Shown one piece after another: positions 1 to 64,000 of a stretch of DNA of 64,000 nucleotides. The position numbers and the translations under genes are program-made. Every line of letters begins with the position of its first letter. Within the stretch, counting starts at the first letter, position 1. Under the pieces are notes generated by a model, which saw only the letters and a program-made list of their open reading frames with translations, was not told the DNA's origin and made no database searches. The stretch lies in assembly GCF_000422785.1 (NCBI RefSeq), contig NZ_AUGS01000010.1, positions 1-64,000 on the forward strand, given 5' to 3'. The DNA comes from Pseudovibrio exalbescens DSM 16456. Its GTDB lineage: Bacteria; Pseudomonadota; Alphaproteobacteria; Rhizobiales; Stappiaceae.

Positions 1-620
1 GTTTCGGCCAGCGCCTTGATCATGATCAGGCTTGATGTTGCACCGGCGTCCTGGTGGCCGATGGAGCGTTCGCCCAGATAAGAGGCGCGGCCCTTGCGCG
101 CCTGCATGGGAATGGTGCCCTTGGCCGCTTCTTCGCCCGCAGCCACCATCTTGTCGAGGGCGGTGGGCAGATCGCTGCCAGCCTCTTTGGCGTCGTTGGC
201 GGCTTTCATGACCGGCCACCACACGTCGCACATGGTCTTGTCGCCGGGCTCGGCCTTGCCGCGCATGACAACGCCGGCCGTGCCGTCTTCCAGCATCTTG
301 ATCAGTTCAGCCAGGTCCAGCTCTTCCTTGGTGGCGGTGGAGGTGGCAGCGCGGATGAAGAAGGTGCCATAAAGCGGGCCGGAGGCCCCGCCGATGGAGG
401 ACATCAAGGTCATGCCAACGCCCTTCATGATGCCGCCAATGGGCTGGGCCTCAAACGTCGGCAGCTTTTCCATGACCTTGGCAAAGCCGCGGTTCATGTT
501 CAGGCCATGGTCGGCATCGCCAATCTCACGGTCCAGATCGGTCAGGTAGTCCTGCTGCGCGGCGAACTCGGCCGCGCATGCCTTCAACCAACCGAGAATG
601 TGGTCTTTTGTGACTGTCAT
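1..620 (-). CDS. dhaL: Dihydroxyacetone kinase ADP-binding subunit DhaL (3' end cut by window edge)
   Basis: DhaL carries the nucleotide that phosphorylates dihydroxyacetone bound to DhaK; in the PTS-dependent type the bound ADP is recharged by DhaM. The visible 206 residues follow E. coli DhaL almost throughout. The LDREIGDADHGLNMNRG motif places the three Mg-binding aspartates at positions 30, 35 and 37, and the SSIGGASGPLYGTFF and QARKGRASYLGERSIGHQD motifs are present. Only a few C-terminal residues seem to be missing. The ATG at 620 has an AGGA-type ribosome site and lies 24 bases after the dhaK stop, so the two are co-transcribed. The E. coli-like sequence suggests the PTS type; a dhaM gene would lie beyond the window and is not visible. 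Confidence 0.95.
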   Translation of the reverse strand, partial: MTVTKDHILGWLKACAAEFAAQQDYLTDLDREIGDADHGLNMNRGFAKVMEKLPTFEAQPIGGIMKGVGMTLMSSIGGASGPLYGTFFIRAATSTATKEELDLAELIKMLEDGTAGVVMRGKAEPGDKTMCDVWWPVMKAANDAKEAGSDLPTALDKMVAAGEEAAKGTIPMQARKGRASYLGERSIGHQDAGATSSLIMIKALAE

Positions 621-644
621 CTTGGTCTTGTTCCTTGTGTGCTC

Positions 645-1709
645 TTACTTGCCCCAGCGCAGCGACGGCGCCGCCACAGGTGCATCCCACAGGGCGAGCG
701 TGTCCGCATCCGCCTTCAGCAGGGTGATGGAGAAGCCTTCCATGTTCAATGACGTGCAGTAGTTGCCCACCAGCGACCGGGCAACCTTGAAGCCAGCCGC
801 TTCCAGCCCCTTGTGGGTTTCACGATAAGCGCCGAACAGTTCCGATTCCGGTGTGGCGCCCATGCCGTTGACCAGAACGATGAGCTCATCGCCGGCGGCA
901 AAGTCCTCAACGGTGCTTTGTTCTTCGATCCAACTGCCGTCTTCCCGGTTCCAGCTGCGCACGGTGCGGGTGTAGCCGGTGTTGGCCAGAAGTTCCTTCA
1001 GCATGTCGGCGACAACACTTTGAACATCGGTGTAAGGGCGGCGTTCAATACCCGGCTCGCCGTGAATGCCGACGCCAAACTCCATTTCGCCATCTGCCAG
1101 ATCGAACGAGGGCTTGCCGGCGGCCGGCACCACGCAGGCGTCCAGCGCGATGCCGAACGAGCGCGAGCGGTTGTTGAGCGCGCGGCCCAAGGCTTCAATG
1201 GCGGCCAGATCGTCACCGCGCTCGGCAGCTGCGCCGAGGAGCTTTTCAATCAGAACCGTGGCGCCCACGCCGCGGCGGCCTGCCGTGTACAGGCTGTCCT
1301 TGACGGCGACATCATCATCAATGGTGATGGAGCCAACCGGAATGTCGTCAAAATGCAGCAGTTCAACGGCGGATTCAAAGTTGAGCACATCGCCGGTGTA
1401 GTTCTTGATGATGAGCAGGACGCCCTTGTCGGACTTGACGGTCTTGCCACACTCATACATCTGATCGGGGGTCGGGGAGCTGAAGACCTGCCCCGGACAG
1501 GCGGCGGTGAGCATGCCTTCGCCGATGAAACCGGCATGCATGGGTTCATGGCCGGAGCCGCCACCGGAAACCAGAGCGACCTTGTCGCCGGCGGTCTCGC
1601 GCCAGACATAATATGGCTCGGTGCACAGATTGAGCTGCGGATGAGCCAGTACCAGCCCTTCCATCTGTTCCTTGACCACATCCTCGACCTTGTTGATCAG
1701 TTTCTTCAT
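645..1709 (-). CDS. dhaK: Dihydroxyacetone kinase substrate-binding subunit DhaK
   Basis: DhaK binds dihydroxyacetone covalently and, with DhaL, makes dihydroxyacetone phosphate for glycolysis. The 354-residue protein has the GGGSGHEPMHAGF motif (His54 near the substrate), NYTGDVLNFE (Asp107) and GVGIHGEPGIERR, whose His216 corresponds to the hemiaminal-forming histidine of E. coli DhaK (His218). An upstream in-frame start at 1781 would add 24 residues unlike the family. The ATG at 1709 is preferred because GGGAG precedes it and the protein then begins MKKLINKVEDVV as in relatives. First gene of the dhaKL operon. Confidence 0.95.
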   Translation of the reverse strand: MKKLINKVEDVVKEQMEGLVLAHPQLNLCTEPYYVWRETAGDKVALVSGGGSGHEPMHAGFIGEGMLTAACPGQVFSSPTPDQMYECGKTVKSDKGVLLIIKNYTGDVLNFESAVELLHFDDIPVGSITIDDDVAVKDSLYTAGRRGVGATVLIEKLLGAAAERGDDLAAIEALGRALNNRSRSFGIALDACVVPAAGKPSFDLADGEMEFGVGIHGEPGIERRPYTDVQSVVADMLKELLANTGYTRTVRSWNREDGSWIEEQSTVEDFAAGDELIVLVNGMGATPESELFGAYRETHKGLEAAGFKVARSLVGNYCTSLNMEGFSITLLKADADTLALWDAPVAAPSLRWGK

Positions 1710-2251
1710 CGCGATCACACTCCCTATACGCACCGCGGACACCTTGAATGGGTCGGCCAATTTGCCTGCATCTGCGGACACAGGTCACCCAAACCCGAAT
1801 TTCTTGCCATTCCTTCCTAGCACACCTGCCCAATCACGCTCACATCCGGATTACTACCTGATATACGAAAACCGCAATGGTCGGCTTTGAAGCTTTTATA
1901 AAAGGCGCTCCGGAAGGGCTGGTACGTCAGATGATGCACGTTCTCGGCGCACAGCGGTTACGACTCAGCATCGTCGTTATTCGGAACAGCAGCCATGAAA
2001 ACAAAAAAGGCATAGCTGACACGAAGAAGATAGGGAGCAGCCCAAAGGGTGTGGCTTGCGTGAGCACGATTCATCTGTGCCTGCGACATTGTGGACAGAA
2101 AGATTTGTGAAGAGAGCAAGAAACGGGCGATTGCGACTGTCTGAGCGGAAGAAATTTGCGCCAAATAGAAACCCTGAGAAATAACTGGAATTTTCGTGTC
2201 AATACGAGCCAAATAGGTATTAGTACATGGCCAAATTTAGATATATTTGAG
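1710..2251. other. Intergenic region between dhaK and the tna operon
   Basis: About 540 bases that must hold the dhaK promoter (minus strand) and upstream tna control sequences. An 84-codon reading frame on the minus strand (1958-2212) starts with TTG, lacks a convincing ribosome site and resembles nothing I know, so I do not call it a gene. No strong hairpin or operator was recognised here. Confidence 0.5.
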
Positions 2252-2280
2252 TTGACTTGAGGCGCCTTTACTTATTCAAT
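2252..2280 (+). promoter_or_regulatory. Candidate promoter of the tna operon
   Basis: TTGACT (2252-2257) and TTCAAT (2275-2280) are separated by 17 bases and end about 54 bases before the leader-peptide start. The -35 is good and the -10 is weak, as expected for a regulated promoter. I saw no clear CRP-type palindrome. Confidence 0.4.
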
Positions 2281-2333
2281 GAACTCATCTGCTGTCGCTG
2301 GGGCATCCTAGCGTAAGAGGTGAGGAGCAGGTC

Positions 2334-2438
2334 ATGAAGCTGAGCGAACTATTTGCTCAAAACCATATTAATGTGTACATGGCATGGTACACGCGAGATA
2401 TTCGTCTCGCCTATGACTTTCCTGATTCAGCTGCCTGA
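2334..2438 (+). CDS. tnaC: TnaC-type tryptophan-sensing leader peptide (34 residues)
   Basis: This small gene has a strong ribosome site (GAGGAG, about 6 bases upstream) and ends 256 bases before the tnaA start. In E. coli, TnaC stalls its own ribosome when tryptophan is bound, which blocks Rho and lets transcription continue into tnaA. That requires Trp12, Asp16 and Pro24. Here Trp18, Asp22 and Pro30 have exactly the same spacing (Trp +4 Asp, +8 Pro), inside AWYTRDIRLAYDFP. Pro30 is followed by four residues (DSAA) and a UGA stop, whereas the E. coli peptide stops directly after its proline. There is only one Trp codon. The spacing, position and ribosome site together make the call strong, although it rests on pattern rather than overall similarity. 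Confidence 0.85.
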   Translation: MKLSELFAQNHINVYMAWYTRDIRLAYDFPDSAA

Positions 2439-2450
2439 CATTTGAGGCAG
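2431..2450 (+). promoter_or_regulatory. Hairpin across the tnaC stop codon
   Basis: CTGCCT (2431-2436) and AGGCAG (2445-2450) form a 6-bp stem whose left arm covers the last sense codons and the first base of the UGA stop of the leader peptide. A ribosome stalled at the stop would keep it open. In E. coli the equivalent segment is the start of the Rho-loading region. No T-run follows, so this is not an intrinsic terminator. Confidence 0.4.
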
Positions 2451-2694
2451 ATCTTCCCGGCTGACAAATTATGAGAGCGTTATACTTGCGAATACTGCGT
2501 TTGTGAGTGCGGGCGAATTGTGTGCCCCACCGAGCTGTTTGCAAGTCGCTGACCGGCAAGATCAGGAAAGGCCTCTTTTTCATTCAACGTTAAAGAGCAG
2601 TTCCTCTTGGGAGGGACAGATCTAAGAGACCCTTGCGTGGCAAGTCCGCAAGTGGCGGATGTCCATGCACATCATCTGTGATGAGGAAAATAAA
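2439..2694 (+). promoter_or_regulatory. tnaC-tnaA spacer, presumed Rho-dependent attenuation region
   Basis: The 256-base untranslated spacer between leader and tnaA is close in length to the E. coli one (about 220 bases), where Rho terminates when the TnaC ribosome releases. It contains small hairpins near the end (for example CTTGC/GCAAG and TCCGC/GCGGA within 2630-2660) and a short T-run at 2575-2580, but no clear intrinsic terminator. Rho dependence is inferred from the E. coli model. Confidence 0.45.
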
Positions 2695-4095
2695 ATGAAG
2701 CGCATTCCTGAGCCATTCCGCATTAAAATGGTTGAGCCCATCAAAATGACCACTCGTGAAGAACGGGTGAAGGCTCTTGAAGAAGCAGGTTACAACCCCT
2801 TCCTGCTGAAAAGTGACGATGTCTACATTGACCTTCTGACAGACTCCGGTACTGGCGCCATGTCCGACTACCAGTGGGCTGGCATGATGATGGGCGATGA
2901 GGCCTATGCAGGTAGCCGCAACTACTTCAACCTGCAAAAGTCTGTTGATCACTTCTTCCGCTACAAGTATGTGGTGCCAACTCACCAGGGTCGTGGTGCA
3001 GAACAGATCCTGTTCCCGGCTTTGATCAATCGTATGCGTGACGTGCGTGGCGGCGACAAGCCGGTGTTCATTTCGAACTTCCACTTTGACACAACTGCTG
3101 CACACGTGGAAATGAACGGTGCAAAGGCCATTAACGTAGTAACGGAAAAGGCTTTTGATACAACAACATACGATGACTGGAAGGGCGACTTCGATCTTCA
3201 GAAGCTTGAAGATGAAATTGCCAAGCATGGTGCGAAGAACGTTGCAGCTATCATCACAACGGTAACCTGTAACTCTTCTGGCGGTCAGCCGATTTCACTC
3301 GCCAACATGCGCGCGGTCTACGAAATCGCTCAGAAGAACGATATCCCTGTCGTTATCGACTCCGCGCGTTACTGCGAAAACGCTTACTTTATCAAGCAGC
3401 GTGAAAAAGGCTACGAAAACCATTCCATCACCGACATCATCCGTGAGATGTACACCTACGGTGACATGCTGACCATGTCCGCGAAAAAGGACCCTCTGGT
3501 CAACATCGGCGGTATGTGCGCAATCCGTGAAAAGGAAGAACTCTTCCGCGCTGTTCGGACGCTTTGCGTACCGATGGAAGGCTTCGTGACCTACGGTGGT
3601 CTTGCGGGTCGTGACATGGAAGCTCTGGCACGCGGCATGCACGAAGGCGCAGATGAAGACTTCCTGCACTATCGTATTTCTCAGGTGAAGTACCTCGGTG
3701 ATCGCCTGATGGAAGGTGGTGTGCCAATCCAGTATCCAACAGGTGGCCACGCCGTGTTCGTGGATGCGCGCAAAATCCTGCCGCATATACCTGGGGATCA
3801 GTTCCCGGCACAGGCATTGTGTAATGCACTGTACCTGGAAGCTGGTGTACGTCCGGTGGAAATCGGTTCGTTCCTGTTGGGTCGTGATCCGGAAACGGGC
3901 AAGCAGAAGGAAGCTCCGCTGGAGCTGGTCCGCCTGACCATCCCGCGTCGTGTCTACACGAACGACCATATGGATTACATCGCGGACGCATTGATCGACG
4001 TTGCGAAGAACGCAGACAAGCTCAAGGGCTTTGAGTTCGAATACGAACCGCCGGTCTTGCGTCACTTCACGGCTCGGTTGAAGCCGATCAAGTAA
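2695..4095 (+). CDS. tnaA: Tryptophanase (tryptophan indole-lyase)
   Basis: TnaA is a PLP enzyme that splits tryptophan into indole, pyruvate and ammonia. The 466-residue protein is the usual length. The PLP lysine is Lys265 in [13 protein letters not shown]. Close relatives include tyrosine phenol-lyase, so the deciding residues matter: Asp132 in FDTTAAH (Thr in the phenol-lyase), Ile in [12 protein letters not shown] where the phenol-lyase has its phenol-binding Arg, and His457 in LRHFTARL (Phe in the phenol-lyase). All three are the tryptophanase form. Some stretches, such as [20 protein letters not shown], look more like the phenol-lyase. The ATG at 2695 with GAGG upstream is preferred over an in-frame start at 2659. 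First structural gene of the operon. Confidence 0.95.
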
Positions 4096-4104
4096 AGCCA
4101 CTTT

Positions 4105-4134
4105 CGGGAGGCGCAGAGGGGTCTGCGCCTCCCG
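4105..4134 (+). promoter_or_regulatory. Intercistronic hairpin between tnaA and the permease
   Basis: A perfect 13-bp stem (arms beginning CGGGAGGCGCAGA at 4105 and TCTGCGCCTCCCG at 4122) closes a GGGG loop. Only three T bases follow, so it is more likely a partial terminator or an mRNA 3'-end protector that lets tnaA exceed the downstream genes than a full stop. Confidence 0.7.
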
Positions 4135-4173
4135 TTTCAATTGCTGTGCATTACTTCATGGGAGAGAAGTAAG

Positions 4174-5445
4174 ATGACAAATATTAGCGAGGCCAAAACG
4201 GAGACGCCGGCCAAGGCAAGCCCATCCTTTATTGGGGGTGCCATGATTATCGCCGGCACGGCTGTGGGGGCAGGCATGTTCTCCGTTCCAACCGTGAGTG
4301 CAGGCATGTGGAGCGTATGGGCAATCTTTGCGCTCGTATTCACATGGTTTTGTATGCTGCACTCCGGATTGATGATCCTGGAAACAAATCTCAACTATCC
4401 CGTCGGCTCAAGCTTTGACACCATGGTGAAAGATACCTTGGGCGGGACATGGAATGTGGTGAACAACCTTTCCGTGGCGTTCGTCGGGTATATCCTCTGT
4501 TACGCCTATATTTCCGGCGGTGGGTCCATTGTGAACCATACGCTTGATGCAACCCTTGGGGTTGCGCCACCTCAGATCATTGCGGGCTTTATCTTTGCCT
4601 TGGGGCTGGGGGCGTTCGTCTGGTACTCTACAAAGGCCGTTGACCGTTTCACCACCATCCTGATTGGCGGTATGGTCATCACCTTCATCATGTCGGTATC
4701 TGGCTACACTTTCGAGATGAAAGCGGAAGTATTCTTCGATACGGGCAATGATCAGAGTGTCCTGAGCTACTTCCCCTTCATGTTTGCGGCGCTGCCATTC
4801 TGTCTTGCGTCTTTCGGCTTCCACCACAACGTGCCAAGCCTGATGAAGTACTACGGCAAGGAACCGCGCAAGATCGTCAAGTCATTGGCGTTGGGTACGG
4901 GGCTGGCATTGTGCCTTTACATCATCTGGCTGTTTGCGACCCTCGGTAACATTCCGCGTCCAGAGTTTGCACAGGTTATTGCAGAGGGCGGTAACATTGG
5001 CGTTCTGGTGAATGCACTGGGTCGGACCGTAGAGAATGTCTCGGCTTCTAACCTCTTGTCTGCGTTCGGTAACATGGCCGTGGCGAGTTCTTTCCTGGGT
5101 GTGGCACTTGGTCTTTTTGACTTCCTGGCCGATTTCTTCCATTTCGACAACAGTCGAATGGGGCGTACAAAAACGGCAGCAGTGACGCTGATTCCGCCGA
5201 TTATTGGCGGGCTGTTCTTCCCGGATGGGTTCATCATCGCGATCGGTTTTGCAGGTCTTGCTGCAACGATCTGGGCCGCTATCGTGCCTGCGCTGATGGT
5301 GAAAGCCAGCCGTGAGAAGTTTGGCAACAAGCAGTTCCGCGTCTGGGGAGGCACGACACTTGTGTATGTGATTATTGCCTTCGGTGTTCTGGTTGCTGCA
5401 AGCCACATTCTTGGAATGATGAACATGCTTCCGGTCTATCCGTAA
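4174..5445 (+). CDS. tnaB: Tryptophan permease, TnaB/Mtr family
   Basis: This is an inner-membrane amino acid:proton symporter of the aromatic amino acid (HAAAP) family that would import tryptophan for TnaA. The 423 residues follow E. coli TnaB closely: an N-terminal [14 protein letters not shown] motif, [46 protein letters not shown], and [14 protein letters not shown]. About 11 membrane segments can be traced. The ATG at 4174 with GGGAGA upstream was chosen over an in-frame TTG at 4141. The position directly after tnaA matches the classic tna operon and supports tryptophan over tyrosine as substrate. Confidence 0.9.
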
Positions 5446-5479
5446 GCAAGCCCGTTGGCACGATAACGAGAGGTGTAAT

Positions 5480-6349
5480 GTGCAAGGTGTCCTGTCTATC
5501 CAATCCCACGTGACATTCGGTCATGCCGGCAACAGCTGTGCCGTATTTCCGATGCAGAGAATGGGGCTGGAGGTCTGGCCAATCCACACAGTACACTTCT
5601 CCAACCATACCCAATACCCGCAAGGGTGGCGGGGACGGCCGATGCCAACTGATCAGATTGCAGAGGTTTTCGAAGGACTTGTCGGGCTTGGCGTCCTGTC
5701 GGATATCTCTGCGATCGTTACCGGTTATATCGGCGATGCCAGCCAGTGTGACGTGATTGCCGATATCGTGTCCCGGGTTAAGGCAGAAAACCCTAATTGT
5801 CTCTATTTGTGCGACCCGGTCATGGGGGCGCCGGACAAAGGCTGCATTGTCAGTGATGGGGTCGCCGAAAGTCTGATTCATAAATTGATGCCTCTCGCCG
5901 ATATTCTGGTACCCAACCAGTTCGAGCTGTCGCAGTTTGCCGGCAAGCACATCGCGTCCTTGTCTGACGCGGTGGATGCCTGTCAGGTTGCGCGTGAGCT
6001 TGGGCCGGATATCGTTTTGGCGAAGCATCTTCACAGCGTGTCGGATGACTGCTTTTCCATGGTCCTTGCGACTTCGGAAGGCCCTTATCTGGCGCAACGG
6101 CCGCATCTGGTTTTCGACCGCCAACCTGTTGGTGTCGGGGATCTGATATCAGCGGTTTTCCTGGCCGGCCTGCTCTCCGGCCACAGCCCTGTGGCTGCTT
6201 TCGAGCATACCCATAACGCCGTGTATGGCGTCCTACAAAAAACCAAGGCACTGGGTGAATGGGAGCTCCAAACGATCACTGCGCAAAGCGAGTTCGACAA
6301 TCCAAGCAACCAGTTCCGTGCAAAAAGTATTGAGGAGATAACAATATGA
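5480..6349 (+). CDS. pdxY: Pyridoxal kinase PdxY
   Basis: PdxY phosphorylates pyridoxal to pyridoxal 5'-phosphate, the cofactor of tryptophanase. The 289-residue protein matches the family: [13 protein letters not shown] at the N-terminus, [27 protein letters not shown], and the nucleotide-site [15 protein letters not shown] near residue 220. It starts with GTG behind GAGAGG and ends with an ATGA overlap (stop 6347-6349 inside the ridA start 6346-6348), so the two are translationally coupled. A cofactor kinase in the tryptophanase operon is unusual and suggests dedicated PLP supply. Confidence 0.92.
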
Positions 6350-6732
6350 CTGCAATCGCAACAAAAGACGCTCCAGCGGCAATCGGTCCTTACGTTCAGG
6401 GCGTAACTCTGGGCGAAATGGTAATTACGTCTGGTCAGCTGCCAATCAACCCTGAAACTGGCGAAATGCCGGAGTCCGTTGAAGAGCAGACCCTTCAGTC
6501 GCTGAAAAACGCTCTTGCCATCCTCATGGAAGCTGGCTTGTCCGCTCGCGACATCATGAAAACGACCGTTTTCGTGAAGGACCTGAACGACTTTGCCAAG
6601 GTCAACGAAGTTTACGGCAAGTTCTTTGACGACAACGAAGCGCCATATCCGGCACGTTCGTGCGTTGAAGTTGCTCGTCTGCCAAAGGACGCAAAGGTGG
6701 AAATCGAAGTACTGGCGTTCCCACGTCGCTAA
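6346..6732 (+). CDS. ridA: Reactive intermediate/imine deaminase RidA
   Basis: RidA-family enzymes hydrolyse reactive enamines and imines, mainly 2-aminoacrylate, to ketoacids and ammonia. The 128 residues have the family core [21 protein letters not shown] and the catalytic Arg104 in [21 protein letters not shown] (Arg105 in E. coli RidA). Tryptophanase passes through an enzyme-bound aminoacrylate, so a RidA at the end of this operon makes chemical sense: it would clear released intermediate before it damages PLP enzymes. The gene overlaps pdxY by four bases and is followed by a terminator. Confidence 0.92.
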
Positions 6733-6812
6733 GGCTTCGATGCCGCTCGAGAGGTCACATGTGCCATCATAGCCCGTCTGTGGTGGCGCACGGCAGTGTG
6801 ACCTTCATCGAT

Positions 6813-6844
6813 GTCTCCGCCAGGACGCTGGCGGAGACTTTTTT
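6813..6844 (+). terminator. Intrinsic terminator of the tna operon
   Basis: An 11-bp perfect stem (GTCTCCGCCAG / CTGGCGGAGAC) with a GACG loop is followed by six T bases. It lies 80 bases after ridA and just before the convergent nanA stop. Confidence 0.9.
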
Positions 6845-6850
6845 ATGCGT

Positions 6851-7750
6851 TCAGCGGGGCAGCCATTGCTGGAAACCGGGTCGGTTGATGGCAGTTTCAA
6901 TGATGGCCTTTGGGTTCGCGCCACGCAACAGAAACGGCGCTCTGGCCGGGCCGCAGTCCACGCCAAGTGCCTGTAGCGTCGCCTTGCAACCCGGAATCAC
7001 TCCGGTCTTGAGTATGTCGTTCACATAGGCTTGCGATATGCCCTGCAATTCCCGCAGGGTTTCCATTTCTCCGAGCTCCACCGCTTTGAACAGAGCGGTG
7101 TATAGATTGCCGAGAATATTGTAGGTGGTGCCGATGCCGCCATCCACACCAAGAGCCGCTGCTCCGCCAATGATTTCGTCAAAGCCGAAGAAGTAGGTTG
7201 CATCCGGTCGTACGCTTTGGATCTGAGAGAGCGCGAACATGTCCGAACTGGTGAATTTCAGGCCAGCTACATTTGGAAGATCCAGCAGTTTGGCAATTTG
7301 GTCCGCAGGTGTAGGGCGGCCGGTACGGATCGGAACCTCGTAGACGATCAATGGAAGATCGGTTGCCGCGGCGAGGACGCGATAGTATTCGAAGATCTCT
7401 TCCTGTGAGAACGGGTAGGCATGAGGCGGAAGCGCTGAAAGCCCGTCATAACCCAGTTCCTGTGCCCGTTCGGCCAGAGCGATGGATTCGCGCAGGCTCG
7501 GTTGGCCGACATGCGCGATGAGCTGTTTGCCGCTGCCGCGGGCTTTGTCTCGAACAACTTCCTGTTGACGGGCCAGTTCCTCAACATTCATCAGGCCGCC
7601 TTCACCGCTGCTTCCGCCCACATAGAGCCCGGTTACATTCTGCTTGAGTACATACTCAAGGATGTTTTCCTGCCTTTTTGCGTCAAATTCCCCCTGATCG
7701 CTAAAGCCGGTCAGTAGGGCCACGTGCATGCCCGCGAGTTTTTTTGTCAT
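6851..7750 (-). CDS. nanA: N-acetylneuraminate lyase
   Basis: NanA splits N-acetylneuraminate into pyruvate and N-acetylmannosamine, the first step of sialic acid catabolism. It is a class I (Schiff base) aldolase of the DHDPS superfamily, 299 residues. Counting from the ATG at 7750, Lys165 (GLKFTSSD) and Tyr137 (VYEVP) fall at the same numbers as in E. coli NanA, and GGSSGE (45-50), HVGQPS and DGGIGTTYN are present. The last motif separates NanA from dihydrodipicolinate synthase. It is divergent from nanR and the transport/catabolic operon. Confidence 0.9.
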   Translation of the reverse strand: MTKKLAGMHVALLTGFSDQGEFDAKRQENILEYVLKQNVTGLYVGGSSGEGGLMNVEELARQQEVVRDKARGSGKQLIAHVGQPSLRESIALAERAQELGYDGLSALPPHAYPFSQEEIFEYYRVLAAATDLPLIVYEVPIRTGRPTPADQIAKLLDLPNVAGLKFTSSDMFALSQIQSVRPDATYFFGFDEIIGGAAALGVDGGIGTTYNILGNLYTALFKAVELGEMETLRELQGISQAYVNDILKTGVIPGCKATLQALGVDCGPARAPFLLRGANPKAIIETAINRPGFQQWLPR

Positions 7751-7863
7751 TCCATTTCCACCCAAGATTGTTTAACCGGTGCTCCGGTTATCCTAATTCT
7801 CGTCCAATATAAGACCAAAAATAAACATATCGCAACTTTGGTTTGACAAAAAATAATAGATGT

Positions 7864-7877
7864 AATACCAAAATACC
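7864..7877. promoter_or_regulatory. Candidate NanR operator
   Basis: Two AATACC units (7864-7869 and 7872-7877) lie eight bases apart. On the other strand they read as tandem GGTAT repeats. E. coli NanR binds tandem GGTATA repeats with 8-9 base periodicity. The site sits between the divergent nanA and nanR genes, downstream of a TTGACA element at 7843-7848. Confidence 0.5.
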
Positions 7878-7944
7878 TAATTCGGATGGTGAACTCCTGA
7901 ATCGCAGGGGCTATAACCAGATCACAACAACTCGGGAGGGTCCT

Positions 7945-8703
7945 GTGAGTGATCAAGCTGAAAAAGTAATAGGTAAAGACGAAGGGGTTCGTGCGTCCGA
8001 AGCCATGGCCAGAATGTTGATCCATGAGATCAAGCTGGGAGCGCTCAGTGTGGGCGATCCATTGCCGACCGAACGAGAACTATGCGAGCGGTTCAACGCG
8101 TCGCGTCCGACGGTTCGTGAGGCCATCGCGCAAATGCAAATGAGTGGCTACGCCACATCTGGCGGAGGCAAACGCCCAAGGGCTGACAAGCCCACAGTTG
8201 GCAAAATCATCGTTTCCGCCGCCGATCATATTCGCGAAGCATTGGGCGATGCGGAGGGCGGGGCGCAGTTGGAGCAGCTACGCCAGTTTCTGGAATGCGG
8301 TGCCATTCGTGAGGCGACCCGCAAAGCCAACAACATGAGCATCGCCAAGATCAAGCAAGCGCTTGATGCAAATTACGCAGCCATTGGAACCGAAGATTTC
8401 GGCCGGACAGATATCGCCTTCCATCGCAGCATCTTGTCTGTGGTCGGTAACGCGTTGATCCTCGCGCTGCATGACAATTTCGTAGACCTCATGCTGTCGC
8501 ATCGTCCTCAGCATACCGACCAACTGGCCCACGACCAGGTTGTCTACGAAGAACACAGGGAGATGTACGAAGCCATCCTGGCAGGAGACGCCGGCAGGGC
8601 CTCGGACATTTTGGACCGGCATTTGGAGCGGTCCTATCGATCCCGCCTTTCACCACCAAGCAAGGCCATCGTTAAAGGGGCGGACGACGAAACGTCTGGC
8701 TAA
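7945..8703 (+). CDS. nanR: GntR/FadR-family regulator of the sialic acid genes
   Basis: The protein has an N-terminal winged helix (LPTERELCERFNASRPTVREAIAQMQMSGY) and a C-terminal all-helical FCD ligand domain with FHRSILSVVGN and a late HLERSYRSRL helix, which fits the NanR group. 252 residues from the GTG at 7945, which has GGGAGG six bases upstream; the longer in-frame start at 7843 overlaps the putative operator and has no ribosome site. It heads the siaPQM-nanEK-nagBA operon (35-base gap to siaP) and is divergent from nanA. Sialic acid as effector is inferred from context. Confidence 0.85.
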   Translation: MSDQAEKVIGKDEGVRASEAMARMLIHEIKLGALSVGDPLPTERELCERFNASRPTVREAIAQMQMSGYATSGGGKRPRADKPTVGKIIVSAADHIREALGDAEGGAQLEQLRQFLECGAIREATRKANNMSIAKIKQALDANYAAIGTEDFGRTDIAFHRSILSVVGNALILALHDNFVDLMLSHRPQHTDQLAHDQVVYEEHREMYEAILAGDAGRASDILDRHLERSYRSRLSPPSKAIVKGADDETSG

Positions 8704-8738
8704 CGGGGTCCTATCACTTTTCTACAGGGAGGTAGATT

Positions 8739-9704
8739 ATGAAACTCTTCAAAACACTTATGGCGGCGACCGCTTTGGTTGGCCTGGGGCTTGGAGCCGC
8801 TGCGGCCCAGACCGAGATTTCGGTCGGTACTCAGGATAACGAAGCATCCTACGTCTACAAGGGCATCATGGCCGCCAAGGACAAGCTGGAAGAGGTTTCC
8901 GGTGGCGAGATGACGCTCACCGTTTTCCCAAGCGCGCAGCTTGGCGATTTCAAGACCATGACCTCCCTGATGCAAGCCGGCGAGTTGGGCGCGGTCATCA
9001 CCGGTTACCCGGACATGAGCTACATGATTCCGGAGTTGAAGCTGATCGGTGCCCCGTATGTGGTTAATAACTTCGACCATCTTCAAGAGATCCTTGACGG
9101 ACCCTTTGGCGATAAGATGGACGAGGAGTTCATGAAGCGGGGCATCAAGCAACTTGATGTGTGGTACTATGGTACGCGCCACATGACATCCAACAAGCCG
9201 ATCAACTCCATTGAAGACATGAAGGGCTTGCGTGTTCGCACGCCAAACGTCCCGTTCCTGATTGCATTTGCTGAAAACACGGGTGCATCACCTGCCCCGG
9301 TTGCTTTCCAGGAGGTTTATCTGGCCTTGCAGACCAATCAGGTTGATGCTCAGGAAAATCCACTGCCTACCATTGACGCAATGAAGTTCTACGAGGTGCA
9401 GAGCCACATCGCACTGACAGGCCATTTCGTTGCTTCTGCTGCGGTCAATCTCTCGGCCAGCCTGTGGCAAGACTTGTCCGATCAGGAAAAGGCTTGGGTG
9501 GAAGAAGCCTTCCTGGCCGGTGGTGATGTTGCGGATATGGCGACCATCAAAGCCGAGCAAGACCTTCTGGAGGACTTCAAGGATCGCGGTTTGACCATTA
9601 CCGAACCAGATCGTGTCCCATTCCAGCAGGCCATGAAGCCTTACTATGACGAACTGGAAGAACAGTTCGGCAAAGGCTCTATTGCAGCGCTGATCGGTAA
9701 ATAA
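8739..9704 (+). CDS. siaP: Sialic acid TRAP transporter, substrate-binding protein
   Basis: A periplasmic DctP-family receptor of 321 residues that captures the substrate and hands it to the membrane subunits. It has a cleavable signal peptide (MKLFKTLMAATALVGLGL, predicted cut after AAAAQ) and the family arginine motif MKGLRVRTPNVP, whose Arg binds the substrate carboxylate. GGAGG precedes the ATG. Sialic acid as substrate is inferred from its place between nanR and nanEK-nagBA. Confidence 0.88.
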   Translation: MKLFKTLMAATALVGLGLGAAAAQTEISVGTQDNEASYVYKGIMAAKDKLEEVSGGEMTLTVFPSAQLGDFKTMTSLMQAGELGAVITGYPDMSYMIPELKLIGAPYVVNNFDHLQEILDGPFGDKMDEEFMKRGIKQLDVWYYGTRHMTSNKPINSIEDMKGLRVRTPNVPFLIAFAENTGASPAPVAFQEVYLALQTNQVDAQENPLPTIDAMKFYEVQSHIALTGHFVASAAVNLSASLWQDLSDQEKAWVEEAFLAGGDVADMATIKAEQDLLEDFKDRGLTITEPDRVPFQQAMKPYYDELEEQFGKGSIAALIGK

Positions 9705-9719
9705 GATCAATAACTTGAG

Positions 9720-9748
9720 GCCGGTGCCGACGTGATAACGGTGCCGGC
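9720..9748 (+). promoter_or_regulatory. Hairpin between siaP and siaQ
   Basis: GCCGGTGCCG (9720-9729) pairs with CGGTGCCGGC (9739-9748), 10 pairs including two G-U, and only a short TTTC follows. It probably stabilises the siaP message or partly terminates it, so that the binding protein is made in excess. Confidence 0.55.
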
Positions 9749-9798
9749 TTTCATATTTCGACAACTGGTCGATCACTGAACGGATCGCGGGCGCGAAC

Positions 9799-10281
9799 AT
9801 GAATACCAGAAAACAGTACAGTTTGGAGGGCTGCGTTGCGGCCGTCCTGTTCATCATATTGATCTGCGTTGTCATGCTGCAGATCTTGGGTCGTGTTGAC
9901 TTGTTCACAGCGCCCGTCTGGACCGAAGAACTGGCCCGTTGGATTTGGGTCTGGATGGCCTTCATTGCGGTGGGGGAAGTTGAGCGTACGGATGGCCATC
10001 TGCGCATGGAGATGCTGGCAGATCTAATGGGGCCGCGGTTCAAGCTCATCCTTTATACCATTGTTGATATCATCTACCTCGCGGCGACCGCCTATCTGTG
10101 CCACATCGGCTACAAGACCATCATGCGGACCTGGTATAACGAGTCCGTCACTCTGCCGTTTACCGACGCAGCTCTTTATGCGTCTTACTTCGTCGCCTCG
10201 TTCCTCATCATGTATCGGGTTGCACAGCGGATCTACCGCCACGTGCGCGCGCTGAAATCCGCGCCGGCGGAAGGAGTGTAA
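9799..10281 (+). CDS. siaQ: Sialic acid TRAP transporter, small membrane subunit
   Basis: A 160-residue DctQ-family protein with four membrane helices. It contains the typical VWTEELARWIWVWMAFIAVGEVERTDGHLRMEML block, in which the W-T-E-E-L-A-R motif marks DctQ. It pairs with the large subunit as part of the sodium-coupled translocator. Here the subunits are separate genes, unlike the fused SiaQM of Haemophilus. It stops two bases before siaM. Confidence 0.88.
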   Translation: MNTRKQYSLEGCVAAVLFIILICVVMLQILGRVDLFTAPVWTEELARWIWVWMAFIAVGEVERTDGHLRMEMLADLMGPRFKLILYTIVDIIYLAATAYLCHIGYKTIMRTWYNESVTLPFTDAALYASYFVASFLIMYRVAQRIYRHVRALKSAPAEGV

Positions 10282-10283
10282 TC

Positions 10284-11558
10284 ATGACACTGATTGCTGT
10301 ATGCGCCATATGGTTGGTGATGGTGTTCATTGGCGTGCCCATCGGCATTGCGATGATCTTCGTGTCGCTCGGCTACTTCCTGTATTCCGGTTTTGGTATC
10401 AATTTCGCAGCGGAATTGATGGTCAACGGTCTCAATTCCTTTCCCATTCTGGCGGTGCCGTTGTTCCTTCTTGCGGCCGCCATCCTGAACAGCGCCGGGA
10501 TTACGAACCAGCTCTTTGGTTTTGCGCGGGCGCTTGTGGGGCGTATGCCGGGCGGCCTTGGTCACGTTAACGTGTTGGCCTCTCTGTTCTTTTCTGGCAT
10601 GTCCGGATCAGCCGTGGCGGATGCGGGCGGGCTCGGAAAGATGGAAATAAAGGCAATGCGTGATGCAGGATATCCGGATGATTTTTCCGGATCTGTGACG
10701 GCAGCCTCCTCCATGATCGGGCCTTTAGTTCCCCCAAGCATCACGATGGTGCTCTACGGGGTGATCTCCAACACCTCCATTGGCCAGCTTTTTCTTGGCG
10801 GTGTGGTGCCGGGGTTCTTGTGTGCCGGTACGCTGATGATCATGGTCTATGTGTTGGCGCGCAAATATGATTTTCCCAGAGATCGTCCGTATGCAGCCAA
10901 GGAAGTGGCTGGTATGTTCGTGCGGTCGTTCCCGGCGTTGCTGACACCTGCCGTGATCGTTGGTGGCATTTTCAGTGGCATGTTCTCTCCCACTGAAGCC
11001 GCAGCGGTTACTGTGGTCTATGCATTGTTGATTGACCTGTTCATCTACCGCGAGATGACATTTAAAAAGCTTTGGAACGCCATCTACGAGACGGCATCCA
11101 CATCGGCGGCCATTGCGACCATCATTGCAGGCGTGAACCTTTTGGGGTTCGTTCTGGCGCGCGAGCAAGCGCCGCAACAAATCGCCTCGCTGTTCCTAGG
11201 CTTCATCGACAGTCCGATCACGTTTCTGATTGCCATCAACCTCCTGATTTTTGTGTTGGGCGCATTTATCGAGAGTCTGGCTATCCTTCTCATCGTTGTC
11301 CCCATTCTCGTGCCGGTTTCCCTGAGCTACGGGATCGATCCGGTCCATTTCGGCATCATCACCGTGCTCAACCTCATGATTTCAACACTGACACCGCCCA
11401 TGGGCATGTCCTTGTTCGTGGTCGCCAAGGTGGGTGACATTTCCTACCACAAGCTGGCCAAGGCGATCCTGCCGTGGCTGATCCCGCCCTTTGTGGTGTT
11501 GGCCCTGGTTTGTGTGTTTCCGGTACTGGCCACCGGACTGCCGTCCTTGCTGAAGTAG
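10284..11558 (+). CDS. siaM: Sialic acid TRAP transporter, large membrane subunit
   Basis: A 424-residue DctM-family permease that forms the sodium-driven channel. Recognisable parts are NSFPILAVPLFLLAAAILNSAG, SGMSGSAVADAGGLGKMEIKAM, a PLVPPSITMVLYG loop, and LTPPMGMSLFVV near the C-terminus. GGAAGGAG precedes the ATG. It follows siaQ directly and precedes nanE by 18 bases. Confidence 0.92.
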   Translation: MTLIAVCAIWLVMVFIGVPIGIAMIFVSLGYFLYSGFGINFAAELMVNGLNSFPILAVPLFLLAAAILNSAGITNQLFGFARALVGRMPGGLGHVNVLASLFFSGMSGSAVADAGGLGKMEIKAMRDAGYPDDFSGSVTAASSMIGPLVPPSITMVLYGVISNTSIGQLFLGGVVPGFLCAGTLMIMVYVLARKYDFPRDRPYAAKEVAGMFVRSFPALLTPAVIVGGIFSGMFSPTEAAAVTVVYALLIDLFIYREMTFKKLWNAIYETASTSAAIATIIAGVNLLGFVLAREQAPQQIASLFLGFIDSPITFLIAINLLIFVLGAFIESLAILLIVVPILVPVSLSYGIDPVHFGIITVLNLMISTLTPPMGMSLFVVAKVGDISYHKLAKAILPWLIPPFVVLALVCVFPVLATGLPSLLK

Positions 11559-11576
11559 GAAAGGAGCAGGAGCAAG

Positions 11577-12251
11577 ATGCTGGATCAATTGAAAGGGGGG
11601 CTGGTGGTTTCCTGCCAGCCCGTGGATGGCGGTCCAATGGATACGCCAGAGATAATCGCCGCAATGGCGCAGGCAGCTGAAATTGGCGGGGCGGACGGGG
11701 TGCGTATTGAGGGCTTTGAAAACGTTGCTGCTGTGCGCAGCAAGGTTCGTTTGCCTCTCATCGGGATCGTCAAGCGAGACCTTGAAAACACACCGGTACG
11801 AATAACGCCTTTTGTTGAAGATGCCCGCGCGCTCATGGCCGCTGGCGCAGACATTGTTGCGGTAGATGCAAGTGATCGTTGGAGACCTGATGCCTTTGAA
11901 GATGTCGTCGCAGCTGTAAAGCAGGAAGGGCGCCTTGTGATGGCCGATTGTGCCACCTTTTCTGACGCACAGCGTGTCCTCGCGCGTGGCGCCGATATCA
12001 TCGGGACGACGCTGTCAGGCTATACGGAAGAGACGTTTTCTCGCAGTAAGGCCCCAGATCTGGAACTGGTGCGTGCCTGCAAAACGCTGGACTGCTTCGT
12101 CATGGCGGAGGGGCGCTACAATACGCCGGATCTTGCAGCGCAGGCCCTTGCTGCCGGTGCGGACTGTGTCACGGTTGGTTCCGCGCTGACCCGCCTGGAG
12201 CACATGGTGAACTGGTTTGCAGCACCTTTGAAAGCAGCGGGAGAGCGATGA
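11577..12251 (+). CDS. nanE: N-acetylmannosamine-6-phosphate 2-epimerase
   Basis: NanE converts ManNAc-6-phosphate to GlcNAc-6-phosphate. The 224-residue TIM barrel has the family starts LKGGLVVSCQPVDGGPMD and GADGVRIEG, then IGIVKRDLENTPVRITP with the catalytic lysine, DIVAVDASDRWRP, MADCATF, IIGTTLSGYT and VMAEGRYNTPDLA. The stop overlaps the nanK start by four bases (ATGA), so kinase and epimerase are translationally coupled. Confidence 0.93.
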   Translation: MLDQLKGGLVVSCQPVDGGPMDTPEIIAAMAQAAEIGGADGVRIEGFENVAAVRSKVRLPLIGIVKRDLENTPVRITPFVEDARALMAAGADIVAVDASDRWRPDAFEDVVAAVKQEGRLVMADCATFSDAQRVLARGADIIGTTLSGYTEETFSRSKAPDLELVRACKTLDCFVMAEGRYNTPDLAAQALAAGADCVTVGSALTRLEHMVNWFAAPLKAAGER

Positions 12252-13141
12252 TGGCCTCACTATCGGGTGTTGCGGTAGACCTTGGCGGTACCAAACTTGC
12301 TGCGGCGCGGTTCATAAACGACACGCTCGTTGAGCGCCTGCAGGTGCCAACCCCCAGAGATGGCGGCCTTGAGGCAAAGCTGGAGTGTCTGACCGAACTG
12401 GTCACCGCGCTTAAGCTTACTGCTGTTGATGCTTTCGGCGTAGCTGTGGCAGGGCGGGTTGACGGGCAAGGCAATTGGCATTCGGTCAATCACAAGACGC
12501 TCACAGGCGTTACCTCCGTGCCCTTGAAAGACATGCTGTTGGACCGTGTCGGATGCCCGGCCGTGATCATGAATGATGCGCAGGCCGCAGCTTTGGGCGA
12601 AGCGCGATTTGGCGCGGGCAAGGGAGCCGACCCTTGCGGGTTCATAACCGTGTCCACCGGTGTCGGCGGTGGGTTCGTGTTTGGCGGTAACATGCTTGAG
12701 GCGCCAAGTGGCTTGCCGGGGCACATCGGGTTCACGCGAAACAGCTACGCCTCGCGGTTTTGCGGCAGCGGACGGTTTGGTACGCTGGAAAGCGTTGCCT
12801 CGGGCACGGCCATTGCTCGCATTGCCAAGGATCTGGGTCGCGATATCGACAGTGCCGTTGATGTATTTCGCGCATGGAATGCGGGCGAGGGATGGGCGAA
12901 AACCATTGTTGAAACCTCTGCTTGCGCCGTGGCGGAGGCTTGTTGTGACCTAAGAGCGTTGCTGGGACTGGAACGCATTGTAATTGGGGGCAGTGTTGGT
13001 TTGGCCTCCGGTTATCTTGACCAAGTCGCAACCGCGATTGCTGGAGAACCGGAATTGTTTCAGGTCGAGGTCAGTCATGCCATACTCGGCCATGATGCCG
13101 GTTTGTACGGCGCTTTGAGCCACGCCAAGCGGGAGAGTTGA
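12248..13141 (+). CDS. nanK: N-acetylmannosamine kinase (ROK family) with degenerate zinc site
   Basis: NanK phosphorylates ManNAc to ManNAc-6-phosphate. The 297-residue ROK protein has the N-terminal phosphate loop VDLGGTKLAAARF and STGVGGGFVFGG. The ROK zinc site, normally H(n)CxCGxxGCxE, reads FCGSGRFGTLES here: one cysteine remains and the other two positions are Ser and Thr. The zinc ion may therefore be absent. ManNAc as substrate is inferred from overlap with nanE. Two ATG codons (12248, 12251) are possible. Confidence 0.87.
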   Translation: MMASLSGVAVDLGGTKLAAARFINDTLVERLQVPTPRDGGLEAKLECLTELVTALKLTAVDAFGVAVAGRVDGQGNWHSVNHKTLTGVTSVPLKDMLLDRVGCPAVIMNDAQAAALGEARFGAGKGADPCGFITVSTGVGGGFVFGGNMLEAPSGLPGHIGFTRNSYASRFCGSGRFGTLESVASGTAIARIAKDLGRDIDSAVDVFRAWNAGEGWAKTIVETSACAVAEACCDLRALLGLERIVIGGSVGLASGYLDQVATAIAGEPELFQVEVSHAILGHDAGLYGALSHAKRES

Positions 13142-13145
13142 TCCA

Positions 13146-13928
13146 ATGAAAATCCTAATTCACGATACCGCGGAAGCTGCTGAAAAGGACACTGCCCGAA
13201 GATTGGCGCAGGCGGTCAACAAGAAGCCCGATAGCGTTCTTGGTCTTGCCACCGGTGGCACCATGACCCGTGTCTATGAAGAACTTGTTGCGCTCTACAA
13301 TCAAAAGAGAGTGTCGTTTTCCGAAGCGACAACCTTCAATCTAGACGAATATATCGGCCTGCCGGCGGAGCATCCTTGTTCGTATCACACCTATATGCGC
13401 GAAGCGCTGTTCAAGCATATTGATATACCGGAAGCAGCCACACATCTACCGGACGGCATGGCGAGCCATCCAGATCAGGCTGCTGCCGACTATGAGGCGG
13501 CGATTCATGCCGCAGGCGGCATTGATTTGCAGCTTCTGGGAATCGGCCACAATGGTCATATCGGCTTCAACGAGCCCTCTTCAAGCTTGCAATCCCGGAC
13601 GCGGGTCAAAACCTTGACTGAAGATACGCGCCGGGCAAACCAGCGCTATTTCGCAAGCTTTGACGAGACACCCATCTACGCCATTACCATGGGCATTGCT
13701 ACGATCATGGATGCGCGTGAATGCCTGCTGTTGGCGACGGGCGCAGGGAAAGCTGATGCTGTCGCGGCGATGATCGAAGGGCCAATGAGTGCCAATTGTC
13801 CGGCCTCAGCCCTGCAGATGCATCAAACGGCGACCATACTATTGGATTCTGAGGCGGCGAGCCGTCTGGCGAACCGTGCCTACTATGAGTATGTCCACCC
13901 AAAGGGAGATGACAGTGTCCAGCTCTGA
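13146..13928 (+). CDS. nagB: Glucosamine-6-phosphate deaminase
   Basis: NagB turns glucosamine-6-phosphate into fructose-6-phosphate and ammonia. The 260-residue protein has LGLATGGTMTRVYEEL, FNLDEYIGLPAEHPCSYHTYM and LLGIGHNGHIGFNEPSSS, which hold the catalytic Asp, His and Glu residues of the family, and a typical C-terminal SALQMHQTATILLDSEA. It starts four bases after nanK and overlaps the nagA start region. Confidence 0.95.
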   Translation: MKILIHDTAEAAEKDTARRLAQAVNKKPDSVLGLATGGTMTRVYEELVALYNQKRVSFSEATTFNLDEYIGLPAEHPCSYHTYMREALFKHIDIPEAATHLPDGMASHPDQAAADYEAAIHAAGGIDLQLLGIGHNGHIGFNEPSSSLQSRTRVKTLTEDTRRANQRYFASFDETPIYAITMGIATIMDARECLLLATGAGKADAVAAMIEGPMSANCPASALQMHQTATILLDSEAASRLANRAYYEYVHPKGDDSVQL

Positions 13929-15081
13929 TAAGAAAACGGGCGTTCAACGTCTGCATGCGGAACGGCTCATCGATGGCACGGGTCAGCCGGGACGTGCCAA
14001 TATGGTCGTGGAGGTGGACGGGGATCGGATTGCGGCTGTTTATCCTGCTGCGGCCGCCCCTGCCAACATCAAGTTTGATGCCCATGCCGAAATTCTGACG
14101 CCGGGTTTCATTGATATTCAGATCAATGGGGCGCTGGACATTCAGTTCAATGATCAGCCGGATGTAAAAGCGGTAAGAGCCATTTCAGATGGAGCCCGCG
14201 CCGGTGGTACCGCCTATACCTTGCCAACGTTCATCACCGCGCCGGGACAGGATTTTGTCAAGGCCATGAGGGCCGTGGAAGAGGCCATTGAGCAGCATGT
14301 GCCGGGTATTTTAGGCATGCATCTTGAAGGACCGTTTCTCTCAAAGGAGCGATCCGGTATTCATCCCAAAGGGTGCGTACGCGGGTTGAACCCTGAAGAT
14401 ATGGCGCAGTTGACACAGGCGACGACTGGTATTCGCTTGATCACGCTGGCTCCCGAAGAACAGACCCCAGGCACTGTAAAGACTTTGGTGGAGAGCGGGG
14501 CAGTTGTGTTTGCTGGGCACACTCAAGCCACGTACGAACAGGTGCAGGCGGCGATGGCCGAAGGGCTCAGTGGTATGACACACCTGTTCAATGCCATGTC
14601 CCAAATCACCGGGCGTGCACCTGGTGTCGTGGGCGCCGCACTCGCCGAGTCTGCTGCTTATGCAGGCATTATCGCGGATGGTTATCACGTGCATCCTGCC
14701 AATCTCCTGTTGGCGGCAAAGTGTAAGCCGGATCATCTGTGCCTGGTGACGGATGCCATGTTGACCCTTGCGGGCACGCGCCGTTCCTTCGACCTTTATG
14801 GCAAGGAAATTTTTCTGGCTGAAGGTCGCTTGACGGATGCTAGCGGCACCCTCGCCGGCGCCCATCTTGCGATGGATGATGCCGTTTGCCTGATGCAAGG
14901 CTTCACCCACTTGCCCTTGGAAGCAATCGTTAAAATGGCAACGCACAACCCAGCAAGTGCCCTCGGACTGGCTGATGATCTCGGCCTCATCAAGCCGGGG
15001 TACCGCGCCGGATTGACCTTCCTGGATACCGCCTTGGATGCAGTATCGGTGATGTGTGATGGGGAACTCTACGCGCTTTGA
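13915..15081 (+). CDS. nagA: N-acetylglucosamine-6-phosphate deacetylase
   Basis: NagA removes the acetyl group from GlcNAc-6-phosphate, feeding NagB. It is an amidohydrolase-fold metalloenzyme, 388 residues from the GTG at 13915. Metal and catalytic motifs are HLEGPFLSKERSGIHPKG, FAGHTQATYEQ, THLFNAMSQ and CLVTDAM (catalytic Asp). The start is uncertain: an in-frame ATG at 13909 directly abuts the AGGGAG ribosome site, whereas the GTG is six bases from it, so I prefer the GTG. It overlaps nagB by 14 bases and is the last gene of the nan operon. Confidence 0.92.
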   Translation: MSSSDKKTGVQRLHAERLIDGTGQPGRANMVVEVDGDRIAAVYPAAAAPANIKFDAHAEILTPGFIDIQINGALDIQFNDQPDVKAVRAISDGARAGGTAYTLPTFITAPGQDFVKAMRAVEEAIEQHVPGILGMHLEGPFLSKERSGIHPKGCVRGLNPEDMAQLTQATTGIRLITLAPEEQTPGTVKTLVESGAVVFAGHTQATYEQVQAAMAEGLSGMTHLFNAMSQITGRAPGVVGAALAESAAYAGIIADGYHVHPANLLLAAKCKPDHLCLVTDAMLTLAGTRRSFDLYGKEIFLAEGRLTDASGTLAGAHLAMDDAVCLMQGFTHLPLEAIVKMATHNPASALGLADDLGLIKPGYRAGLTFLDTALDAVSVMCDGELYAL

Positions 15082-15087
15082 GATGAG

Positions 15088-15113
15088 CCAACAGGAGAGC
15101 CCTCTCCTGTTGG
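15088..15113. terminator. Hairpin between the convergent nagA and haem monooxygenase genes
   Basis: An 11-bp perfect stem (CCAACAGGAGA / TCTCCTGTTGG) around GCCC lies between the two convergent stop codons, seven bases after nagA. The T content downstream is low on both sides (ACTTTG), so it may terminate either way but weakly. Confidence 0.6.
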
Positions 15114-15127
15114 ACTTTGCTGAGAAA

Positions 15128-15442
15128 CTAGCGTTTCTCGGTCAGGATGATTTCGAAACCTTCGAAATGCGGTCCTTCCAGATACATGTGTTTGCGCTCG
15201 CCTGCGCCTTTGTGGGCATTGCGGAAAGCTTCTGAACGTGTCCAATTAATGAAGTGTTGCTCGCTTTCCCACAAGGTATGCGAGGCATAGAGGGTGTGGT
15301 CGTCGAACTTCGCGCCCTTGAGCATGTGAAACTCAAGATATCCCGGCACCTCTGCCAAGTGGCGTTCCCGGTTTTTCCAGGTTGTCTCGAATTCTTCTTC
15401 CGCTCCGTGGACGACTTTGAAGCGGTTCAGTGCAATATACAT
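15128..15442 (-). CDS. hmuQ: Haem-degrading monooxygenase, IsdG/HmuQ type
   Basis: A 104-residue antibiotic-biosynthesis-monooxygenase fold protein. The three catalytic residues of IsdG-type haem oxygenases (Asn7, Trp67, His77 in IsdG) appear here as Asn6, Trp67 and His77, in ALNRF and NWTRSEAFRNAH. That and the adjacent hmuTUV operon point to haem cleavage with iron release in the cytoplasm, as for HmuQ/BhuQ of rhizobia and Brucella. The start at 15442 gives MYIALNRFKVVHG as in relatives; the longer frame to 15484 is not expected. Divergent from hmuT. Confidence 0.88.
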   Translation of the reverse strand: MYIALNRFKVVHGAEEEFETTWKNRERHLAEVPGYLEFHMLKGAKFDDHTLYASHTLWESEQHFINWTRSEAFRNAHKGAGERKHMYLEGPHFEGFEIILTEKR

Positions 15443-15622
15443 CGTCGATAGTCCTGCTGTGCGAAGTTGCGAAGCCCTCCTCACAAGAGGGAGGGGCCTC
15501 GATTTTCGTGCGCTTTGGGTGCACGTGATCCCTTAGAAACCTGTCCGATGGTGGGCGTTTTGCCACCGATTTGCCCGTAGAATCACGGAGCAAAACAAAG
15601 ACGTTGATTTCCTATAAAAACA

Positions 15623-15637
15623 TGAGTATTTAAGTCA
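15623..15637. promoter_or_regulatory. Candidate RirA iron-responsive box
   Basis: TGAGTATTTAAGTCA fits the TGA-N9-TCA pattern of the iron-responsive operator bound by RirA in Rhizobiales. It lies between the divergent haem monooxygenase and hmuT. The consensus is short, so the call depends on the iron context. Confidence 0.45.
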
Positions 15638-15647
15638 AGAAAATACT

Positions 15648-15662
15648 TGCGAGTCACTCGCA
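15648..15662. promoter_or_regulatory. Candidate Fur-like palindrome
   Basis: TGCGAGTCACTCGCA is a perfect 7-1-7 palindrome, two bases from the TGCGAATCATTCGCA type of Fur box seen upstream of haem-uptake genes. It lies 73 bases before the hmuT start and 10 bases after the RirA-like box. Confidence 0.55.
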
Positions 15663-15735
15663 GGTCGTCGCTCAGGTGCGAATTGAGGCTTCTCAACTCA
15701 ACCCCAAGCTGGAAACAGATTGTGTGGATGAACTC

Positions 15736-16632
15736 ATGGACCTAACGACAACCTGCTCCCGTTTCACGAAATCCGTTTGTTTTGGTTTGGCGGCCGCCCT
15801 TGGCCTACTTGCGCTTCCTCAGGCTTCATTCACCGCGCAGGCGCAAGAAGGATCGAGGGTGGTCGCTGTCGGATCATCGGCAACGGAAATCGTATATGCG
15901 CTGGGGCAGCAACATCGATTGGTTGCCGTTGATACCACGAGCACCTATCCCGAGGCTGCCACCGAGCTTCCCGACGTTGGATACATGCGGGCGCTCAGTG
16001 CAGAAGGGCTGTTGTCGGTGGAGCCGGATCTGGTCCTGATGATGGAAGGGTCGGGACCCGCAGCCACGCTGGATGTACTCAAGGCCTCATCAGTTCCATT
16101 GGTTGCTGTCCCTGAAGGCTTCACCAAGCAAGCTGTGCTTGAAAAGATTGAGGTCATCGGTGAGGCGTTGAATGTTCCGGACAAAGCCAAGGCCTTGAGT
16201 GAAACCGTGGCGGCGGATCTGGACGCCGCAATAGCTGAAGCTGCTGATACATCCACGAGGCCGCGTGTCATGTTCGTTCTCTCCATATCAGGAGATCGCC
16301 TCACGGTATCTGGAACCAATACGGCGGCGGACGCAATTATAGAGTTGGCCGGAGGCGTCAATGCCATGGACAGCTTTGAAGGCTATAAGCCGGTGGTCAC
16401 CGAGGCTCTGCTATCTGCGCGGCCCGATGTGGTCCTGATGATGACGCGTCATGGCGCAGAGGATATGAAGGACGCGATGAACCGTGTGCCTGCTCTGGAT
16501 CAGACCCCTGCCGGTCAAAACGAAGCCTATATCGCGATGAAGGGCTCGTATTTGCTGGGATTTGGACCGCGCACTGCGGATGCAATCCGCGAGCTGTCAA
16601 GTAAACTCAAGAAGCTAACTCCGGAAGGCTGA
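15736..16632 (+). CDS. hmuT: Haem ABC transporter, periplasmic haem-binding protein
   Basis: HmuT accepts haem from an outer-membrane receptor and delivers it to HmuUV. The 298-residue protein has a long signal peptide with the hydrophobic core VCFGLAAALGLLALP and a cut near AQAQ. The family start VVAVGSSATEIVYALG follows, then TYPEAATELPDVGYMRALSAEGLLSVEPDLVL, which carries the haem-ligating Tyr of HmuT, and LLGFGPRTADAI near the end. The ATG at 15736 is preferred to an in-frame GTG at 15676, which would put 20 polar residues before the signal. First gene of hmuTUV. Confidence 0.9.
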   Translation: MDLTTTCSRFTKSVCFGLAAALGLLALPQASFTAQAQEGSRVVAVGSSATEIVYALGQQHRLVAVDTTSTYPEAATELPDVGYMRALSAEGLLSVEPDLVLMMEGSGPAATLDVLKASSVPLVAVPEGFTKQAVLEKIEVIGEALNVPDKAKALSETVAADLDAAIAEAADTSTRPRVMFVLSISGDRLTVSGTNTAADAIIELAGGVNAMDSFEGYKPVVTEALLSARPDVVLMMTRHGAEDMKDAMNRVPALDQTPAGQNEAYIAMKGSYLLGFGPRTADAIRELSSKLKKLTPEG

Positions 16633-16638
16633 GCGGAA

Positions 16639-17739
16639 ATGGCGGCAATCTCAGAGTATCAGGAACGCCGTTCAGAACCTTCAGGCTGTGCTGCAAGATC
16701 CCGTCAGTTCTGGCGAACCTATTGTTTGCCTGTCCTGTTTGTTTTGTGCGGATGTGTTTTGTTGGCATCCATGGCGAGCGGCCCAACTTCGGTGAGTTTT
16801 ACAAGTTTGGGCAGATGGTTTGCCTCGTTATTTGGCGGTGAAGCACTTTCCCTTCGCGATCATGTTGTTTTGTTTGACATTCGGATGCCGCGAACGCTGC
16901 TCGGGGCTTTGATTGGTGCGGCCCTCGGGGTGTCTGGTGCCATGATGCAGGGGCTGTTTCGCAACCCGCTGGCTGATCCGGGATTGATTGGCGTTTCCGC
17001 AGGATCCAGCCTTGCGGCTGTTGCAGCCATCGTTTTGGCCGGGTATCTGCCAGCGGCTATCGCTTCACTTGTCGGAACTTACCTCTTGCCGCTTTCAGCA
17101 TTTGCAGGCGGTCTGGTTACCACGTTGATCCTTTACAAGGTTTCGACACGCGGTGGAGAAACCTCCATAGCCACGATGCTTTTGGCCGGGATTGCTCTTG
17201 GCGCGCTAACGGGGGCCGTAACGGGCCTTTTGATATTCAAGAGCGATGACAGCCAACTGCGTGACTTCACGTTTTGGAGTATGGGCAGTCTGGGCGCGGC
17301 GACCTGGCAACGCGTCTGGTCCATTTTGCCCTTTATCCTCGCGCTGCTCGTTGCCATGCCATTTCTCAGCCGGGGGCTGAACGCGCTGCTGCTCGGGGAA
17401 GCGGAAGCTTTTCACATGGGCTATGATACTCAAAAGCTTAAACGAATTTTAATTGTGGTGGTTGCGGCAGCTACAGGCGCCGCCGTGTCGGCTGCCGGGG
17501 CCATCGGTTTTGTGGGCATTGTTGTCCCCCACTTGTTGCGCCTTTTGATCGGGCCTGATCATCGCCTCTTGTTGCCCGGCTGCGCACTTTTGGGCGCCTC
17601 GCTTCTGGTCGCGGCGGACATGGTCAGTCGCAGCATTGTCGCGCCGGCTGAACTGCCGATTGGCATCATCATGGCTGTAATTGGCGCACCTGTATTTCTG
17701 TCGATCCTTCTTGGGCGACGGTCTTTGATCAGCTTGTGA
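16639..17739 (+). CDS. hmuU: Haem ABC transporter, permease
   Basis: A FecCD-family inner-membrane permease of 366 residues, with about ten membrane helices. Family blocks include DIRMPRTLLGALIGAALGVSGAMMQGLFRNPLADPGLIG, LLGEAEAFHMG, which contacts the ATPase, and GFVGIVVPHLLRLLIGPDHR. It begins six bases after hmuT and its stop overlaps the segment carrying the hmuV ribosome site. Confidence 0.93.
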   Translation: MAAISEYQERRSEPSGCAARSRQFWRTYCLPVLFVLCGCVLLASMASGPTSVSFTSLGRWFASLFGGEALSLRDHVVLFDIRMPRTLLGALIGAALGVSGAMMQGLFRNPLADPGLIGVSAGSSLAAVAAIVLAGYLPAAIASLVGTYLLPLSAFAGGLVTTLILYKVSTRGGETSIATMLLAGIALGALTGAVTGLLIFKSDDSQLRDFTFWSMGSLGAATWQRVWSILPFILALLVAMPFLSRGLNALLLGEAEAFHMGYDTQKLKRILIVVVAAATGAAVSAAGAIGFVGIVVPHLLRLLIGPDHRLLLPGCALLGASLLVAADMVSRSIVAPAELPIGIIMAVIGAPVFLSILLGRRSLISL

Positions 17740-17750
17740 GGAGAAGCAAA

Positions 17751-18527
17751 ATGTTTTCCACGCAAGGTGTCGGTGTTCGCCGGGGCGGCAAAATGCTTTT
17801 GGAAGAGGTGAACTTTCATGCAATGGCCGGTCGATTTACAGCAATCATAGGCCCCAATGGCGCTGGCAAGTCGACCTTGCTCAAATGCCTCAGCGGCGAG
17901 ATTACGCCCGAACAAGGGCGCGTCATGATGGAAGGCTCTCCGCTAACGTCTTATCGAAGCGAGGAAATTGCTGCCCGTCGGGCTGTGCTGCCGCAGGTTT
18001 CCACCCTGTCGTTTCCATTCACCCTACGTGAGGTTGTTGGGCTTGGCATTCGTTCGGGCGCTTCGGCCCAGCCAATTCATGACCCGGAGGCTCGGATTAC
18101 GGAGGCGCTCCATCGGGTTGGATTGGGCTACTATCCTGACCAGCTTTATGCCCTGTTGTCAGGGGGAGAAAAACAACGGGTCCAACTGGCGCGGGTGTTG
18201 TGTCAGGTCTGGGAACCTGTGCTGGATGGAGCGCCCTGCGCCCTGTTCCTGGATGAGCCGACCTCCAGTCTTGATCTCAAACACCAGATTGATGTTCTGA
18301 ACTTGGCACAAACCTACGCCAAAGCCGGTGGCTGCGTGATCGCAGTCCTCCATGATATTGATTTGGCAAGCGTTTATGCCGATGAGGTGGTGATCCTCAA
18401 GCAGGGCCGGGTCTACGCTACCGGGTCCCCTGAAAGGATTATCGACCGGCCGATGCTCAAGGAGGTGTATGGCTTGACTGACGAGATGATCGACTTGAAA
18501 TGGAAGGCGTCTCTGGTCGGTGCGTGA
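17751..18527 (+). CDS. hmuV: Haem ABC transporter, ATP-binding protein
   Basis: A 258-residue ATPase that powers HmuU. Walker A GPNGAGKST (about residues 37-45), signature LSGGEKQRVQLARVL, Walker B CALFLDEPTSSLD, and a switch histidine in VLHDIDLA. The stretch CQVWEPVLDGAPCA before Walker B is a HmuV hallmark that separates it from other siderophore ATPases. The ATG at 17751 has GAGGAGAAG upstream; the in-frame GTG at 17736 is less likely. Confidence 0.93.
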   Translation: MFSTQGVGVRRGGKMLLEEVNFHAMAGRFTAIIGPNGAGKSTLLKCLSGEITPEQGRVMMEGSPLTSYRSEEIAARRAVLPQVSTLSFPFTLREVVGLGIRSGASAQPIHDPEARITEALHRVGLGYYPDQLYALLSGGEKQRVQLARVLCQVWEPVLDGAPCALFLDEPTSSLDLKHQIDVLNLAQTYAKAGGCVIAVLHDIDLASVYADEVVILKQGRVYATGSPERIIDRPMLKEVYGLTDEMIDLKWKASLVGA

Positions 18528-18791
18528 TCTGCGTCGCCGTAATTGGTGCGAATGCAAGGAAAGCCGTACCCCGAAGCGGGGATACGTAGCCAAATATGTA
18601 CGTCCCAAGCGGGTATCAGGCACGCTAGACATGCCTGCGTTGACTTTGCGTAGGTTTTGCACGGATTTGAAAGAAACCCGTATTTTGGGGCATGATTGAC
18701 CGCAGCTGTAAAACCGCGCTAGGTATCACGGCCCTCCAGACGGTAGTTCGAGCTGGAATGGCCCCTTGAGCGCAAGCAACGAACGGTCGTG

Positions 18792-20471
18792 ATGGAACTT
18801 ATCCTCCTGCTCACCCAGCAAATGTGCGTGTATCTGGTCATCGTTTATCTGGTGAGCAAGACGCCGTTCTTTAAGGTGCTCACAGAAGCGTCGCCGCGTC
18901 TGCCGCACAAGGTGGTCATATACATTGTGTTCTCCGGGTTTGGCATCATGGCCACCTACTTTGGCGAACAGATCAATGATGCCATTGCCAACACCCGTGT
19001 CATGGGCGCGGTCATGGGCGGATTGCTGGGTGGACCGGTGACAGGATTCCTCGTCGGGCTGACCGCAGGGATCCACCGTTATTCCTTTGGCGGTTTTACC
19101 GATTTGGCCTGCGCCATCTCAACCACCTTCGAAGGCTTGTCGGCAGGCCTGATCGCCTACTATTTCCGCCGCAATGGCCTGAATGCCCTGCGCTTCAAGC
19201 CGCTGTTCGTGTTCTGGTTCACTGTCTTCATGGAAATGGGGCAAATGGCCATCATCTTGATGGTGGCCCGTCCGTTTGATCAGGCCTTGTCGTTGGTGGT
19301 GGAAATCGCGCCGTCCATGTTGCTGGTGAACTCCATTGGCACGGCCATGTTCATGAGCATCGTGCGTGACCAGAAGGCCATGTATGACAAACTGTCGTCT
19401 TCCTTCACAAATCAGGCCATGCGCATTGCCGAACGCTGTGTTGGTGTATTGGCCAAAGGGTTCAATGAACAGTCGTCGGCCAAGGTCGCTCAGATCATTA
19501 TTGAGGAAACTCGTGTAGGGGCGGTGGCGATCACAGACCGCAAGAAATTGATGGCCTTCATCGGTATTGGTGACGATCATCATCTGCCCGGCCGCCCGAT
19601 TTCGTCCCAACTCACCATCGACTGCATCCAGTACAATCGAGTGATGTTCGCCGATGGGGTGGATCTTCCCTACAGCTGTTCGCTTTCGCCCAAATGCAAG
19701 TTGGGCTCTTGTCTGGTTATCCCGCTTACCAGTGAGAGCGAAGTGATCGGAACGATCAAACTGTATGAAGCACGCAACAAGATGTTTTTGAACATCAACC
19801 GCACGCTTGGGGAAGGGATCGCCAAGTTGCTGTCCAACCAGATCCTCTATGGGCAACTGGAGGAAAAGCAACATCTGCTGACCCAGTCGGAGTTGAAGCT
19901 GTTGCAGGCGCAGGTGAACCCGCATTTCCTGTTCAACGCACTGAACACGACCGCCATCGTCACTCGGCGAGACCCTGAAAAGGCGCGCTCGCTCCTGCTT
20001 CAGCTCTCCAAGTATTTGCGGATCAACTTGAAGCGTACCACGGGGCTGGTGGCGCTGGCGGATGAACTGGACCACATCGACTCCTACCTTAATGTTGAGA
20101 AGGCGCGCTTTAACGACCGACTGAACATAGAGCTGGACATTCCCAACGAACTTCATGTGGTCAAGCTGCCTGCCTTCACCTTGCAGCCCATCATCGAAAA
20201 CGCGGTCAAGCATGGCGTCTCGCAAATGATGGGGCCGGGTACGGTATGGGTTCGTGGCACGGAATGCGAAGGCGTTCTGGAACTGACAGTGGAAGACAAC
20301 GCCGGCTTATACAAGCCGACAGAAGACTCCGAGGGGCTCGGCCTCAATCTGGTCGACAAGCGCTTGAAAAATCAGTACGGGCCGGACTATGGACTGGATG
20401 TTGAATGCGAGCCGGATGTGTTCACCCGGGTGCATATCAGATTACCGATAACTGTGCCGGAGATGGCGTGA
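18792..20471 (+). CDS. btsS: LytS/BtsS-type sensor histidine kinase
   Basis: The 559-residue membrane kinase has an N-terminal 5TM-LYT sensor of about six helices (residues 1-190), a GAF-like domain (about 200-345), the His_kinase block LLQAQVNPHFLFNALN with the phosphoacceptor His, and a C-terminal HATPase with PIIENAVKHGV and GLGLNLVDKRL. E. coli BtsS binds external pyruvate. The same role is suggested by the partner regulator, the operator at 21225 and the CstA-family transporter downstream. The stop overlaps the regulator start (TGATG). An in-frame GTG at 18789 is also possible. Confidence 0.88.
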   Translation: MELILLLTQQMCVYLVIVYLVSKTPFFKVLTEASPRLPHKVVIYIVFSGFGIMATYFGEQINDAIANTRVMGAVMGGLLGGPVTGFLVGLTAGIHRYSFGGFTDLACAISTTFEGLSAGLIAYYFRRNGLNALRFKPLFVFWFTVFMEMGQMAIILMVARPFDQALSLVVEIAPSMLLVNSIGTAMFMSIVRDQKAMYDKLSSSFTNQAMRIAERCVGVLAKGFNEQSSAKVAQIIIEETRVGAVAITDRKKLMAFIGIGDDHHLPGRPISSQLTIDCIQYNRVMFADGVDLPYSCSLSPKCKLGSCLVIPLTSESEVIGTIKLYEARNKMFLNINRTLGEGIAKLLSNQILYGQLEEKQHLLTQSELKLLQAQVNPHFLFNALNTTAIVTRRDPEKARSLLLQLSKYLRINLKRTTGLVALADELDHIDSYLNVEKARFNDRLNIELDIPNELHVVKLPAFTLQPIIENAVKHGVSQMMGPGTVWVRGTECEGVLELTVEDNAGLYKPTEDSEGLGLNLVDKRLKNQYGPDYGLDVECEPDVFTRVHIRLPITVPEMA

Positions 20472-21181
20472 TGATCACATGCCTCATTGTCGATGACGAG
20501 CCCTACAGCCGGGAAGAACTGGCGGACATGCTCTCGCAGACACCAGACATCGAAATTGTCGGCGAATGCGGCAATGCAATCGAGGCGCTGGCGGCAATCA
20601 ACAAGAAGAAGCCGGAACTGGTGTTTCTGGATATTCAGATGCCTCAGATCTCGGGCATTGAGTTGATCGGCATGCTTGATCCGGAAACCATGCCGCGCAT
20701 CGTGTTTGCAACCGCCTATGACGAATATGCCATCAAGGCGTTCGAGCATCATGCCTTTGACTATTTGTTGAAGCCGATTGAAGAGGCCCGGCTGGCCAAG
20801 ACCCTGCACAAGCTGCGGCGGGACATGGAGCCGCGCTCCATGGAAGAAATCGTGCCGCAAACACTGACGCATCTGCCGTGTTATCTGGGCAACAAGCTGA
20901 AAGTGGTGCCGGTTTCCTCGGTTGAATACATCTTCACTGACCTGAGCGGTGTTCATGTGGCGACCAGTCAGGATTACGTGCATACGCACCTCACCCTGAA
21001 GGTTCTGGAAGAGAAGACCCCGCTGGTGCGCAGCCACAAACAGTATCTTGTTTCGCCAGAAGCCATCTCCGAAATCGTGCTTCTCGAATCCGGTGCGGAA
21101 GCGATCACCCACAGCGGCACAAAGGTGCCAGTATCGCGCAGATACCTGAAATCACTTAAGCAACTCTTCGGGTATCAATAG
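20471..21181 (+). CDS. btsR: LytTR response regulator, BtsR type
   Basis: A 236-residue regulator with a receiver domain (acidic DDE at 9-11, phosphoacceptor Asp in VFLDIQMP, Lys in DYLLKPIEEARL) and a C-terminal LytTR DNA-binding domain (VVPVSSVEYIFTDLSGVHVAT, LVRSHKQYLVS, VPVSRRYLKSLKQLFG). LytTR proteins bind direct repeats spaced two helical turns apart, and such repeats occur 44 bases after its stop. It overlaps the kinase gene by one base. Confidence 0.92.
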   Translation: MITCLIVDDEPYSREELADMLSQTPDIEIVGECGNAIEALAAINKKKPELVFLDIQMPQISGIELIGMLDPETMPRIVFATAYDEYAIKAFEHHAFDYLLKPIEEARLAKTLHKLRRDMEPRSMEEIVPQTLTHLPCYLGNKLKVVPVSSVEYIFTDLSGVHVATSQDYVHTHLTLKVLEEKTPLVRSHKQYLVSPEAISEIVLLESGAEAITHSGTKVPVSRRYLKSLKQLFGYQ

Positions 21182-21195
21182 GTCTGCGCAAGCAA

Positions 21196-21215
21196 CCATA
21201 CGAATCTGCGTATGG
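21196..21215 (+). promoter_or_regulatory. Hairpin after btsR
   Basis: CCATACG and CGTATGG form a perfect 7-bp stem around a six-base loop, 15 bases after the regulator stop and just before the operator repeats. No T-run follows. Possible 3'-end of the btsSR message. Confidence 0.4.
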
Positions 21216-21224
21216 AAGCGCCCG

Positions 21225-21273
21225 ACCGCTTGTCTGGTATATCGACCGCTTACCCCGTCAATTTGACCACTCA
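21225..21273 (+). promoter_or_regulatory. Three-repeat BtsR-type operator upstream of the transporter
   Basis: Direct repeats ACCGCTTG (21225-21232), ACCGCTTA (21245-21252) and ACCACTCA (21266-21273). As I recall it, the E. coli BtsR (YehT) site upstream of btsT is two repeats of ACC(G/A)CT(C/T)A with a 13-base spacer. The second and third repeats here match that consensus and spacer exactly; the first is at 12 bases and deviates at the last position. They lie 70-118 bases before the transporter start, in the right position for activation. Confidence 0.75.
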
Positions 21274-21274
21274 T

Positions 21275-21291
21275 GGGATCCTCCAGATCCC
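21275..21291 (+). promoter_or_regulatory. Inverted repeat next to the BtsR-type operator
   Basis: GGGATC and GATCCC flank a five-base centre, directly after the third repeat. It occupies the place where the core promoter should start. It could be a second regulator site or a 5'-leader hairpin. Confidence 0.35.
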
Positions 21292-21342
21292 CTCATTAAA
21301 CATTGTTAAAAAGTTTGTGAGGTTTCTAAGGAGGATGAAACT

Positions 21343-22785
21343 ATGGGATGGTTTCTACTATGCATTGGCCTGCTGATTGGCGGCTATTTCATCTACGGGG
21401 CGTTTGTCGAGAAGATCTTTGGAGCGAGACCTGGCCGTCAGACACCTGCTTTTGCAAATAAGGACGGCGTGGACTATGTCCCGATGTCCAAGAAGAAAGT
21501 CTACCTGATCCAGCTCTTGAACATTGCTGGTGTTGGCCCGATCTTCGGTCCGATCCTCGGTGCGCTGTACGGCCCTTCGGCCATGCTCTGGATCGTCGTT
21601 GGCTGCATCTTTGCCGGTGCCGTTCATGACTACTTCTCCGGCATGTTGTCCGTTCGTAATAACGGCCAGTCCGTGCCCAACCTGGTTGGCAAGTATCTGG
21701 GCACAAGCGCCAAGCACTTCATGAACGTGTTCGCACTGGTTCTCTTGTTGCTCGTGGGTGTTGTGTTCATCTCCGCACCAGCTGGCCTGCTTGCCAAGCT
21801 CACCGGCATGGACATGATGATCTTCCTTGGTGTGATCTTCGTGTACTATCTGGTCGCGACCATCGTGCCTGTCGACAAGATCATTGGCCGTCTTTATCCG
21901 TTCTTCGGCGCGCTGCTGCTGTTCATGTCTGTTGGACTGACCCTTGCACTTGTCGTTTCCAGCGAGCACACGCTGCTGCCTGGCTTCGGCATTGCTGACT
22001 TCTTCCAGAACGGTCATCCGAGCGATATGCCGCTGTGGCCAGCTTTGTTCATCACCATTGCTTGTGGTGCGATTTCCGGTTTCCACGCAACTCAGTCTCC
22101 GCTGATGGCGCGCTGCATGGAAAACGAAGCCAACGGTCGGTTCGTATTCTATGGTGCAATGATCGGTGAAGGTATCATCGCCCTGCTGTGGTGTGCGATT
22201 GCCCTGTCCTTCTTTGGTGGCCTGGAAGGTCTGCAAGAAGGCATGGCTGGTAGCCCGGCAAACGTCGTGTACGAAGCATCTACCGGTCTTCTGGGTGCTG
22301 TTGGTGGTGTTCTGGCGATCCTCGGTGTGATTGTTCTGCCAATCACCTCAGGCGATACCGCGTTCCGTTCTGCTCGTCTGATCATGGCTGAGTTCTTCAA
22401 CATGGATCAGAAGGTCGTTGCCAAGCGTCTGATGCTTGCCCTGCCGCTGTTCTTCATGGGCGCCATCCTGACTCAGGTCGACTTTGGTGTGATCTGGCGC
22501 TACTTCGGCGTCGCCAATCAGGCAACCGCCGCCATGATGCTCTGGACCGCTTCTGCGTACCTGCTGCGTCACAACAAGCTGCATTGGATCTGCACGATCC
22601 CGGCAACCTTCATGACCACCGTTGTCATCAGCTTCCTGCTGAACTCCTCAACGCTGGGTGCAGGCCTGCCGATGACCATCGCGACCGCTATCGGTATTGC
22701 CGGTGCACTCGCAACTGCCGGGCTGGTTATTGCGAAAGCGAAAGGCAAGGTGGTGGACCACGAGGACGTCGCTCAAGAAGCGTAA
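21343..22785 (+). CDS. CstA/BtsT-family (pyruvate or peptide) transporter, short form
   Basis: A polytopic carbon-starvation family transporter with GAVHDYFSGMLSVRNNGQSVP, SGFHATQSPLMARCMENE and GVIVLPITSGDTAFRSARLI. It has 480 residues, much shorter than E. coli CstA or BtsT (about 700), and lacks the long C-terminal part; short forms are common in other phyla. E. coli BtsT is a pyruvate:proton symporter controlled by BtsSR, and the adjacent kinase, regulator and operator make pyruvate the likely substrate here. Strong AAGGAGG ribosome site. Confidence 0.88.
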   Translation: MGWFLLCIGLLIGGYFIYGAFVEKIFGARPGRQTPAFANKDGVDYVPMSKKKVYLIQLLNIAGVGPIFGPILGALYGPSAMLWIVVGCIFAGAVHDYFSGMLSVRNNGQSVPNLVGKYLGTSAKHFMNVFALVLLLLVGVVFISAPAGLLAKLTGMDMMIFLGVIFVYYLVATIVPVDKIIGRLYPFFGALLLFMSVGLTLALVVSSEHTLLPGFGIADFFQNGHPSDMPLWPALFITIACGAISGFHATQSPLMARCMENEANGRFVFYGAMIGEGIIALLWCAIALSFFGGLEGLQEGMAGSPANVVYEASTGLLGAVGGVLAILGVIVLPITSGDTAFRSARLIMAEFFNMDQKVVAKRLMLALPLFFMGAILTQVDFGVIWRYFGVANQATAAMMLWTASAYLLRHNKLHWICTIPATFMTTVVISFLLNSSTLGAGLPMTIATAIGIAGALATAGLVIAKAKGKVVDHEDVAQEA

Positions 22786-22809
22786 GCCACGGTTCATCTA
22801 GCAAAACTG

Positions 22810-22843
22810 CAGCGCATCGGTTTGCTCCGGTGCGCTGTTTTTT
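22810..22843 (+). terminator. Intrinsic terminator after the CstA-family gene
   Basis: An 11-pair stem (CAGCGCATCGG / CCGGTGCGCTG, one G-U) with a six-base loop is followed by six T bases. It is almost the same sequence as the terminator at 24037. Confidence 0.88.
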
Positions 22844-22929
22844 GTATGTAGGCTCTATGTTTTAGAGTGCACCGTTTGCCTTTGGCTTCATGGTGCGTGT
22901 TGTCTCCATATCAATAGTTGAAAGCTGTC

Positions 22930-23976
22930 ATGAACATAGATCTGCTGCGCCGCCTTTGCGAAACACCCGGTGTTCCTGGACATGAACACCGGGTTCGCGA
23001 ACTCATTCTGAAAGAAATCGAGGGCCTGTTTGACGATGTGCAGACCGATGCACTGGGCTCTCTCATCTGTCGGCGTGCTGCACGAAAGCCGGCGGAAAAT
23101 GGCGAGGCACCCAAAAAGGTGATGCTGCTCTGTCACATGGATGAAATTGGTTTTCTGGTGTCGCATGTCACGGAAAAGGGCTTCATCTATGTCCAGCCTG
23201 TCGGTGGATTTGATCCCCGTAACCTGTTTTCCCGCCGTGTGTTGGTTTCAACGGATGAGGGCGATCTGAAAGGCGTGATGAACCCCGGCGGGCGGCCGAT
23301 CCACACCGCCAGTGCGGAAGAGCGCAAGAAAATTCCGGAAGTGACCGAGTTCATCATTGATCTGGGGCTGGGTGAAAAGGCCAAGGATGTGGTCAAGGTT
23401 GGCGACATGGTGACGCTTGATGAGCCGCTGATCGAGATGGGTGAAAAGGTTGTCTCCAAGGCTTTGGACAATCGTGTTGCCTGCTGGCTTGGCATCGAAG
23501 CCATTCGGGCATTGGGTGATGCGGAACACGCTTGCGAGATCTACGTTGCCTTCACGTGCCAGGAAGAGGTTGGCCTGCGCGGCGCAAAAGCCGCTGCTTA
23601 TGCCGTGAAACCAGACATTGGGTTTGGCGTCGATGTGACGCTGTCTTGCGACACACCCGGTGTGGCAGAGCAGGAACAGACCACGCAGCAGGGCAAGGGG
23701 TTCGGCCTTCATGTCAAGGACAGCGCCTTTATTGCGGATCTCGGTCTGGTAAAAGAGGTCGAGCAGATTGCCGTTGAAGAAGAGATTCCTTACCAGCGCA
23801 CCATGTTGAAGGGCGGCGGCCAGGACGGCGCGGCCGCTCAGCAGGCTGCTGCGGGTGCAAAAGCCGTCGGGATCATGGTGGGAACGCGCTATATTCACAC
23901 CGTGACAGAAATGATTGATCGCAACGATTTGAAGGCTGCGCGCGATATTCTGGCGGCCTATATCAAGCGCCACTAG
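22930..23976 (+). CDS. M42-family metallopeptidase
   Basis: A 348-residue dinuclear zinc aminopeptidase-like protein. Metal and catalytic motifs are LLCHMDEIGFLV, SKALDNRVACW, CQEEVGLRGAKA (catalytic Glu pair) and the C-terminal GTRYIHTVTEM. Substrate unknown; family members are tetrahedral peptidases or deacylases. The ATG at 22930 gives a normal N-terminus, but no good ribosome site is visible. It stands alone between two near-identical terminators, so it is probably transcribed by itself. It is unlike the M42 protein of the NAGGN operon at 46447. Confidence 0.88.
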   Translation: MNIDLLRRLCETPGVPGHEHRVRELILKEIEGLFDDVQTDALGSLICRRAARKPAENGEAPKKVMLLCHMDEIGFLVSHVTEKGFIYVQPVGGFDPRNLFSRRVLVSTDEGDLKGVMNPGGRPIHTASAEERKKIPEVTEFIIDLGLGEKAKDVVKVGDMVTLDEPLIEMGEKVVSKALDNRVACWLGIEAIRALGDAEHACEIYVAFTCQEEVGLRGAKAAAYAVKPDIGFGVDVTLSCDTPGVAEQEQTTQQGKGFGLHVKDSAFIADLGLVKEVEQIAVEEEIPYQRTMLKGGGQDGAAAQQAAAGAKAVGIMVGTRYIHTVTEMIDRNDLKAARDILAAYIKRH

Positions 23977-24036
23977 GAAAGGAAACTGCCCCTTCAAGGG
24001 TATTTTTCAGGCTGTTCCATCATGACGAAGAAAATG

Positions 24037-24068
24037 CAGCGCATCGGTGTCACCGGTGCGCTGTTTTT
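24037..24068 (+). terminator. Intrinsic terminator after the M42 peptidase
   Basis: CAGCGCATCGG / CCGGTGCGCTG around a TGTCA loop, then five T bases. The stem arms are identical to those of the terminator at 22810. Confidence 0.88.
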
Positions 24069-24189
24069 GTTGGTGGGCTGTGTCGGTCCTCGAGCGCTAC
24101 TACCAGCGGCCAAGTGGTTCGAGAGCCGAAGAGGGGCCTCCCTGTCTCTCCGGCTCCCGAGGATGAAGGCGCGCCCTGTTTGGAAGGCG

Positions 24190-26112
24190 TCAGGCGGGAG
24201 CGGCGAGACGTACACTGACGGCATCATCCACACGGGCCAGCGGCTCTTCAAGATCTTCACCGATGAACACCAGGAATTCCGCCGGCGCATCCGTGCCGCG
24301 ATAGCGTGTGAGCTGTACGGAATTGGGAACGTGTTGGCACACCCATAATCCGTTCTCCTGCCCGAGCCTCACCAGACCCTTCACACGCAGGACGGTGGGC
24401 GGCAGTGCGAGAAGGAACGCCTCAAGTGCATCCTTTTCGATCTGCCGGGAGGGGTGCCAGATCTTACTACTGATGCCGTAGTGATGATGGGTGGCACAGT
24501 GGTGCTCGTGGCCATCATGACTGCATCCGCAGGGGGTGGGGGCGGCTATCTTTTGCGGGCCTTCAAAATTGACACCGTAGAGCGTGCGCGGCGAAATATC
24601 ACCATCTGTGGTCAGGTGCACTCTGCCAAACGGATTGAGATGGTGAATGGTCTGCTTGAGTGCCTCCACCTGAGGCGCTGCCGCCAAATCCACTTTGTTG
24701 ATCAGGATCGTATCGGCGACAGCGATCTGATCGCGCATGATGTCATAGGTTTCCAGTCCAATGTTGGCGTTAAGCGCGTCCAGAATGCAGGTTACGGATG
24801 AGAACTCCAATCGATCCTCCAGTTCCGATAGCTCTGACAGCAGGTTGGCCGGATTGGCGAGACCGGTTGTTTCCACCACTATAAAATCGGGCTGGTAGCT
24901 CTGACAGATCAAATCGATTGCCGCAGTCAGGTTGTCAATCAATGTGCAGCACACACATCCTTCATCAATTTCCTCGACGGCGTAGTGCTGACCAAGCAGC
25001 CGGGCATCCAATCCCTTTTCGCCGATTTCATTCTGGATGATGGCGACGAACTGGTTGCGGGCGGCCTGATGCTCGATGAAATGGGAAAGATAGGTGGTCT
25101 TGCCGGCCCCCAAGAAGCCGGTCAACAAAATGAGCTTCGGTTTTTCTTCAATGCCCATAGTGCTCTTGTCCATGGAGTGCCGGGCACCAGGCACCATGGG
25201 GTTCCACCACTTGGCCTGTTCATACCGGGCCGCAGCATTGGAATCGCGGCTCCACTCGCGCGGGTCAATTGGTGCGAAGGTGGGGTGAGAGCCATTGGCA
25301 GAAAATGTCCAACCGAGCCGTAGCGCGTCCAGAGTGTGCTCCGGGTCCAGTTTCTGCCAGACTTCGCCAGCCGTATCGAAACCGCGCTTTACATGATCCG
25401 TTTGCTCGCACTGGAGGGCGGTCGGAGCCTGCTCGAACGCATAGGCGAGAGAGGCGGCCAGTATCTCGAAGAAGGGATAGGCCAGATCATGACAGGGCAA
25501 GTCCTGATCCAGACCGCCCGGCTCAACAAGGGTTTGATGGGTGCCGTGCAGGCGTGCGGTAATGCCTTCCACTGCAATGGTTCTGTCTCGCTGCGGGGCG
25601 ATCAGAGAAAGAGTGAGTTGGTCATCCGGTGCAAGACGGACTTCAATCTCGCCAATATGGAAAAGCTGCGCGAATTCAGTGTGAATGGGAAAGTCCCGCA
25701 GCCGGTCCAGATAGCTTGCATCGTAGGCCGCAAAGCCGGCTGCCAGTGAGTAGGCGTTGATGATGTCGTCTTCTGGTTCAGGGAAGTAGAACAGGGAGAA
25801 CGTGGCCACGCCTTCTTTTCCAACTTGCTGCTCTGTAGAGGGGTAAAGGCCATAAATGCCCGTGCGGTCCTCAATGCGTGCCGTCAGACCCATTGGCGCT
25901 TGCGGACAGGCGCGCATGCCGCGCCAGCCCAGGCGTTGGCGCACGCCGGGTATGAAGTTGATGCGCATCATGGCTGCGCGTGGCAATTGGCCTGCGGCTG
26001 TAGCTGGATCTCGAGCGTATCCTGGAGGGAGAAGGCGAGTTAAATCAATCATCGTGACCCCATAAGCTGTTGGGCCCACCCGCGTCCTTGCCAAGGGACG
26101 TGGATGAGCCAT
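24190..26112 (-). CDS. COG0523 (CobW-type) GTPase fused to an unknown N-terminal domain
   Basis: A 640-residue protein. Residues 326-640 are a G3E GTPase of the COG0523 metallochaperone group: P-loop GFLGAGKTT (332-340), metal site GCVCC (385-389), ETTGLANP, INKVDL, then a Cys/His-rich loop at 528-545 and a CobW C-terminal domain. Residues 21-310 form a domain I do not recognise, with no clear motif. The family inserts zinc, cobalt or other metals into client enzymes. It begins eight bases after the Tat-exported MBL-fold gene, so the likely client is in this operon. The start could instead be Met21 (26052). Confidence 0.85.
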   Translation of the reverse strand: MAHPRPLARTRVGPTAYGVTMIDLTRLLPPGYARDPATAAGQLPRAAMMRINFIPGVRQRLGWRGMRACPQAPMGLTARIEDRTGIYGLYPSTEQQVGKEGVATFSLFYFPEPEDDIINAYSLAAGFAAYDASYLDRLRDFPIHTEFAQLFHIGEIEVRLAPDDQLTLSLIAPQRDRTIAVEGITARLHGTHQTLVEPGGLDQDLPCHDLAYPFFEILAASLAYAFEQAPTALQCEQTDHVKRGFDTAGEVWQKLDPEHTLDALRLGWTFSANGSHPTFAPIDPREWSRDSNAAARYEQAKWWNPMVPGARHSMDKSTMGIEEKPKLILLTGFLGAGKTTYLSHFIEHQAARNQFVAIIQNEIGEKGLDARLLGQHYAVEEIDEGCVCCTLIDNLTAAIDLICQSYQPDFIVVETTGLANPANLLSELSELEDRLEFSSVTCILDALNANIGLETYDIMRDQIAVADTILINKVDLAAAPQVEALKQTIHHLNPFGRVHLTTDGDISPRTLYGVNFEGPQKIAAPTPCGCSHDGHEHHCATHHHYGISSKIWHPSRQIEKDALEAFLLALPPTVLRVKGLVRLGQENGLWVCQHVPNSVQLTRYRGTDAPAEFLVFIGEDLEEPLARVDDAVSVRLAAPA

Positions 26113-26120
26113 GGTGTGGA

Positions 26121-27278
26121 TTAGCCGAAGGTGATGGTGTCACCGTTGCCCAGATACGCGGTGTCCTTGGAGCGGTGCTGAGCAGTGCCGCGCACTACGG
26201 GATAGCCGGCCTGAATGAACTTGTTGGCGCAGACTAGGCCGGTACAGTGATTGCAGCCGATCACGTCAAAATCGTAGTTGCGCAGCGAGATCACCAGATC
26301 ATCGTATTTCGGATCCCAGTCATCGAAGGGCGAAATGTGAAGCCCGCCATAAATGCCGTAGAAGTTGTCGTTCTCATACTTGAGTTCATTATAGGCTGTT
26401 TCAGCAAACTGGATGATGCCCTGGTGGCAACAGCCGGTCACGCTGACGAGGCCCTTGTCCTTCACGTTGCAATAGATGGACTGTTCGCCGAACACCCGGC
26501 AGATGATGGGAACCGGGAATACGTAGGTGGCAAGCCCCGGGATGATCTTGTTGAGGCCATTCTTGACCTCGATCAGCTTGCCGGTATGACCGGAATCCTT
26601 GATGTATTGTTTGCCTTCTTCGTAAAAGCCCTCCGGAATGTAGATGGTGATATCAGGGTCATACTTCAGGGTGACCGGTAAGCCCCAGTAGTGATCGAAG
26701 TGCTCGTGAGAAATGATCAGAGCCTCGATTTCCTTGTTGCGCAGCATGGCATCGATGCCTTCGCGCTTGAAGCATTCGTCCATCCATTTGTAGGACCAAC
26801 CGCTGTCCAGCAGGAACTTGCGCTTTGTGCCGTCCAGCTCCTCAATGTCCAGAAGCGCGGCAAAGCCGCCCGCATTTTCTACACTGACGCACTCCTGCTC
26901 AATGATGCTCCATGCCTTTTCCAGATCATGGGGCAGGTACTGTTTGATCTTGGCAATGCCTTCCTCGTAGGACCCCTTGCCAAGACCTTTGCCATTGCCA
27001 AAGGGGGGCCAGTTGTAGTCGTACTGGTTCACCAACAGCCCGCCAGCCTTTTTGATGTCTCCCATAAGGACGGCATTTTCAAACCAGCTGGTTTCGCTGA
27101 TGTTGGTCACATGGACGCTTTTCAGTGTGCCGATGTCGGTCATCTTGCGATCAACATTCGGGAAATGGGCTTTGCGCAATGGGGAGTAGGAATACAGCCC
27201 CATGACACCAACCAGACCGAAACCCACTCCGGTGGTGGCGCCCTTCAAAAAGGTCCGGCGATCAAATGACTTGTTCAT
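26121..27278 (-). CDS. Tat-exported metallo-beta-lactamase-fold hydrolase
   Basis: A 385-residue protein. It begins with a twin-arginine signal (DRRTFLKG at 6-13, then a glycine-rich hydrophobic stretch), so it is exported folded. The metal site is SHEHFDHYWGLP (HEHFDH at 191-196), with TGCCHQG, YGGLHISPFDD and IGCNHCTG further on. The pattern resembles the subgroup annotated as dihydropterin-type MBL proteins (MJ0296-like). Substrate unknown. The ATG at 27278 with AGGAGA upstream is preferred to 27389. It lies 19 bases after the membrane protein and 8 before the metallochaperone gene. Confidence 0.85.
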   Translation of the reverse strand: MNKSFDRRTFLKGATTGVGFGLVGVMGLYSYSPLRKAHFPNVDRKMTDIGTLKSVHVTNISETSWFENAVLMGDIKKAGGLLVNQYDYNWPPFGNGKGLGKGSYEEGIAKIKQYLPHDLEKAWSIIEQECVSVENAGGFAALLDIEELDGTKRKFLLDSGWSYKWMDECFKREGIDAMLRNKEIEALIISHEHFDHYWGLPVTLKYDPDITIYIPEGFYEEGKQYIKDSGHTGKLIEVKNGLNKIIPGLATYVFPVPIICRVFGEQSIYCNVKDKGLVSVTGCCHQGIIQFAETAYNELKYENDNFYGIYGGLHISPFDDWDPKYDDLVISLRNYDFDVIGCNHCTGLVCANKFIQAGYPVVRGTAQHRSKDTAYLGNGDTITFG

Positions 27279-27297
27279 CGTGATCTCCTGTGTTCGG

Positions 27298-28710
27298 TCA
27301 GTTGATGATGGTGATGGCAGAGTAGGCTGCCGGCAGGATGGCAACGACGACGAAGTAGACTGCAACACCAGCCACAACGCCTGCACCAACGCCCCAACCG
27401 TAAGACCGAGTTGGCTTTTCAGCTTCCAGCTCGGCTGCAGCAGCAGCGTGGTCCTGGTCGATTTCCTCCTGAGTCTTGGGCACCATCTTCCACATGGGCC
27501 AGTTGTCCATGAACCAGTGATGGACCAGCATGATATTGACGAGCCAGATCATCGGGATCATCGGGAACTGTTGCGGGTGAGAAAACCCTTTCTGCGTGCC
27601 GAGGAACAGGTGAGATGTCTTGTAGTAGACGATGTAAAGCAGCACGGCGCCAACAATGGAAATCACCGTGCGAACAGCGACATTCACCGGCATGGAGTAC
27701 TTGCGTGGCCAGTTGTCGAAATAGAACGACAGGGCCAATGCAGGGACCAGCCAGAAGATGGCCATTTCACCCACATGCAACCAACGCCAGTCCGGAGAAA
27801 ACTCACGGCGTGTTCCGCGAACGGCTTCACCCCATGTCAGTTCCTGCGCGAAGTACAGGAAGAAGTTGAGAGCCAGCGCAATTGCAATGATGCCAAAGAA
27901 CATGGCAAAGCGCCGGGCCCACGCGTTCTTTATCAAATTGAACGGATAGCGTTGCCAGATGGTTTCCACCAGCCAGATCACCACGGTACAGCACATGATC
28001 CAGGCGATATGGAAGTTGCCGGAGACGGTATCTGCGAAGTTCTCCCAGTATGGCGGGGCGATGGACGTAAAGGACTGCCATGGCTGATAGAGGATGCCCA
28101 TGTGAGAGTGCATCGTGATGAAATACACAATCGTGGACAGGAAGAAGGTGACCAGCAGAATGGTCAGGCCGCGTACCGGTTGCTTCAGTTTCTCCCATGG
28201 TGCGTTTTCCATGGCAACAACCCATGCCGGAGACAGCCAGGATGCGATTGCCGCGAACATCAAGATGGCCAGTGAGGCGTACTCGATAGCGAAGAAGGAC
28301 GTGATGCCCGGCAGTTTTTCAAGTTGCTCCGGATTGAAGTAGGCCAGCCCGTAGTTGCCCAGCAAACCTTCGAAGAAACCCTTGATCAGGGTAACCAGAA
28401 TGAGAGCCGAAACCGCTGTCAGCACAAGGCCCTTGAGCACTGGATGGGCCGTGTTCAACCAACTGCGCCGGAACGGCCAGTAGTCGAAGATGTAGACCAT
28501 CCAGATCATCATGATCAGCCACCAGCGGCAGTACATATAACCCACATAGGGTGTGTACATGCGCATCAGGCCGCGGGGATCGTGAAAGATCCACCAGGTG
28601 CCATAAAAGACGGCCAGAACCAGCACAAGGCTGACTATACCGGCTGTCAGGCCAGAGGTGCGCTTGACCAGCTTGCGCTCCTCCAGATATCCAACGCCAA
28701 AGCGTTCCAT
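27298..28710 (-). CDS. Polytopic membrane protein of unknown function
   Basis: A 470-residue protein with about 11 predicted membrane helices. I do not recognise the family. It is rich in Trp, Tyr, Met and His in or near the helices: CRWWLIMMIWMVY, FITMHSHMGI, GNFHIAWIMCC, RWLHVGEMAIFW, MLVHHWFMDNW. That is more like a haem, metal or quinone-binding membrane protein than a simple transporter. A charged segment (about 415-445) precedes the last helix. The ATG at 28710 has GGGAGG upstream. It precedes the MBL-fold gene by 19 bases and follows the GntR gene by 157 bases. Confidence 0.8.
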   Translation of the reverse strand: MERFGVGYLEERKLVKRTSGLTAGIVSLVLVLAVFYGTWWIFHDPRGLMRMYTPYVGYMYCRWWLIMMIWMVYIFDYWPFRRSWLNTAHPVLKGLVLTAVSALILVTLIKGFFEGLLGNYGLAYFNPEQLEKLPGITSFFAIEYASLAILMFAAIASWLSPAWVVAMENAPWEKLKQPVRGLTILLVTFFLSTIVYFITMHSHMGILYQPWQSFTSIAPPYWENFADTVSGNFHIAWIMCCTVVIWLVETIWQRYPFNLIKNAWARRFAMFFGIIAIALALNFFLYFAQELTWGEAVRGTRREFSPDWRWLHVGEMAIFWLVPALALSFYFDNWPRKYSMPVNVAVRTVISIVGAVLLYIVYYKTSHLFLGTQKGFSHPQQFPMIPMIWLVNIMLVHHWFMDNWPMWKMVPKTQEEIDQDHAAAAAELEAEKPTRSYGWGVGAGVVAGVAVYFVVVAILPAAYSAITIIN

Positions 28711-28867
28711 GGTTGCCTCCCTAGCAACGTGGTTTGTTTCCTTCGTCAGGGCCATGAAGGACAGGACGGCCCACTCAAGACACAGAGGGTTCGTTCCGAT
28801 ACTCGCGTCCGCATCGGTTCAAAGTGTCTGGAGGTTTTGCAAAGCTGCAGGTCAGACCCAGCGGGCT

Positions 28868-29647
28868 TTAGGGCGGCGCCAGGCTGTGTTGTTCTGCAGC
28901 GATAATCGGAGAAAGGGCGATGCCCCGTAGCCGTGCCAATGCAACGGCCACGTTCAGGATTTTGACTTTCACCGCCTTTTCCATCAGCGCCGTGTCACGG
29001 GCCTTGAGGGCTTTGAGTACAAGCACAAAGTCCGCAAACATCTTGTTGCGATCCTCCTCTGCAAACGAGTCAAACCGCGGGAACAGAAAGGAGGAACTGG
29101 CACATATGGAACAGGACACATCACGAATGATGGCGTTCTGCAAAGCGCCCGAAACCAGAGCAAAGAATTCTTCAGAGTTGCGCCGTAAGGCGGGCCAGTT
29201 GTGGTCCAGTATGGCACGGCCGATTTTGCCCGTGCATTCCTCAAGCTGCGTGATCTGCTTGGAGGAGATGACATGGCATGCGGTGACGAATACCGGCGGC
29301 AGGAACAGATAGGCTGCCTCCAGCTTTTCCATCAGAACCGGAGCGCTGTCCTTGTCGCTGGTGTTTTCCTGAGTGCCATTGGCCGCGTCGGCCAGATAAC
29401 ACCCGCTGCCGCGCTTGATTTGAACCACACCGCTTGCTTCCAGCTTCTTCAGCACACTGCGAACCGTATTACGGCTGACTTCAAACTCCTCGCAGAGAAG
29501 GCGTTCAGCCGGCAGTCGCTGACCCGCGGTCCACCGGCCTTCGGCAATGAGATTGGAGAGCTGGGCATGCAATACAGCTTCCCGGCTGGCATTGATTGAA
29601 GAAGATTGAATTGGTACTACCAATTTACTTGCTCCCGAAGTATTCAT
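28868..29647 (-). CDS. GntR/FadR-type transcriptional regulator
   Basis: 259 residues: winged helix (LPAERLLCEEFEVSRNTVRSVLKKLEASGVVQIKRGSGCYL, about 44-84) and a C-terminal FCD-like helical domain. It is the first gene on the minus strand of the unassigned cluster and is divergent from a sensor gene. Two perfect TTGGT/ACCAA palindromes, one in its own first codons and one in the intergenic region, are probable binding sites, so autoregulation and control of both sides is likely. Effector unknown. Confidence 0.85.
   Translation of the reverse strand: MNTSGASKLVVPIQSSSINASREAVLHAQLSNLIAEGRWTAGQRLPAERLLCEEFEVSRNTVRSVLKKLEASGVVQIKRGSGCYLADAANGTQENTSDKDSAPVLMEKLEAAYLFLPPVFVTACHVISSKQITQLEECTGKIGRAILDHNWPALRRNSEEFFALVSGALQNAIIRDVSCSICASSSFLFPRFDSFAEEDRNKMFADFVLVLKALKARDTALMEKAVKVKILNVAVALARLRGIALSPIIAAEQHSLAPP
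29611..29623. promoter_or_regulatory. Candidate GntR operator 1 (inside the regulator's 5' codons)
   Basis: TTGGTACTACCAA is a perfect 6-1-6 palindrome of the FadR-type TGGTNNNACCA class. It overlaps codons 9-13 of the regulator gene. Confidence 0.65.
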
Positions 29648-29690
29648 AGGCCAATAATCACTCTAAATAGGCATTTATTAAAGTATTTTA

Positions 29691-29703
29691 TTGGTGCTAC
29701 CAA
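29691..29703. promoter_or_regulatory. Candidate GntR operator 2 (divergent promoter region)
   Basis: TTGGTGCTACCAA repeats operator 1 with one base changed and lies 80 bases from it, in the AT-rich region between the regulator and the divergent sensor gene. Confidence 0.7.
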
Positions 29704-29833
29704 AAATCTACATAACTCATATAAGTAGTTGTCATTAGTGATTGAGAGGCGTGCTTTGTGCCACAACTAAAGCAGCATTACCGCCCGGCAAGCTGGTGTT
29801 CGGCTACGGCGTTTGCTTCACTGGAGATAGGAC

Positions 29834-30739
29834 ATGGGGATTAAATCCAGACTGGATAAGCATATGGTGGGCTGTTCCATATTACTTTGGAAAATCAATC
29901 TGTTGAAGCAGAGCCTACATGTCTCCATGCACGCTGGATGGGACCAGTTTCCCTACGATGTTGCAGGCATCATGAAGAATCCGGGTTACAGACAAAGTGT
30001 CGTTCAGGCAGATGATCTGCCTGGTCTTGATGCGGCGTTGACAACGATTCGCAAAGGGCGAAGCAGTTCTGTGGTTTTTCGCATTACCTCCTGTGACAAT
30101 CTGACCTACTGGTGTTTGTTGGCAGGCAGGGCGCAGGAGGGCGCTGCGGATGCGATTTACGGCTCTCTGGTGTGTATCGAAGACCGACTCATAAAGCAGT
30201 TGGATATGGAAAGCCCGGTATCAGCGGACCGGCCTTTTGAAGGCCAGACGGGAGATGATGTCGCCGTTTCGACAGCGGAGCTGGTTGGATTGAAACGGGC
30301 CTTGAGCGGCCATCGGGATCTGCATGGTCGCCTCGAAGCGTTATGTGAGTGGAACGAGGGGCAACTGTTTGAGGCTGTTTTGTTTTCCGACGTGAAGCAG
30401 GATATCGGCCGGGTTGAGGTGCACAGAGCAGGTGCCGCAGTTGCTGAGCTGCCGCAAGGCAAAAGCTACCCTTACGACGGCACAATCGCCGAGATGATCG
30501 TGTCGCTGGACCTGCGGTATATGGTGGTTGAAGACACCATGGAGAGCCTCAAGCCAATCGACTGGGCGCTTTTTGTGCCCCACGGCATTCGCTCTTATTT
30601 TGCCGTGCCTTGCTTCGAACAAGGCCAGATCCGAAGCGTTCTGATTTTTTGCTCACGGGAAGCGAGCGAGTTCTCCATGGATCAGGAGTATTTCTTTCAC
30701 AAGGTGAGCGAGATGTTCATGGACGGGTTGCAGGCTTAG
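29834..30739 (+). CDS. PAS/GAF-like sensor protein without output domain
   Basis: A 301-residue soluble protein. The first 125 residues look PAS-like (SILLWKINLLKQSLHVSMHAGW, RITSCDNLTYWCLLAGRAQ, YGSLVCIED), and the last 150 resemble a GAF domain (LEALCEWNEGQLFEAVLFSDVKQ, RSYFAVPCFEQGQIRSVLIFCS). No kinase, cyclase, phosphodiesterase or DNA-binding part follows, so it may bind a ligand and pass the signal to a partner protein. GGAGATAGG precedes the ATG. Divergent from the GntR gene with shared operators. The domain names are my reading of weak patterns. Confidence 0.7.
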   Translation: MGIKSRLDKHMVGCSILLWKINLLKQSLHVSMHAGWDQFPYDVAGIMKNPGYRQSVVQADDLPGLDAALTTIRKGRSSSVVFRITSCDNLTYWCLLAGRAQEGAADAIYGSLVCIEDRLIKQLDMESPVSADRPFEGQTGDDVAVSTAELVGLKRALSGHRDLHGRLEALCEWNEGQLFEAVLFSDVKQDIGRVEVHRAGAAVAELPQGKSYPYDGTIAEMIVSLDLRYMVVEDTMESLKPIDWALFVPHGIRSYFAVPCFEQGQIRSVLIFCSREASEFSMDQEYFFHKVSEMFMDGLQA

Positions 30740-30823
30740 TCATTCCCGTTTTGCGGGCCAAAGGCGCGGCTAAAACAGGCCCCGCAGGCGGGCGGAGCCT
30801 GATGCGTGATCCAACCTGCAAGA

Positions 30824-32449
30824 TCAGTTGTTTTCCAGAAGATCTATCTTTTGTTCTGCCAGCACCCTGTCCAGCCAGTGCGGATCCATTTCCGGTACGG
30901 ATGCCAGAAGGCGGGCGCTGTAGTCCGGATGAGGCGGCGAGAACACTTCATCGCGCGTGCCTTGCTCCACGATCTTGCCGTGCTGCATGACCACCACATC
31001 GTCGGCGATGGCTTCAACGGTGGCCAGATCGTGGGTGATGAACATGTACGTCAGGCCATATTTTTCTTGCAGCTTGAGCAGAAGTTTCAAAATGCCTTCC
31101 GCGACTAACTGATCGAGAGCCGAGGTGACCTCATCGCAAATGATGAACCGAGGTTCGGCAGCAAGGGCCCGTGCAATGCCGATGCGCTGCTTTTGCCCAC
31201 CGGACAATTCTGTAATACGGCGATTGAGATAGATGTCCGGATCCAGCTCGATCTGTTCCATCAGAGACCGCAAGCGCTCTTCTTTTTCTGCTCCATGCAG
31301 GCCGAGGTAAAAGGTCAGGGGACGGCCGACCACATCGCGCACTCGGTGGCGTGGATTGAGAGCCGTGTCCGGCATCTGGTAGATCATCTGCACATCGCGC
31401 AGGATTGTCTTGTCACGGTCTTGAAGCCGAGGAGGGAGAGCCTCGCCCTGCCAGCGGATTTCTCCGCCCGGCGAATGGGGCAAGAGGCCAGTGATGACCT
31501 TCGCCAATGTTGACTTGCCGGATCCGCTTTCACCAACCACGGCAACGGTTCGCTGCGGAAGGATGTCGAAGCTGATGCTGTCGAGCGCCTTGAACTCCCC
31601 GTAGTGGGCTGTAACCTTGTCGATGGCCAGCAAAGGGGTTTTTTCGGGCCGAGGCCGGGTTTCACGGTGCAGGGTGCGCACCGCCCACAAGGACTTGGTA
31701 TAGTCTTCCTTGGGATTGGCCAGCATTTCTTCTGTGGGTGCTGTTTCCACCATGTGGCCGTCGCGCAGCACCATGATGCGGTCCGCCATTTGCGATACCA
31801 CGGCCAGATCATGGGTGATGTAAATGGCTGCGGTGTTGTGTTCTTTCACCACCTTGCGAATGGCAGCCAAAACCTCGATCTGGGTGGTGACATCCAGGGC
31901 CGTGGTCGGCTCATCGAAAATGATCAGATCCGGCTTGCAGGACATGGCCATGGCAGTCATGGCCCGCTGCAACTGTCCTCCGGAAACCTGGTAGGGATAA
32001 CGAAAGCCGATTTCCTCCGGGTTGGGCAGTTGCATTTCGCGGTAAAGTTGGATGGCGTCAGCCTCGGCCTGCTTGCGTGACCGTACCCCATGTTCCAGCG
32101 GTGCCTCGGTGAACTGGTCGATCAGCCGGTGCGAGGGATTGAAACTTGCGGCTGCGGACTGCGCCACATAGGCAATGGAGTTGCCATGGAGATGGCGCAA
32201 AGTGCTTGCCGATGCGCCAACCAACTCTTGATCCCTGAAACGGATTGACCCGCTGCTGATACGGCATCCATCGCGGGTGTAGCCCATGGCTGCCAGACCG
32301 AGCGTGGACTTGCCAGCTCCAGACTCGCCAACCAGACCCAGTACTTCACCGGGTTTCAGGTCGAGATCGATGCCTTTCACGATTTCCGTCGTGCCGTGTT
32401 TATGGCGTGCTTGAATATGCAGATCTCGGACTGTCAGAATATTTGTCAT
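30824..32449 (-). CDS. Oligopeptide-type ABC transporter, fused dual ATP-binding protein
   Basis: A 541-residue fusion of two ATPase domains, equivalent to DppD plus DppF. First domain: Walker A GESGAGKST, signature SGGQLQRAMTAMAM, Walker B LIIFDEPTTALD. Second: Walker A GESGSGKST, signature LSGGQKQRIGIARAL, Walker B FIICDEVTSALD. The fused arrangement is common in alphaproteobacteria. The ATG at 32449 has GAGGTG upstream; an in-frame GTG at 32458 is also possible. Last gene of the operon, tail-to-tail with the PAS/GAF-like gene. Confidence 0.92.
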   Translation of the reverse strand: MTNILTVRDLHIQARHKHGTTEIVKGIDLDLKPGEVLGLVGESGAGKSTLGLAAMGYTRDGCRISSGSIRFRDQELVGASASTLRHLHGNSIAYVAQSAAASFNPSHRLIDQFTEAPLEHGVRSRKQAEADAIQLYREMQLPNPEEIGFRYPYQVSGGQLQRAMTAMAMSCKPDLIIFDEPTTALDVTTQIEVLAAIRKVVKEHNTAAIYITHDLAVVSQMADRIMVLRDGHMVETAPTEEMLANPKEDYTKSLWAVRTLHRETRPRPEKTPLLAIDKVTAHYGEFKALDSISFDILPQRTVAVVGESGSGKSTLAKVITGLLPHSPGGEIRWQGEALPPRLQDRDKTILRDVQMIYQMPDTALNPRHRVRDVVGRPLTFYLGLHGAEKEERLRSLMEQIELDPDIYLNRRITELSGGQKQRIGIARALAAEPRFIICDEVTSALDQLVAEGILKLLLKLQEKYGLTYMFITHDLATVEAIADDVVVMQHGKIVEQGTRDEVFSPPHPDYSARLLASVPEMDPHWLDRVLAEQKIDLLENN

Positions 32450-32459
32450 TGTTGGCACC

Positions 32460-33278
32460 TCAATCCTTCAAGCCGCTGGCTTTGTGCAGCATCCAGTCCA
32501 CGACAAAGTTGATGCCGATGGTGAGCACAGCGATGGCTGCCGCAGGGATCAACGGTGTGATGTCGCCAAACGTGATCAGGGTTGCGTTTTCCTTCACCAT
32601 GGAGCCCCAGTCCGCTGTTGGCGGTTGAATGCCCAAGCCGAGGAACGACAGCGCGGCGATGAACAGAAAGACGAAGCAAAACCGCAGGCCGAACTCAGCC
32701 ACGAGCGTGGAGGTGATATTGGGCAGAATCTCGCGGGAGATGAGCCAAAGGTTGCCTTCTCCCCGCAACCGGGCCGCTTGAACGAAGTCCAGTACGACAA
32801 TGTTCATTGAAGACGCCCGTGCCAGACGAAAGACCGGTGCCACATAGATCACGGCGATCACCAACACCATGTTGGGAATGGATGGACCCACGATCGCCAG
32901 CAGCATCAAGGCCAGAATGAGGGGCGGAACGGCCATCAATACATCTACCGCGCGGCTGACCACCTGATCTACCCAGCCCCCTTTGAGGGCCGCATAAATA
33001 CCCAGTGTCGCTCCAACAGTGAATGCGATTGCGGTGGTCAGCAAAGCAAGACCAACCGTATTGCGCGCACCGTAGATGACCCGGGAAAGCATGTCCCGGC
33101 CCAGATTGTCGGTGCCCAACAAGTGTACGCTGTCCCATGGCATATAAGCGGCACCAACAACTTCGGTTTCGCCGTAAGGGGCAAGGAAGGGTGCAAAAAC
33201 GCCCATGATGGCGACGCTGAGAATGATGAAAAGCCCCAGCAGCGCTGTGGGAGGAGTTGTTTTGAAAAAGCGAAGCAT
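32460..33278 (-). CDS. Oligopeptide-type ABC transporter, permease (DppC-like)
   Basis: A 272-residue inner-membrane permease with the N-terminal OppC segment and the motif LLGTDNLGRDMLSRVIYGARNTVGLAL typical of the second permease, six helices, and the EAA-like loop VQAARLRGEGNLWLISREILPNI that contacts the ATPase. It starts nine bases after the first permease. Confidence 0.93.
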   Translation of the reverse strand: MLRFFKTTPPTALLGLFIILSVAIMGVFAPFLAPYGETEVVGAAYMPWDSVHLLGTDNLGRDMLSRVIYGARNTVGLALLTTAIAFTVGATLGIYAALKGGWVDQVVSRAVDVLMAVPPLILALMLLAIVGPSIPNMVLVIAVIYVAPVFRLARASSMNIVVLDFVQAARLRGEGNLWLISREILPNITSTLVAEFGLRFCFVFLFIAALSFLGLGIQPPTADWGSMVKENATLITFGDITPLIPAAAIAVLTIGINFVVDWMLHKASGLKD

Positions 33279-33287
33279 GATCCCCTC

Positions 33288-34244
33288 CTAAGCTTTGGCG
33301 CGCAGGCGCGGGTTGGACAGGATCGACAAGACATCAGCCAGAATGTTCAGGCTGATGTACGTGGCCGCAAAGAACAGCCCCACGGCCTGTACAACGGGGA
33401 AGTCGCGCTTGGCAACGGCATCCACGAGCAACTGGCCCAGACCGGGGTAGACGAAGACGACTTCGACCACCACCACACCTACGATCAGGTAGGCGAGGTT
33501 GATTGCTACAACGTTGATGATCGGCGGCAAGGCGTTGGGCAGTGCATGTCTGAGAATGACTTTGTACCGGGGTACGCCCTTGAGGCGGGCCATTTCGATG
33601 TACGGTTCAGCAAGAACATTGATGATGGCAGCTCGCGTCATTCGCATCATGTGCGCGATCACGACAAGGATCAGCGTCAGCGCGGGCAGGAACGTTCTGT
33701 AGAGCGCTTCAATGAATGGCGTGGCGTCATCAATGCGCGCCAAAGATGGGAACAGCGGTATGTTGACCGCAAACAGGAGGATGAGTACGTAGGCGACAAA
33801 GAATTCAGGCAGGGAAATCGACGACAAGGCAAAAACGTTCGCCAGCCGGTCGAAGATGGAATTGCGGAACAACGCTGCCAGAATGCCGAGCGTGACAGCA
33901 ACCGGTACAGCAATGGCGGCAGCGTACCCCGCGAGAAACATGGTGTTCTTCAGACGGGGAGCAACCAGCTCAGCCACATCGCGGCGGTTGGCAAGGGAAA
34001 CACCGAAATCGCCCTGAAACACACCGGCAACCCATTCGAGATATCTGATTACTGCCGGTTGATCGAGACCGAGCTCACGCCGGAAGGCGGCAACGGTTTC
34101 CGGTGTTGCGGCCTGACCAAGTATTTCTTGCGCCAAGTCGCTTGGAAGCAGTTCAACTCCTATAAAGATCAAAAGTGACACGATAAACAGTGTCACAATG
34201 CCAAGGCCGATGCGCCTTAGCACAAGTTTTTGGATTCCAGACAT
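33288..34244 (-). CDS. Oligopeptide-type ABC transporter, permease (DppB-like)
   Basis: A 318-residue permease with VLRRIGLGIVTLFIVSLLIF at the N-terminus, the RRELGLDQPAVIRYLEWVAGVFQGDFGVSL block characteristic of DppB, and the ATPase-contact loop IEMARLKGVPRYKVILRHALPNALPPI. The start at 34244 (MSGIQKLV) is preferred to 34283, which would begin inside the upstream hairpin. Confidence 0.93.
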   Translation of the reverse strand: MSGIQKLVLRRIGLGIVTLFIVSLLIFIGVELLPSDLAQEILGQAATPETVAAFRRELGLDQPAVIRYLEWVAGVFQGDFGVSLANRRDVAELVAPRLKNTMFLAGYAAAIAVPVAVTLGILAALFRNSIFDRLANVFALSSISLPEFFVAYVLILLFAVNIPLFPSLARIDDATPFIEALYRTFLPALTLILVVIAHMMRMTRAAIINVLAEPYIEMARLKGVPRYKVILRHALPNALPPIINVVAINLAYLIVGVVVVEVVFVYPGLGQLLVDAVAKRDFPVVQAVGLFFAATYISLNILADVLSILSNPRLRAKA

Positions 34245-34257
34245 ATTACCCCTCAAT

Positions 34258-34283
34258 ATGCCTCCCGCCTGTGCGGGAGGCAT
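34258..34283 (-). promoter_or_regulatory. Hairpin between the binding-protein and permease genes
   Basis: A perfect 11-bp stem (ATGCCTCCCGC / GCGGGAGGCAT) with a four-base loop and no T-run. Position after the first gene suggests protection of the binding-protein message. Confidence 0.7.
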
Positions 34284-34321
34284 AGACCATCACGTGAGTT
34301 AAGACCTGACAGTGAAGGGCG

Positions 34322-35908
34322 CTAGCTGACCCACCAACGCTCGATGAAGCGCATACCGTCAAGATCCCAGAGCTGCGTGACCTTTTCAGGCATATGAACG
34401 CGCTTGGTCATGGCAGATACGTACTGGCCAAAGGCCGGAATGATTGTCGAGCCTTCATCGGACACGATCTGTTGCATTTCAAAGTACATGTTCCGGCGGG
34501 TTTCGGTGTCGAGTTCCGCTCTTGCCTTGACCAAAAGCTCGTTGAAGCGTTCGTGATTGAAGCGGGACTCGTTCCAGTCTGCGCCAGCGGCGTAGGCTGT
34601 CGTGAACATGAGATCAGCTGTTGGGCGGCCACCCCAATAGGAAGTGCAGAATGGTTTCTTCAGCCAGACATTGGACCAGTAACCGTCGGCAGGTTCGCGC
34701 ACGACCTCAATGTTGATGCCGGCAGCCTTGGCGGTTTCAGAGAACAGCAAGGATGCATCAACGGCACCGCCAAATGCGTTTTCCGCTGTGTGCAGTTTGA
34801 CGTTGAGCGTATCGAGCCCGGCCTGTTTCAGGTGGTACTTGGCTTTTTCCGGATCGAATGCACGGGGGGCCAGTTGATCGTTGTAGAATTGCATGGAGGA
34901 GGCGATGGGCTGGTCATTGCCGACCTTGCCGTAGCCCTTCAAGACCTTGTCGACGAATTCCTGGCGGTTGATTGCATTCTTGAGTGCCAGCCGCACATTG
35001 TTGTCGTCAAACGGAGCTGTGTCCGAATGCATCGGCATGACATAGTGCAGTGTGCCGTCCTGCGTATGCAGCTTCACATTCGGGTTGCGCTTGAGCATGT
35101 GAACGGTTTTGAGGTCCGGCCTATCGATCAGATCTACTTCGCCGGTCAACAGGGCGTTCATACGCGCCGCGGGATCGGCAATGGTCAGGATCTCAACGCG
35201 GTCAATGTGAGCACGGCCCTTTTTCCAGTAGTCGTCGCGGCGCTTGAGCACAGCGCGCACGCCGGCTTCAAACGATTCCACCACATAGCCGCCGGTGCCG
35301 ATCATGGTGTCCGGATCGATCGTGCCATCGGCTTGCGCGGGTCGAATGCCCAGATGGTAATCGTTAAAGATGAGGGGGAAGTCCGCATTGCCCTCTGTCA
35401 GGGTGAAGACAACGGTGTTATCGCCATCAGCCTTGATGTCTTCGATGGACTTCAGCAACGGCTTCGCCGCCGACTTGCTGTTTTCGCCCAAATGGTGCCG
35501 GATGGATGCAATGACGTCAGCGGCAGTGACCTTCTTGCCATCTGAAAAGGTTGCCTCATCGCGCAGCCGGAATGTCCAGGTTTTTGCATCTGCGGATGCT
35601 TCATAGCTTTCCGCCAGATCCGGTTGACCGGATCCATCTGGTGCGAGCTCAACAAGGGTATTGAAGACTGCGTAACCGGTGGCCAGCATAAAGTCGTTGT
35701 TGAACGTTGCAGGATCAAAGGTGTCTGAGGTTGACCCCTGCGTGAAACCGATACGCAAGGTGCCGCCTTTCTGCGGTGCTATTGCGTGAGCTTCGCCAAC
35801 AAGCAGGCTTGCGGAAGAAACAGTTGCGCCCATTGCCAATGCGCCCGCCATGAATGTGCGGCGGCTGATGGTACCGGTCGCAAGATCCTGTTTCAACTTC
35901 TCAATCAT
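34322..35908 (-). CDS. Oligopeptide-type ABC transporter, substrate-binding protein
   Basis: A 528-residue SBP family 5 protein with a twin-arginine-like export signal (ISRRTFMAGALAMG near residue 20), then GGTLRIGFTQGSTSDTFDPATF and the cluster 5 blocks TWTFRLRDEATFSDGKKVTAADV and NNVRLALKNAINRQEFVDKV. Substrate unknown; the family takes peptides, opines and other solutes. The ATG at 35908 has AGGGAGAAAG upstream. It starts 26 bases after the stop of an aldehyde dehydrogenase remnant on the same strand. Confidence 0.9.
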   Translation of the reverse strand: MIEKLKQDLATGTISRRTFMAGALAMGATVSSASLLVGEAHAIAPQKGGTLRIGFTQGSTSDTFDPATFNNDFMLATGYAVFNTLVELAPDGSGQPDLAESYEASADAKTWTFRLRDEATFSDGKKVTAADVIASIRHHLGENSKSAAKPLLKSIEDIKADGDNTVVFTLTEGNADFPLIFNDYHLGIRPAQADGTIDPDTMIGTGGYVVESFEAGVRAVLKRRDDYWKKGRAHIDRVEILTIADPAARMNALLTGEVDLIDRPDLKTVHMLKRNPNVKLHTQDGTLHYVMPMHSDTAPFDDNNVRLALKNAINRQEFVDKVLKGYGKVGNDQPIASSMQFYNDQLAPRAFDPEKAKYHLKQAGLDTLNVKLHTAENAFGGAVDASLLFSETAKAAGINIEVVREPADGYWSNVWLKKPFCTSYWGGRPTADLMFTTAYAAGADWNESRFNHERFNELLVKARAELDTETRRNMYFEMQQIVSDEGSTIIPAFGQYVSAMTKRVHMPEKVTQLWDLDGMRFIERWWVS

Positions 35909-35934
35909 ACTCTTTCTCCCTGTAAAAATGGTGT

Positions 35935-36311
35935 TCAAATACGAAGCGATTTGCTTTTTGTCTTTGTGTACGCGTCCAGTGCCTCCAGTCCTTTTCCGCG
36001 GCCAATGCCGCTGGTCCAGCAGTCATTTACAGTGACCCGACCACAATCAACGGTGTGCGCGATACGCAATTCTCGCCCGTTGTCTTGCGTGTAAATACTG
36101 GCGACGTTTCCGTATTCGGTGTCATTTGCCAAGGATACGGCAGTATCCTCGCAGTCGAATGTCCGAGCCGCCAGAACAGGTCCGAATATTTCTTCTTGCA
36201 CAGCAGGTTCGTGGGCGGGGAGAGCGTCTAAGATTGTTGGTTCGTAGAACCAGCCTTTTCCCGTCTGCGGGTCTGTGGTCTTGCGCCCGCCATTCGAAAT
36301 CTTGCTATGCT
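35935..36311 (-). pseudogene. Aldehyde dehydrogenase, C-terminal remnant
   Basis: About 122 codons of an ALDH C-terminus are readable in one frame: GGRKTTDPQTGKGWFYEPTI, then QEEIFGPVLAARTF, CGRVTVNDCW and a final stop at 35935. The conserved EEIFGPV motif identifies the family. Upstream of about 36311 the frame meets a stop and no ALDH sequence continues, so roughly the first three quarters, with the catalytic Cys and Glu, are missing. It sits upstream of the ABC transporter operon on the same strand, which suggests a deletion or rearrangement that joined this operon to new upstream DNA. Confidence 0.85.
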
Positions 36312-36882
36312 ATTCGTGAGCATTTTGAATATATTTATCAATACGATCCAAATGTAAAGCCGAATTTGCGGTGCCACATCAGGGCTGGCTACAATGTGCC
36401 CCAGCGTCATTCGTCGGACGTCTGCGGGCAACCTGTTCTTGAGTGCGTCATGCACTCAAGTCATTGAAGCGGGTCTGGAAGCGGGTGAGCAGATTTGCCA
36501 GCGTTGGAAAAGAGGCCCTGACGGGCTTTGCGAACGCGTCGATCTGCTTGGCATTTTTGAAGACGGAGGTCGGAGGTTTTTCACCCCGTTCCGTGGTAGC
36601 GCGATTTATGGTGGTCGCTGCCGAATGGGCGATGGAAATATCCGTGCCCATAAACCCGGAGCATGTGATACGGCTCCGGTGGTCTCAATGGGAAAGCGTA
36701 TAGGCGCGGAGGGATTGGGGTTTGGCTAGCCTGGCGAGTCCATCGCAAACGGCTATAGAAACCGTGTGTTCCTCGATGATCAGGGTCTCGGATCTTGCGG
36801 CAAAACCGGCACTTCTGTTTTTTTGACGAGCGTTCGCACTTGCGCCAAACCTTTGGCGTGCGAACGCTCAAACTATCAAATG
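36312..36882. other. Region without a recognisable gene next to the ALDH remnant
   Basis: Short overlapping frames occur on both strands (for example 36394-36729 plus and 36448-36651 minus), but none has a good ribosome site or known motif. The minus-strand peptide has a plausible composition and could be the tail of a decayed gene. Together with the ALDH remnant this looks like a degraded stretch. It presumably also contains the promoter now serving the ABC operon. Confidence 0.5.
36828..36869. repeat. Long hairpin after the EamA transporter gene
   Basis: A 12-bp outer stem (GAGCGTTCGCAC / GTGCGAACGCTC) encloses an inner GCCAAA/TTTGGC stem, 14 bases beyond the transporter stop. Seven T bases precede it on the plus strand, which is the wrong side for terminating the minus-strand gene. 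Probably a 3'-end stabiliser or decayed terminator. Confidence 0.6.
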
Positions 36883-37752
36883 CTAGGCCGGCTTTACGGC
36901 GGCGGCACGGCGTCCGGCAATCTGGCTGATCCATACACTGCCCAGTACGACTGCTGTCCCCATCAACTGGACTGGCGTGAGGGCTTGACCGAGTGCGATC
37001 CAACCCAAAAGAACCGCTGTGAGAGGGCTCAGGAAACCCAAGGTCGATACTGCGGAGGGAGCAAGCAGGCTGATTCCGCGGAACCAGATGAAGTAGGTGG
37101 CGGCGGCACCGATCAGACCGAGGTATGTAATGCCAAGCACGTTACTGGCGCTCAAGGGAGGCAAGGCTGGCTCTAGAAAATAGGCGACAGGTAACAGCAA
37201 CAGGCCTCCTGCCGTCAGTTGCCATGCAGTGAATGTGAGCAGTGAAACTGGCGGTTGCCACTTTCGGCTGAGCACAGTGCCGAATGCCATGGACAAGGCA
37301 CCTGCAACGCCCGCTGCAATGCCAATCGGGTCCAAGGCCGCAGAAGGCCCAAGCAACAGGAGGGCGACACCACCTATACCTGCCAGTGCCGAGACGACGG
37401 ACAGTGCGTGAATTGGAATGTTGAGCAAACACCACGCGATGAAGATGACGAACAGCGGCTGAATGGCGCCTACGGTTGCGGCAACTCCGCCCGGCAAGCG
37501 ATAGGCGGCGATAAACAGCATGACCCAAAAAACCGCGAAGTTCAGCAAACCCAGAAGCAAAATGCGGGGCACCCATTCACACGAGGGCAGCCGACGCACT
37601 ATGAGTAGCAAAAGAAGGCCAGCGGGTAACGCCCGCAAGACGGCCATCGTGATGGGATAACCCTGTGGCAGAAATTCCGTTGTGACGTAGTAGGTGCTAC
37701 CCCAAATTGCGGGCGCAAGAGCCGTCAGAGCGATGTCCGAGAGACGGGCCAT
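36883..37752 (-). CDS. EamA/DMT-family transporter
   Basis: A 289-residue inner-membrane exporter with ten helices in two EamA repeats: APAIWGSTYYVTTEFLPQGYP with RALPAGL in the first, and LGLIGAAATYFIWFRGISLL with LSPLTAVLLGW in the second. Substrate unknown; relatives export amino acids or metabolites. The ATG at 37752 has AAGGAGA upstream. Part of a same-strand group with a DsbA-like gene, wrbA and a LysR regulator. Confidence 0.9.
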   Translation of the reverse strand: MARLSDIALTALAPAIWGSTYYVTTEFLPQGYPITMAVLRALPAGLLLLLIVRRLPSCEWVPRILLLGLLNFAVFWVMLFIAAYRLPGGVAATVGAIQPLFVIFIAWCLLNIPIHALSVVSALAGIGGVALLLLGPSAALDPIGIAAGVAGALSMAFGTVLSRKWQPPVSLLTFTAWQLTAGGLLLLPVAYFLEPALPPLSASNVLGITYLGLIGAAATYFIWFRGISLLAPSAVSTLGFLSPLTAVLLGWIALGQALTPVQLMGTAVVLGSVWISQIAGRRAAAVKPA

Positions 37753-37840
37753 CGGCGTCTCCTTTCTGGTTATTGTTGCCGGTGCCGCCTGCAAAGGTTG
37801 GGGCGGCGGCACCGGTGCCTTGCAGCAAAGGGATGAAAGG

Positions 37841-38485
37841 TTAAAGAGCCAGCCGCATGTTGGCGAAGATCTGCTCTCGCAAACCCTCCAACGGTTGGTT
37901 GATGAGGCGCATGCCGGTTTCACGAAGGACCACGGTTGGGACCGATGTCACGTGGAGTTGACGGGCAAAAGCCTGATCTCTTTGGACCGCTTCAGCGATG
38001 CGGGGACTCAGGATGTCAGTCGCTGTTAGCTCCGGATCAAAGCCCGCTTCTGCCGCCACTTCCACGACTGTATCGAGATCGGCGATGTTGCGGGCCTGCG
38101 TGAGATGTGCTCGCTGCAACGCATCGAACATGACCCAGTGACCATCTTGGCCGGCTTGGCGTTCTGCTGCCTTGCAGGCCCGTGCGGACAGTAGCCCCGA
38201 CGGATACTCAAAGGAGGCATGGCGCATGCCCTCGATATTGAATCTCTCTGGATTGTCGGAGGCTGCCTTGCATGCTTCCCAATGGCCAAGGATTGTCTGC
38301 TTGGCATCGGGCATGGATCCGAATACCGCTATCATTTGATCCCGGTTCTCCTGTAGGACGAACGTGTGATGCACAACCTCCAGACTGAACTCTGTTGCCA
38401 GTTGGCGCAGCCGTGGTGACAGGTTGAAACACCAGCCGCAAACTACGTCATGAAAGAAGTCGAGTGTCAGTGTCGGACGAACCAT
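37841..38485 (-). CDS. DsbA-family (FrnE-like) thiol oxidoreductase, cytoplasmic
   Basis: A 214-residue thioredoxin-fold protein with the active site CGWC (residues 16-19) in FFHDVVCGWCFNLSP and the cis-proline region HVTSVPTVVLRETG. No signal peptide. This is the FrnE/2-hydroxychromene-carboxylate isomerase-like group; the CxxC pair points to thiol-disulphide chemistry. It starts two bases after the wrbA reading frame ends, so it is likely co-transcribed with it. Confidence 0.85.
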   Translation of the reverse strand: MVRPTLTLDFFHDVVCGWCFNLSPRLRQLATEFSLEVVHHTFVLQENRDQMIAVFGSMPDAKQTILGHWEACKAASDNPERFNIEGMRHASFEYPSGLLSARACKAAERQAGQDGHWVMFDALQRAHLTQARNIADLDTVVEVAAEAGFDPELTATDILSPRIAEAVQRDQAFARQLHVTSVPTVVLRETGMRLINQPLEGLREQIFANMRLAL

Positions 38486-38487
38486 GG

Positions 38488-39117
38488 CTATACCAGAGCC
38501 TCGGATGCGGGCAGAGAGGCGGCCGTCAATCGCCGGGCCGTTTCCGCAATATGCTGCCCTTGGAAGTGGGCGCCTGCCAAGTCCGTTTCCGTTGGTTCAA
38601 GTTCACCGTTCGCACCGGCGACCGTGCCAGCCCCATATGGCGAACCACCGATCACCTTGTCACTACGGGTCTGGTCGGAAAAGGTGTAGGGCATTCCGGA
38701 AATCAACATGCCGAAATGGAGCAGGGCGATGTGGAACGACAGAATGACGCTTTCCTGCCCACCGTGTTGGGAGCCGGTAGAGGTGAAAACCCCGCCAACC
38801 TTGCCGACCATTGCATTCCGCGCCCACAGGCCACCGCACTGATCAATAAATTGTTTCATTTGCGCGGCCATGTTGCCGAAGCGTGATGGTGTTCCGAATA
38901 TCACGGCATCATAATTTTCCAGATCCGTTGGGCTGGCCACAGGAACATCGAAATCGACGAAGCCGGCTTTGCTGCGAATGTCAGAGGGCACGGTTTCCGG
39001 TACCTGCTTGAGGTCAACGGTCACACCGGGTACGGACGCGGCACCGTTGGCAACGGCCTGAGCCATCGCGTGAATGTGGCCGTAGCTGGAGTATTAAAGA
39101 ACAAGAACTTTAGTCAT
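38488..39117 (-). pseudogene. wrbA: WrbA-type NAD(P)H:quinone oxidoreductase with in-frame stop at codon 8
   Basis: WrbA is a flavodoxin-like FMN quinone reductase. The frame starts at ATG 39117 as MTKVLVL, meets TAA at 39096-39094, then continues YSSYGHIHAMAQAV as in intact WrbA (VLVLYYSSYGH). The stop stands where a Tyr codon (TAT or TAC) is expected. The rest is intact: FGTPSRFGNMAAQMKQFID, TSTGSQHGGQE, GGSPYGAGT, GQHIAETA. Re-initiation at ATG 39066 would give 192 residues lacking the first beta strand and part of the FMN phosphate loop, so it would probably be inactive. A point mutation, a sequencing error or stop read-through would each explain this. Confidence 0.85.
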
Positions 39118-39223
39118 GGGCACTCTCACTGTGTTGGGGTCGTGGTGTGCCTTGGATATGCCAGCTCCAATCGACGGGATTAACCGCGCTAAACTGAGAT
39201 AACTTTTTACACTGGGTTAAAAA

Positions 39224-40117
39224 TCAGTCTTTCCTGCTCAGTTCGTTCTCCAGAAAGTCAAGAAAGGTGCGTGCCTTGGCATCGGCGCTCAGGCGACTGG
39301 CTGTGACGGCGAAGATACTGCGCGAAGGCAATGAAAACTCAGGCAATACCCGCTCTAGCGCGCCGGTGGCTTCAAGTGGGCCCGAAAGAAAGCCGGGCAA
39401 TGAACCTATGCCTTGGTCTGCCAGCAGCATGTCACGAATGAACAAGCTATTATTGACGCTGACTTCCGGTTCTACAAGCAAGGTTGAGTGGGTGTTGGGG
39501 CCTTCAAGATGCCATGTATGCTGGTGGTCGGCCAGAGAAAAACCCAGTTTGCGATGGGCGGGAAGGTCCTCCGGAGCCTCGGGGCGCCCACGCTCCGCAA
39601 GATATCGGGGTGAAGCAAACAAGGCCTGTCTGGATTGGCCTATTCTGCGGGCCACCAGTGAGGAATCTGGTAGAGTGCGCAGTATTCGAATGGAAATGTC
39701 GAACCCGCCCTCCACCATATCCACGACCCTGTCATCCAGCGAGATGCCGAGATGGACGTCTGGATAGAGTTCACGGAAACTGGGTGTGATGGGCCCCAAC
39801 ACCGCAATGCCGAATGACAGCGGCGCGTTGATGCGCAAAGTGCCTTTCAATTGTTGGGCCCGTGCTTGAATACCCGTCTCCAACGCTTCTACTTCCGAGA
39901 GCAGACGCCGCGCCTCATCGTAGTAGTGAGCGCCGTGTTCCGTCAGCGTCATGCTGCGGGTGGTGCGGGTTAACAGGACACACCCGAGGCTCTCCTCCAG
40001 GAGCTTGGTCTCTCGGCTCAAGATGGCTGGAGACAAACCGAGGTCCTTTGCTGCTTTGGAGAAGCTCTTCAGTTCCACAATGCGGCAGAATGCACGCATG
40101 ACACCAAGTTTATCCAT
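39224..40117 (-). CDS. LysR-family transcriptional regulator
   Basis: A 297-residue regulator with the N-terminal LysR helix-turn-helix (MRAFCRIVELKSFSKAAKDLGLSPAILSRETKLLEESLG, TRTTRSMTLTEHG) and a periplasmic-binding-like effector domain. It resembles the CrgA-like subgroup that often controls quinone reductases and stress genes. It lies 106 bases upstream of wrbA on the same strand and divergent from phaC, so either could be a target. Confidence 0.9.
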   Translation of the reverse strand: MDKLGVMRAFCRIVELKSFSKAAKDLGLSPAILSRETKLLEESLGCVLLTRTTRSMTLTEHGAHYYDEARRLLSEVEALETGIQARAQQLKGTLRINAPLSFGIAVLGPITPSFRELYPDVHLGISLDDRVVDMVEGGFDISIRILRTLPDSSLVARRIGQSRQALFASPRYLAERGRPEAPEDLPAHRKLGFSLADHQHTWHLEGPNTHSTLLVEPEVSVNNSLFIRDMLLADQGIGSLPGFLSGPLEATGALERVLPEFSLPSRSIFAVTASRLSADAKARTFLDFLENELSRKD

Positions 40118-40450
40118 GAACGGAAACAGGTCCTTGTCGTGTGTTTGGCTGGTCCCTGGCTGGTGAACAAGGAACTAGCAACCAGTTTGTTGCGTTTTGT
40201 TTGCCACATCAATCGGGTTGTTGTTTTTGTGCCTGCGTTTATCCGCGTTTCAACTAAATTTTGAAATCCCTTTACGATAGCTAAGCATTTGCCAAGGGCA
40301 CAGACGCAAATTGTGCGCCGCAGCATTTTAGTTGACATGCCCCTGCGGCATTGGATATCCCTAGTAAGGCGTTTCTACTTATGCGTCGCAAATGACGCGA
40401 ACGGGTGCTTGCTGTGGCACCGACGCCGAGACCGAGCGGGAGGGTATCTG
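40118..40450. other. Divergent promoter region between the LysR gene and phaC
   Basis: 333 bases. A candidate phaC promoter is TTGACA (40332-40337) with ATATCC (40355-40360) after 17 bases. No strong palindrome was recognised. The frame of phaC is open upstream to 40289, but no ribosome site supports a longer protein. Confidence 0.45.
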
Positions 40451-42286
40451 ATGCGTCAACTTCGTGAGTTTCCGGGAACTCGAGACAAGGCGGAGGGGCG
40501 TTCTTCAGCCGCATCGTCCGACCCTCGCCGCTCTGCTGAAGAGGCTGAGACACGAACCGAGACTTTTGACAGTGCTGCTGAGATCGTAGATCGCGCCTTC
40601 AAATCTACACTGGCAAAAATGACTAAGGGTTTGTCGCCGGCTGGACTGGCCACAAAGGGGTTTTCCTGGGCGGCGCACTTGGCATTGTCACCGGGAAAGC
40701 AGATGGTCCTCGCCAACAAGGCGCTGGAGAACAACCTGCTTTTATGGTCTCATCTGGGTGAAGCCATGCTCGATGAAAAGGCTGAGCCATTTGCCAAGCC
40801 CACAAACGGCGACCGACGCTTTCAATCAGAGAGCTGGAATAAATGGCCCTACAATTACCTTTATCAGTCGTTTTTGTTGAACCAGGCGTGGTGGCAGGAA
40901 GCCACCACCAATATTGACGGTCTTTCCGAAAAAGATGAGCGTGAAGTGTCGTTCGTTGCTCGGCAATTGCTCGATATTTTCGCTCCGTCCAACGGCGTGA
41001 TGACAAACCCGGAGGTTGTAAATACCGCCGTGCAGGAAGGCGGAATGAACTTTGTGCGCGGTGCTGAAAACTTCATGCAGGATTTTGAACAGTATACATC
41101 CGGCAAGAAGCCCGAAGCGCTGGAACAGTTTTCTCCGGGAAAAACAGTTGCAGTCACTCCCGGCAAGGTGGTTTTCCGCAACCACTTGATCGAACTGATC
41201 CAGTACAGTCCGACAACAGAGACCGTGTATCCCGAGCCTGTCTTCATCGTGCCGGCCTGGATCATGAAGTACTACATCCTCGACTTGTCGGCGAAAAACT
41301 CTCTGGTCAAGTATCTTGTCGATCAGGGGCATACGGTTTTCATGGTGTCGTGGCGCAACCCGACCGAAGAAGATCGTGACCTGGGCATGGAGGATTATCG
41401 CCAACAAGGCATCATGGATGCACTTGATGTCATCAACCGGATCGTGCCCGACGAAAAGATACATGGCGTGGGGTATTGTCTGGGCGGTACCATGCTTTCA
41501 ATTGCGGCAGCGGCGATGGCGCGGGATGGCGATGACCGTTTCGGGTCACTTACCACGTTGGCCGCGCAGTATGATTTCACTGAGGCGGGCGAGTTGATGC
41601 TCTTTATCCGTGACAGTGAAGTGTCTTATCTCACAAACATGATGTGGGAGCAGGGGTATTTGCAAGGCACACAAATGGCAGGTGCCTTCCAGCTGTTGCG
41701 CTCCAATGACTTGATCTGGTCTCGGCTTGTGCGCGAGTACCTGATGGGTGAGCGGCAGGGATACAATGACCTGATGGCGTGGAACGCCGATTTGACCCGT
41801 ATGCCCTATCGCATGCACGCGGAGTACCTGCGCAAGCTGTTCTTGCAAAACGATCTGGCTTCAGGGCGCTACATGGTGGGCGATCGCCCAATCCATATCA
41901 CCGATATTCGTGTGCCGATTTTTGCCGTTGGGACCGAAAAAGACCACGTGGCCCCGTGGCGCTCCGCCTACAAGATAACCTCCCATCCGGCAACAGATGT
42001 CACCTTCCTCCTGACCAGTGGGGGGCACAATGCGGGAATTGTAAGCGAACCGGGCCACCCGCATCGCCACTATCAGGTGCAAACCATCAAATCTGGTGAT
42101 CCTTATGTCGATCCGGATACTTGGCGGGAGAAAGCAGCGCGCAAGGAAGGATCGTGGTGGCCGGAGTGGCATGCATGGCTCGCGGAACGGTCTGGAGAGC
42201 GGCGGGCAGCTGTCGAACCGGGCAACACCAAAGTGGGCCTCAGGCCACTGTGCGATGCACCCGGAACCTACGTTTTCCAAGACTGA
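40451..42286 (+). CDS. phaC: Class I poly(R)-hydroxyalkanoate synthase
   Basis: PhaC polymerises (R)-3-hydroxyacyl-CoA on storage granules. The 611-residue protein has the lipase-like box GYCLGG with the nucleophile Cys343, Asp498 in GTEKDHVAPW and His526 in SGGHNAGIV, which form the catalytic triad. The N-terminal PhaC domain is seen in WNKWPYNYLYQSFLLNQ. The length and single gene fit class I. The ATG at 40451 has GGAGGG upstream; the earlier in-frame start at 40289 has none. No phaA, phaB or phasin gene is adjacent. Confidence 0.95.
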   Translation: MRQLREFPGTRDKAEGRSSAASSDPRRSAEEAETRTETFDSAAEIVDRAFKSTLAKMTKGLSPAGLATKGFSWAAHLALSPGKQMVLANKALENNLLLWSHLGEAMLDEKAEPFAKPTNGDRRFQSESWNKWPYNYLYQSFLLNQAWWQEATTNIDGLSEKDEREVSFVARQLLDIFAPSNGVMTNPEVVNTAVQEGGMNFVRGAENFMQDFEQYTSGKKPEALEQFSPGKTVAVTPGKVVFRNHLIELIQYSPTTETVYPEPVFIVPAWIMKYYILDLSAKNSLVKYLVDQGHTVFMVSWRNPTEEDRDLGMEDYRQQGIMDALDVINRIVPDEKIHGVGYCLGGTMLSIAAAAMARDGDDRFGSLTTLAAQYDFTEAGELMLFIRDSEVSYLTNMMWEQGYLQGTQMAGAFQLLRSNDLIWSRLVREYLMGERQGYNDLMAWNADLTRMPYRMHAEYLRKLFLQNDLASGRYMVGDRPIHITDIRVPIFAVGTEKDHVAPWRSAYKITSHPATDVTFLLTSGGHNAGIVSEPGHPHRHYQVQTIKSGDPYVDPDTWREKAARKEGSWWPEWHAWLAERSGERRAAVEPGNTKVGLRPLCDAPGTYVFQD

Positions 42287-42302
42287 TCATCTGTAATCAG
42301 GA

Positions 42303-42329
42303 GCCGCGGGGCTTATGTCCTGCGGCCTT
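42303..42329. terminator. Hairpin between convergent phaC and marR-type gene
   Basis: An eight-pair stem (GCCGCGGG / CCTGCGGC, one G-U) is followed by CTTTCATTT. It lies between two convergent stop codons and probably ends the phaC message. Confidence 0.55.
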
Positions 42330-42806
42330 TCATTTGGGGATCGTTGCGGTCGTCAGCAGGGTTGAAGCGTCCAGCTTGTGCGCATTCATCATCTCCGCAA
42401 CCTGTTCCAGCGCAGCGCTGATGGCTTCTTGATCATCGGGCGTTTTTTGGGCCAGAGCCTGCTTGAAATCCTCATGTAATAAAGCAGGGGCGCTTTGCAG
42501 GACTGAACCGCCTGCCTCAGTCAATCGTGTGTGAACGATTCGCCGGTCTTTGCCTGAGCGATACCGCTCCACCAACCCTTTTTTTTCCAGCGCATCCAAA
42601 ATCGTCACAATGGTGGCAGACGATAGGTCTGCATGTTTGGCCAAGGCACTCGTGGTTACTTCTCCAAGCTCGTTTATGCCTTGCAAAACAACAATTTGCG
42701 GAATCGTCAGGCCGCTGGCCCGTGCGACTTCGCGTGAGCGCAGATCGATGGCCCGAACAATGCGTCGGATCGATTTAAAGATGCGGGCGGAATGGTCGTT
42801 TTCCAT
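42330..42806 (-). CDS. MarR-family regulator of the NAGGN operon
   Basis: A 158-residue winged-helix protein (LTIPQIVVLQGINELGEVTTSALAKHADLSSATIVTILDALEKKGLVERYRSGKDRRIVHTRLTEAG spans the DNA-binding fold, about residues 32-98). It is divergent from the osmolyte operon, and a palindrome lies in the promoter between them. Such MarR genes are often found beside NAGGN clusters. The start at 42806 (MENDHSARIF) is preferred to 42839. Confidence 0.87.
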   Translation of the reverse strand: MENDHSARIFKSIRRIVRAIDLRSREVARASGLTIPQIVVLQGINELGEVTTSALAKHADLSSATIVTILDALEKKGLVERYRSGKDRRIVHTRLTEAGGSVLQSAPALLHEDFKQALAQKTPDDQEAISAALEQVAEMMNAHKLDASTLLTTATIPK

Positions 42807-42824
42807 GGTTTGAATTCCAATAAT

Positions 42825-42853
42825 TTGACCTCTAATCATTAGGGCTCTATGAA
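42825..42853 (+). promoter_or_regulatory. NAGGN operon promoter with embedded palindrome
   Basis: TTGACC (42825-42830) and TATGAA (42848-42853) are 17 bases apart. The spacer contains CTAATCATTAG (42832-42842), a perfect 5-1-5 palindrome and the likely MarR operator. A repressor bound there would cover the promoter. Confidence 0.6.
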
Positions 42854-42891
42854 AAGGCGGTCAATGTCAATATCTGGAGGTACGGATCGCT

Positions 42892-44667
42892 ATGTGCGGT
42901 ATTTGTGGAGAGTTTGTATTCGGGAACGATGTTGCCAATACAGCACGTGTGGAACGCATGGCTCGCCAAATGACTGCCAGAGGGCCAGACGCCATGGGCG
43001 TGGTCACTCGTGGCCGTGTCTCCTTTGGCCATCGCCGTCTCACCATTATTGATCTGAGCGAGCGTGGCACCCAGCCGATGCAGGATCCGGATCTGGGCCT
43101 GACGCTGGTATTCAATGGCTGCATTTACAACTACAAGGAACTGCGCGGTGAACTGGCCGCGAAGGGCTACCGGTTTTTCTCGAACTCGGACACAGAGGTC
43201 ATCCTCAAGTCGTGGGCAGAATGGGGCCCGTCCGCAGTTGAGAAGTTTCTTGGAATGTTTGCTTTTGCCATTCACGAACACGAAAGCGGCACCGTTCATC
43301 TTGTCCGCGATCGGTTTGGCATCAAGCCGCTCTACTATTCAGAAAAAGACGGGCGTGTGGGGTTTGCCTCGACTTTGCCTGCGCTGCTTGCGGGAGGCGA
43401 TGTCGATACGAATATTGATCGTGTTGCCTTGAACCACTATATGAGCTGGCACGCCGTCGTACCGGCACCGCGTACGATCCTGAACGGGGTGCGGAAACTA
43501 CCGGCAGCCACGGTGCGCACCTACAAGGTCGATGGCACCTACAAAGATTGGACCTACTGGCGTCCAAGCTTCGAGCGCTCTGCTGAAGATGAAGCCCGCA
43601 GCATGGAAGAATGGCGCGATATGGTGCTCGATTCCATGCGCACCGCTGTTCAGCGCCGCATGGTGGCGGATGTGCCGGTGGGTGTTTTGCTTTCAGGCGG
43701 TGTCGATTCGAGCATGATCGTCGGCTTGCTTGCCGAGCAGGGTCAGAAGGGCCTTGGAACCTTTTCCATTGGCTTCGAAGCGGCGAATGGTGAACGCGGT
43801 GACGAGTTTGTCTACTCCGACATGATCGCGCAACACTATGGCACGGACCATACTAAAATCTTCATCGAATCCAGCGAGATGCAAAAGCACTTGCCGGGCG
43901 CGATCGCCGCTATGTCGGAGCCCATGGTGTCTTACGACAACATTGGCTTTTATCTGCTGTCCCGCGAGGTGTCCAAGCACATTCGCGTTGTTCAATCCGG
44001 GCAGGGAGCGGATGAAGTGTTCGGCGGATACCACTGGTATCCAAAAATGCAGGGTGCCAACAACCCGGTCGATGCCTACATGGATGCCTTCTTTGATCGC
44101 AGTTTTGACCAGATGCGTGAGCACATTGCGCCTGAGTACTGGACCAGCGAGGATAAAAGTCGCGCCTTCGTAGAACAGCACTTCGCCATGTCCGGGGCCA
44201 CTGACCCGGTCGACAAGGCGCTGCGTCTTGATACCAACGTCATGTTGGTTGATGATCCGGTGAAGCGTGTTGACAGTCATACCATGGCCTGGAGTCTTGA
44301 AGCCCGGGTGCCGTTCCTTGACCATGAACTTGTCGAGTTGGCGAACCGCATCCCTTCACGCCACAAGTTGGCCCATGAGGGCAAGGGTGTATTGAAAGAA
44401 GCGGCCCGTCTCGTGGTACCCAATGAAGTCATTGATCGACCAAAGGGCTATTTCCCTGTTCCTGCTCTGAAGTATCTTGAAGGAACATATCTGGAAATGG
44501 TTCAGGATGCGCTGTCCAGCAAGGCTGCCAAGGAGCGTGGGTTGTTCAATCAGAGTTATTTGACTGCGCTTTTCGAAAATCCGAGCGAGCACATTACCAA
44601 GCTGCGTGGCTCGGAACTGTGGCAGGTTGCACTTCTGGAGATGTGGTTGCAGGCACAGGAGGTGTAA
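42892..44667 (+). CDS. asnO: N-acetylglutaminylglutamine amidotransferase (asparagine synthase-like)
   Basis: The enzyme amidates N-acetylglutaminylglutamine to the osmolyte N-acetylglutaminylglutamine amide (NAGGN). The 591-residue protein has an N-terminal glutaminase domain (catalytic Cys2 in MCGICGEF, then HRRLTIIDLS, FNGCIYNYKELR) and an asparagine synthase domain with the ATP-binding PVGVLLSGGVDSSMIVGLL. The next two genes are the other members of the conserved osmolyte trio, which separates it from ordinary asparagine synthetase. First gene of the operon. Confidence 0.92.
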   Translation: MCGICGEFVFGNDVANTARVERMARQMTARGPDAMGVVTRGRVSFGHRRLTIIDLSERGTQPMQDPDLGLTLVFNGCIYNYKELRGELAAKGYRFFSNSDTEVILKSWAEWGPSAVEKFLGMFAFAIHEHESGTVHLVRDRFGIKPLYYSEKDGRVGFASTLPALLAGGDVDTNIDRVALNHYMSWHAVVPAPRTILNGVRKLPAATVRTYKVDGTYKDWTYWRPSFERSAEDEARSMEEWRDMVLDSMRTAVQRRMVADVPVGVLLSGGVDSSMIVGLLAEQGQKGLGTFSIGFEAANGERGDEFVYSDMIAQHYGTDHTKIFIESSEMQKHLPGAIAAMSEPMVSYDNIGFYLLSREVSKHIRVVQSGQGADEVFGGYHWYPKMQGANNPVDAYMDAFFDRSFDQMREHIAPEYWTSEDKSRAFVEQHFAMSGATDPVDKALRLDTNVMLVDDPVKRVDSHTMAWSLEARVPFLDHELVELANRIPSRHKLAHEGKGVLKEAARLVVPNEVIDRPKGYFPVPALKYLEGTYLEMVQDALSSKAAKERGLFNQSYLTALFENPSEHITKLRGSELWQVALLEMWLQAQEV

Positions 44668-44671
44668 GCCC

Positions 44672-46450
44672 ATGGCTGATCCGGTCAATCACCGTCCCAA
44701 AGCTGCTTATGATCATCGCTTGCGCCGTATGCGCGGGAATGCGTTGCCTCATGAGTTGCGTGAGGATGAAGAACCGGCCACGGAGAATGTGTTCGTCAAT
44801 TGTGGCTGGGGGCGCCTGATCCTCGGTAGCACGTTTTATGATGCGGAAGCCCTGCTGGAGACCATCCGGCAGGAAAAACAGGACCGGCGTGATGTGGCTT
44901 TTTATGTGCGCGATCCACATGTTCTGATTGCCTCCGCGCCGCAGGAGCTGTTTCTCGATCCGTCTCACACTTACAGGCTGATGCTGTCCACCTATCGGAC
45001 ACGGCGCAGTCGGCGCAAGGGGTTCACGATCCGTCGTTTGTCCTCGCGAGAGGATGCTGAGGCGTTGAACACGCTGTATGCCACGCGCAAGATGGTGCCC
45101 ATTCCGCCAGATTTCTTTTGGGACAAGATGGACCCGAAGGTATTGGCCGTTCTGGTTGCTGAAGATGACGATACCGGCGACATCATCGGTACGGCCATGG
45201 GTGTGGATCATAATCGCGCCACCAAGGGCGCCGATTTGGGATCATCCTTGTGGTGTTTGGCAGTGTCACCACAAGCCAAGCCTGCCGGTGTGGGCGAAGC
45301 ATTGGTGCGCCGTCTTGCAGAGCTGTTTCAGGCGCGGGGCAATCCGCACATGGACCTGTCCGTCATGCATGACAATGAACAGGCCATTTCGCTCTATGAG
45401 AAGCTCGGTTTCACCCGCGTTCCGTTTTTCACGGTGAAGCATAAAAACTCCATCAACGAAGCGCTGTTTGTTGGCAAAGGGCAGGAACAGGAACTGAACC
45501 CTTATGGAACCATCATCGTCAATGAAGCAAGGCGACGCGGCATTCATACGGAAATCATTGATGCTGAAGGCGGCTTTTTTCGGCTGTCCCATGGAGGGCG
45601 CAGCATCCGTTGTCGAGAGTCCTTGAGCGAGTTGACCAGTGCCGTTGCCATGTCGATTTGTGATGACAAGACGGTCACCCGGCGGCTTGTGGAACAAGCT
45701 GGTGTGAAAGTGCCATCGCAGTTGGAAACGGAGGATGACAGCTCCATTGAAGCGTTTCTTGAAAAACACGGCGCTGTGGTGGTCAAGCCTGCACGCGGTG
45801 AGCAAGGAAAAGGCGTTTCGGTGGGCCTGACAACGCTTGAAGAGGTGCGTTCGGCGATTGCGCAAGCAAAGACCTACTGCTCGGAAGTGTTGATTGAGGA
45901 GTTCGTTGAGGGCGAAGATCTCCGATTAATCGTGATTGACTACAAGGTTGTCGCTGCCGCTGTACGCCGCCCGGCCGAGGTAACGGGAGATGGGCAGTCC
46001 TCAATTCGGGATCTGATCGCAGCTCAGTCGCGCCGCCGTGCAGCCGCAACAGGCGGCGAGTCGATGATTGAAGTTGATGGCGAAACAGAACGCTGTCTGT
46101 CCGCAGCGGGCTATGAGCTCGACAGTGTGTTGGCTGAAGGTCAGCGGCTCTATGTGCGCAAAACGGCCAATCTTCATACTGGCGGCACCATTCACGATGT
46201 TACGGGTGAAACCAACCGTGAGCTCATCAATGCGGCGATCAACGCTGCCAAGGCAATCGGGATCCCTGTTACGGGCATTGATCTAATGGTGAAATCCGTC
46301 CGAGAGCCGGAGTATCGTTTCATCGAGGCGAACGAGCGACCCGGCCTTGCCAATCACGAACCACAACCCACGGCTGAAAAATTCATCGACTTTTTGTTTC
46401 CTTTGACCAAAACTCAGATGGAAACAACGCATCAGACGGGGGATACGTGA
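44672..46450 (+). CDS. ngg: N-acetylglutaminylglutamine synthetase (GNAT plus ATP-grasp fusion)
   Basis: A 592-residue two-domain protein: a GNAT acetyltransferase part (about 115-275, with VLAVLVAEDDDTGDIIGTAMG and LAVSPQAKPAGVGEALVRRLAELF) and an ATP-grasp ligase part (about 300-575, with VVVKPARGEQGKGVSVG, VLIEEFVEGEDLRLIVID and RFIEANERPGLANHEP). It would acetylate glutamine and ligate it to a second glutamine, the step before amidation. AGGAGGTG precedes the ATG at 44672. Its stop overlaps the next GTG. Confidence 0.92.
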   Translation: MADPVNHRPKAAYDHRLRRMRGNALPHELREDEEPATENVFVNCGWGRLILGSTFYDAEALLETIRQEKQDRRDVAFYVRDPHVLIASAPQELFLDPSHTYRLMLSTYRTRRSRRKGFTIRRLSSREDAEALNTLYATRKMVPIPPDFFWDKMDPKVLAVLVAEDDDTGDIIGTAMGVDHNRATKGADLGSSLWCLAVSPQAKPAGVGEALVRRLAELFQARGNPHMDLSVMHDNEQAISLYEKLGFTRVPFFTVKHKNSINEALFVGKGQEQELNPYGTIIVNEARRRGIHTEIIDAEGGFFRLSHGGRSIRCRESLSELTSAVAMSICDDKTVTRRLVEQAGVKVPSQLETEDDSSIEAFLEKHGAVVVKPARGEQGKGVSVGLTTLEEVRSAIAQAKTYCSEVLIEEFVEGEDLRLIVIDYKVVAAAVRRPAEVTGDGQSSIRDLIAAQSRRRAAATGGESMIEVDGETERCLSAAGYELDSVLAEGQRLYVRKTANLHTGGTIHDVTGETNRELINAAINAAKAIGIPVTGIDLMVKSVREPEYRFIEANERPGLANHEPQPTAEKFIDFLFPLTKTQMETTHQTGDT

Positions 46451-47628
46451 ACGAGTTGCCAGTGATTGATCTCGATTACCTGCGAGACATCCTTGAAGAA
46501 TTATTGAGGTGCCCGAGTCCGACGGGCTACACCGATGAAATCGCCCATCGGGTTTGCAAGGAAATGGATCGCATGGGCGTTCCTTACCAGCTGACTCGGC
46601 GCGGTGCGATCCGAGCGCGGATCAAGGGTGAGGCGAGCAAGCCGGCCCGTGCGATGGTTTCGCATCTCGATACCCTTGGCGCCCAGGTCAAGTCCTTGAA
46701 GGATAATGGGCGGCTTGAACTGGTTCCCATTGGTCACTGGTCTGCGCGGTTCGCGGAAGGTGGTCGGGTCATTCTTTTCAGTGAACGCGGTGCCTACTCC
46801 GGTACCGTGTTGCCACTCAAGGCGTCCGGTCACACGTACAACAACGGCGTTGATGATATGCCGGTGGGCTGGGACTATGTGGAGTTGCGGGTGGATGCGT
46901 ACGCCAAAACGGCGGGGGATCTGGAAAAGCTTGGCATTGAAATCGGGGACTTTGTTGCCTTTCATCCGCAGCCGGAGTTTTTGGACAATGGCTACATTGT
47001 CTCCCGGCATCTGGATAACAAGGCCGGTGTGGCATTGATGCTGGCCTCCATGAAGGCGCTGGTGGATAGCGGGCGCAAGCCGACCGTGGATGTCTACTGG
47101 CTCTTCACGATTGCCGAAGAAATTGGCCATGGGGCGACATCCATTCTGACGCCTGAAATTGCATCTCTGGTGGCCATTGATAATGGGACGACAGCACCAG
47201 GCCAGAACTCAGATGAGTTTGGTGTGACCATGTCCATGGCGGACCAGACAGGGCCCTTCGATTACCATCTGACCCAAAAGCTTGTACACCTGTGTAAGGA
47301 GTACAACATCAAGGTGCGCAAGGACATTTTCCGGTTCTACAGGTCTGATGCAGCGTCGGCTGTGGAGGCTGGTGCTGACGTTCGTACGGCGCTGGCAACG
47401 TTCGGTGTGGATGCGAGTCACGGCTATGAGCGCATTCACATGCATGCACTGCGTTCTCTTGCGGAACTGTGCGTTTGCTATGCACTTAGCCCGGTCGAGA
47501 TCGCACGTGATGCGCGCGAGTTTGCCAGCATCAAGGGCTTTACTCATCAACCGACGGAAGAGGCGGATCAGGATTTGGTGCCTGAAGTCAGCGAGCCTGA
47601 TGAACTGTCGGCGGACGCCCAAAGCTAG
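46447..47628 (+). CDS. M42-family peptidase of the NAGGN osmolyte operon
   Basis: A 393-residue metallopeptidase: metal motifs SHLDTLGAQV, YNNGVDDMPVGWDY, RHLDNKAGVAL, IAEEIGHGATSI and ASHGYERIHMHALRSL. This third member of the trio always travels with asnO and ngg. Its role is not established; it could degrade NAGGN or release peptide precursors. GTG start overlapping the ngg stop, so translationally coupled. The acidic tail after residue 370 is dispensable-looking. Confidence 0.9.
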   Translation: MNELPVIDLDYLRDILEELLRCPSPTGYTDEIAHRVCKEMDRMGVPYQLTRRGAIRARIKGEASKPARAMVSHLDTLGAQVKSLKDNGRLELVPIGHWSARFAEGGRVILFSERGAYSGTVLPLKASGHTYNNGVDDMPVGWDYVELRVDAYAKTAGDLEKLGIEIGDFVAFHPQPEFLDNGYIVSRHLDNKAGVALMLASMKALVDSGRKPTVDVYWLFTIAEEIGHGATSILTPEIASLVAIDNGTTAPGQNSDEFGVTMSMADQTGPFDYHLTQKLVHLCKEYNIKVRKDIFRFYRSDAASAVEAGADVRTALATFGVDASHGYERIHMHALRSLAELCVCYALSPVEIARDAREFASIKGFTHQPTEEADQDLVPEVSEPDELSADAQS

Positions 47629-47862
47629 GGAATGTGCAGAGGTCGGCCTTGAGGGACAGACGCTGCAATGGTTTGAATGACTGCTATCATCACTTGATGC
47701 TCTGGGTCACTTACTGTTTTGGCTGAAAATACAGCATTGATTTTGCTGAAGAACAGTTGATTGGTTTCCCGGCGAGTTGCAAATGGCAGGAATGTGTGTC
47801 TCGTGCGCCAGCTTGGCGGTGTTCGCCAAAGGGTACTTGTCGGAACGATCGGACAAAATAAG

Positions 47863-47893
47863 AAAGGCGGCGCGAGAAACCCGCGCCGCCTTT
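47863..47893. terminator. Bidirectional terminator between NAGGN operon and methyltransferase
   Basis: A 12-bp GC-rich stem (AAAGGCGGCGCG / CGCGCCGCCTTT) with a seven-base loop. On the minus strand it runs into TTTCTTATTTT, and on the plus strand into TTTT, so it can end both convergent transcripts. Confidence 0.8.
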
Positions 47894-47913
47894 TGGCGTT
47901 CTTATCAGATCAC

Positions 47914-49599
47914 TTAGGCCCGTTTGCGGAAATGCAAGATACCCCAAGCCAGATTGCCGCTATCGCAGGCATTCACCCAGTGGTCCATGCCAACCAGCAT
48001 TTTGTCCAGATACTCGGCTGAGGCGCCTTTTTCACGCAGAAGCTCGTAGTTTTTCTCGATCTCCTGCTTAACCCGCGCGTAGTGAGCACGCATGTTGTGG
48101 GTCATTTCATCCAGACCAACCGTTTCAAAGCCAAGGGTTTCTGCCGCTTCACGGTAGAACCGGAAGGAACCCATGCTGTTGAGACGCAGGCGATCATAAA
48201 CCGGCTGAAGGTTCTCGACGTTGACCTCATCGGCCTGCATTGGGTCTGTGAAGATCAATGATCCACCCGGCTTCAATACCCGCAAGGCTTCAGCCAGCAC
48301 CTTGTTGCGCTGATCAGAGTGCAGGAATGCATCCTGGCTCCAGACCACATCAAAGCTGGCATCTTCAAACGGCACATCTTCGAATACGCCGTGCTTGACC
48401 TTGATACGATCGTTCAGGCGTGCCTGGCGGATCTTCTGCAGGTTATACTCGTTTTGAGTTTCGGAGATGTTCAAGCAAGTGGCCTGACAGCCGGTCTTCT
48501 TGACCAGGCGGCGCATGGCACCGCCAAATCCTGCACCCATGTCCAGCACATGGCTATCCTTGGTGAGCGGCGGCAGCGTGTCGATCATCCGGTCGATGGT
48601 CAGGTCGCTTGCACTGCGGATATCCTGCGTGGTGTCATAAAGACCGACGTGCAGGTCTTCTCCGCCCCAAATGGTGGAATAGAACACGGCCGCGTCGTCG
48701 CTGTCATAATAGTCTTCCGTGTAGTCGCGAATGTCTTCTTGACCCTCTGCGACTGTTCCGCCCCAACGAACCAGATGAAGCGCGCTTTTTTCCGCAACGT
48801 GAATGAAAAAGTCAGGATCATCCTCAGCGTACGTTTCCTGGAAGTCGCCGTAGGTCCGTACGCGTTCAAAACCAGCTTCAGACAGCAGACGGCGAAGGTA
48901 ATTTTTCCGGATCGGACACATGTTGAGCGTATATTCCGACCCATCCGGGAAGGAGTAGCGCATTCGCAGAAGACCTTCATCGACGTGATCAGGTTCTGCG
49001 GTCACCTGTTCACCGCAATAGTAATATTTGTGTTTTGTGGTGAAGCCGCGATCCAGCATGGCATCATAGTTCCGCTGGTCAAGGATCAGGACGCCGTCAT
49101 GCTTGAGAGCTGCATAGAATTCCGCAAGCGCTCTGCGGCGGTCACTTTCTTCATATAGATGCGTGAATGAGTTGCCCAGACAGATAATCGCGTCGTATTT
49201 GCCGTGTACGTCGCGGTTCAGCCAACGCCAGTCGGCTTGAACTGTTTTAAGGATCAGCCCCCGAGACTGTGCGTTGTTAAACGCCTTCGCGACCATGGCA
49301 GCAGAGCCATCTGCCGCGGTGACATCAAAGCCGTTTTCCATCAATCGAACGGAGTGGAAGCCAGTGCCACAGGCAACGTCCAAAATTCGTTCCTTGCCAC
49401 GGGCACGCAAGATATCAATAAAAAACTGGCCTTCGCTCTCTGCTCGGCCATCCCAGTCAATGAGCTCGTCCCACTTGTCAACGAAAGTTGAAATGTACTC
49501 TTTCTTGTAGTGATCGGTTTCGCGATCTTCCAGAGGATTGTCTCCGTAAACCTGATCTCGCATGGTCAGTTCCGCGTTGCTTAGGTTTTGTTTCGACAT
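47914..49599 (-). CDS. Glycine/sarcosine plus sarcosine/dimethylglycine N-methyltransferase fusion (glycine betaine synthesis)
   Basis: A 561-residue fusion of two SAM-dependent methyltransferases. Residues 1-275 resemble GSMT (ILDVACGTGFHSVRLMENGFDVTAADGS, then LDQRNYDAMLDRG), which makes sarcosine and dimethylglycine. Residues 290-561 resemble SDMT (IWGGEDLHVGLYD, VLDMGAGFGGAMRRLVKKTG, DVVWSQDAFLHSD), which makes glycine betaine. The single protein could take glycine to betaine in three methylations. It is convergent with the NAGGN operon, and both make osmolytes. The ATG at 49599 has GGAAGAGGG upstream. The order of specificities is inferred from similarity. Confidence 0.87.
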   Translation of the reverse strand: MSKQNLSNAELTMRDQVYGDNPLEDRETDHYKKEYISTFVDKWDELIDWDGRAESEGQFFIDILRARGKERILDVACGTGFHSVRLMENGFDVTAADGSAAMVAKAFNNAQSRGLILKTVQADWRWLNRDVHGKYDAIICLGNSFTHLYEESDRRRALAEFYAALKHDGVLILDQRNYDAMLDRGFTTKHKYYYCGEQVTAEPDHVDEGLLRMRYSFPDGSEYTLNMCPIRKNYLRRLLSEAGFERVRTYGDFQETYAEDDPDFFIHVAEKSALHLVRWGGTVAEGQEDIRDYTEDYYDSDDAAVFYSTIWGGEDLHVGLYDTTQDIRSASDLTIDRMIDTLPPLTKDSHVLDMGAGFGGAMRRLVKKTGCQATCLNISETQNEYNLQKIRQARLNDRIKVKHGVFEDVPFEDASFDVVWSQDAFLHSDQRNKVLAEALRVLKPGGSLIFTDPMQADEVNVENLQPVYDRLRLNSMGSFRFYREAAETLGFETVGLDEMTHNMRAHYARVKQEIEKNYELLREKGASAEYLDKMLVGMDHWVNACDSGNLAWGILHFRKRA

Positions 49600-50575
49600 A
49601 CCCTCTTCCTCTCCTTTGGTGGCCTTGGGCCAAAAACAAGTTGTCATGTTCCAACGACGGCAAGCCGTGTCATGACATCAAACGATCAAGTTGCGTTTTC
49701 AGCGGCGCAAACGTGGTTGAGCGCCTGAGTGCGAGAGCCGAAAACTGTGTGCCGCTATTGGTTCGTGCGGTGCCCAGTGAAACCTGGGCGGCTCTCGTTG
49801 CGGTTTGATGGAAACCGCAAACAGGCAGGCCGTGGATGGTGCAATGCACTGGCCCGCAAGCGTAAAGACTGTGACTCAAGTAAATCCAATAGGATGGCGA
49901 GTCACTACTATGTTGTGTTGCAACTCTCAGAAATCATTTATCTGTTTCAAGTCGCAAGCAAAATGTAACAGATGGCGAAATACGATCATTAGCAACAGAA
50001 ATTCGCGCCATTGCTGTGTTCAAGAATTATAGCTTCGCCTGTGGTTGCTTATAGTGCAGATATGAGGTTCGGTTTCAACCCCCAAGTTGGCAATTTATTC
50101 TGAAATTCGACTTCGCGCTCCAGTGGAAATATATAATACGAAAGCATCATTCGGCAGGGCTAGTGTGTTGAGTTGACTGAAGCATCTGTTTTCAAAAATT
50201 GCATTTTCAAGCCTGTTGAATGTTAAGGTTGTATGAAAAATGCTTGTCCTACCGCAGTGCACAGATCGTGAATACCAGTTGGGGTGGCATTTGTGTGCCA
50301 TTTTCGATTCTGCGGGCTGCTTGTGGTAGGTTTTGCTTCATAATGTCGTTGGTGGCCGCTAAATTTATTGGCAAATAGTGGGTTTGAGATCAGCAGCTTA
50401 ATGAGCTTGGATTCTTGCTGCAGTAAGGATCGTTCCGGGCTATTTAAAGCCAGATTTTGCAGGATGTGTTTGTAAAGATACGTTTTTTTAGTTCTGCAGG
50501 AATAATCTGGCGCATTGATTTTGGGGGGGCAATATGTACTGTGAAATCAAATTGTCTGGAGTATAGGAATTGGTA
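49600..50575. other. Long intergenic region between the betaine gene and the uxa regulator
   Basis: About 976 bases. It must hold the methyltransferase promoter (minus strand) and the promoter of the GntR gene. Small frames exist (for example 49729-49968) but without ribosome sites or known motifs. The sequence becomes AT-rich towards 50570. Nothing else was recognised. Confidence 0.4.
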
Positions 50576-51334
50576 ATGACGCAGCGGCGCCTGTATCAGT
50601 CGATCGCAGAAGATCTGAAAAACAAGATCGCGGAGGGCGAGTACCCGGTTGGCAGCAAACTTCCACCCGAGCGCGTCATCGCACAGGACTTTGGTATTAG
50701 CCGGACCGTTGTTCGCGAAGCCGTTATCATGCTGGAAATCGAAGGCATTGTGTCTGTACGCAAGGGCTCCGGCATTCAGGTAATTTCTACCAATACCATT
50801 CAAATGGACAGTGGTAACAGCCGCACAGAAACAGCGCTGCGCCTCCTTCTCAGCGAAATGGAGAAGGCTGGACCCTTTGAGATGCTCCAGGCCAGGCAGA
50901 TGGTAGAGTGTATGATCGTGGAACTTGCGGCCAAGAACATCACCAACGAGGACATTGCGGAGTTGGAGGCGATTCAACTGCGTGCGCAGCACGAAGATCG
51001 CGCTCGCGATTCCAGCTGGGATCGCGACTTCCATATCCGCTTGGCAGAAGCTACTGGCAACAGTGTGCTTGCTGTACTTGTGCAGTTGATGTGGGAAGGA
51101 CGTTCCGAAAACCCACTTTGGAAAAACCTGCACAGCCACATTGAAGAAAAGGACCTGAATTCCTGGTGCGCAGAACATCAGTTGATCATGGATGCGCTGA
51201 TTGCGCGCGACCCTGCCTCAGCACGCAAGGCAATGTGGGCGCATATAGAAAGTACCAAGGAAGCGCTATATAACGCGTCTTCTGCCTTGGGCGACATGTA
51301 TGATGAGGATCCTGTAGCTAGTGGTGCTATTTAG
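50576..51334 (+). CDS. GntR/FadR-family regulator, UxuR/ExuR-like
   Basis: A 252-residue regulator: winged helix (LYQSIAEDLKNKIAEGEYPVGSKLPPERVIAQDFGISRTVVREAVIMLEIEG) and an FCD domain with metal-binding-type residues (RDFHIRLAEATGN, EHQLIMDALIARD). This length and pattern fit the ExuR/UxuR group that controls hexuronate genes. The adjacent uxa operon supports the role. The ATG at 50576 is preferred; an in-frame TTG lies at 50570. Confidence 0.85.
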   Translation: MTQRRLYQSIAEDLKNKIAEGEYPVGSKLPPERVIAQDFGISRTVVREAVIMLEIEGIVSVRKGSGIQVISTNTIQMDSGNSRTETALRLLLSEMEKAGPFEMLQARQMVECMIVELAAKNITNEDIAELEAIQLRAQHEDRARDSSWDRDFHIRLAEATGNSVLAVLVQLMWEGRSENPLWKNLHSHIEEKDLNSWCAEHQLIMDALIARDPASARKAMWAHIESTKEALYNASSALGDMYDEDPVASGAI

Positions 51335-51357
51335 AATAGCAGACAAGTTGTGCTCGC

Positions 51358-51984
51358 CTAAACGAGCCGGGTAAGTCGCTCGTGTACCCTGTTTACGTGT
51401 TGCAGCATTCTGTTTCGCGCGAGAGTTCGTCTATCCTGTTGTAAATAGTTTACAATTGACTTGTGGTCCGAGATGGCTTTTTTGAGGTCAATGCTCGTTT
51501 CTGTGGCTGTGTTGTGGGCCCATCTCAAATACCTGTTGAACAAAGACACAAAAGACCAAATTTCTGGGTGGCCGCTCAACTCGATGATTTTTTTATGAAA
51601 TAGCTCGTCGTAATGCTGAAAGCGTTCCTTGTCTGGCTTTTGAAGCTCCATCTCCTGTTTGTGTATCAGGTCTTCAAGCTGTGCTTTGTCTGCTTCTGAT
51701 AGGCCATGGGCGCATACGGCGTCTACTGCACTGGCCTCCAAAGCCGCCCTCATGAACGCATAATCTTTTACACGGTTTACATCTATTTGGGCAACGCGTG
51801 TGGGTCGGCCCGGCACGACTTCGACGAAATGCTCTTCCTGAAGTTTTAAAAAGACTTCCCGTATAGGGGTGCCCGACATCCCATAGATTCCGGCCAATAC
51901 GTTTTTGTCCAAAACCTGACCGCAGCCAAGTTGGTTGGATATGATTGCGTTCCTCAATAGATGAAATATCTCGTCTTTGTTCAT
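51358..51984 (-). CDS. GntR-family regulator with FCD domain
   Basis: A 208-residue, shorter GntR protein: winged helix (LLRNAIISNQLGCGQVLDKNVLAGIYGMSGTPIREVFLKLQEEHFVEVVPGRPTRV) and a compact FCD domain (YDELFHKKIIELSGH). It is convergent with the other GntR gene and divergent from the uxa TRAP operon, with three palindromic elements in between. It is probably a second regulator of the operon. Effector unknown. Confidence 0.83.
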   Translation of the reverse strand: MNKDEIFHLLRNAIISNQLGCGQVLDKNVLAGIYGMSGTPIREVFLKLQEEHFVEVVPGRPTRVAQIDVNRVKDYAFMRAALEASAVDAVCAHGLSEADKAQLEDLIHKQEMELQKPDKERFQHYDELFHKKIIELSGHPEIWSFVSLFNRYLRWAHNTATETSIDLKKAISDHKSIVNYLQQDRRTLARNRMLQHVNRVHERLTRLV

Positions 51985-52098
51985 TGTCGTCGCTTAGTCA
52001 GTCGATTGTGATGTCTCTGGTGGTGTGCGTTTTGTTGATCGTAAACCAGAACTGGAGACAGATTGGTTGAAATTCCAGGATATCCACAGGATCGAAAT

Positions 52099-52116
52099 AT
52101 ATTGGTATAACAAATA
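52099..52116. promoter_or_regulatory. Candidate ExuR/UxuR-type operator
   Basis: ATATTGGTATAACAAATA agrees at 14 of 18 positions with AAATTGGTATACCAATTT, the E. coli hexuronate-regulator consensus as I recall it. It lies 290 bases before the TRAP operon start. Confidence 0.5.
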
Positions 52117-52118
52117 AA

Positions 52119-52131
52119 TGGTGAGCTACCA
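52119..52131. promoter_or_regulatory. Candidate second GntR operator
   Basis: TGGTGAGCTACCA is a palindrome of the TGGT/ACCA half-site type with a five-base centre, two bases after the ExuR-like site. It could be bound by the short GntR protein encoded next to it. Confidence 0.4.
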
Positions 52132-52142
52132 CAAGCGCTTGG

Positions 52143-52168
52143 GATATATAGGAGAGTGTCTATATATC
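52143..52168. repeat. 9-bp inverted repeat upstream of the uxa TRAP operon
   Basis: GATATATAG and CTATATATC flank an eight-base centre. AT-rich; it could be an operator or a promoter element. Confidence 0.5.
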
Positions 52169-52407
52169 TGATAAATAAGGGTAAAGTGTAATGATAGGCG
52201 GCATTTACATGAATGCCAGGGCCATTTAATGCGCGGATATTAAGTGAAATACCTATTGAAAGCGTGATTATTTGAGTGTGATTATCTGCCCGCGACGCTG
52301 AGCTTGTGCCGAATGGGGTGATGTATTTTCCGAGATTGGTGCGAGCGTAAAGCCTGCTGTCGGAGCACTAATTATCTGCATTGCTTATGTTTGTGGGAGA
52401 AACTCAA

Positions 52408-53394
52408 ATGAATCTTACTAAAAAATTCCTGACATGCGCGCTTGCGGTGCCCTTTGCACTGTCCGCGTATTCGGCAAGTGCCGTAGAGGCCGTGACCTTG
52501 CGCTTGGCACATAACCTAGACCCGAGCCACGTCGTGGCGAAGACGCTTGAGAAAATGAAACAGGACCTTGCCGACCTTTCTGACGGGCAAATGAAATTGC
52601 GGATCTATCCCGGCGGTCAAATGGGCGGACCTCGCGAAACGTTGGAAATGTTGCAGCAGGGTGCTCTGGACATGACCAAAGGGTCGGCGAGTGAAATGGA
52701 GCCATTTGAGTCTGCGTTCTCGGTTTTCAGTATGCCGTATTTGTTCCGCGACTCTGACCATTTTAGATCTGTACTGTATGGCGATGTTGGTCGGGAGATG
52801 ATGAAACTGCCGGAAGAGAAGGGCTTCATTGCAATAGCTGGATATGTCGCCGGTGAGCGAAGCTTCTATGCGAAAAAGCCGATTAAGTCTCCGGCTGACA
52901 TGGAGGGTCTCAAGATCCGGGTCGTATCGACGCCAACAACAAACCGGATGATTGAGCTGCTTGGCGGTGCCCCTGCGCCAATTCCGTTCGGAGAGGTTTA
53001 TACTGCATTGCAGCAGGGTGTTATTGACGGCGCTGAAAACAACGAGCCTTCCTACTATCACACACGCCACGTTGAAGTAGCAAAGCATTACTCACAGGAC
53101 CAGCATACTTCTGTTCCCGATTACTTGGTCATTGCGACCCAGACTTGGGAAAATTTGGATCAAGAGCAGCGAGATATTCTGATGGAAGCTGCGGAGATGT
53201 CTGAAAAGTATCAGCAGGTTTTGTGGGACGAACAGGTCAAGCTGGATCGTGAAAAGGCTATGGAAGCTGGAGCTACCTTTTACGACGTCGATAAAACCAC
53301 GTTCCGTGCTGCGCTTCAGCCACTTTATGACGATGCAGCAAAGAACCCTGGCAAAGCCGCTTGGATTGAGCGGATCGAGTCTGTCGGGAAATAA
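52408..53394 (+). CDS. TRAP transporter substrate-binding protein (hexuronate, inferred)
   Basis: A 328-residue DctP-family periplasmic receptor with signal peptide (LTCALAVPFALSAYSASAVEA) and the family motifs GGQMGGPRETLEMLQQGALDM and MEGLKIRVVSTPTTNRM (substrate-binding Arg). The operon also encodes UxaA, UxaB and UxaC, so galacturonate or glucuronate is the likely solute. The ATG at 52408 has GGGAGAAAC upstream. Confidence 0.88.
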   Translation: MNLTKKFLTCALAVPFALSAYSASAVEAVTLRLAHNLDPSHVVAKTLEKMKQDLADLSDGQMKLRIYPGGQMGGPRETLEMLQQGALDMTKGSASEMEPFESAFSVFSMPYLFRDSDHFRSVLYGDVGREMMKLPEEKGFIAIAGYVAGERSFYAKKPIKSPADMEGLKIRVVSTPTTNRMIELLGGAPAPIPFGEVYTALQQGVIDGAENNEPSYYHTRHVEVAKHYSQDQHTSVPDYLVIATQTWENLDQEQRDILMEAAEMSEKYQQVLWDEQVKLDREKAMEAGATFYDVDKTTFRAALQPLYDDAAKNPGKAAWIERIESVGK

Positions 53395-53401
53395 TATCAG
53401 T

Positions 53402-53428
53402 GCTGCAAGAAGGATACCTTCTTGCAGC
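53402..53428 (+). promoter_or_regulatory. Hairpin between the TRAP receptor and small subunit
   Basis: A perfect 12-bp stem (GCTGCAAGAAGG / CCTTCTTGCAGC) with an ATA loop and no T-run, eight bases after the receptor stop. Likely a message stabiliser that keeps the receptor abundant. Confidence 0.75.
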
Positions 53429-53457
53429 CCTCGTAATTCGAGATCGGGTTACCTTAG

Positions 53458-53961
53458 ATGTTAGCAAATACAATCAAAAAATACATAGATCGCACCTTAG
53501 CCACCTTTAGTGTTCTTGTGATGGTTCTACTTCTGGTGTGTGTAGTTTGGCAGGTCTTTAGCCGATATGTTTTGAATGCTCCAAGTACATTTACTGATGA
53601 GGTCGCCAGATTTTCGATGATTTGGGTCGGTCTTTTAGGGGCCGCCTACTGTGTAGGCGCCCAAAAGCATTTGTCGATAGATTTGTTTACAGCTGCCCTG
53701 TCAGGTAGAAGTCGTGCTTTGTGCACCATTTATACCAACTGTATCGTCTGTGCCTTTGCCGCATCAGCGATGGTCTTTGGTGGTGCTCGTCTGGTTCACA
53801 AAATCTATGTAACAGGCCAAGTCTCACCAGCTATGCAGCTTCCAATGGAATACGTCTATGCTGTTCTGCCTCTGAGTGGTCTGTTTATTGTGGTGTACTC
53901 ACTAAACTATGCAGTTTCGGGTCTTGGTGATTTCAGGAAGAATCGGAAGGAGGCCTGTTGA
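53458..53961 (+). CDS. TRAP transporter small membrane subunit (DctQ)
   Basis: A 167-residue protein with four helices and the DctQ block FSRYVLNAPSTFTDEVARFSMIWVGLLGAAYCVG. No convincing ribosome site is seen; translation may depend on the upstream hairpin region. Its stop overlaps the large-subunit start by one base. Confidence 0.88.
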   Translation: MLANTIKKYIDRTLATFSVLVMVLLLVCVVWQVFSRYVLNAPSTFTDEVARFSMIWVGLLGAAYCVGAQKHLSIDLFTAALSGRSRALCTIYTNCIVCAFAASAMVFGGARLVHKIYVTGQVSPAMQLPMEYVYAVLPLSGLFIVVYSLNYAVSGLGDFRKNRKEAC

Positions 53962-55262
53962 TGGAAGCCTATGTTCCACTCGTATTATTCGGGTCCTTTT
54001 TCCTTCTGGTCTTTTCTGGAGTTCCCATCGCCTTTTCTCTAGGCGTGTCTGCCATCCTGTCCGGCATGATGATGATGCCTTTGGAGGTGATACTGGCTAT
54101 TGTAAGCCAGAAAATGGTCGCTGGCCTTGATAGCTTTGCTCTGCTTGCGATCCCATTCTTCATTTTGGCCGGCGTTTTGATGAATAGCGGCGGTATTGCG
54201 CGCCGTCTGATTAACTTTTCTCAGTTGATTGTCGGCTCACTGCCGGGGTCTCTGGCCCACGTGAATGTCATGGCCAATATGCTGTTTGGATCGATATCGG
54301 GTTCCGCAACCGCTTCAGCGGCGGCTGTCGGTGGAACCATGGCGCCCCTGCAGAAAGAAGCTGGTTATGAACCTGCTTACTCTGCTGCGGTCAACGTTAC
54401 CTCATGCATTACCGGGCTGCTGATACCGCCATCAAATGTGCTAATTATATATGCTTTGACGGCTGGTGGTATTTCTGTTGCCACTTTGTTCATGGCTGGG
54501 TATTTACCTGGAATCCTCATGGGGCTCAGTCTCATGGTTGTCGCAGGGGTTATCGCAAAACGTAGAAACTATCCCACCGAGCCCAAGCCATCTTTGGCAT
54601 TTGCCTTGAAAGTCACTTGGGACGCAATTCCTAGCCTCTTTCTTGTAATAATTGTGATGGGTGGCATCCTTGGTGGCGTGTTTACAGCGACTGAGGCTTC
54701 GGCAATTGCTGTTGTCTACGCCTTTTTTCTTTCAGTTGTTGTGTATCGCGAAGTGAAGATTCTGGATTTGCCGAAGATCCTGCTCAATTCTGTGGTTACA
54801 ACATCAATTGTTATGATCCTGATCGCAATCTCGATTGGCATGTCTTGGGTTATGACCCGCGCCGATATACCTTACATGTTGACCGATGCGTTGTTGGCCA
54901 TCTCTGAGAACCCGCTGGTAATTCTTTTAATAATCAATGTCATTTTGCTAGTGGTTGGCGTGTTCATGGACATGACACCAGCGGTGTTGATTTTTACTCC
55001 AATTTTTCTTCCGATCGTGAAAAATATCGGCATTGATCCTGTTCACTTCGGCATTATGCTGGTCGCCAATCTATGTATCGGACTATGTACGCCACCGGTG
55101 GGTAGCGCATTGTTTATTGGCTGTACTGTCTCCGGTGTGAAGCTTCATAATGTAATAAAACCAATGCTTCCATTGTTCGTAGCCCTTCTGTTCTCTTTGG
55201 GTGCGATTATATACTTCCCCGAACTGTCTCTATTCCTACCGAAACTATTTGGTATGTACTGA
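53961..55262 (+). CDS. TRAP transporter large membrane subunit (DctM)
   Basis: A 433-residue permease with the DctM blocks LLAIPFFILAGVLMNSGGIARRLI, SGSATASAAAVGGTMAPLQKE, LIPPSNVLIIYAL and CTPPVGSALFIG. GGAAGGAGG precedes the ATG at 53961, and an in-frame TTG at 53958 is also possible. Transport partner of the preceding two proteins. Confidence 0.92.
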   Translation: MEAYVPLVLFGSFFLLVFSGVPIAFSLGVSAILSGMMMMPLEVILAIVSQKMVAGLDSFALLAIPFFILAGVLMNSGGIARRLINFSQLIVGSLPGSLAHVNVMANMLFGSISGSATASAAAVGGTMAPLQKEAGYEPAYSAAVNVTSCITGLLIPPSNVLIIYALTAGGISVATLFMAGYLPGILMGLSLMVVAGVIAKRRNYPTEPKPSLAFALKVTWDAIPSLFLVIIVMGGILGGVFTATEASAIAVVYAFFLSVVVYREVKILDLPKILLNSVVTTSIVMILIAISIGMSWVMTRADIPYMLTDALLAISENPLVILLIINVILLVVGVFMDMTPAVLIFTPIFLPIVKNIGIDPVHFGIMLVANLCIGLCTPPVGSALFIGCTVSGVKLHNVIKPMLPLFVALLFSLGAIIYFPELSLFLPKLFGMY

Positions 55263-55293
55263 ACAATTCAAATTGAAATCTGTAGCTGGACAA

Positions 55294-55317
55294 TCCGGCA
55301 GCATTGTTGCTGCCGGA
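55294..55317 (+). promoter_or_regulatory. Hairpin between TRAP permease and uxaA
   Basis: A perfect 10-bp stem (TCCGGCAGCA / TGCTGCCGGA) with a TTGT loop and no T-run. Separates the transport part from the catabolic part of the operon. Confidence 0.65.
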
Positions 55318-55347
55318 AACCCCGGATCATGGCTGTGAGGATAACAC

Positions 55348-56826
55348 ATGAAGACGTACCTTAAGATCCATAGCTCTGACAGTGTTGGGGTTGCACTGCA
55401 GGACCTTACGGCGGGCCAGAGCCTTGCGGGGGTTGAGCTGAAAGAAGATATCCTGACAGGCCACAAGTTTGCATTGCGGGATATCGCCATGGGTGAAGAT
55501 GTCATCAAGTATGGCAGTTCCATTGGCAAGTCGACACAGGCTATTGCAGCCGGGAGTCTCGTTCATTCTCACAATCTGCGAACAGGATTGGGGACGGATG
55601 AGGTTTACAGTTATGCAGGTGCCCCGGAGGAGAACGCCCCTATCGTCAACGTGCCCCAGATTCAGGCTTTCGTTCGTGCCGATGGCGACATCGGTATACG
55701 CAATGACATCTGGATTGTGCCCCTTGTCGGATGTGTGAATGGCATCGCGAACAACGTGGCCCGTCAGTTCGAGGCTTCGGGTAAGCTACCGGAAGGGTCT
55801 CAGATAACAGTTCTTTCGCATCCCTATGGTTGTTCGCAACTCGGCGATGACCTGGAGAACACGCGCGCCATACTTCGGAATCTGGTTGTACATCCGAATG
55901 CAGGCGGCGTTCTGGTGATGGGACTTGGCTGCGAAAACAATACCTTGGAAAGCTTTGTCGATGGCTTGAAAGTACCTGATCCCGAGCGTGTACGCTTCAT
56001 GGTTGCGCAGGCTTTCATGAACGAAGAAGAAGCTGCGCTGGAGCATCTCGAACATTTATCAGCACAAATGCAGAATGACAGGCGTGAACTTGTGGGCATA
56101 GACCGCTTGCGCGTCGGTTTGAAATGCGGTGGATCCGATGGGTTCTCCGGGATTACAGCAAATCCGCTTCTTGGCGCATTTTCGGACTGGTTGTGTGCTC
56201 GGGGTGGGGCGACCGTGCTGACTGAAGTACCGGAAATGTTCGGCGCGGAGCGCATCCTAATGGCACGTGCTGAAAACCAGGGTGTTTTTGGCGATATCGT
56301 CAAGCTTATCAATGATTTCAAGCAGTATTACGTGGATCACGACCAGCCAATCTATGAGAACCCGTCTCCGGGCAACAAGCAAGGCGGCATCACTACACTG
56401 GAAGAAAAGTCACTCGGCTGCACCCAAAAGGCGGGTACGGCTATCGTGCGCGATGTCAAGCGCTACAAGGAACGTATCGAAAAGCGTGGCCTCACCTTGT
56501 TTGAATCGCCAGGCAATGATGGAACGGCTATCACCGCGTTGGCGGCCAGCGGTTGTCACATGGTGCTGTTTACCACCGGCCGGGGCAATCCAATGGGGTC
56601 GGTGGTGCCAACGGTAAAGGTAGCCTCCAACACTGCACTTGCGGACAAGAAGAAACACTGGATCGACTTTTCTGCAGGGTCTCTGGTCGATCAAGAGACT
56701 GACATGGATGCGTTGTGCGATGACTTCGTCGCCTACCTGATACGCGTTGCCAATGGCGAAAAGACAAGAAACGAAATCAGCCGCAATCAGGATGTGGTGA
56801 TCTTCAAGTCTGGCGTCACGCTCTAG
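55348..56826 (+). CDS. uxaA: Altronate dehydratase
   Basis: UxaA removes water from D-altronate to give 2-keto-3-deoxy-D-gluconate. The 492-residue protein is full-length: an N-terminal SAF domain (VGVALQDLTAGQSL, about 1-75) and the large catalytic part with DDLENTRAILRNLVVHPNAGGVLVMGLGCENN, LKCGGSDGFSGITANP, ESPGNDGTAITALAASGCHMVLFTTGRGNPMG. GAGGA precedes the ATG. First catabolic gene after the transporter. Confidence 0.94.
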   Translation: MKTYLKIHSSDSVGVALQDLTAGQSLAGVELKEDILTGHKFALRDIAMGEDVIKYGSSIGKSTQAIAAGSLVHSHNLRTGLGTDEVYSYAGAPEENAPIVNVPQIQAFVRADGDIGIRNDIWIVPLVGCVNGIANNVARQFEASGKLPEGSQITVLSHPYGCSQLGDDLENTRAILRNLVVHPNAGGVLVMGLGCENNTLESFVDGLKVPDPERVRFMVAQAFMNEEEAALEHLEHLSAQMQNDRRELVGIDRLRVGLKCGGSDGFSGITANPLLGAFSDWLCARGGATVLTEVPEMFGAERILMARAENQGVFGDIVKLINDFKQYYVDHDQPIYENPSPGNKQGGITTLEEKSLGCTQKAGTAIVRDVKRYKERIEKRGLTLFESPGNDGTAITALAASGCHMVLFTTGRGNPMGSVVPTVKVASNTALADKKKHWIDFSAGSLVDQETDMDALCDDFVAYLIRVANGEKTRNEISRNQDVVIFKSGVTL

Positions 56827-56863
56827 TCCCTCTACTAATCAGTATTCCGAAGGAAAATTTGCC

Positions 56864-58327
56864 ATGGAACGAATTTCTGCTGGCGCGTTGAATGGACGCC
56901 CTCGCCCGACTGAGCGCGTAATTCAATTTGGTGAAGGCAACTTTCTGCGTGCATTCATCGATTGGAAGATTGATCGCATGAATGAGGAAGTTGGAGCGGA
57001 TTACGGTGTTGTGATTGTGCGCCCAATTGATGGCGGGATCCCGCATTCCCTCAATGATTCAGGTGGTGTGTATACTGTCTTGTCACGAGGTGTTGGTGCG
57101 GACGGTTCCGCCGTATCAGAAGCCCGCGCGATTGCCGCAATTCGCCGTGAAATCTCTGCCGTTTCTGATTGGGAAGACACACTGGCGCTTGCACGTGAAC
57201 CTAACTTCGTTGCCGTAGTCTCCAATACCACGGAGGCGGGCATCACTTACAATGGCGAATGTCAGGCCAATGATGCACCGCCAGCCTCATTCCCAGCGAA
57301 GGTTACCCGCCTTCTCATGGAGCGCTATTCCACCTGTGGTCGCGATGAGGCACCAGGTCTGCAGTTCCTGCCCTGTGAGCTTATCGACAAGAATGGGGAC
57401 ACGCTCGAAAAGATAGTGCTGCAACATGCTCAGGATTGGGAGCTGTCGATCGACTTTCAAGGGTGGGTCAAGACCAAGTGTGCATTCTACAATACTATGG
57501 TCGATCGCATCGTTCCGGGGTATCCGCGAGATGAGGCGGAATCTATCGAAATGGAGCTCGGTTACCACGATCCACTCATGGTAACAGCAGAACTCTTCCA
57601 CTTCCTGGTGATCGAGAAGCGCCAAGATCAGCCTGAGTTGGTGCTGCCGTTGGCTGAAAAGGATGCCGGTACCATCATCACAGAAAACGCGGAAGGATAT
57701 AAGGAGCGCAAGGTTGCGATACTCAACGGTGCCCACACTGCACTTTGCCCTCTAGCATTACTCGCTGGCGTGGAAACGGTGCGTGAAGCAATGGACAATG
57801 CACCTGCCCGAGCGTTCCTCGATGCCTTGATACAGACCGAGATCATGCCGCATCTGTCGCTGCCACAGGACGAGTTGAAAGTGTTTGCTGAGGAAGTTCT
57901 GCGCCGCTTCGCCAATCCATTCATCCAACACCGTTGGTACGACATTTCTCTCAACGGCCTTGCCAAGTTTCATACCCGCAACCTGCCGCGCTTAAAAAAA
58001 CACTGGGCTGCCACAGGTGTTCCGCCAAAGCTGATGTCTTTGTCGCTTGCGGCTTGGCTTGCGTTTTATATTGGCGACTTCCCAGGGGCTGAAGAGTTGC
58101 CTCCTCGCGACGCCAAGGATGTAGTTCAGCGCATGAACAAGATTGCTCAGCTGAAAGGTGAGGGTGACGTCGAGGCATTGGTTGGGGCCTTTCTTGGTGA
58201 TGAGTGCATCTGGGGTCAAAGCATGGCGGATGAAGAGCTGATTGCTGAGGTGGCCAACGGCTACCGTTTCCTTACCGCAGAGGCGTTTTCACTGAACCGT
58301 CTGACTGATTGGTGTGAGCGCCAGTGA
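56864..58327 (+). CDS. uxaB: Tagaturonate reductase (altronate oxidoreductase)
   Basis: UxaB reduces tagaturonate to altronate with NADH. The 487-residue mannitol dehydrogenase-family protein follows E. coli UxaB: IQFGEGNFLRAFIDWKIDRMNE at the N-terminus, FVAVVSNTTEAGITY, LPCELIDKNGD, VDRIVPGYPRDEAESIEMELGYHDP and YKERKVAILNGAHTALCPLA with the catalytic Lys and His. The neighbour uxaA argues for altronate rather than mannonate. Confidence 0.93.
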   Translation: MERISAGALNGRPRPTERVIQFGEGNFLRAFIDWKIDRMNEEVGADYGVVIVRPIDGGIPHSLNDSGGVYTVLSRGVGADGSAVSEARAIAAIRREISAVSDWEDTLALAREPNFVAVVSNTTEAGITYNGECQANDAPPASFPAKVTRLLMERYSTCGRDEAPGLQFLPCELIDKNGDTLEKIVLQHAQDWELSIDFQGWVKTKCAFYNTMVDRIVPGYPRDEAESIEMELGYHDPLMVTAELFHFLVIEKRQDQPELVLPLAEKDAGTIITENAEGYKERKVAILNGAHTALCPLALLAGVETVREAMDNAPARAFLDALIQTEIMPHLSLPQDELKVFAEEVLRRFANPFIQHRWYDISLNGLAKFHTRNLPRLKKHWAATGVPPKLMSLSLAAWLAFYIGDFPGAEELPPRDAKDVVQRMNKIAQLKGEGDVEALVGAFLGDECIWGQSMADEELIAEVANGYRFLTAEAFSLNRLTDWCERQ

Positions 58328-58341
58328 ACCCTGCTCGCCCT

Positions 58342-58368
58342 AAGGGGCTGAAGCTAGCTTCGCCCCTT
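58342..58368 (+). promoter_or_regulatory. Hairpin between uxaB and uxaC
   Basis: AAGGGGC (58342-58348) pairs with GCCCCTT (58362-58368), with an inner GAAG/CTTC stem. TCCTTCC follows rather than a T-run. Intercistronic, possibly a partial terminator. Confidence 0.5.
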
Positions 58369-58403
58369 TCCTTCCGTTTCCCAATGTGATCAAGAGACCA
58401 ATA

Positions 58404-59819
58404 ATGAGTAGCTTTCTGACAGAAGACTTTCTGCTCCATTCGGCCGTCGCCCGTGAGCTTTATCACGACTACGCCAAGGATATGCCGATCATCGATTACC
58501 ATTGCCATCTGCCACCGCACCAGATTGCCGATGACTACCAGTTCGCAAATCTCGGTGAAATCTGGCTGAAGGGTGATCACTACAAGTGGCGCGCCATGAG
58601 GACGAACGGTGTGCCAGAGCGCTATTGCACTGGTACTGTCTCAGACAAGGAAAAATTCCTGAAGTGGGCGGAAACTGTCCCTCACACCTTGGGTAACCCG
58701 CTCTATCATTGGACCCATCTCGAGCTGCGTCGCCCGTTTGGCATTGATGATGTGGTGCTCAATCCGGATACTGCCGAGGATGTTTGGAACCGGGCCAATG
58801 AAATGCTCGCAACGCCAGAGTTCTCTGCGCGCTCGATCCTGCAGAAGATGAATGTGCGTATGGTGGGCACAACCGACGATCCCCTAGATGATCTTGCAGC
58901 CCACCAGAAGGTCTCAGAAGACAAGGGTTTTACAGTAGAGGTTCGCCCCAGTTGGCGTCCGGATAAGGCATTCCTGGTCAATGCTCCGGGCTATGTTGAC
59001 TACGTTGCGAAACTCTCCGAAGTCTCTGGTATTGAAATCCGTTCCTTTGCTGATCTTTGCGATGCCTTGGTTAAGCGCCTCGACTTTTTTGAAGCGCGTG
59101 GTTGTTGTGTTTCTGATCATGCGCTTGATGTCGTGGTCTTTGAAGATTCCTCGGAGACAGAGCTGGATATGATCCTGAAGACACGTCTGAATGGGACTTT
59201 CGTGTCTTCACAGGATGCGGACCGCATGCAGACTGCGGTTTTGGTGTTCCTCGGTCAGGAGTATGCCCGCCGCGGATGGGTACAGCAGTACCATATTGGC
59301 GCCTTGCGCAATAACTCAGATCGGATGATGCGCACCTTGGGCCCCGATACAGGATTTGACAGCATCAATGATGGTCTCATCGCGCAGCCGCTTGCTCGAC
59401 TGCTGAATGCGCTTGATGAAAAGGATGCGCTGCCCAAGACAATTTTGTACTGCTTGAACCCGCGGGACAACGAGGTTCTGGCTACCCTGGCAGGATGTTT
59501 CCAAGGGGGTGAGATTGCCGGGAAGATTCAGTTTGGATCCGGCTGGTGGTTCAATGACCAGAAAGACGGCATGTTGCGTCAGATGGAGCAGCTCAGCCAA
59601 CTGGGCCTTTTGTCCCGCTTCGTAGGCATGCTCACGGATAGCCGTTCCTTCCTGTCTTATACCCGCCACGAATATTTCCGTCGCATTCTTTGTCAGATGA
59701 TGGGCCGCTGGGTGGAAGAGGGGGAAGCGCCTCACGATATGAAGTTGCTCGGATCAATGGTCCAGAACATCTGCTTTCATAATGCCAACAGCTATTTTGG
59801 ACTAAACCTCAAAATCTGA
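58404..59819 (+). CDS. uxaC: Uronate isomerase
   Basis: UxaC isomerises D-galacturonate to D-tagaturonate (and glucuronate to fructuronate), the first step of the pathway although the last gene here. The 471-residue amidohydrolase-fold protein has the metal motif [16 protein letters not shown], then [28 protein letters not shown] and [22 protein letters not shown]. The ATG at 58404 gives MSSFLTEDF; an in-frame start at 58386 is less likely. Confidence 0.94.
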
Positions 59820-59843
59820 TCTCAGGCAGATAGCGTTCCCAAA

Positions 59844-59873
59844 AATCTGCCGAGTGGTTCCATTCGGCAGATT
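59844..59873 (+). terminator. Probable terminator of the uxa operon
   Basis: A perfect 10-bp stem (AATCTGCCGA / TCGGCAGATT) with a ten-base loop, 24 bases after uxaC. The following ATTTG is a weak T-tract. Confidence 0.65.
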
Positions 59874-60195
59874 ATTTGCGTCACAAACCCGAATTCTAGC
59901 CACATTTTCCCAATGAGTGGCTGCTGCCAAACGACGGTTGGGCAGGGCAGACATATAATCAACTTAATTCTTTGAGATCTCGGCTTTCCTCATGCGGCAT
60001 TTGGGCGTTTGTTACAGATTTGTGTCGTTCAGCACAGACAGGCAAGCGTGCTTGTGTTACGAGCCTTCAAGCTCGGGATCTGTCAATAATCATGGGTTGT
60101 TTGTGTCGGGTTTCCCATACGCTGTGGTCCCTTTTGGGCCATGTGTTGGTTGTTGAATTCCAACGCCGCGGATGCTCTTCCTGGCGCTCACCTGA
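59874..60195. other. Intergenic region after the uxa operon
   Basis: About 320 bases with no gene, palindrome or promoter that I can support. It must carry the promoter of the membrane-protein gene that follows. Confidence 0.4.
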
Positions 60196-60972
60196 ATGGC
60201 ACGAACTGAAAAACAAGAAGAAATCGAAGGTACATTGAGTATGACGCCATATCCCCGATCCACTCTGGTTAATGCTGGATCCATTGTACGCTGGGGCTTG
60301 GTTGCTGTCGGTGTGGTGGCGGTTTTGTTAGGTGCGTTGTCCGTAGGGGCCTTTCTGAAGCCAACGGTTTTTGGAAGCATTCTTGAAGAGGGCGGACCTG
60401 TCGAGCGCCTGAGTGTCTTTGCTTGGATCCTGGCCGCTCTTGCGGTTTGGTACAGGGCAAAACTGGACAAGCAAAGCACGGCCATCATGCTTACTTTTCT
60501 TGCCTTTGGGGCGCGTGAGGCTGATTTGCACAAAGCCTTTTCCTCCGACAGCTTTCTGAAAATCCGCTATTACACAGAGGGTTCCTTCGGCGCGGAGAAG
60601 TTACTGTTTGGTGTGGCGGCCCTTGTCTTGATCGGGATGCTTTTAATCGCGGCCTTTTGCATCTTCCGACATGTTTTCCTGCGCGGTGGATGGCGGACAG
60701 CCTTCGGGCAGGTCGTTGTTGTTGGCGGCGCTCTATTATGCCTGACAAAAGTGGCGGACAGACTGCCCTCGATTTTGAGAGTGAAGTTCGGCGTCCATAT
60801 CCAACCCGATCTTGCTGCAGCTTTGCTTTCCTTTGAAGAGGTGGGGGAACTGCTTGTTCCGACCCTGTTTATTATTGCTTTCGCGTGGCTCAACACCGCA
60901 CGGGCAACTGATCATACGTTCCGGTTCCTGGAGTTGAGGGGAACTGGCAATCCGACAGCCAACCGGTCCTGA
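60196..60972 (+). CDS. Membrane protein of unknown function
   Basis: A 258-residue protein with about six hydrophobic segments (near residues 31-53, 72-86, 95-103, 135-157, 172-183, 222-235). I do not recognise the family. A conserved-looking polar stretch FGAREADLHKAFSSDSFLKIRYYTEGSFGAEK lies between helices 3 and 4, with Arg, Glu, Asp, His and Lys close together, which could be a functional site. An alternative ATG at 60241 would remove 15 polar residues. No clear ribosome site for either. Stands alone. Confidence 0.7.
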   Translation: MARTEKQEEIEGTLSMTPYPRSTLVNAGSIVRWGLVAVGVVAVLLGALSVGAFLKPTVFGSILEEGGPVERLSVFAWILAALAVWYRAKLDKQSTAIMLTFLAFGAREADLHKAFSSDSFLKIRYYTEGSFGAEKLLFGVAALVLIGMLLIAAFCIFRHVFLRGGWRTAFGQVVVVGGALLCLTKVADRLPSILRVKFGVHIQPDLAAALLSFEEVGELLVPTLFIIAFAWLNTARATDHTFRFLELRGTGNPTANRS

Positions 60973-61216
60973 GATCGGATCTGGATTGCCTTGGGTAGCC
61001 AAGAGGCTCACTCTATGTAGAATACTCAGGATTGAAGACTTCTCGGTGTGTGGCGAAGTACCCGGATTTGTTAATGCGCGTTCAACCTATCCACACTGCC
61101 GGTGTCTGTATGTCTCATAGGGGACAAAAAACCTGCCAGTGATGTAGCCAATCGTCTCAAATGGTTAACGGGAGTCATACAGCGTTTAATTAAAATTCTA
61201 ATAGAATTATTCTCTA

Positions 61217-61240
61217 TTCAAATTTTACATTTAATTTGAA
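61217..61240 (+). promoter_or_regulatory. AT-rich hairpin in the leader of the repeat protein
   Basis: TTCAAATT and AATTTGAA flank an eight-base loop, 13 bases before the GTG start, within a very AT-rich stretch from 61180. It could be an operator or mask the ribosome site (AAAGAGA at 61239-61245). Confidence 0.4.
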
Positions 61241-61253
61241 AGAGATAGTCGTT

Positions 61254-64000
61254 GTGAGACGGTCGCGTTGTGGTGCCTTTTCTGTCGCCAAGTTCGGTAT
61301 CAGCCTCCTTTTTGCCAGTGCTTTGTTCCCATCACTTTCGCCGGCGGCTCACGCCGAGCCCGGCAATACTTATGATTGGACCCTGAACGTTAAGGACAAT
61401 GCGGAGTCAACTGGTGGTACCATGCCCAAGGCTGGTGACTACTTCTCCTATGACGTCGTGGTGACAAACGAACCGACTGATGGTGAAAACCGAAGGTCAC
61501 CGGAGACTGTGATCAGTCTTTCTGTCCCCTCGACCATTCAGTTGGTTGAGGTCTCAGGTCTGACATGTGGGACCGCATTGCCCGCCATTGGCCCGCAAGA
61601 TGTCTCTTGTACTATTCCTGAGCTTGAAGCTTTTGGTGCTGTTGCCTTCACGGTAACGATGCAAGCGAATGAAGAGTACACAACGGCGCGGATCATCAAC
61701 TTCCTCTCGGAAATTCCGGCAACGAACGACCCCGTCCCTGAAAACAACAGTCATACTGAGCCAACAACAATCGAGGCGGGCCCGGGCCCGGTTGAGCCTC
61801 CAGAGCCGGAAGTGACTGACCTCTCTCTTGAGGTCACAGGGCCCGTATCCGCCCCGTCGACCTCCAGCGTATCCTATGTCTTTACAACAGAAAATCGCGG
61901 TCCCGATGTAGCCAGCAATTGGAAGCTGTTTGTGCCGGAAGTCAACGGTCTTGAGTTCTCCAGCATACCAACGGGGTGTGCGCGCGTATCCGGCGGATAT
62001 GAATGTACCTTTTTTGGGAACATCGCAGCCAGCACGGCGGGAGACGTGAACCCACCTCGGTATAGTGTCACATTTACTGGGCGAGTAACGGAGGCTGGCA
62101 GTTCGGCGGGGTCAGAGCCCCTTCTTGAGATTTCTGGAACAGTCAGCGCCGTAAACGGAACGGATCCGGTTGCTGGCAATAACTCGGCATCAACCGAGAC
62201 CCGTGTTTCGCTGGGCACGGATGTGTCAATTGCTGCAGATGCCAAACCGATCGGGATTCTTGGCTATCCGAACAGCCTTGTTTTGACTGCTTCCTATCAG
62301 GGGGATGCCCCTGAAACTCTTGAACTACGCAGTGTGATACCCGAGGGTTACGGTGTAGCGCCGGGCGGATGGACAAGTGTGTCTGGTGGGTGGACTTGCG
62401 CGTTGAATTTGCGCGAGTTCGTATGTACGCGTCCAACGACAGGGTTGAGCAGTGCACCAAACTCGGCGGCGCTAGGCAGTGTCCGCCTTGAGCTTGAGGT
62501 GCTTGATGATCCCTCAGCGCCCAGTTACCGCCTGAAGGACGCTGTGCCGACTACGGCGACGATAAGCTCTACTGGACCGACGGAACTGGATCTTACAAAC
62601 AATACGGCTACGATCAGTCAGGACCTGCAGCGCCCGGATGTGCGTTGGCACCTACAGAAGACCATCTCCGACAATGGGCGAGTGCTGGCAACCGACGGTA
62701 TTGTTGTAGTCAGCCGCGGTGCTGACGGCTACGACTACACCTATGAGATCCAGGTTCGGAATGACGGCAATGTTGCATTTGATGGTGAACTGGTCGTAAC
62801 CGATGTAATACCTTCCGGTGTTCAGTTTCGTGGTTATTCCGGGACAGGGTGGACATGTAGCCCAACGGCCTCTGCTTCAGCCCCTCTGTCATCGCCAAGC
62901 CTGACTTGCAGCCGCGACCATTCCACTTCGCAATTGGAGCCGGACGCAACGACGGCACCGCTCGAACTGGTCGTGCGTTTTGAACAGGAAGGTTCGATTA
63001 CGAACCTGGCCACTGCCCGTGCTGTCGATTGGCCAGATGGGGATGGCTCGGGTGATGTAACCGTATCCAGCTTTGAGGTGCCGGACGCCGCGGACATTTC
63101 AGTAAATGCCACTGCCCTTGTGAATCCTGTGGTTACAGGCAGCCCGCAAACCATAAAAATGGAAGTAGTCAATGCGGGGCCCAACACCTCTAGCGATGTG
63201 GTTTTTTCGGCTGACTTTCCCTACCTTTTGAATAATCGAAGTGGTGGGGCGGGTGCCGGATTCCAAGATCTAACAGTTGTTCCCGGGTCCCAGACCAGCG
63301 GGTTTTCAGAGGGGAGTTGTGTAAACTCAAGCAGTGGTGCACGTGGCCGCCAACTGACCTGCACGCTGACAGAACTGCGACCATGTTCAGCCGGAGTGGA
63401 TTGTCCGATCATTCGGGCGGTTGTGTTACCCGGGGATGGACCAGCGAGCAGCCCCAACTCCCTTACAGTCACCGCTTTTGCCCAAGCCCGAGACCTGCCG
63501 GATCTGGTGACGGGAAATCAAGAAGCCACTGCGACATACACAACGATTGACCGCACTGATGTTGAGCTTGAGATAACGGCTTCTACGATGGAGCCAATAG
63601 CTGGCCGCGAATATGCGTATCAGGTAACCGTCGCCAACCCGAATACGGCTCGCTACGTCAATACAGCCGACGATGTTGTCGTGACACAAACCCTTCCCGC
63701 CGGTGTCCATTTCAAGCGTGTCGCTGGAGCGGTTTGTAATACAGCACCGACAGCGGATGCGCTCATAGTGGCGGGGAGCAACGACCAATTAGAGTGCAAT
63801 TTGGCGACTGTTTCTTCCGGTGAAGCGAAAAGCTACAGCGTCTACTTCGAAACCGTTAGACAGGCATCAGACCTGACTCTCGAAACCTCTGCGCAGGCCG
63901 TGAGCTCGACGGAAGATTTGGACCTCAGCAACAACGAGGACAGTCTGACACTGATGCAAAAGGCCGAACCTGCACTGGATTTGATCGTTAACAGTCAGGA
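61254..64000 (+). CDS. Large secreted DUF11-like repeat protein (N-terminal 915 residues, runs off the window)
   Basis: The open frame starts at GTG 61254 (AAAGAGA upstream) and has no stop before the window end. A signal peptide (KFGISLLFASALFPSLSPAAHA, cut near residue 34) directs export. After that come about six beta-rich repeats of roughly 145 residues, ending near 165, 309, 447, 600, 755 and 893, several with an N-N-S/T or similar turn (ENNSHT, GNNSAST, TNNTATI, SNNEDSL). Each repeat has a pair of cysteines about 8-17 residues apart (for example LTCGT and VSCTI; WTCAL and FVCTR), probably one disulphide each. VTNxGP/VRNDGN phrases match DUF11-type domains found in surface adhesins. Function unknown. 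Confidence 0.85.
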   Translation, partial: MRRSRCGAFSVAKFGISLLFASALFPSLSPAAHAEPGNTYDWTLNVKDNAESTGGTMPKAGDYFSYDVVVTNEPTDGENRRSPETVISLSVPSTIQLVEVSGLTCGTALPAIGPQDVSCTIPELEAFGAVAFTVTMQANEEYTTARIINFLSEIPATNDPVPENNSHTEPTTIEAGPGPVEPPEPEVTDLSLEVTGPVSAPSTSSVSYVFTTENRGPDVASNWKLFVPEVNGLEFSSIPTGCARVSGGYECTFFGNIAASTAGDVNPPRYSVTFTGRVTEAGSSAGSEPLLEISGTVSAVNGTDPVAGNNSASTETRVSLGTDVSIAADAKPIGILGYPNSLVLTASYQGDAPETLELRSVIPEGYGVAPGGWTSVSGGWTCALNLREFVCTRPTTGLSSAPNSAALGSVRLELEVLDDPSAPSYRLKDAVPTTATISSTGPTELDLTNNTATISQDLQRPDVRWHLQKTISDNGRVLATDGIVVVSRGADGYDYTYEIQVRNDGNVAFDGELVVTDVIPSGVQFRGYSGTGWTCSPTASASAPLSSPSLTCSRDHSTSQLEPDATTAPLELVVRFEQEGSITNLATARAVDWPDGDGSGDVTVSSFEVPDAADISVNATALVNPVVTGSPQTIKMEVVNAGPNTSSDVVFSADFPYLLNNRSGGAGAGFQDLTVVPGSQTSGFSEGSCVNSSSGARGRQLTCTLTELRPCSAGVDCPIIRAVVLPGDGPASSPNSLTVTAFAQARDLPDLVTGNQEATATYTTIDRTDVELEITASTMEPIAGREYAYQVTVANPNTARYVNTADDVVVTQTLPAGVHFKRVAGAVCNTAPTADALIVAGSNDQLECNLATVSSGEAKSYSVYFETVRQASDLTLETSAQAVSSTEDLDLSNNEDSLTLMQKAEPALDLIVNSQ

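Follow-up and report, generated by a model that had tools for sequence, protein, structure and literature searches.

A conserved cassette of an MBL-fold protein, an unnamed membrane protein and a COG0523-type GTPase fusion in Pseudovibrio exalbescens and other bacteria

A membrane protein of an unnamed family (MEM), an MBL-fold protein (MBL) and a GTPase of the COG0523 type are encoded by genes that form one conserved unit. MBL was located directly 3' of MEM in 80/80 loci (two interrupted by a contig end), and the GTPase lay within 7 kb of MEM in 62 of the 68 loci having at least 3.6 kb downstream. The original prediction that these genes belong together was borne out by this neighbourhood survey, which was seeded by MEM and confirmed their co-occurrence elsewhere; no database assignment of MEM or MBL to a characterised pathway was found. 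As the best explanation (probability around 0.45), the cassette would encode a metallohydrolase and a membrane protein in a complex that faces the periplasm, together with a metallochaperone of its own and a GntR switch under autoregulation. The novelty rests on the MEM family, the family of the GTPase's N-terminal domain (N-domain) and their linkage, predicted function aside. In the accessible part of the open-access PMC literature, no paper was found on the MBL–MEM–GTPase set.

Gene organisation and neighbourhood

Four genes lie on the minus strand of the window (the whole stretch of 64,000 nucleotides that was analysed, from a genome of 4.16 Mb): the N-domain–COG0523 GTPase fusion (24190-26112, 640 aa, from the ORF list), MBL, a predicted hydrolase with an MBL fold and a putative Tat-type leader (26121-27278, 385 aa, ATG start), MEM with approximately 11 transmembrane segments (27298-28710, 470 aa, ATG start) and a GntR regulator with a weak FCD-type ligand domain (28868-29647, from Pfam). 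With the called starts, the intergenic gaps are 8 (GTPase–MBL), 19 (MBL–MEM) and 157 bases (MEM–GntR), and the ORF coordinates confirm the tight packing that had been described; a second in-frame ATG of the MEM ORF is located upstream at 28755. A PAS/GAF-like sensor without a recognisable output domain (301 aa, 29834-30739) is encoded on the plus strand, its assignment being based on Pfam and on a longer homologue in locus L034. Among the 66 loci with at least 3 kb upstream, GntR and the sensor were both present in 38, GntR only in 2, the sensor only in none, and neither in 26.

In home-made gene calls, which are weaker in high-GC loci and whose clusters were mostly named by eye, ExbB/ExbD/TonB genes were present in at least 14 of the 80 loci (the window's cassette showed none), a small protein encoded 5' of MEM in at least 24/80 and a small secreted protein in at least 15/80. 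Recurring clusters included a NifX-like cluster (7 loci, near MEM in six) and a dCache chemoreceptor cluster (4 loci), one member of each being tested against Pfam, and an alcohol-dehydrogenase-like cluster (3 loci, scattered distances). A TtrS-like kinase was rejected as a general companion; it was seen in Malonomonas (L025, with a Phosphonate-bd domain) and, by eye, in the genus relative L012, and the kinase matches across the loci gave no sign of generality. The window contained no Rfam riboswitch and, at the operon, no cobalamin riboswitch; a search of seven related loci gave one cobalamin riboswitch match (L060, ~5 kb 5' of MEM).

The encoded proteins and the sister family of MEM

Across 80 members, MEM passed the cut-off of no Pfam or NCBIfam family, and Foldseek searches of the PDB gave no significant fold match. 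Together with the negative result in the accessible open-access literature, this upholds the earlier view that the set could not be matched to a familiar pathway. The AF2 model (pLDDT 80.4, pTM 0.84) has 12 helices of at least 17 residues, of which we counted 11 as membrane-spanning, in keeping with the 11-helix membrane protein proposed originally. Applying the positive-inside rule to these helices, our reading is that the N-terminus is probably cytoplasmic and that H201, H203, D307, R309, H312, E315, H367 and H378 would lie on the periplasmic side. Identity to the window's copy was 58-85% across several phyla, and many Trp and His residues were invariant in the alignment (A3: 77 of the 80 loci plus the window, L012 and L013; L056 and L059, each with one stop inside the tblastn match, and L038, from the same genome as L013, were omitted). 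Internal two-TM repeats, suggested by a visual WPF...QP motif, were rejected (hhalign gave no support among five segments, the sole high score coming from overlapping segments), as was a ureide permease identity (match below cut-off, 18/80 members).

An unnamed sister family (P1) is homologous to MEM along its length (hhalign probability 98.9, E 1.8e-17) and was detected in 12/297 genomes at E <1e-170. W39, G47, H312, G371 and W404 are common to both families, H312 being kept in type A (the MBL-linked main type), in the divergent type B and in P1. H201 and H203 were present in 80/80 type A proteins and in all, or all but one, of the six type B proteins, whereas P1 carries V and F at these positions (6 sampled proteins), and no MBL or N-domain was found in 8/8 P1 loci searched (L100, L117-L120, L122-L124). 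By this distribution, H201/H203 go with MBL. The P1 neighbours were acyl-CoA ligases, CoA-transferases, thiolase, acyl-CoA dehydrogenase or methylmalonyl-CoA mutase; acyl-CoA genes were found in 7/8 P1 loci compared to 5/80 type A and 1/6 type B loci, using queries from P1 loci that favour P1. The surroundings of P1 speak for a permease-like ancestor of MEM, which would belong to a membrane superfamily with a sister branch in acid catabolism.

MBL matched Lactamase_B in Pfam (E 2e-6) and harbours the motifs HEHFDH, TGCCHQG and NHCTG, with H191, H193, D195, H196, H285, H314 and H344 invariant in 46 proteins (alignment A4: 43 of the 78 complete locus MBLs plus the window, L012 and L013). Its identity to the window's copy was 59-88% across several phyla. 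Profile matches to the hydrolases 7dck (1.1e-15), 2p4z (1.7e-12) and 3h3e (Tm1679, 3.1e-5), whose COG name we take to be COG1237, span the metal motifs and the HxHxDH, GCxH and HC(T/S)G signatures of this type, MBL keeping the hydrolase-type metal motif. Unlike these hydrolases, MBL has a putative Tat-type leader, approximately 100 extra N-terminal residues and several invariant Trp, and the strict linkage to MEM is its own feature. The original prediction of an exported MBL-fold enzyme held for the fold; as to export, the twin arginine is near-invariant (R7 in 46/46 and R8 in 45/46 aligned proteins) and the match to a Tat leader was weak (Pfam 0.11; NCBIfam TIGR01409 0.022, 15.1 bits vs. a cut-off of 16.7).

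Pfam matches in the GTPase fusion fell within residues 328-623 and correspond to a cobW domain (E 3.7e-40; 24631-25131, minus strand) and a CobW_C domain (2e-10; ~24244-24474, minus strand), with a His-containing linker between domains. Both domains were matched in 63/63 GTPases at E <=1, the window's protein being above both cut-offs, and the linker had at least four His in 31/63 members and is not His-rich in all. The AF2 model (pLDDT 86.4, N-domain blocks mostly >90) matched YjiA in Foldseek (1nij, E 7.9e-16), while comparison to a viral fold library was uninformative. The fusion shares cobW, CobW_C and the CxCC motif (C386, C388 and C389, invariant in 63) with the COG0523 GTPases YjiA, CobW and ZigA, but it adds the unnamed N-domain, and none of the 14 NCBIfam models listed matched it above cut-off. 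The GTPase alignment (A5) comprised 61 of 62 complete GTPases (L038 out) plus the window and L013, omitting truncated or interrupted GTPases and L012 (the chosen coordinates contained a stop); L085 was additionally omitted from A6.

The N-domain (~25303-26055, minus strand) had no Pfam match. Residues 1-311 of the window's protein gave none above cut-off, the stand-alone protein of L056 gave none, and there was none among the 25 most frequent of the 60 families in 63 members, where a rare match is possible. PDB sequences did not match at E <1, and a tautomerase-like identity, suggested by PDB matches at E >1, was rejected. In the type B loci (L125-L130, n = 6), the gene order was MBL, MEM and a separate N-domain protein of ~240-335 aa, and these stretches gave no match to the GTPase-part profile. 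In the six well-flanked main-type loci lacking the GTPase, a separate N-domain was located 5' of MEM in L056, L059, L061 and L076, and none was found in L068 and L092. In 10 loci that lack a fused GTPase, the N-domain is a protein of its own next to MEM and MBL, so the shared core is MBL, MEM and the N-domain, and the N-domain is probably a MEM/MBL partner that acquired the GTPase by fusion. The GTPase itself, which in the branch holding the window is linked to the N-domain, was probably added later, a direction that we infer from unrooted relationships. The dedicated COG0523 GTPase of the original prediction stands as a companion of the set (62/68 loci), but its N-terminal part is not simply chaperone. 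The likely order of assembly is MBL, MEM and N-domain, then the GTPase fusion, GntR/sensor and the TonB genes. A GTPase-fused N-domain without a MEM match was detected in two genomes, G1104 (locus L131, with neither MEM nor MBL in the 18 kb examined) and G1026 (locus L132, the gene being at a contig end).

Regulation, proposed mechanism and alternatives

The GntR regulator matched GntR (1.5e-19) and FCD (2e-5, 25.4 bits vs. a cut-off of 24.3) in Pfam; of 33 NCBIfam models found, it stayed under the cut-off of all 25 that were listed. In the window, TTGGTNNTACCAA was present only at 29611 and 29691 (expected 0.02), the positions of the candidate operator palindromes TTGGTACTACCAA (29611..29623) and TTGGTGCTACCAA (29691..29703), both unstranded and named from the window count and a survey of GntR starts. 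These two exact copies correspond to the palindromes that had been noticed between GntR and the divergent sensor, the one at 29611 falling within the first codons of the called GntR ORF. TGGTNNNACCA was found between positions -400 and +100 relative to the called GntR start in 37/43 loci, compared to 29/1955 control 500-base stretches. This phylogenetic evidence points to the TGGTNNNACCA pattern as the GntR operator and to autoregulation of the operon. The regulator shares with FadR/PdhR-like regulators the GntR HTH, an FCD match (here just above cut-off) and a palindromic operator, of the TGGTNNNACCA type, that resembles their sites; it differs in being under the NCBIfam cut-offs mentioned above. 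The sensor had only a sub-threshold GAF_2 match in Pfam (0.18), and the longer homologue in L034 matched PAS_9 above cut-off (E 6.4e-8). The sensor was divergent in 8/38 loci and on the same strand in 30/38. Because it is a near-constant companion of GntR, it is the first candidate for releasing GntR.

In the simplest account, a periplasmic metallohydrolase would form a complex with MEM or supply it, MEM being perhaps an enzyme, a scaffold or a permease, and would be served by a metallochaperone of its own. In the cytoplasm, the GTPase would provide MBL, the putative client of a COG0523-type metal transfer, with Zn or a similar ion, and folded MBL would exit through Tat and then dock on MEM. 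The invariant His, Asp, Glu and Arg of MEM would face the periplasm and form a joint site with MBL, where a small molecule would be hydrolysed or passed into the membrane, and the N-domain may work on the cytoplasmic side. Bound at the TGGTNNNACCA sites, GntR would repress the operon that encodes it, and its release would come from the cytosolic sensor or from a ligand; ExbB/ExbD/TonB in some anaerobes suggests an energised outer-membrane crossing of substrate or metal. To our knowledge, the COG0523 metallochaperone family has few known clients, and the cassette offers a defined candidate. We also considered, more tentatively and as rather doubtful, that MEM and MBL are a new two-part metalloenzyme in which the periplasmic His of MEM and the metal centre of MBL act, under anoxia, on a substrate that is small or associated with the membrane, MBL having joined a permease-like ancestor shared with P1 and the metallochaperone having been fused later. 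Points counted against the best explanation were the absence of the GTPase in 6/68 well-flanked loci and of GntR and sensor in 26/66, the GTPase N-domain without MEM or MBL nearby (L131), the Tat leader under its NCBIfam cut-off, a GTPase linker that is not uniformly His-rich, the lack of a significant Foldseek match for MEM, the minority of loci with TonB genes, and that MEM could be a transporter only.

MEM might be a permease importing an organic compound (a carboxylate, judging by the sister family) that MBL only processes in the periplasm prior to uptake. We consider this unlikely, while taking it seriously: the homology to P1, with acyl-CoA genes beside 7/8 of its loci, the dCache cluster (4 loci) and the TonB genes (14/80) speak for a permease, but acyl-CoA genes lie near only 5/80 type A and 1/6 type B loci even with P1-derived queries that favour P1, there is no catabolic enzyme within the window's cassette, and P1 is itself only a putative permease. 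A function in metal acquisition or homeostasis, MEM and MBL handling a metal chelate and the GTPase receiving the metal, appears quite improbable. The COG0523 GTPase, its His-containing linker (at least four His in 31/63) and the ExbB/ExbD/TonB genes (14/80) would suit it; however, the core occurs without the GTPase, the window has no Rfam riboswitch, and the operator is GntR-type, presumably no known metal-regulator box.

The original version, a periplasmic redox reaction carried out by MBL and a MEM that holds haem or quinone, is very improbable. It could draw on the many invariant Trp and His of MEM, on hosts that are mostly anaerobic by title and on the three best Foldseek matches, which are alternative complex III subunits (ActC/ActF). 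These matches are nonetheless insignificant (E 0.09-0.29, TM-scores ~0.16), MEM has no sequence match (Pfam, NCBIfam) or significant fold match (Foldseek) to haem/quinone membrane oxidoreductases of the NrfD/ActC kind, and no cytochrome was recognised by eye among the recurring neighbour clusters, although 3 loci do carry an alcohol-dehydrogenase-like cluster. MBL has the motif HxHxDH rather than the HxExDH of flavodiiron proteins. The proposed haem or quinone cofactor was not supported. Modification or movement of envelope lipids, with MBL as a phosphodiesterase on lipids held by MEM, is hardly credible: the MBL fold of the kind we take to be COG1237 and a polytopic MEM that would face the periplasm could accommodate it, but no lipid or glycan gene was recognised by eye among the recurring clusters.

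Distribution and spread

MEM and the N-domain, for neither of which a Pfam name was found, form the core of a system in marine, sediment and gut anaerobes and in phototrophs. A genome-contig scan with MEM, using exact peptide patterns, gave 112 relatives, of which 80 loci were kept. Going by record titles, the hosts were largely sulfate reducers (Desulfovibrio, Pseudodesulfovibrio, Desulfotignum, Desulfatitalea, Desulfogranum) and other anaerobes; further hosts included Malonomonas, Desulfuromusa, Syntrophaceae, Bilophila, Parasutterella, Sulfurospirillum and Arcobacter, and the phototrophs included Rhodospira, Roseospira, Rhodobium and Rhodoplanes. In a sweep of 297 genomes (the phylum of G867, including Desulfogranum G856), a MEM-superfamily match was present in at least 25 (a lower bound, the MEM of G1151 having been missed and found in L130) and the N-domain in 18. 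Plasmids gave no MEM relative, and viral contigs no MEM or P1 relative.

Among the genomes of relatives, MEM was found in 4/121, the window's own counted. The class sweep (385 genomes) detected the window's own copy and one spurious match (G309, L016, E 6.6e-4), rejected as its ORF looks unrelated, and the phylum sweep detected MEM in 2/398 genomes, own counted. The other three genomes of the 121-genome search harbour the same five genes with the order kept, the sensor being divergent in two of them (L012, L013) and sharing the strand of the other genes in L014. The L014 copy (G030) is decaying: MEM is interrupted by four in-frame stops and MBL by one. In the genus member G008, the left flank aligns to window position 23976 and likeness resumes at 36882; because G008 has other genes between these flanks (some aminoethylphosphonate-like by our reading), the cassette lies in a variable region.

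In a quick ML tree, at least four changes on starred branches are needed to explain the labelled Alphaproteobacteria. The clade of the window's copy joins the alphaproteobacterial MAGs L017, L018, L024 and L026, and the starred set around it also contains Desulfovibrionia and Desulfuromonadia. This topology suggests that the MEM cassette spread horizontally, a claim limited by MAG labels and paralogues. Two MEM copies were present in one genome (L020 and L060).

Variable region around the cassette

An ABC transporter set, assigned by eye to the oligopeptide type, adjoins the cassette (window 30824-35938). The set seems, by sequence comparison, to be part of the variable region of the cassette, because the top match of its ATPase among 15 other genomes of the genus was only ~41%. 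In the genus member G008, the equivalent position (L135 5250-17434) harbours a different ABC transporter, a sulfatase-like gene and, by appearance, putative aminoethylphosphonate genes.

Small neighbours of MEM

Small proteins recur next to the polytopic membrane protein (MEM) in related loci (L061 9563-9973, L126 9044-9304 and L034 9638-9925). Several harbour an N-terminal RRxF- or RKxF-like motif, and an LGID-like segment was found among them; a Pfam search of the members tested revealed no family. No such small protein was seen in the window. NifX/NafY-like proteins start 0.55-0.85 kb 5' of MEM in further loci, an assignment based on Nitro_FeMo-Co in L055 alone and on clustering in L041, L049, L050, L052 and L081.

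Loci with missing or decaying cassette genes

The GTPase was absent from L056, L059, L061, L068 and L076 (labelled Rhodospira, Roseospira and Rhodospirillum), and MEM was shorter in these loci. A small secreted protein was encoded 3' of the MBL-fold hydrolase gene (MBL) in four of the five (L056, L059, L061 and L076, not L068); its Pfam match to OpuAC was below threshold in both members tested. In G030, the cassette copy is in decay (L014 8348-10932): in-frame stops interrupt MEM as well as MBL. Nearby lie an ExbB/ExbD stretch that looks broken and a short ORF resembling a TonB receptor, both named by eye.

The unnamed polytopic membrane family P1, sister to MEM, occurs in loci without MBL (L100 7650-8945; also L117, L118, L119, L120, L122, L123 and L124). 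Acyl-CoA ligases, CoA-transferases, thiolase, acyl-CoA dehydrogenase or methylmalonyl-CoA mutase were encoded near P1 in 7 of these 8 loci. P1 is possibly an acid permease.
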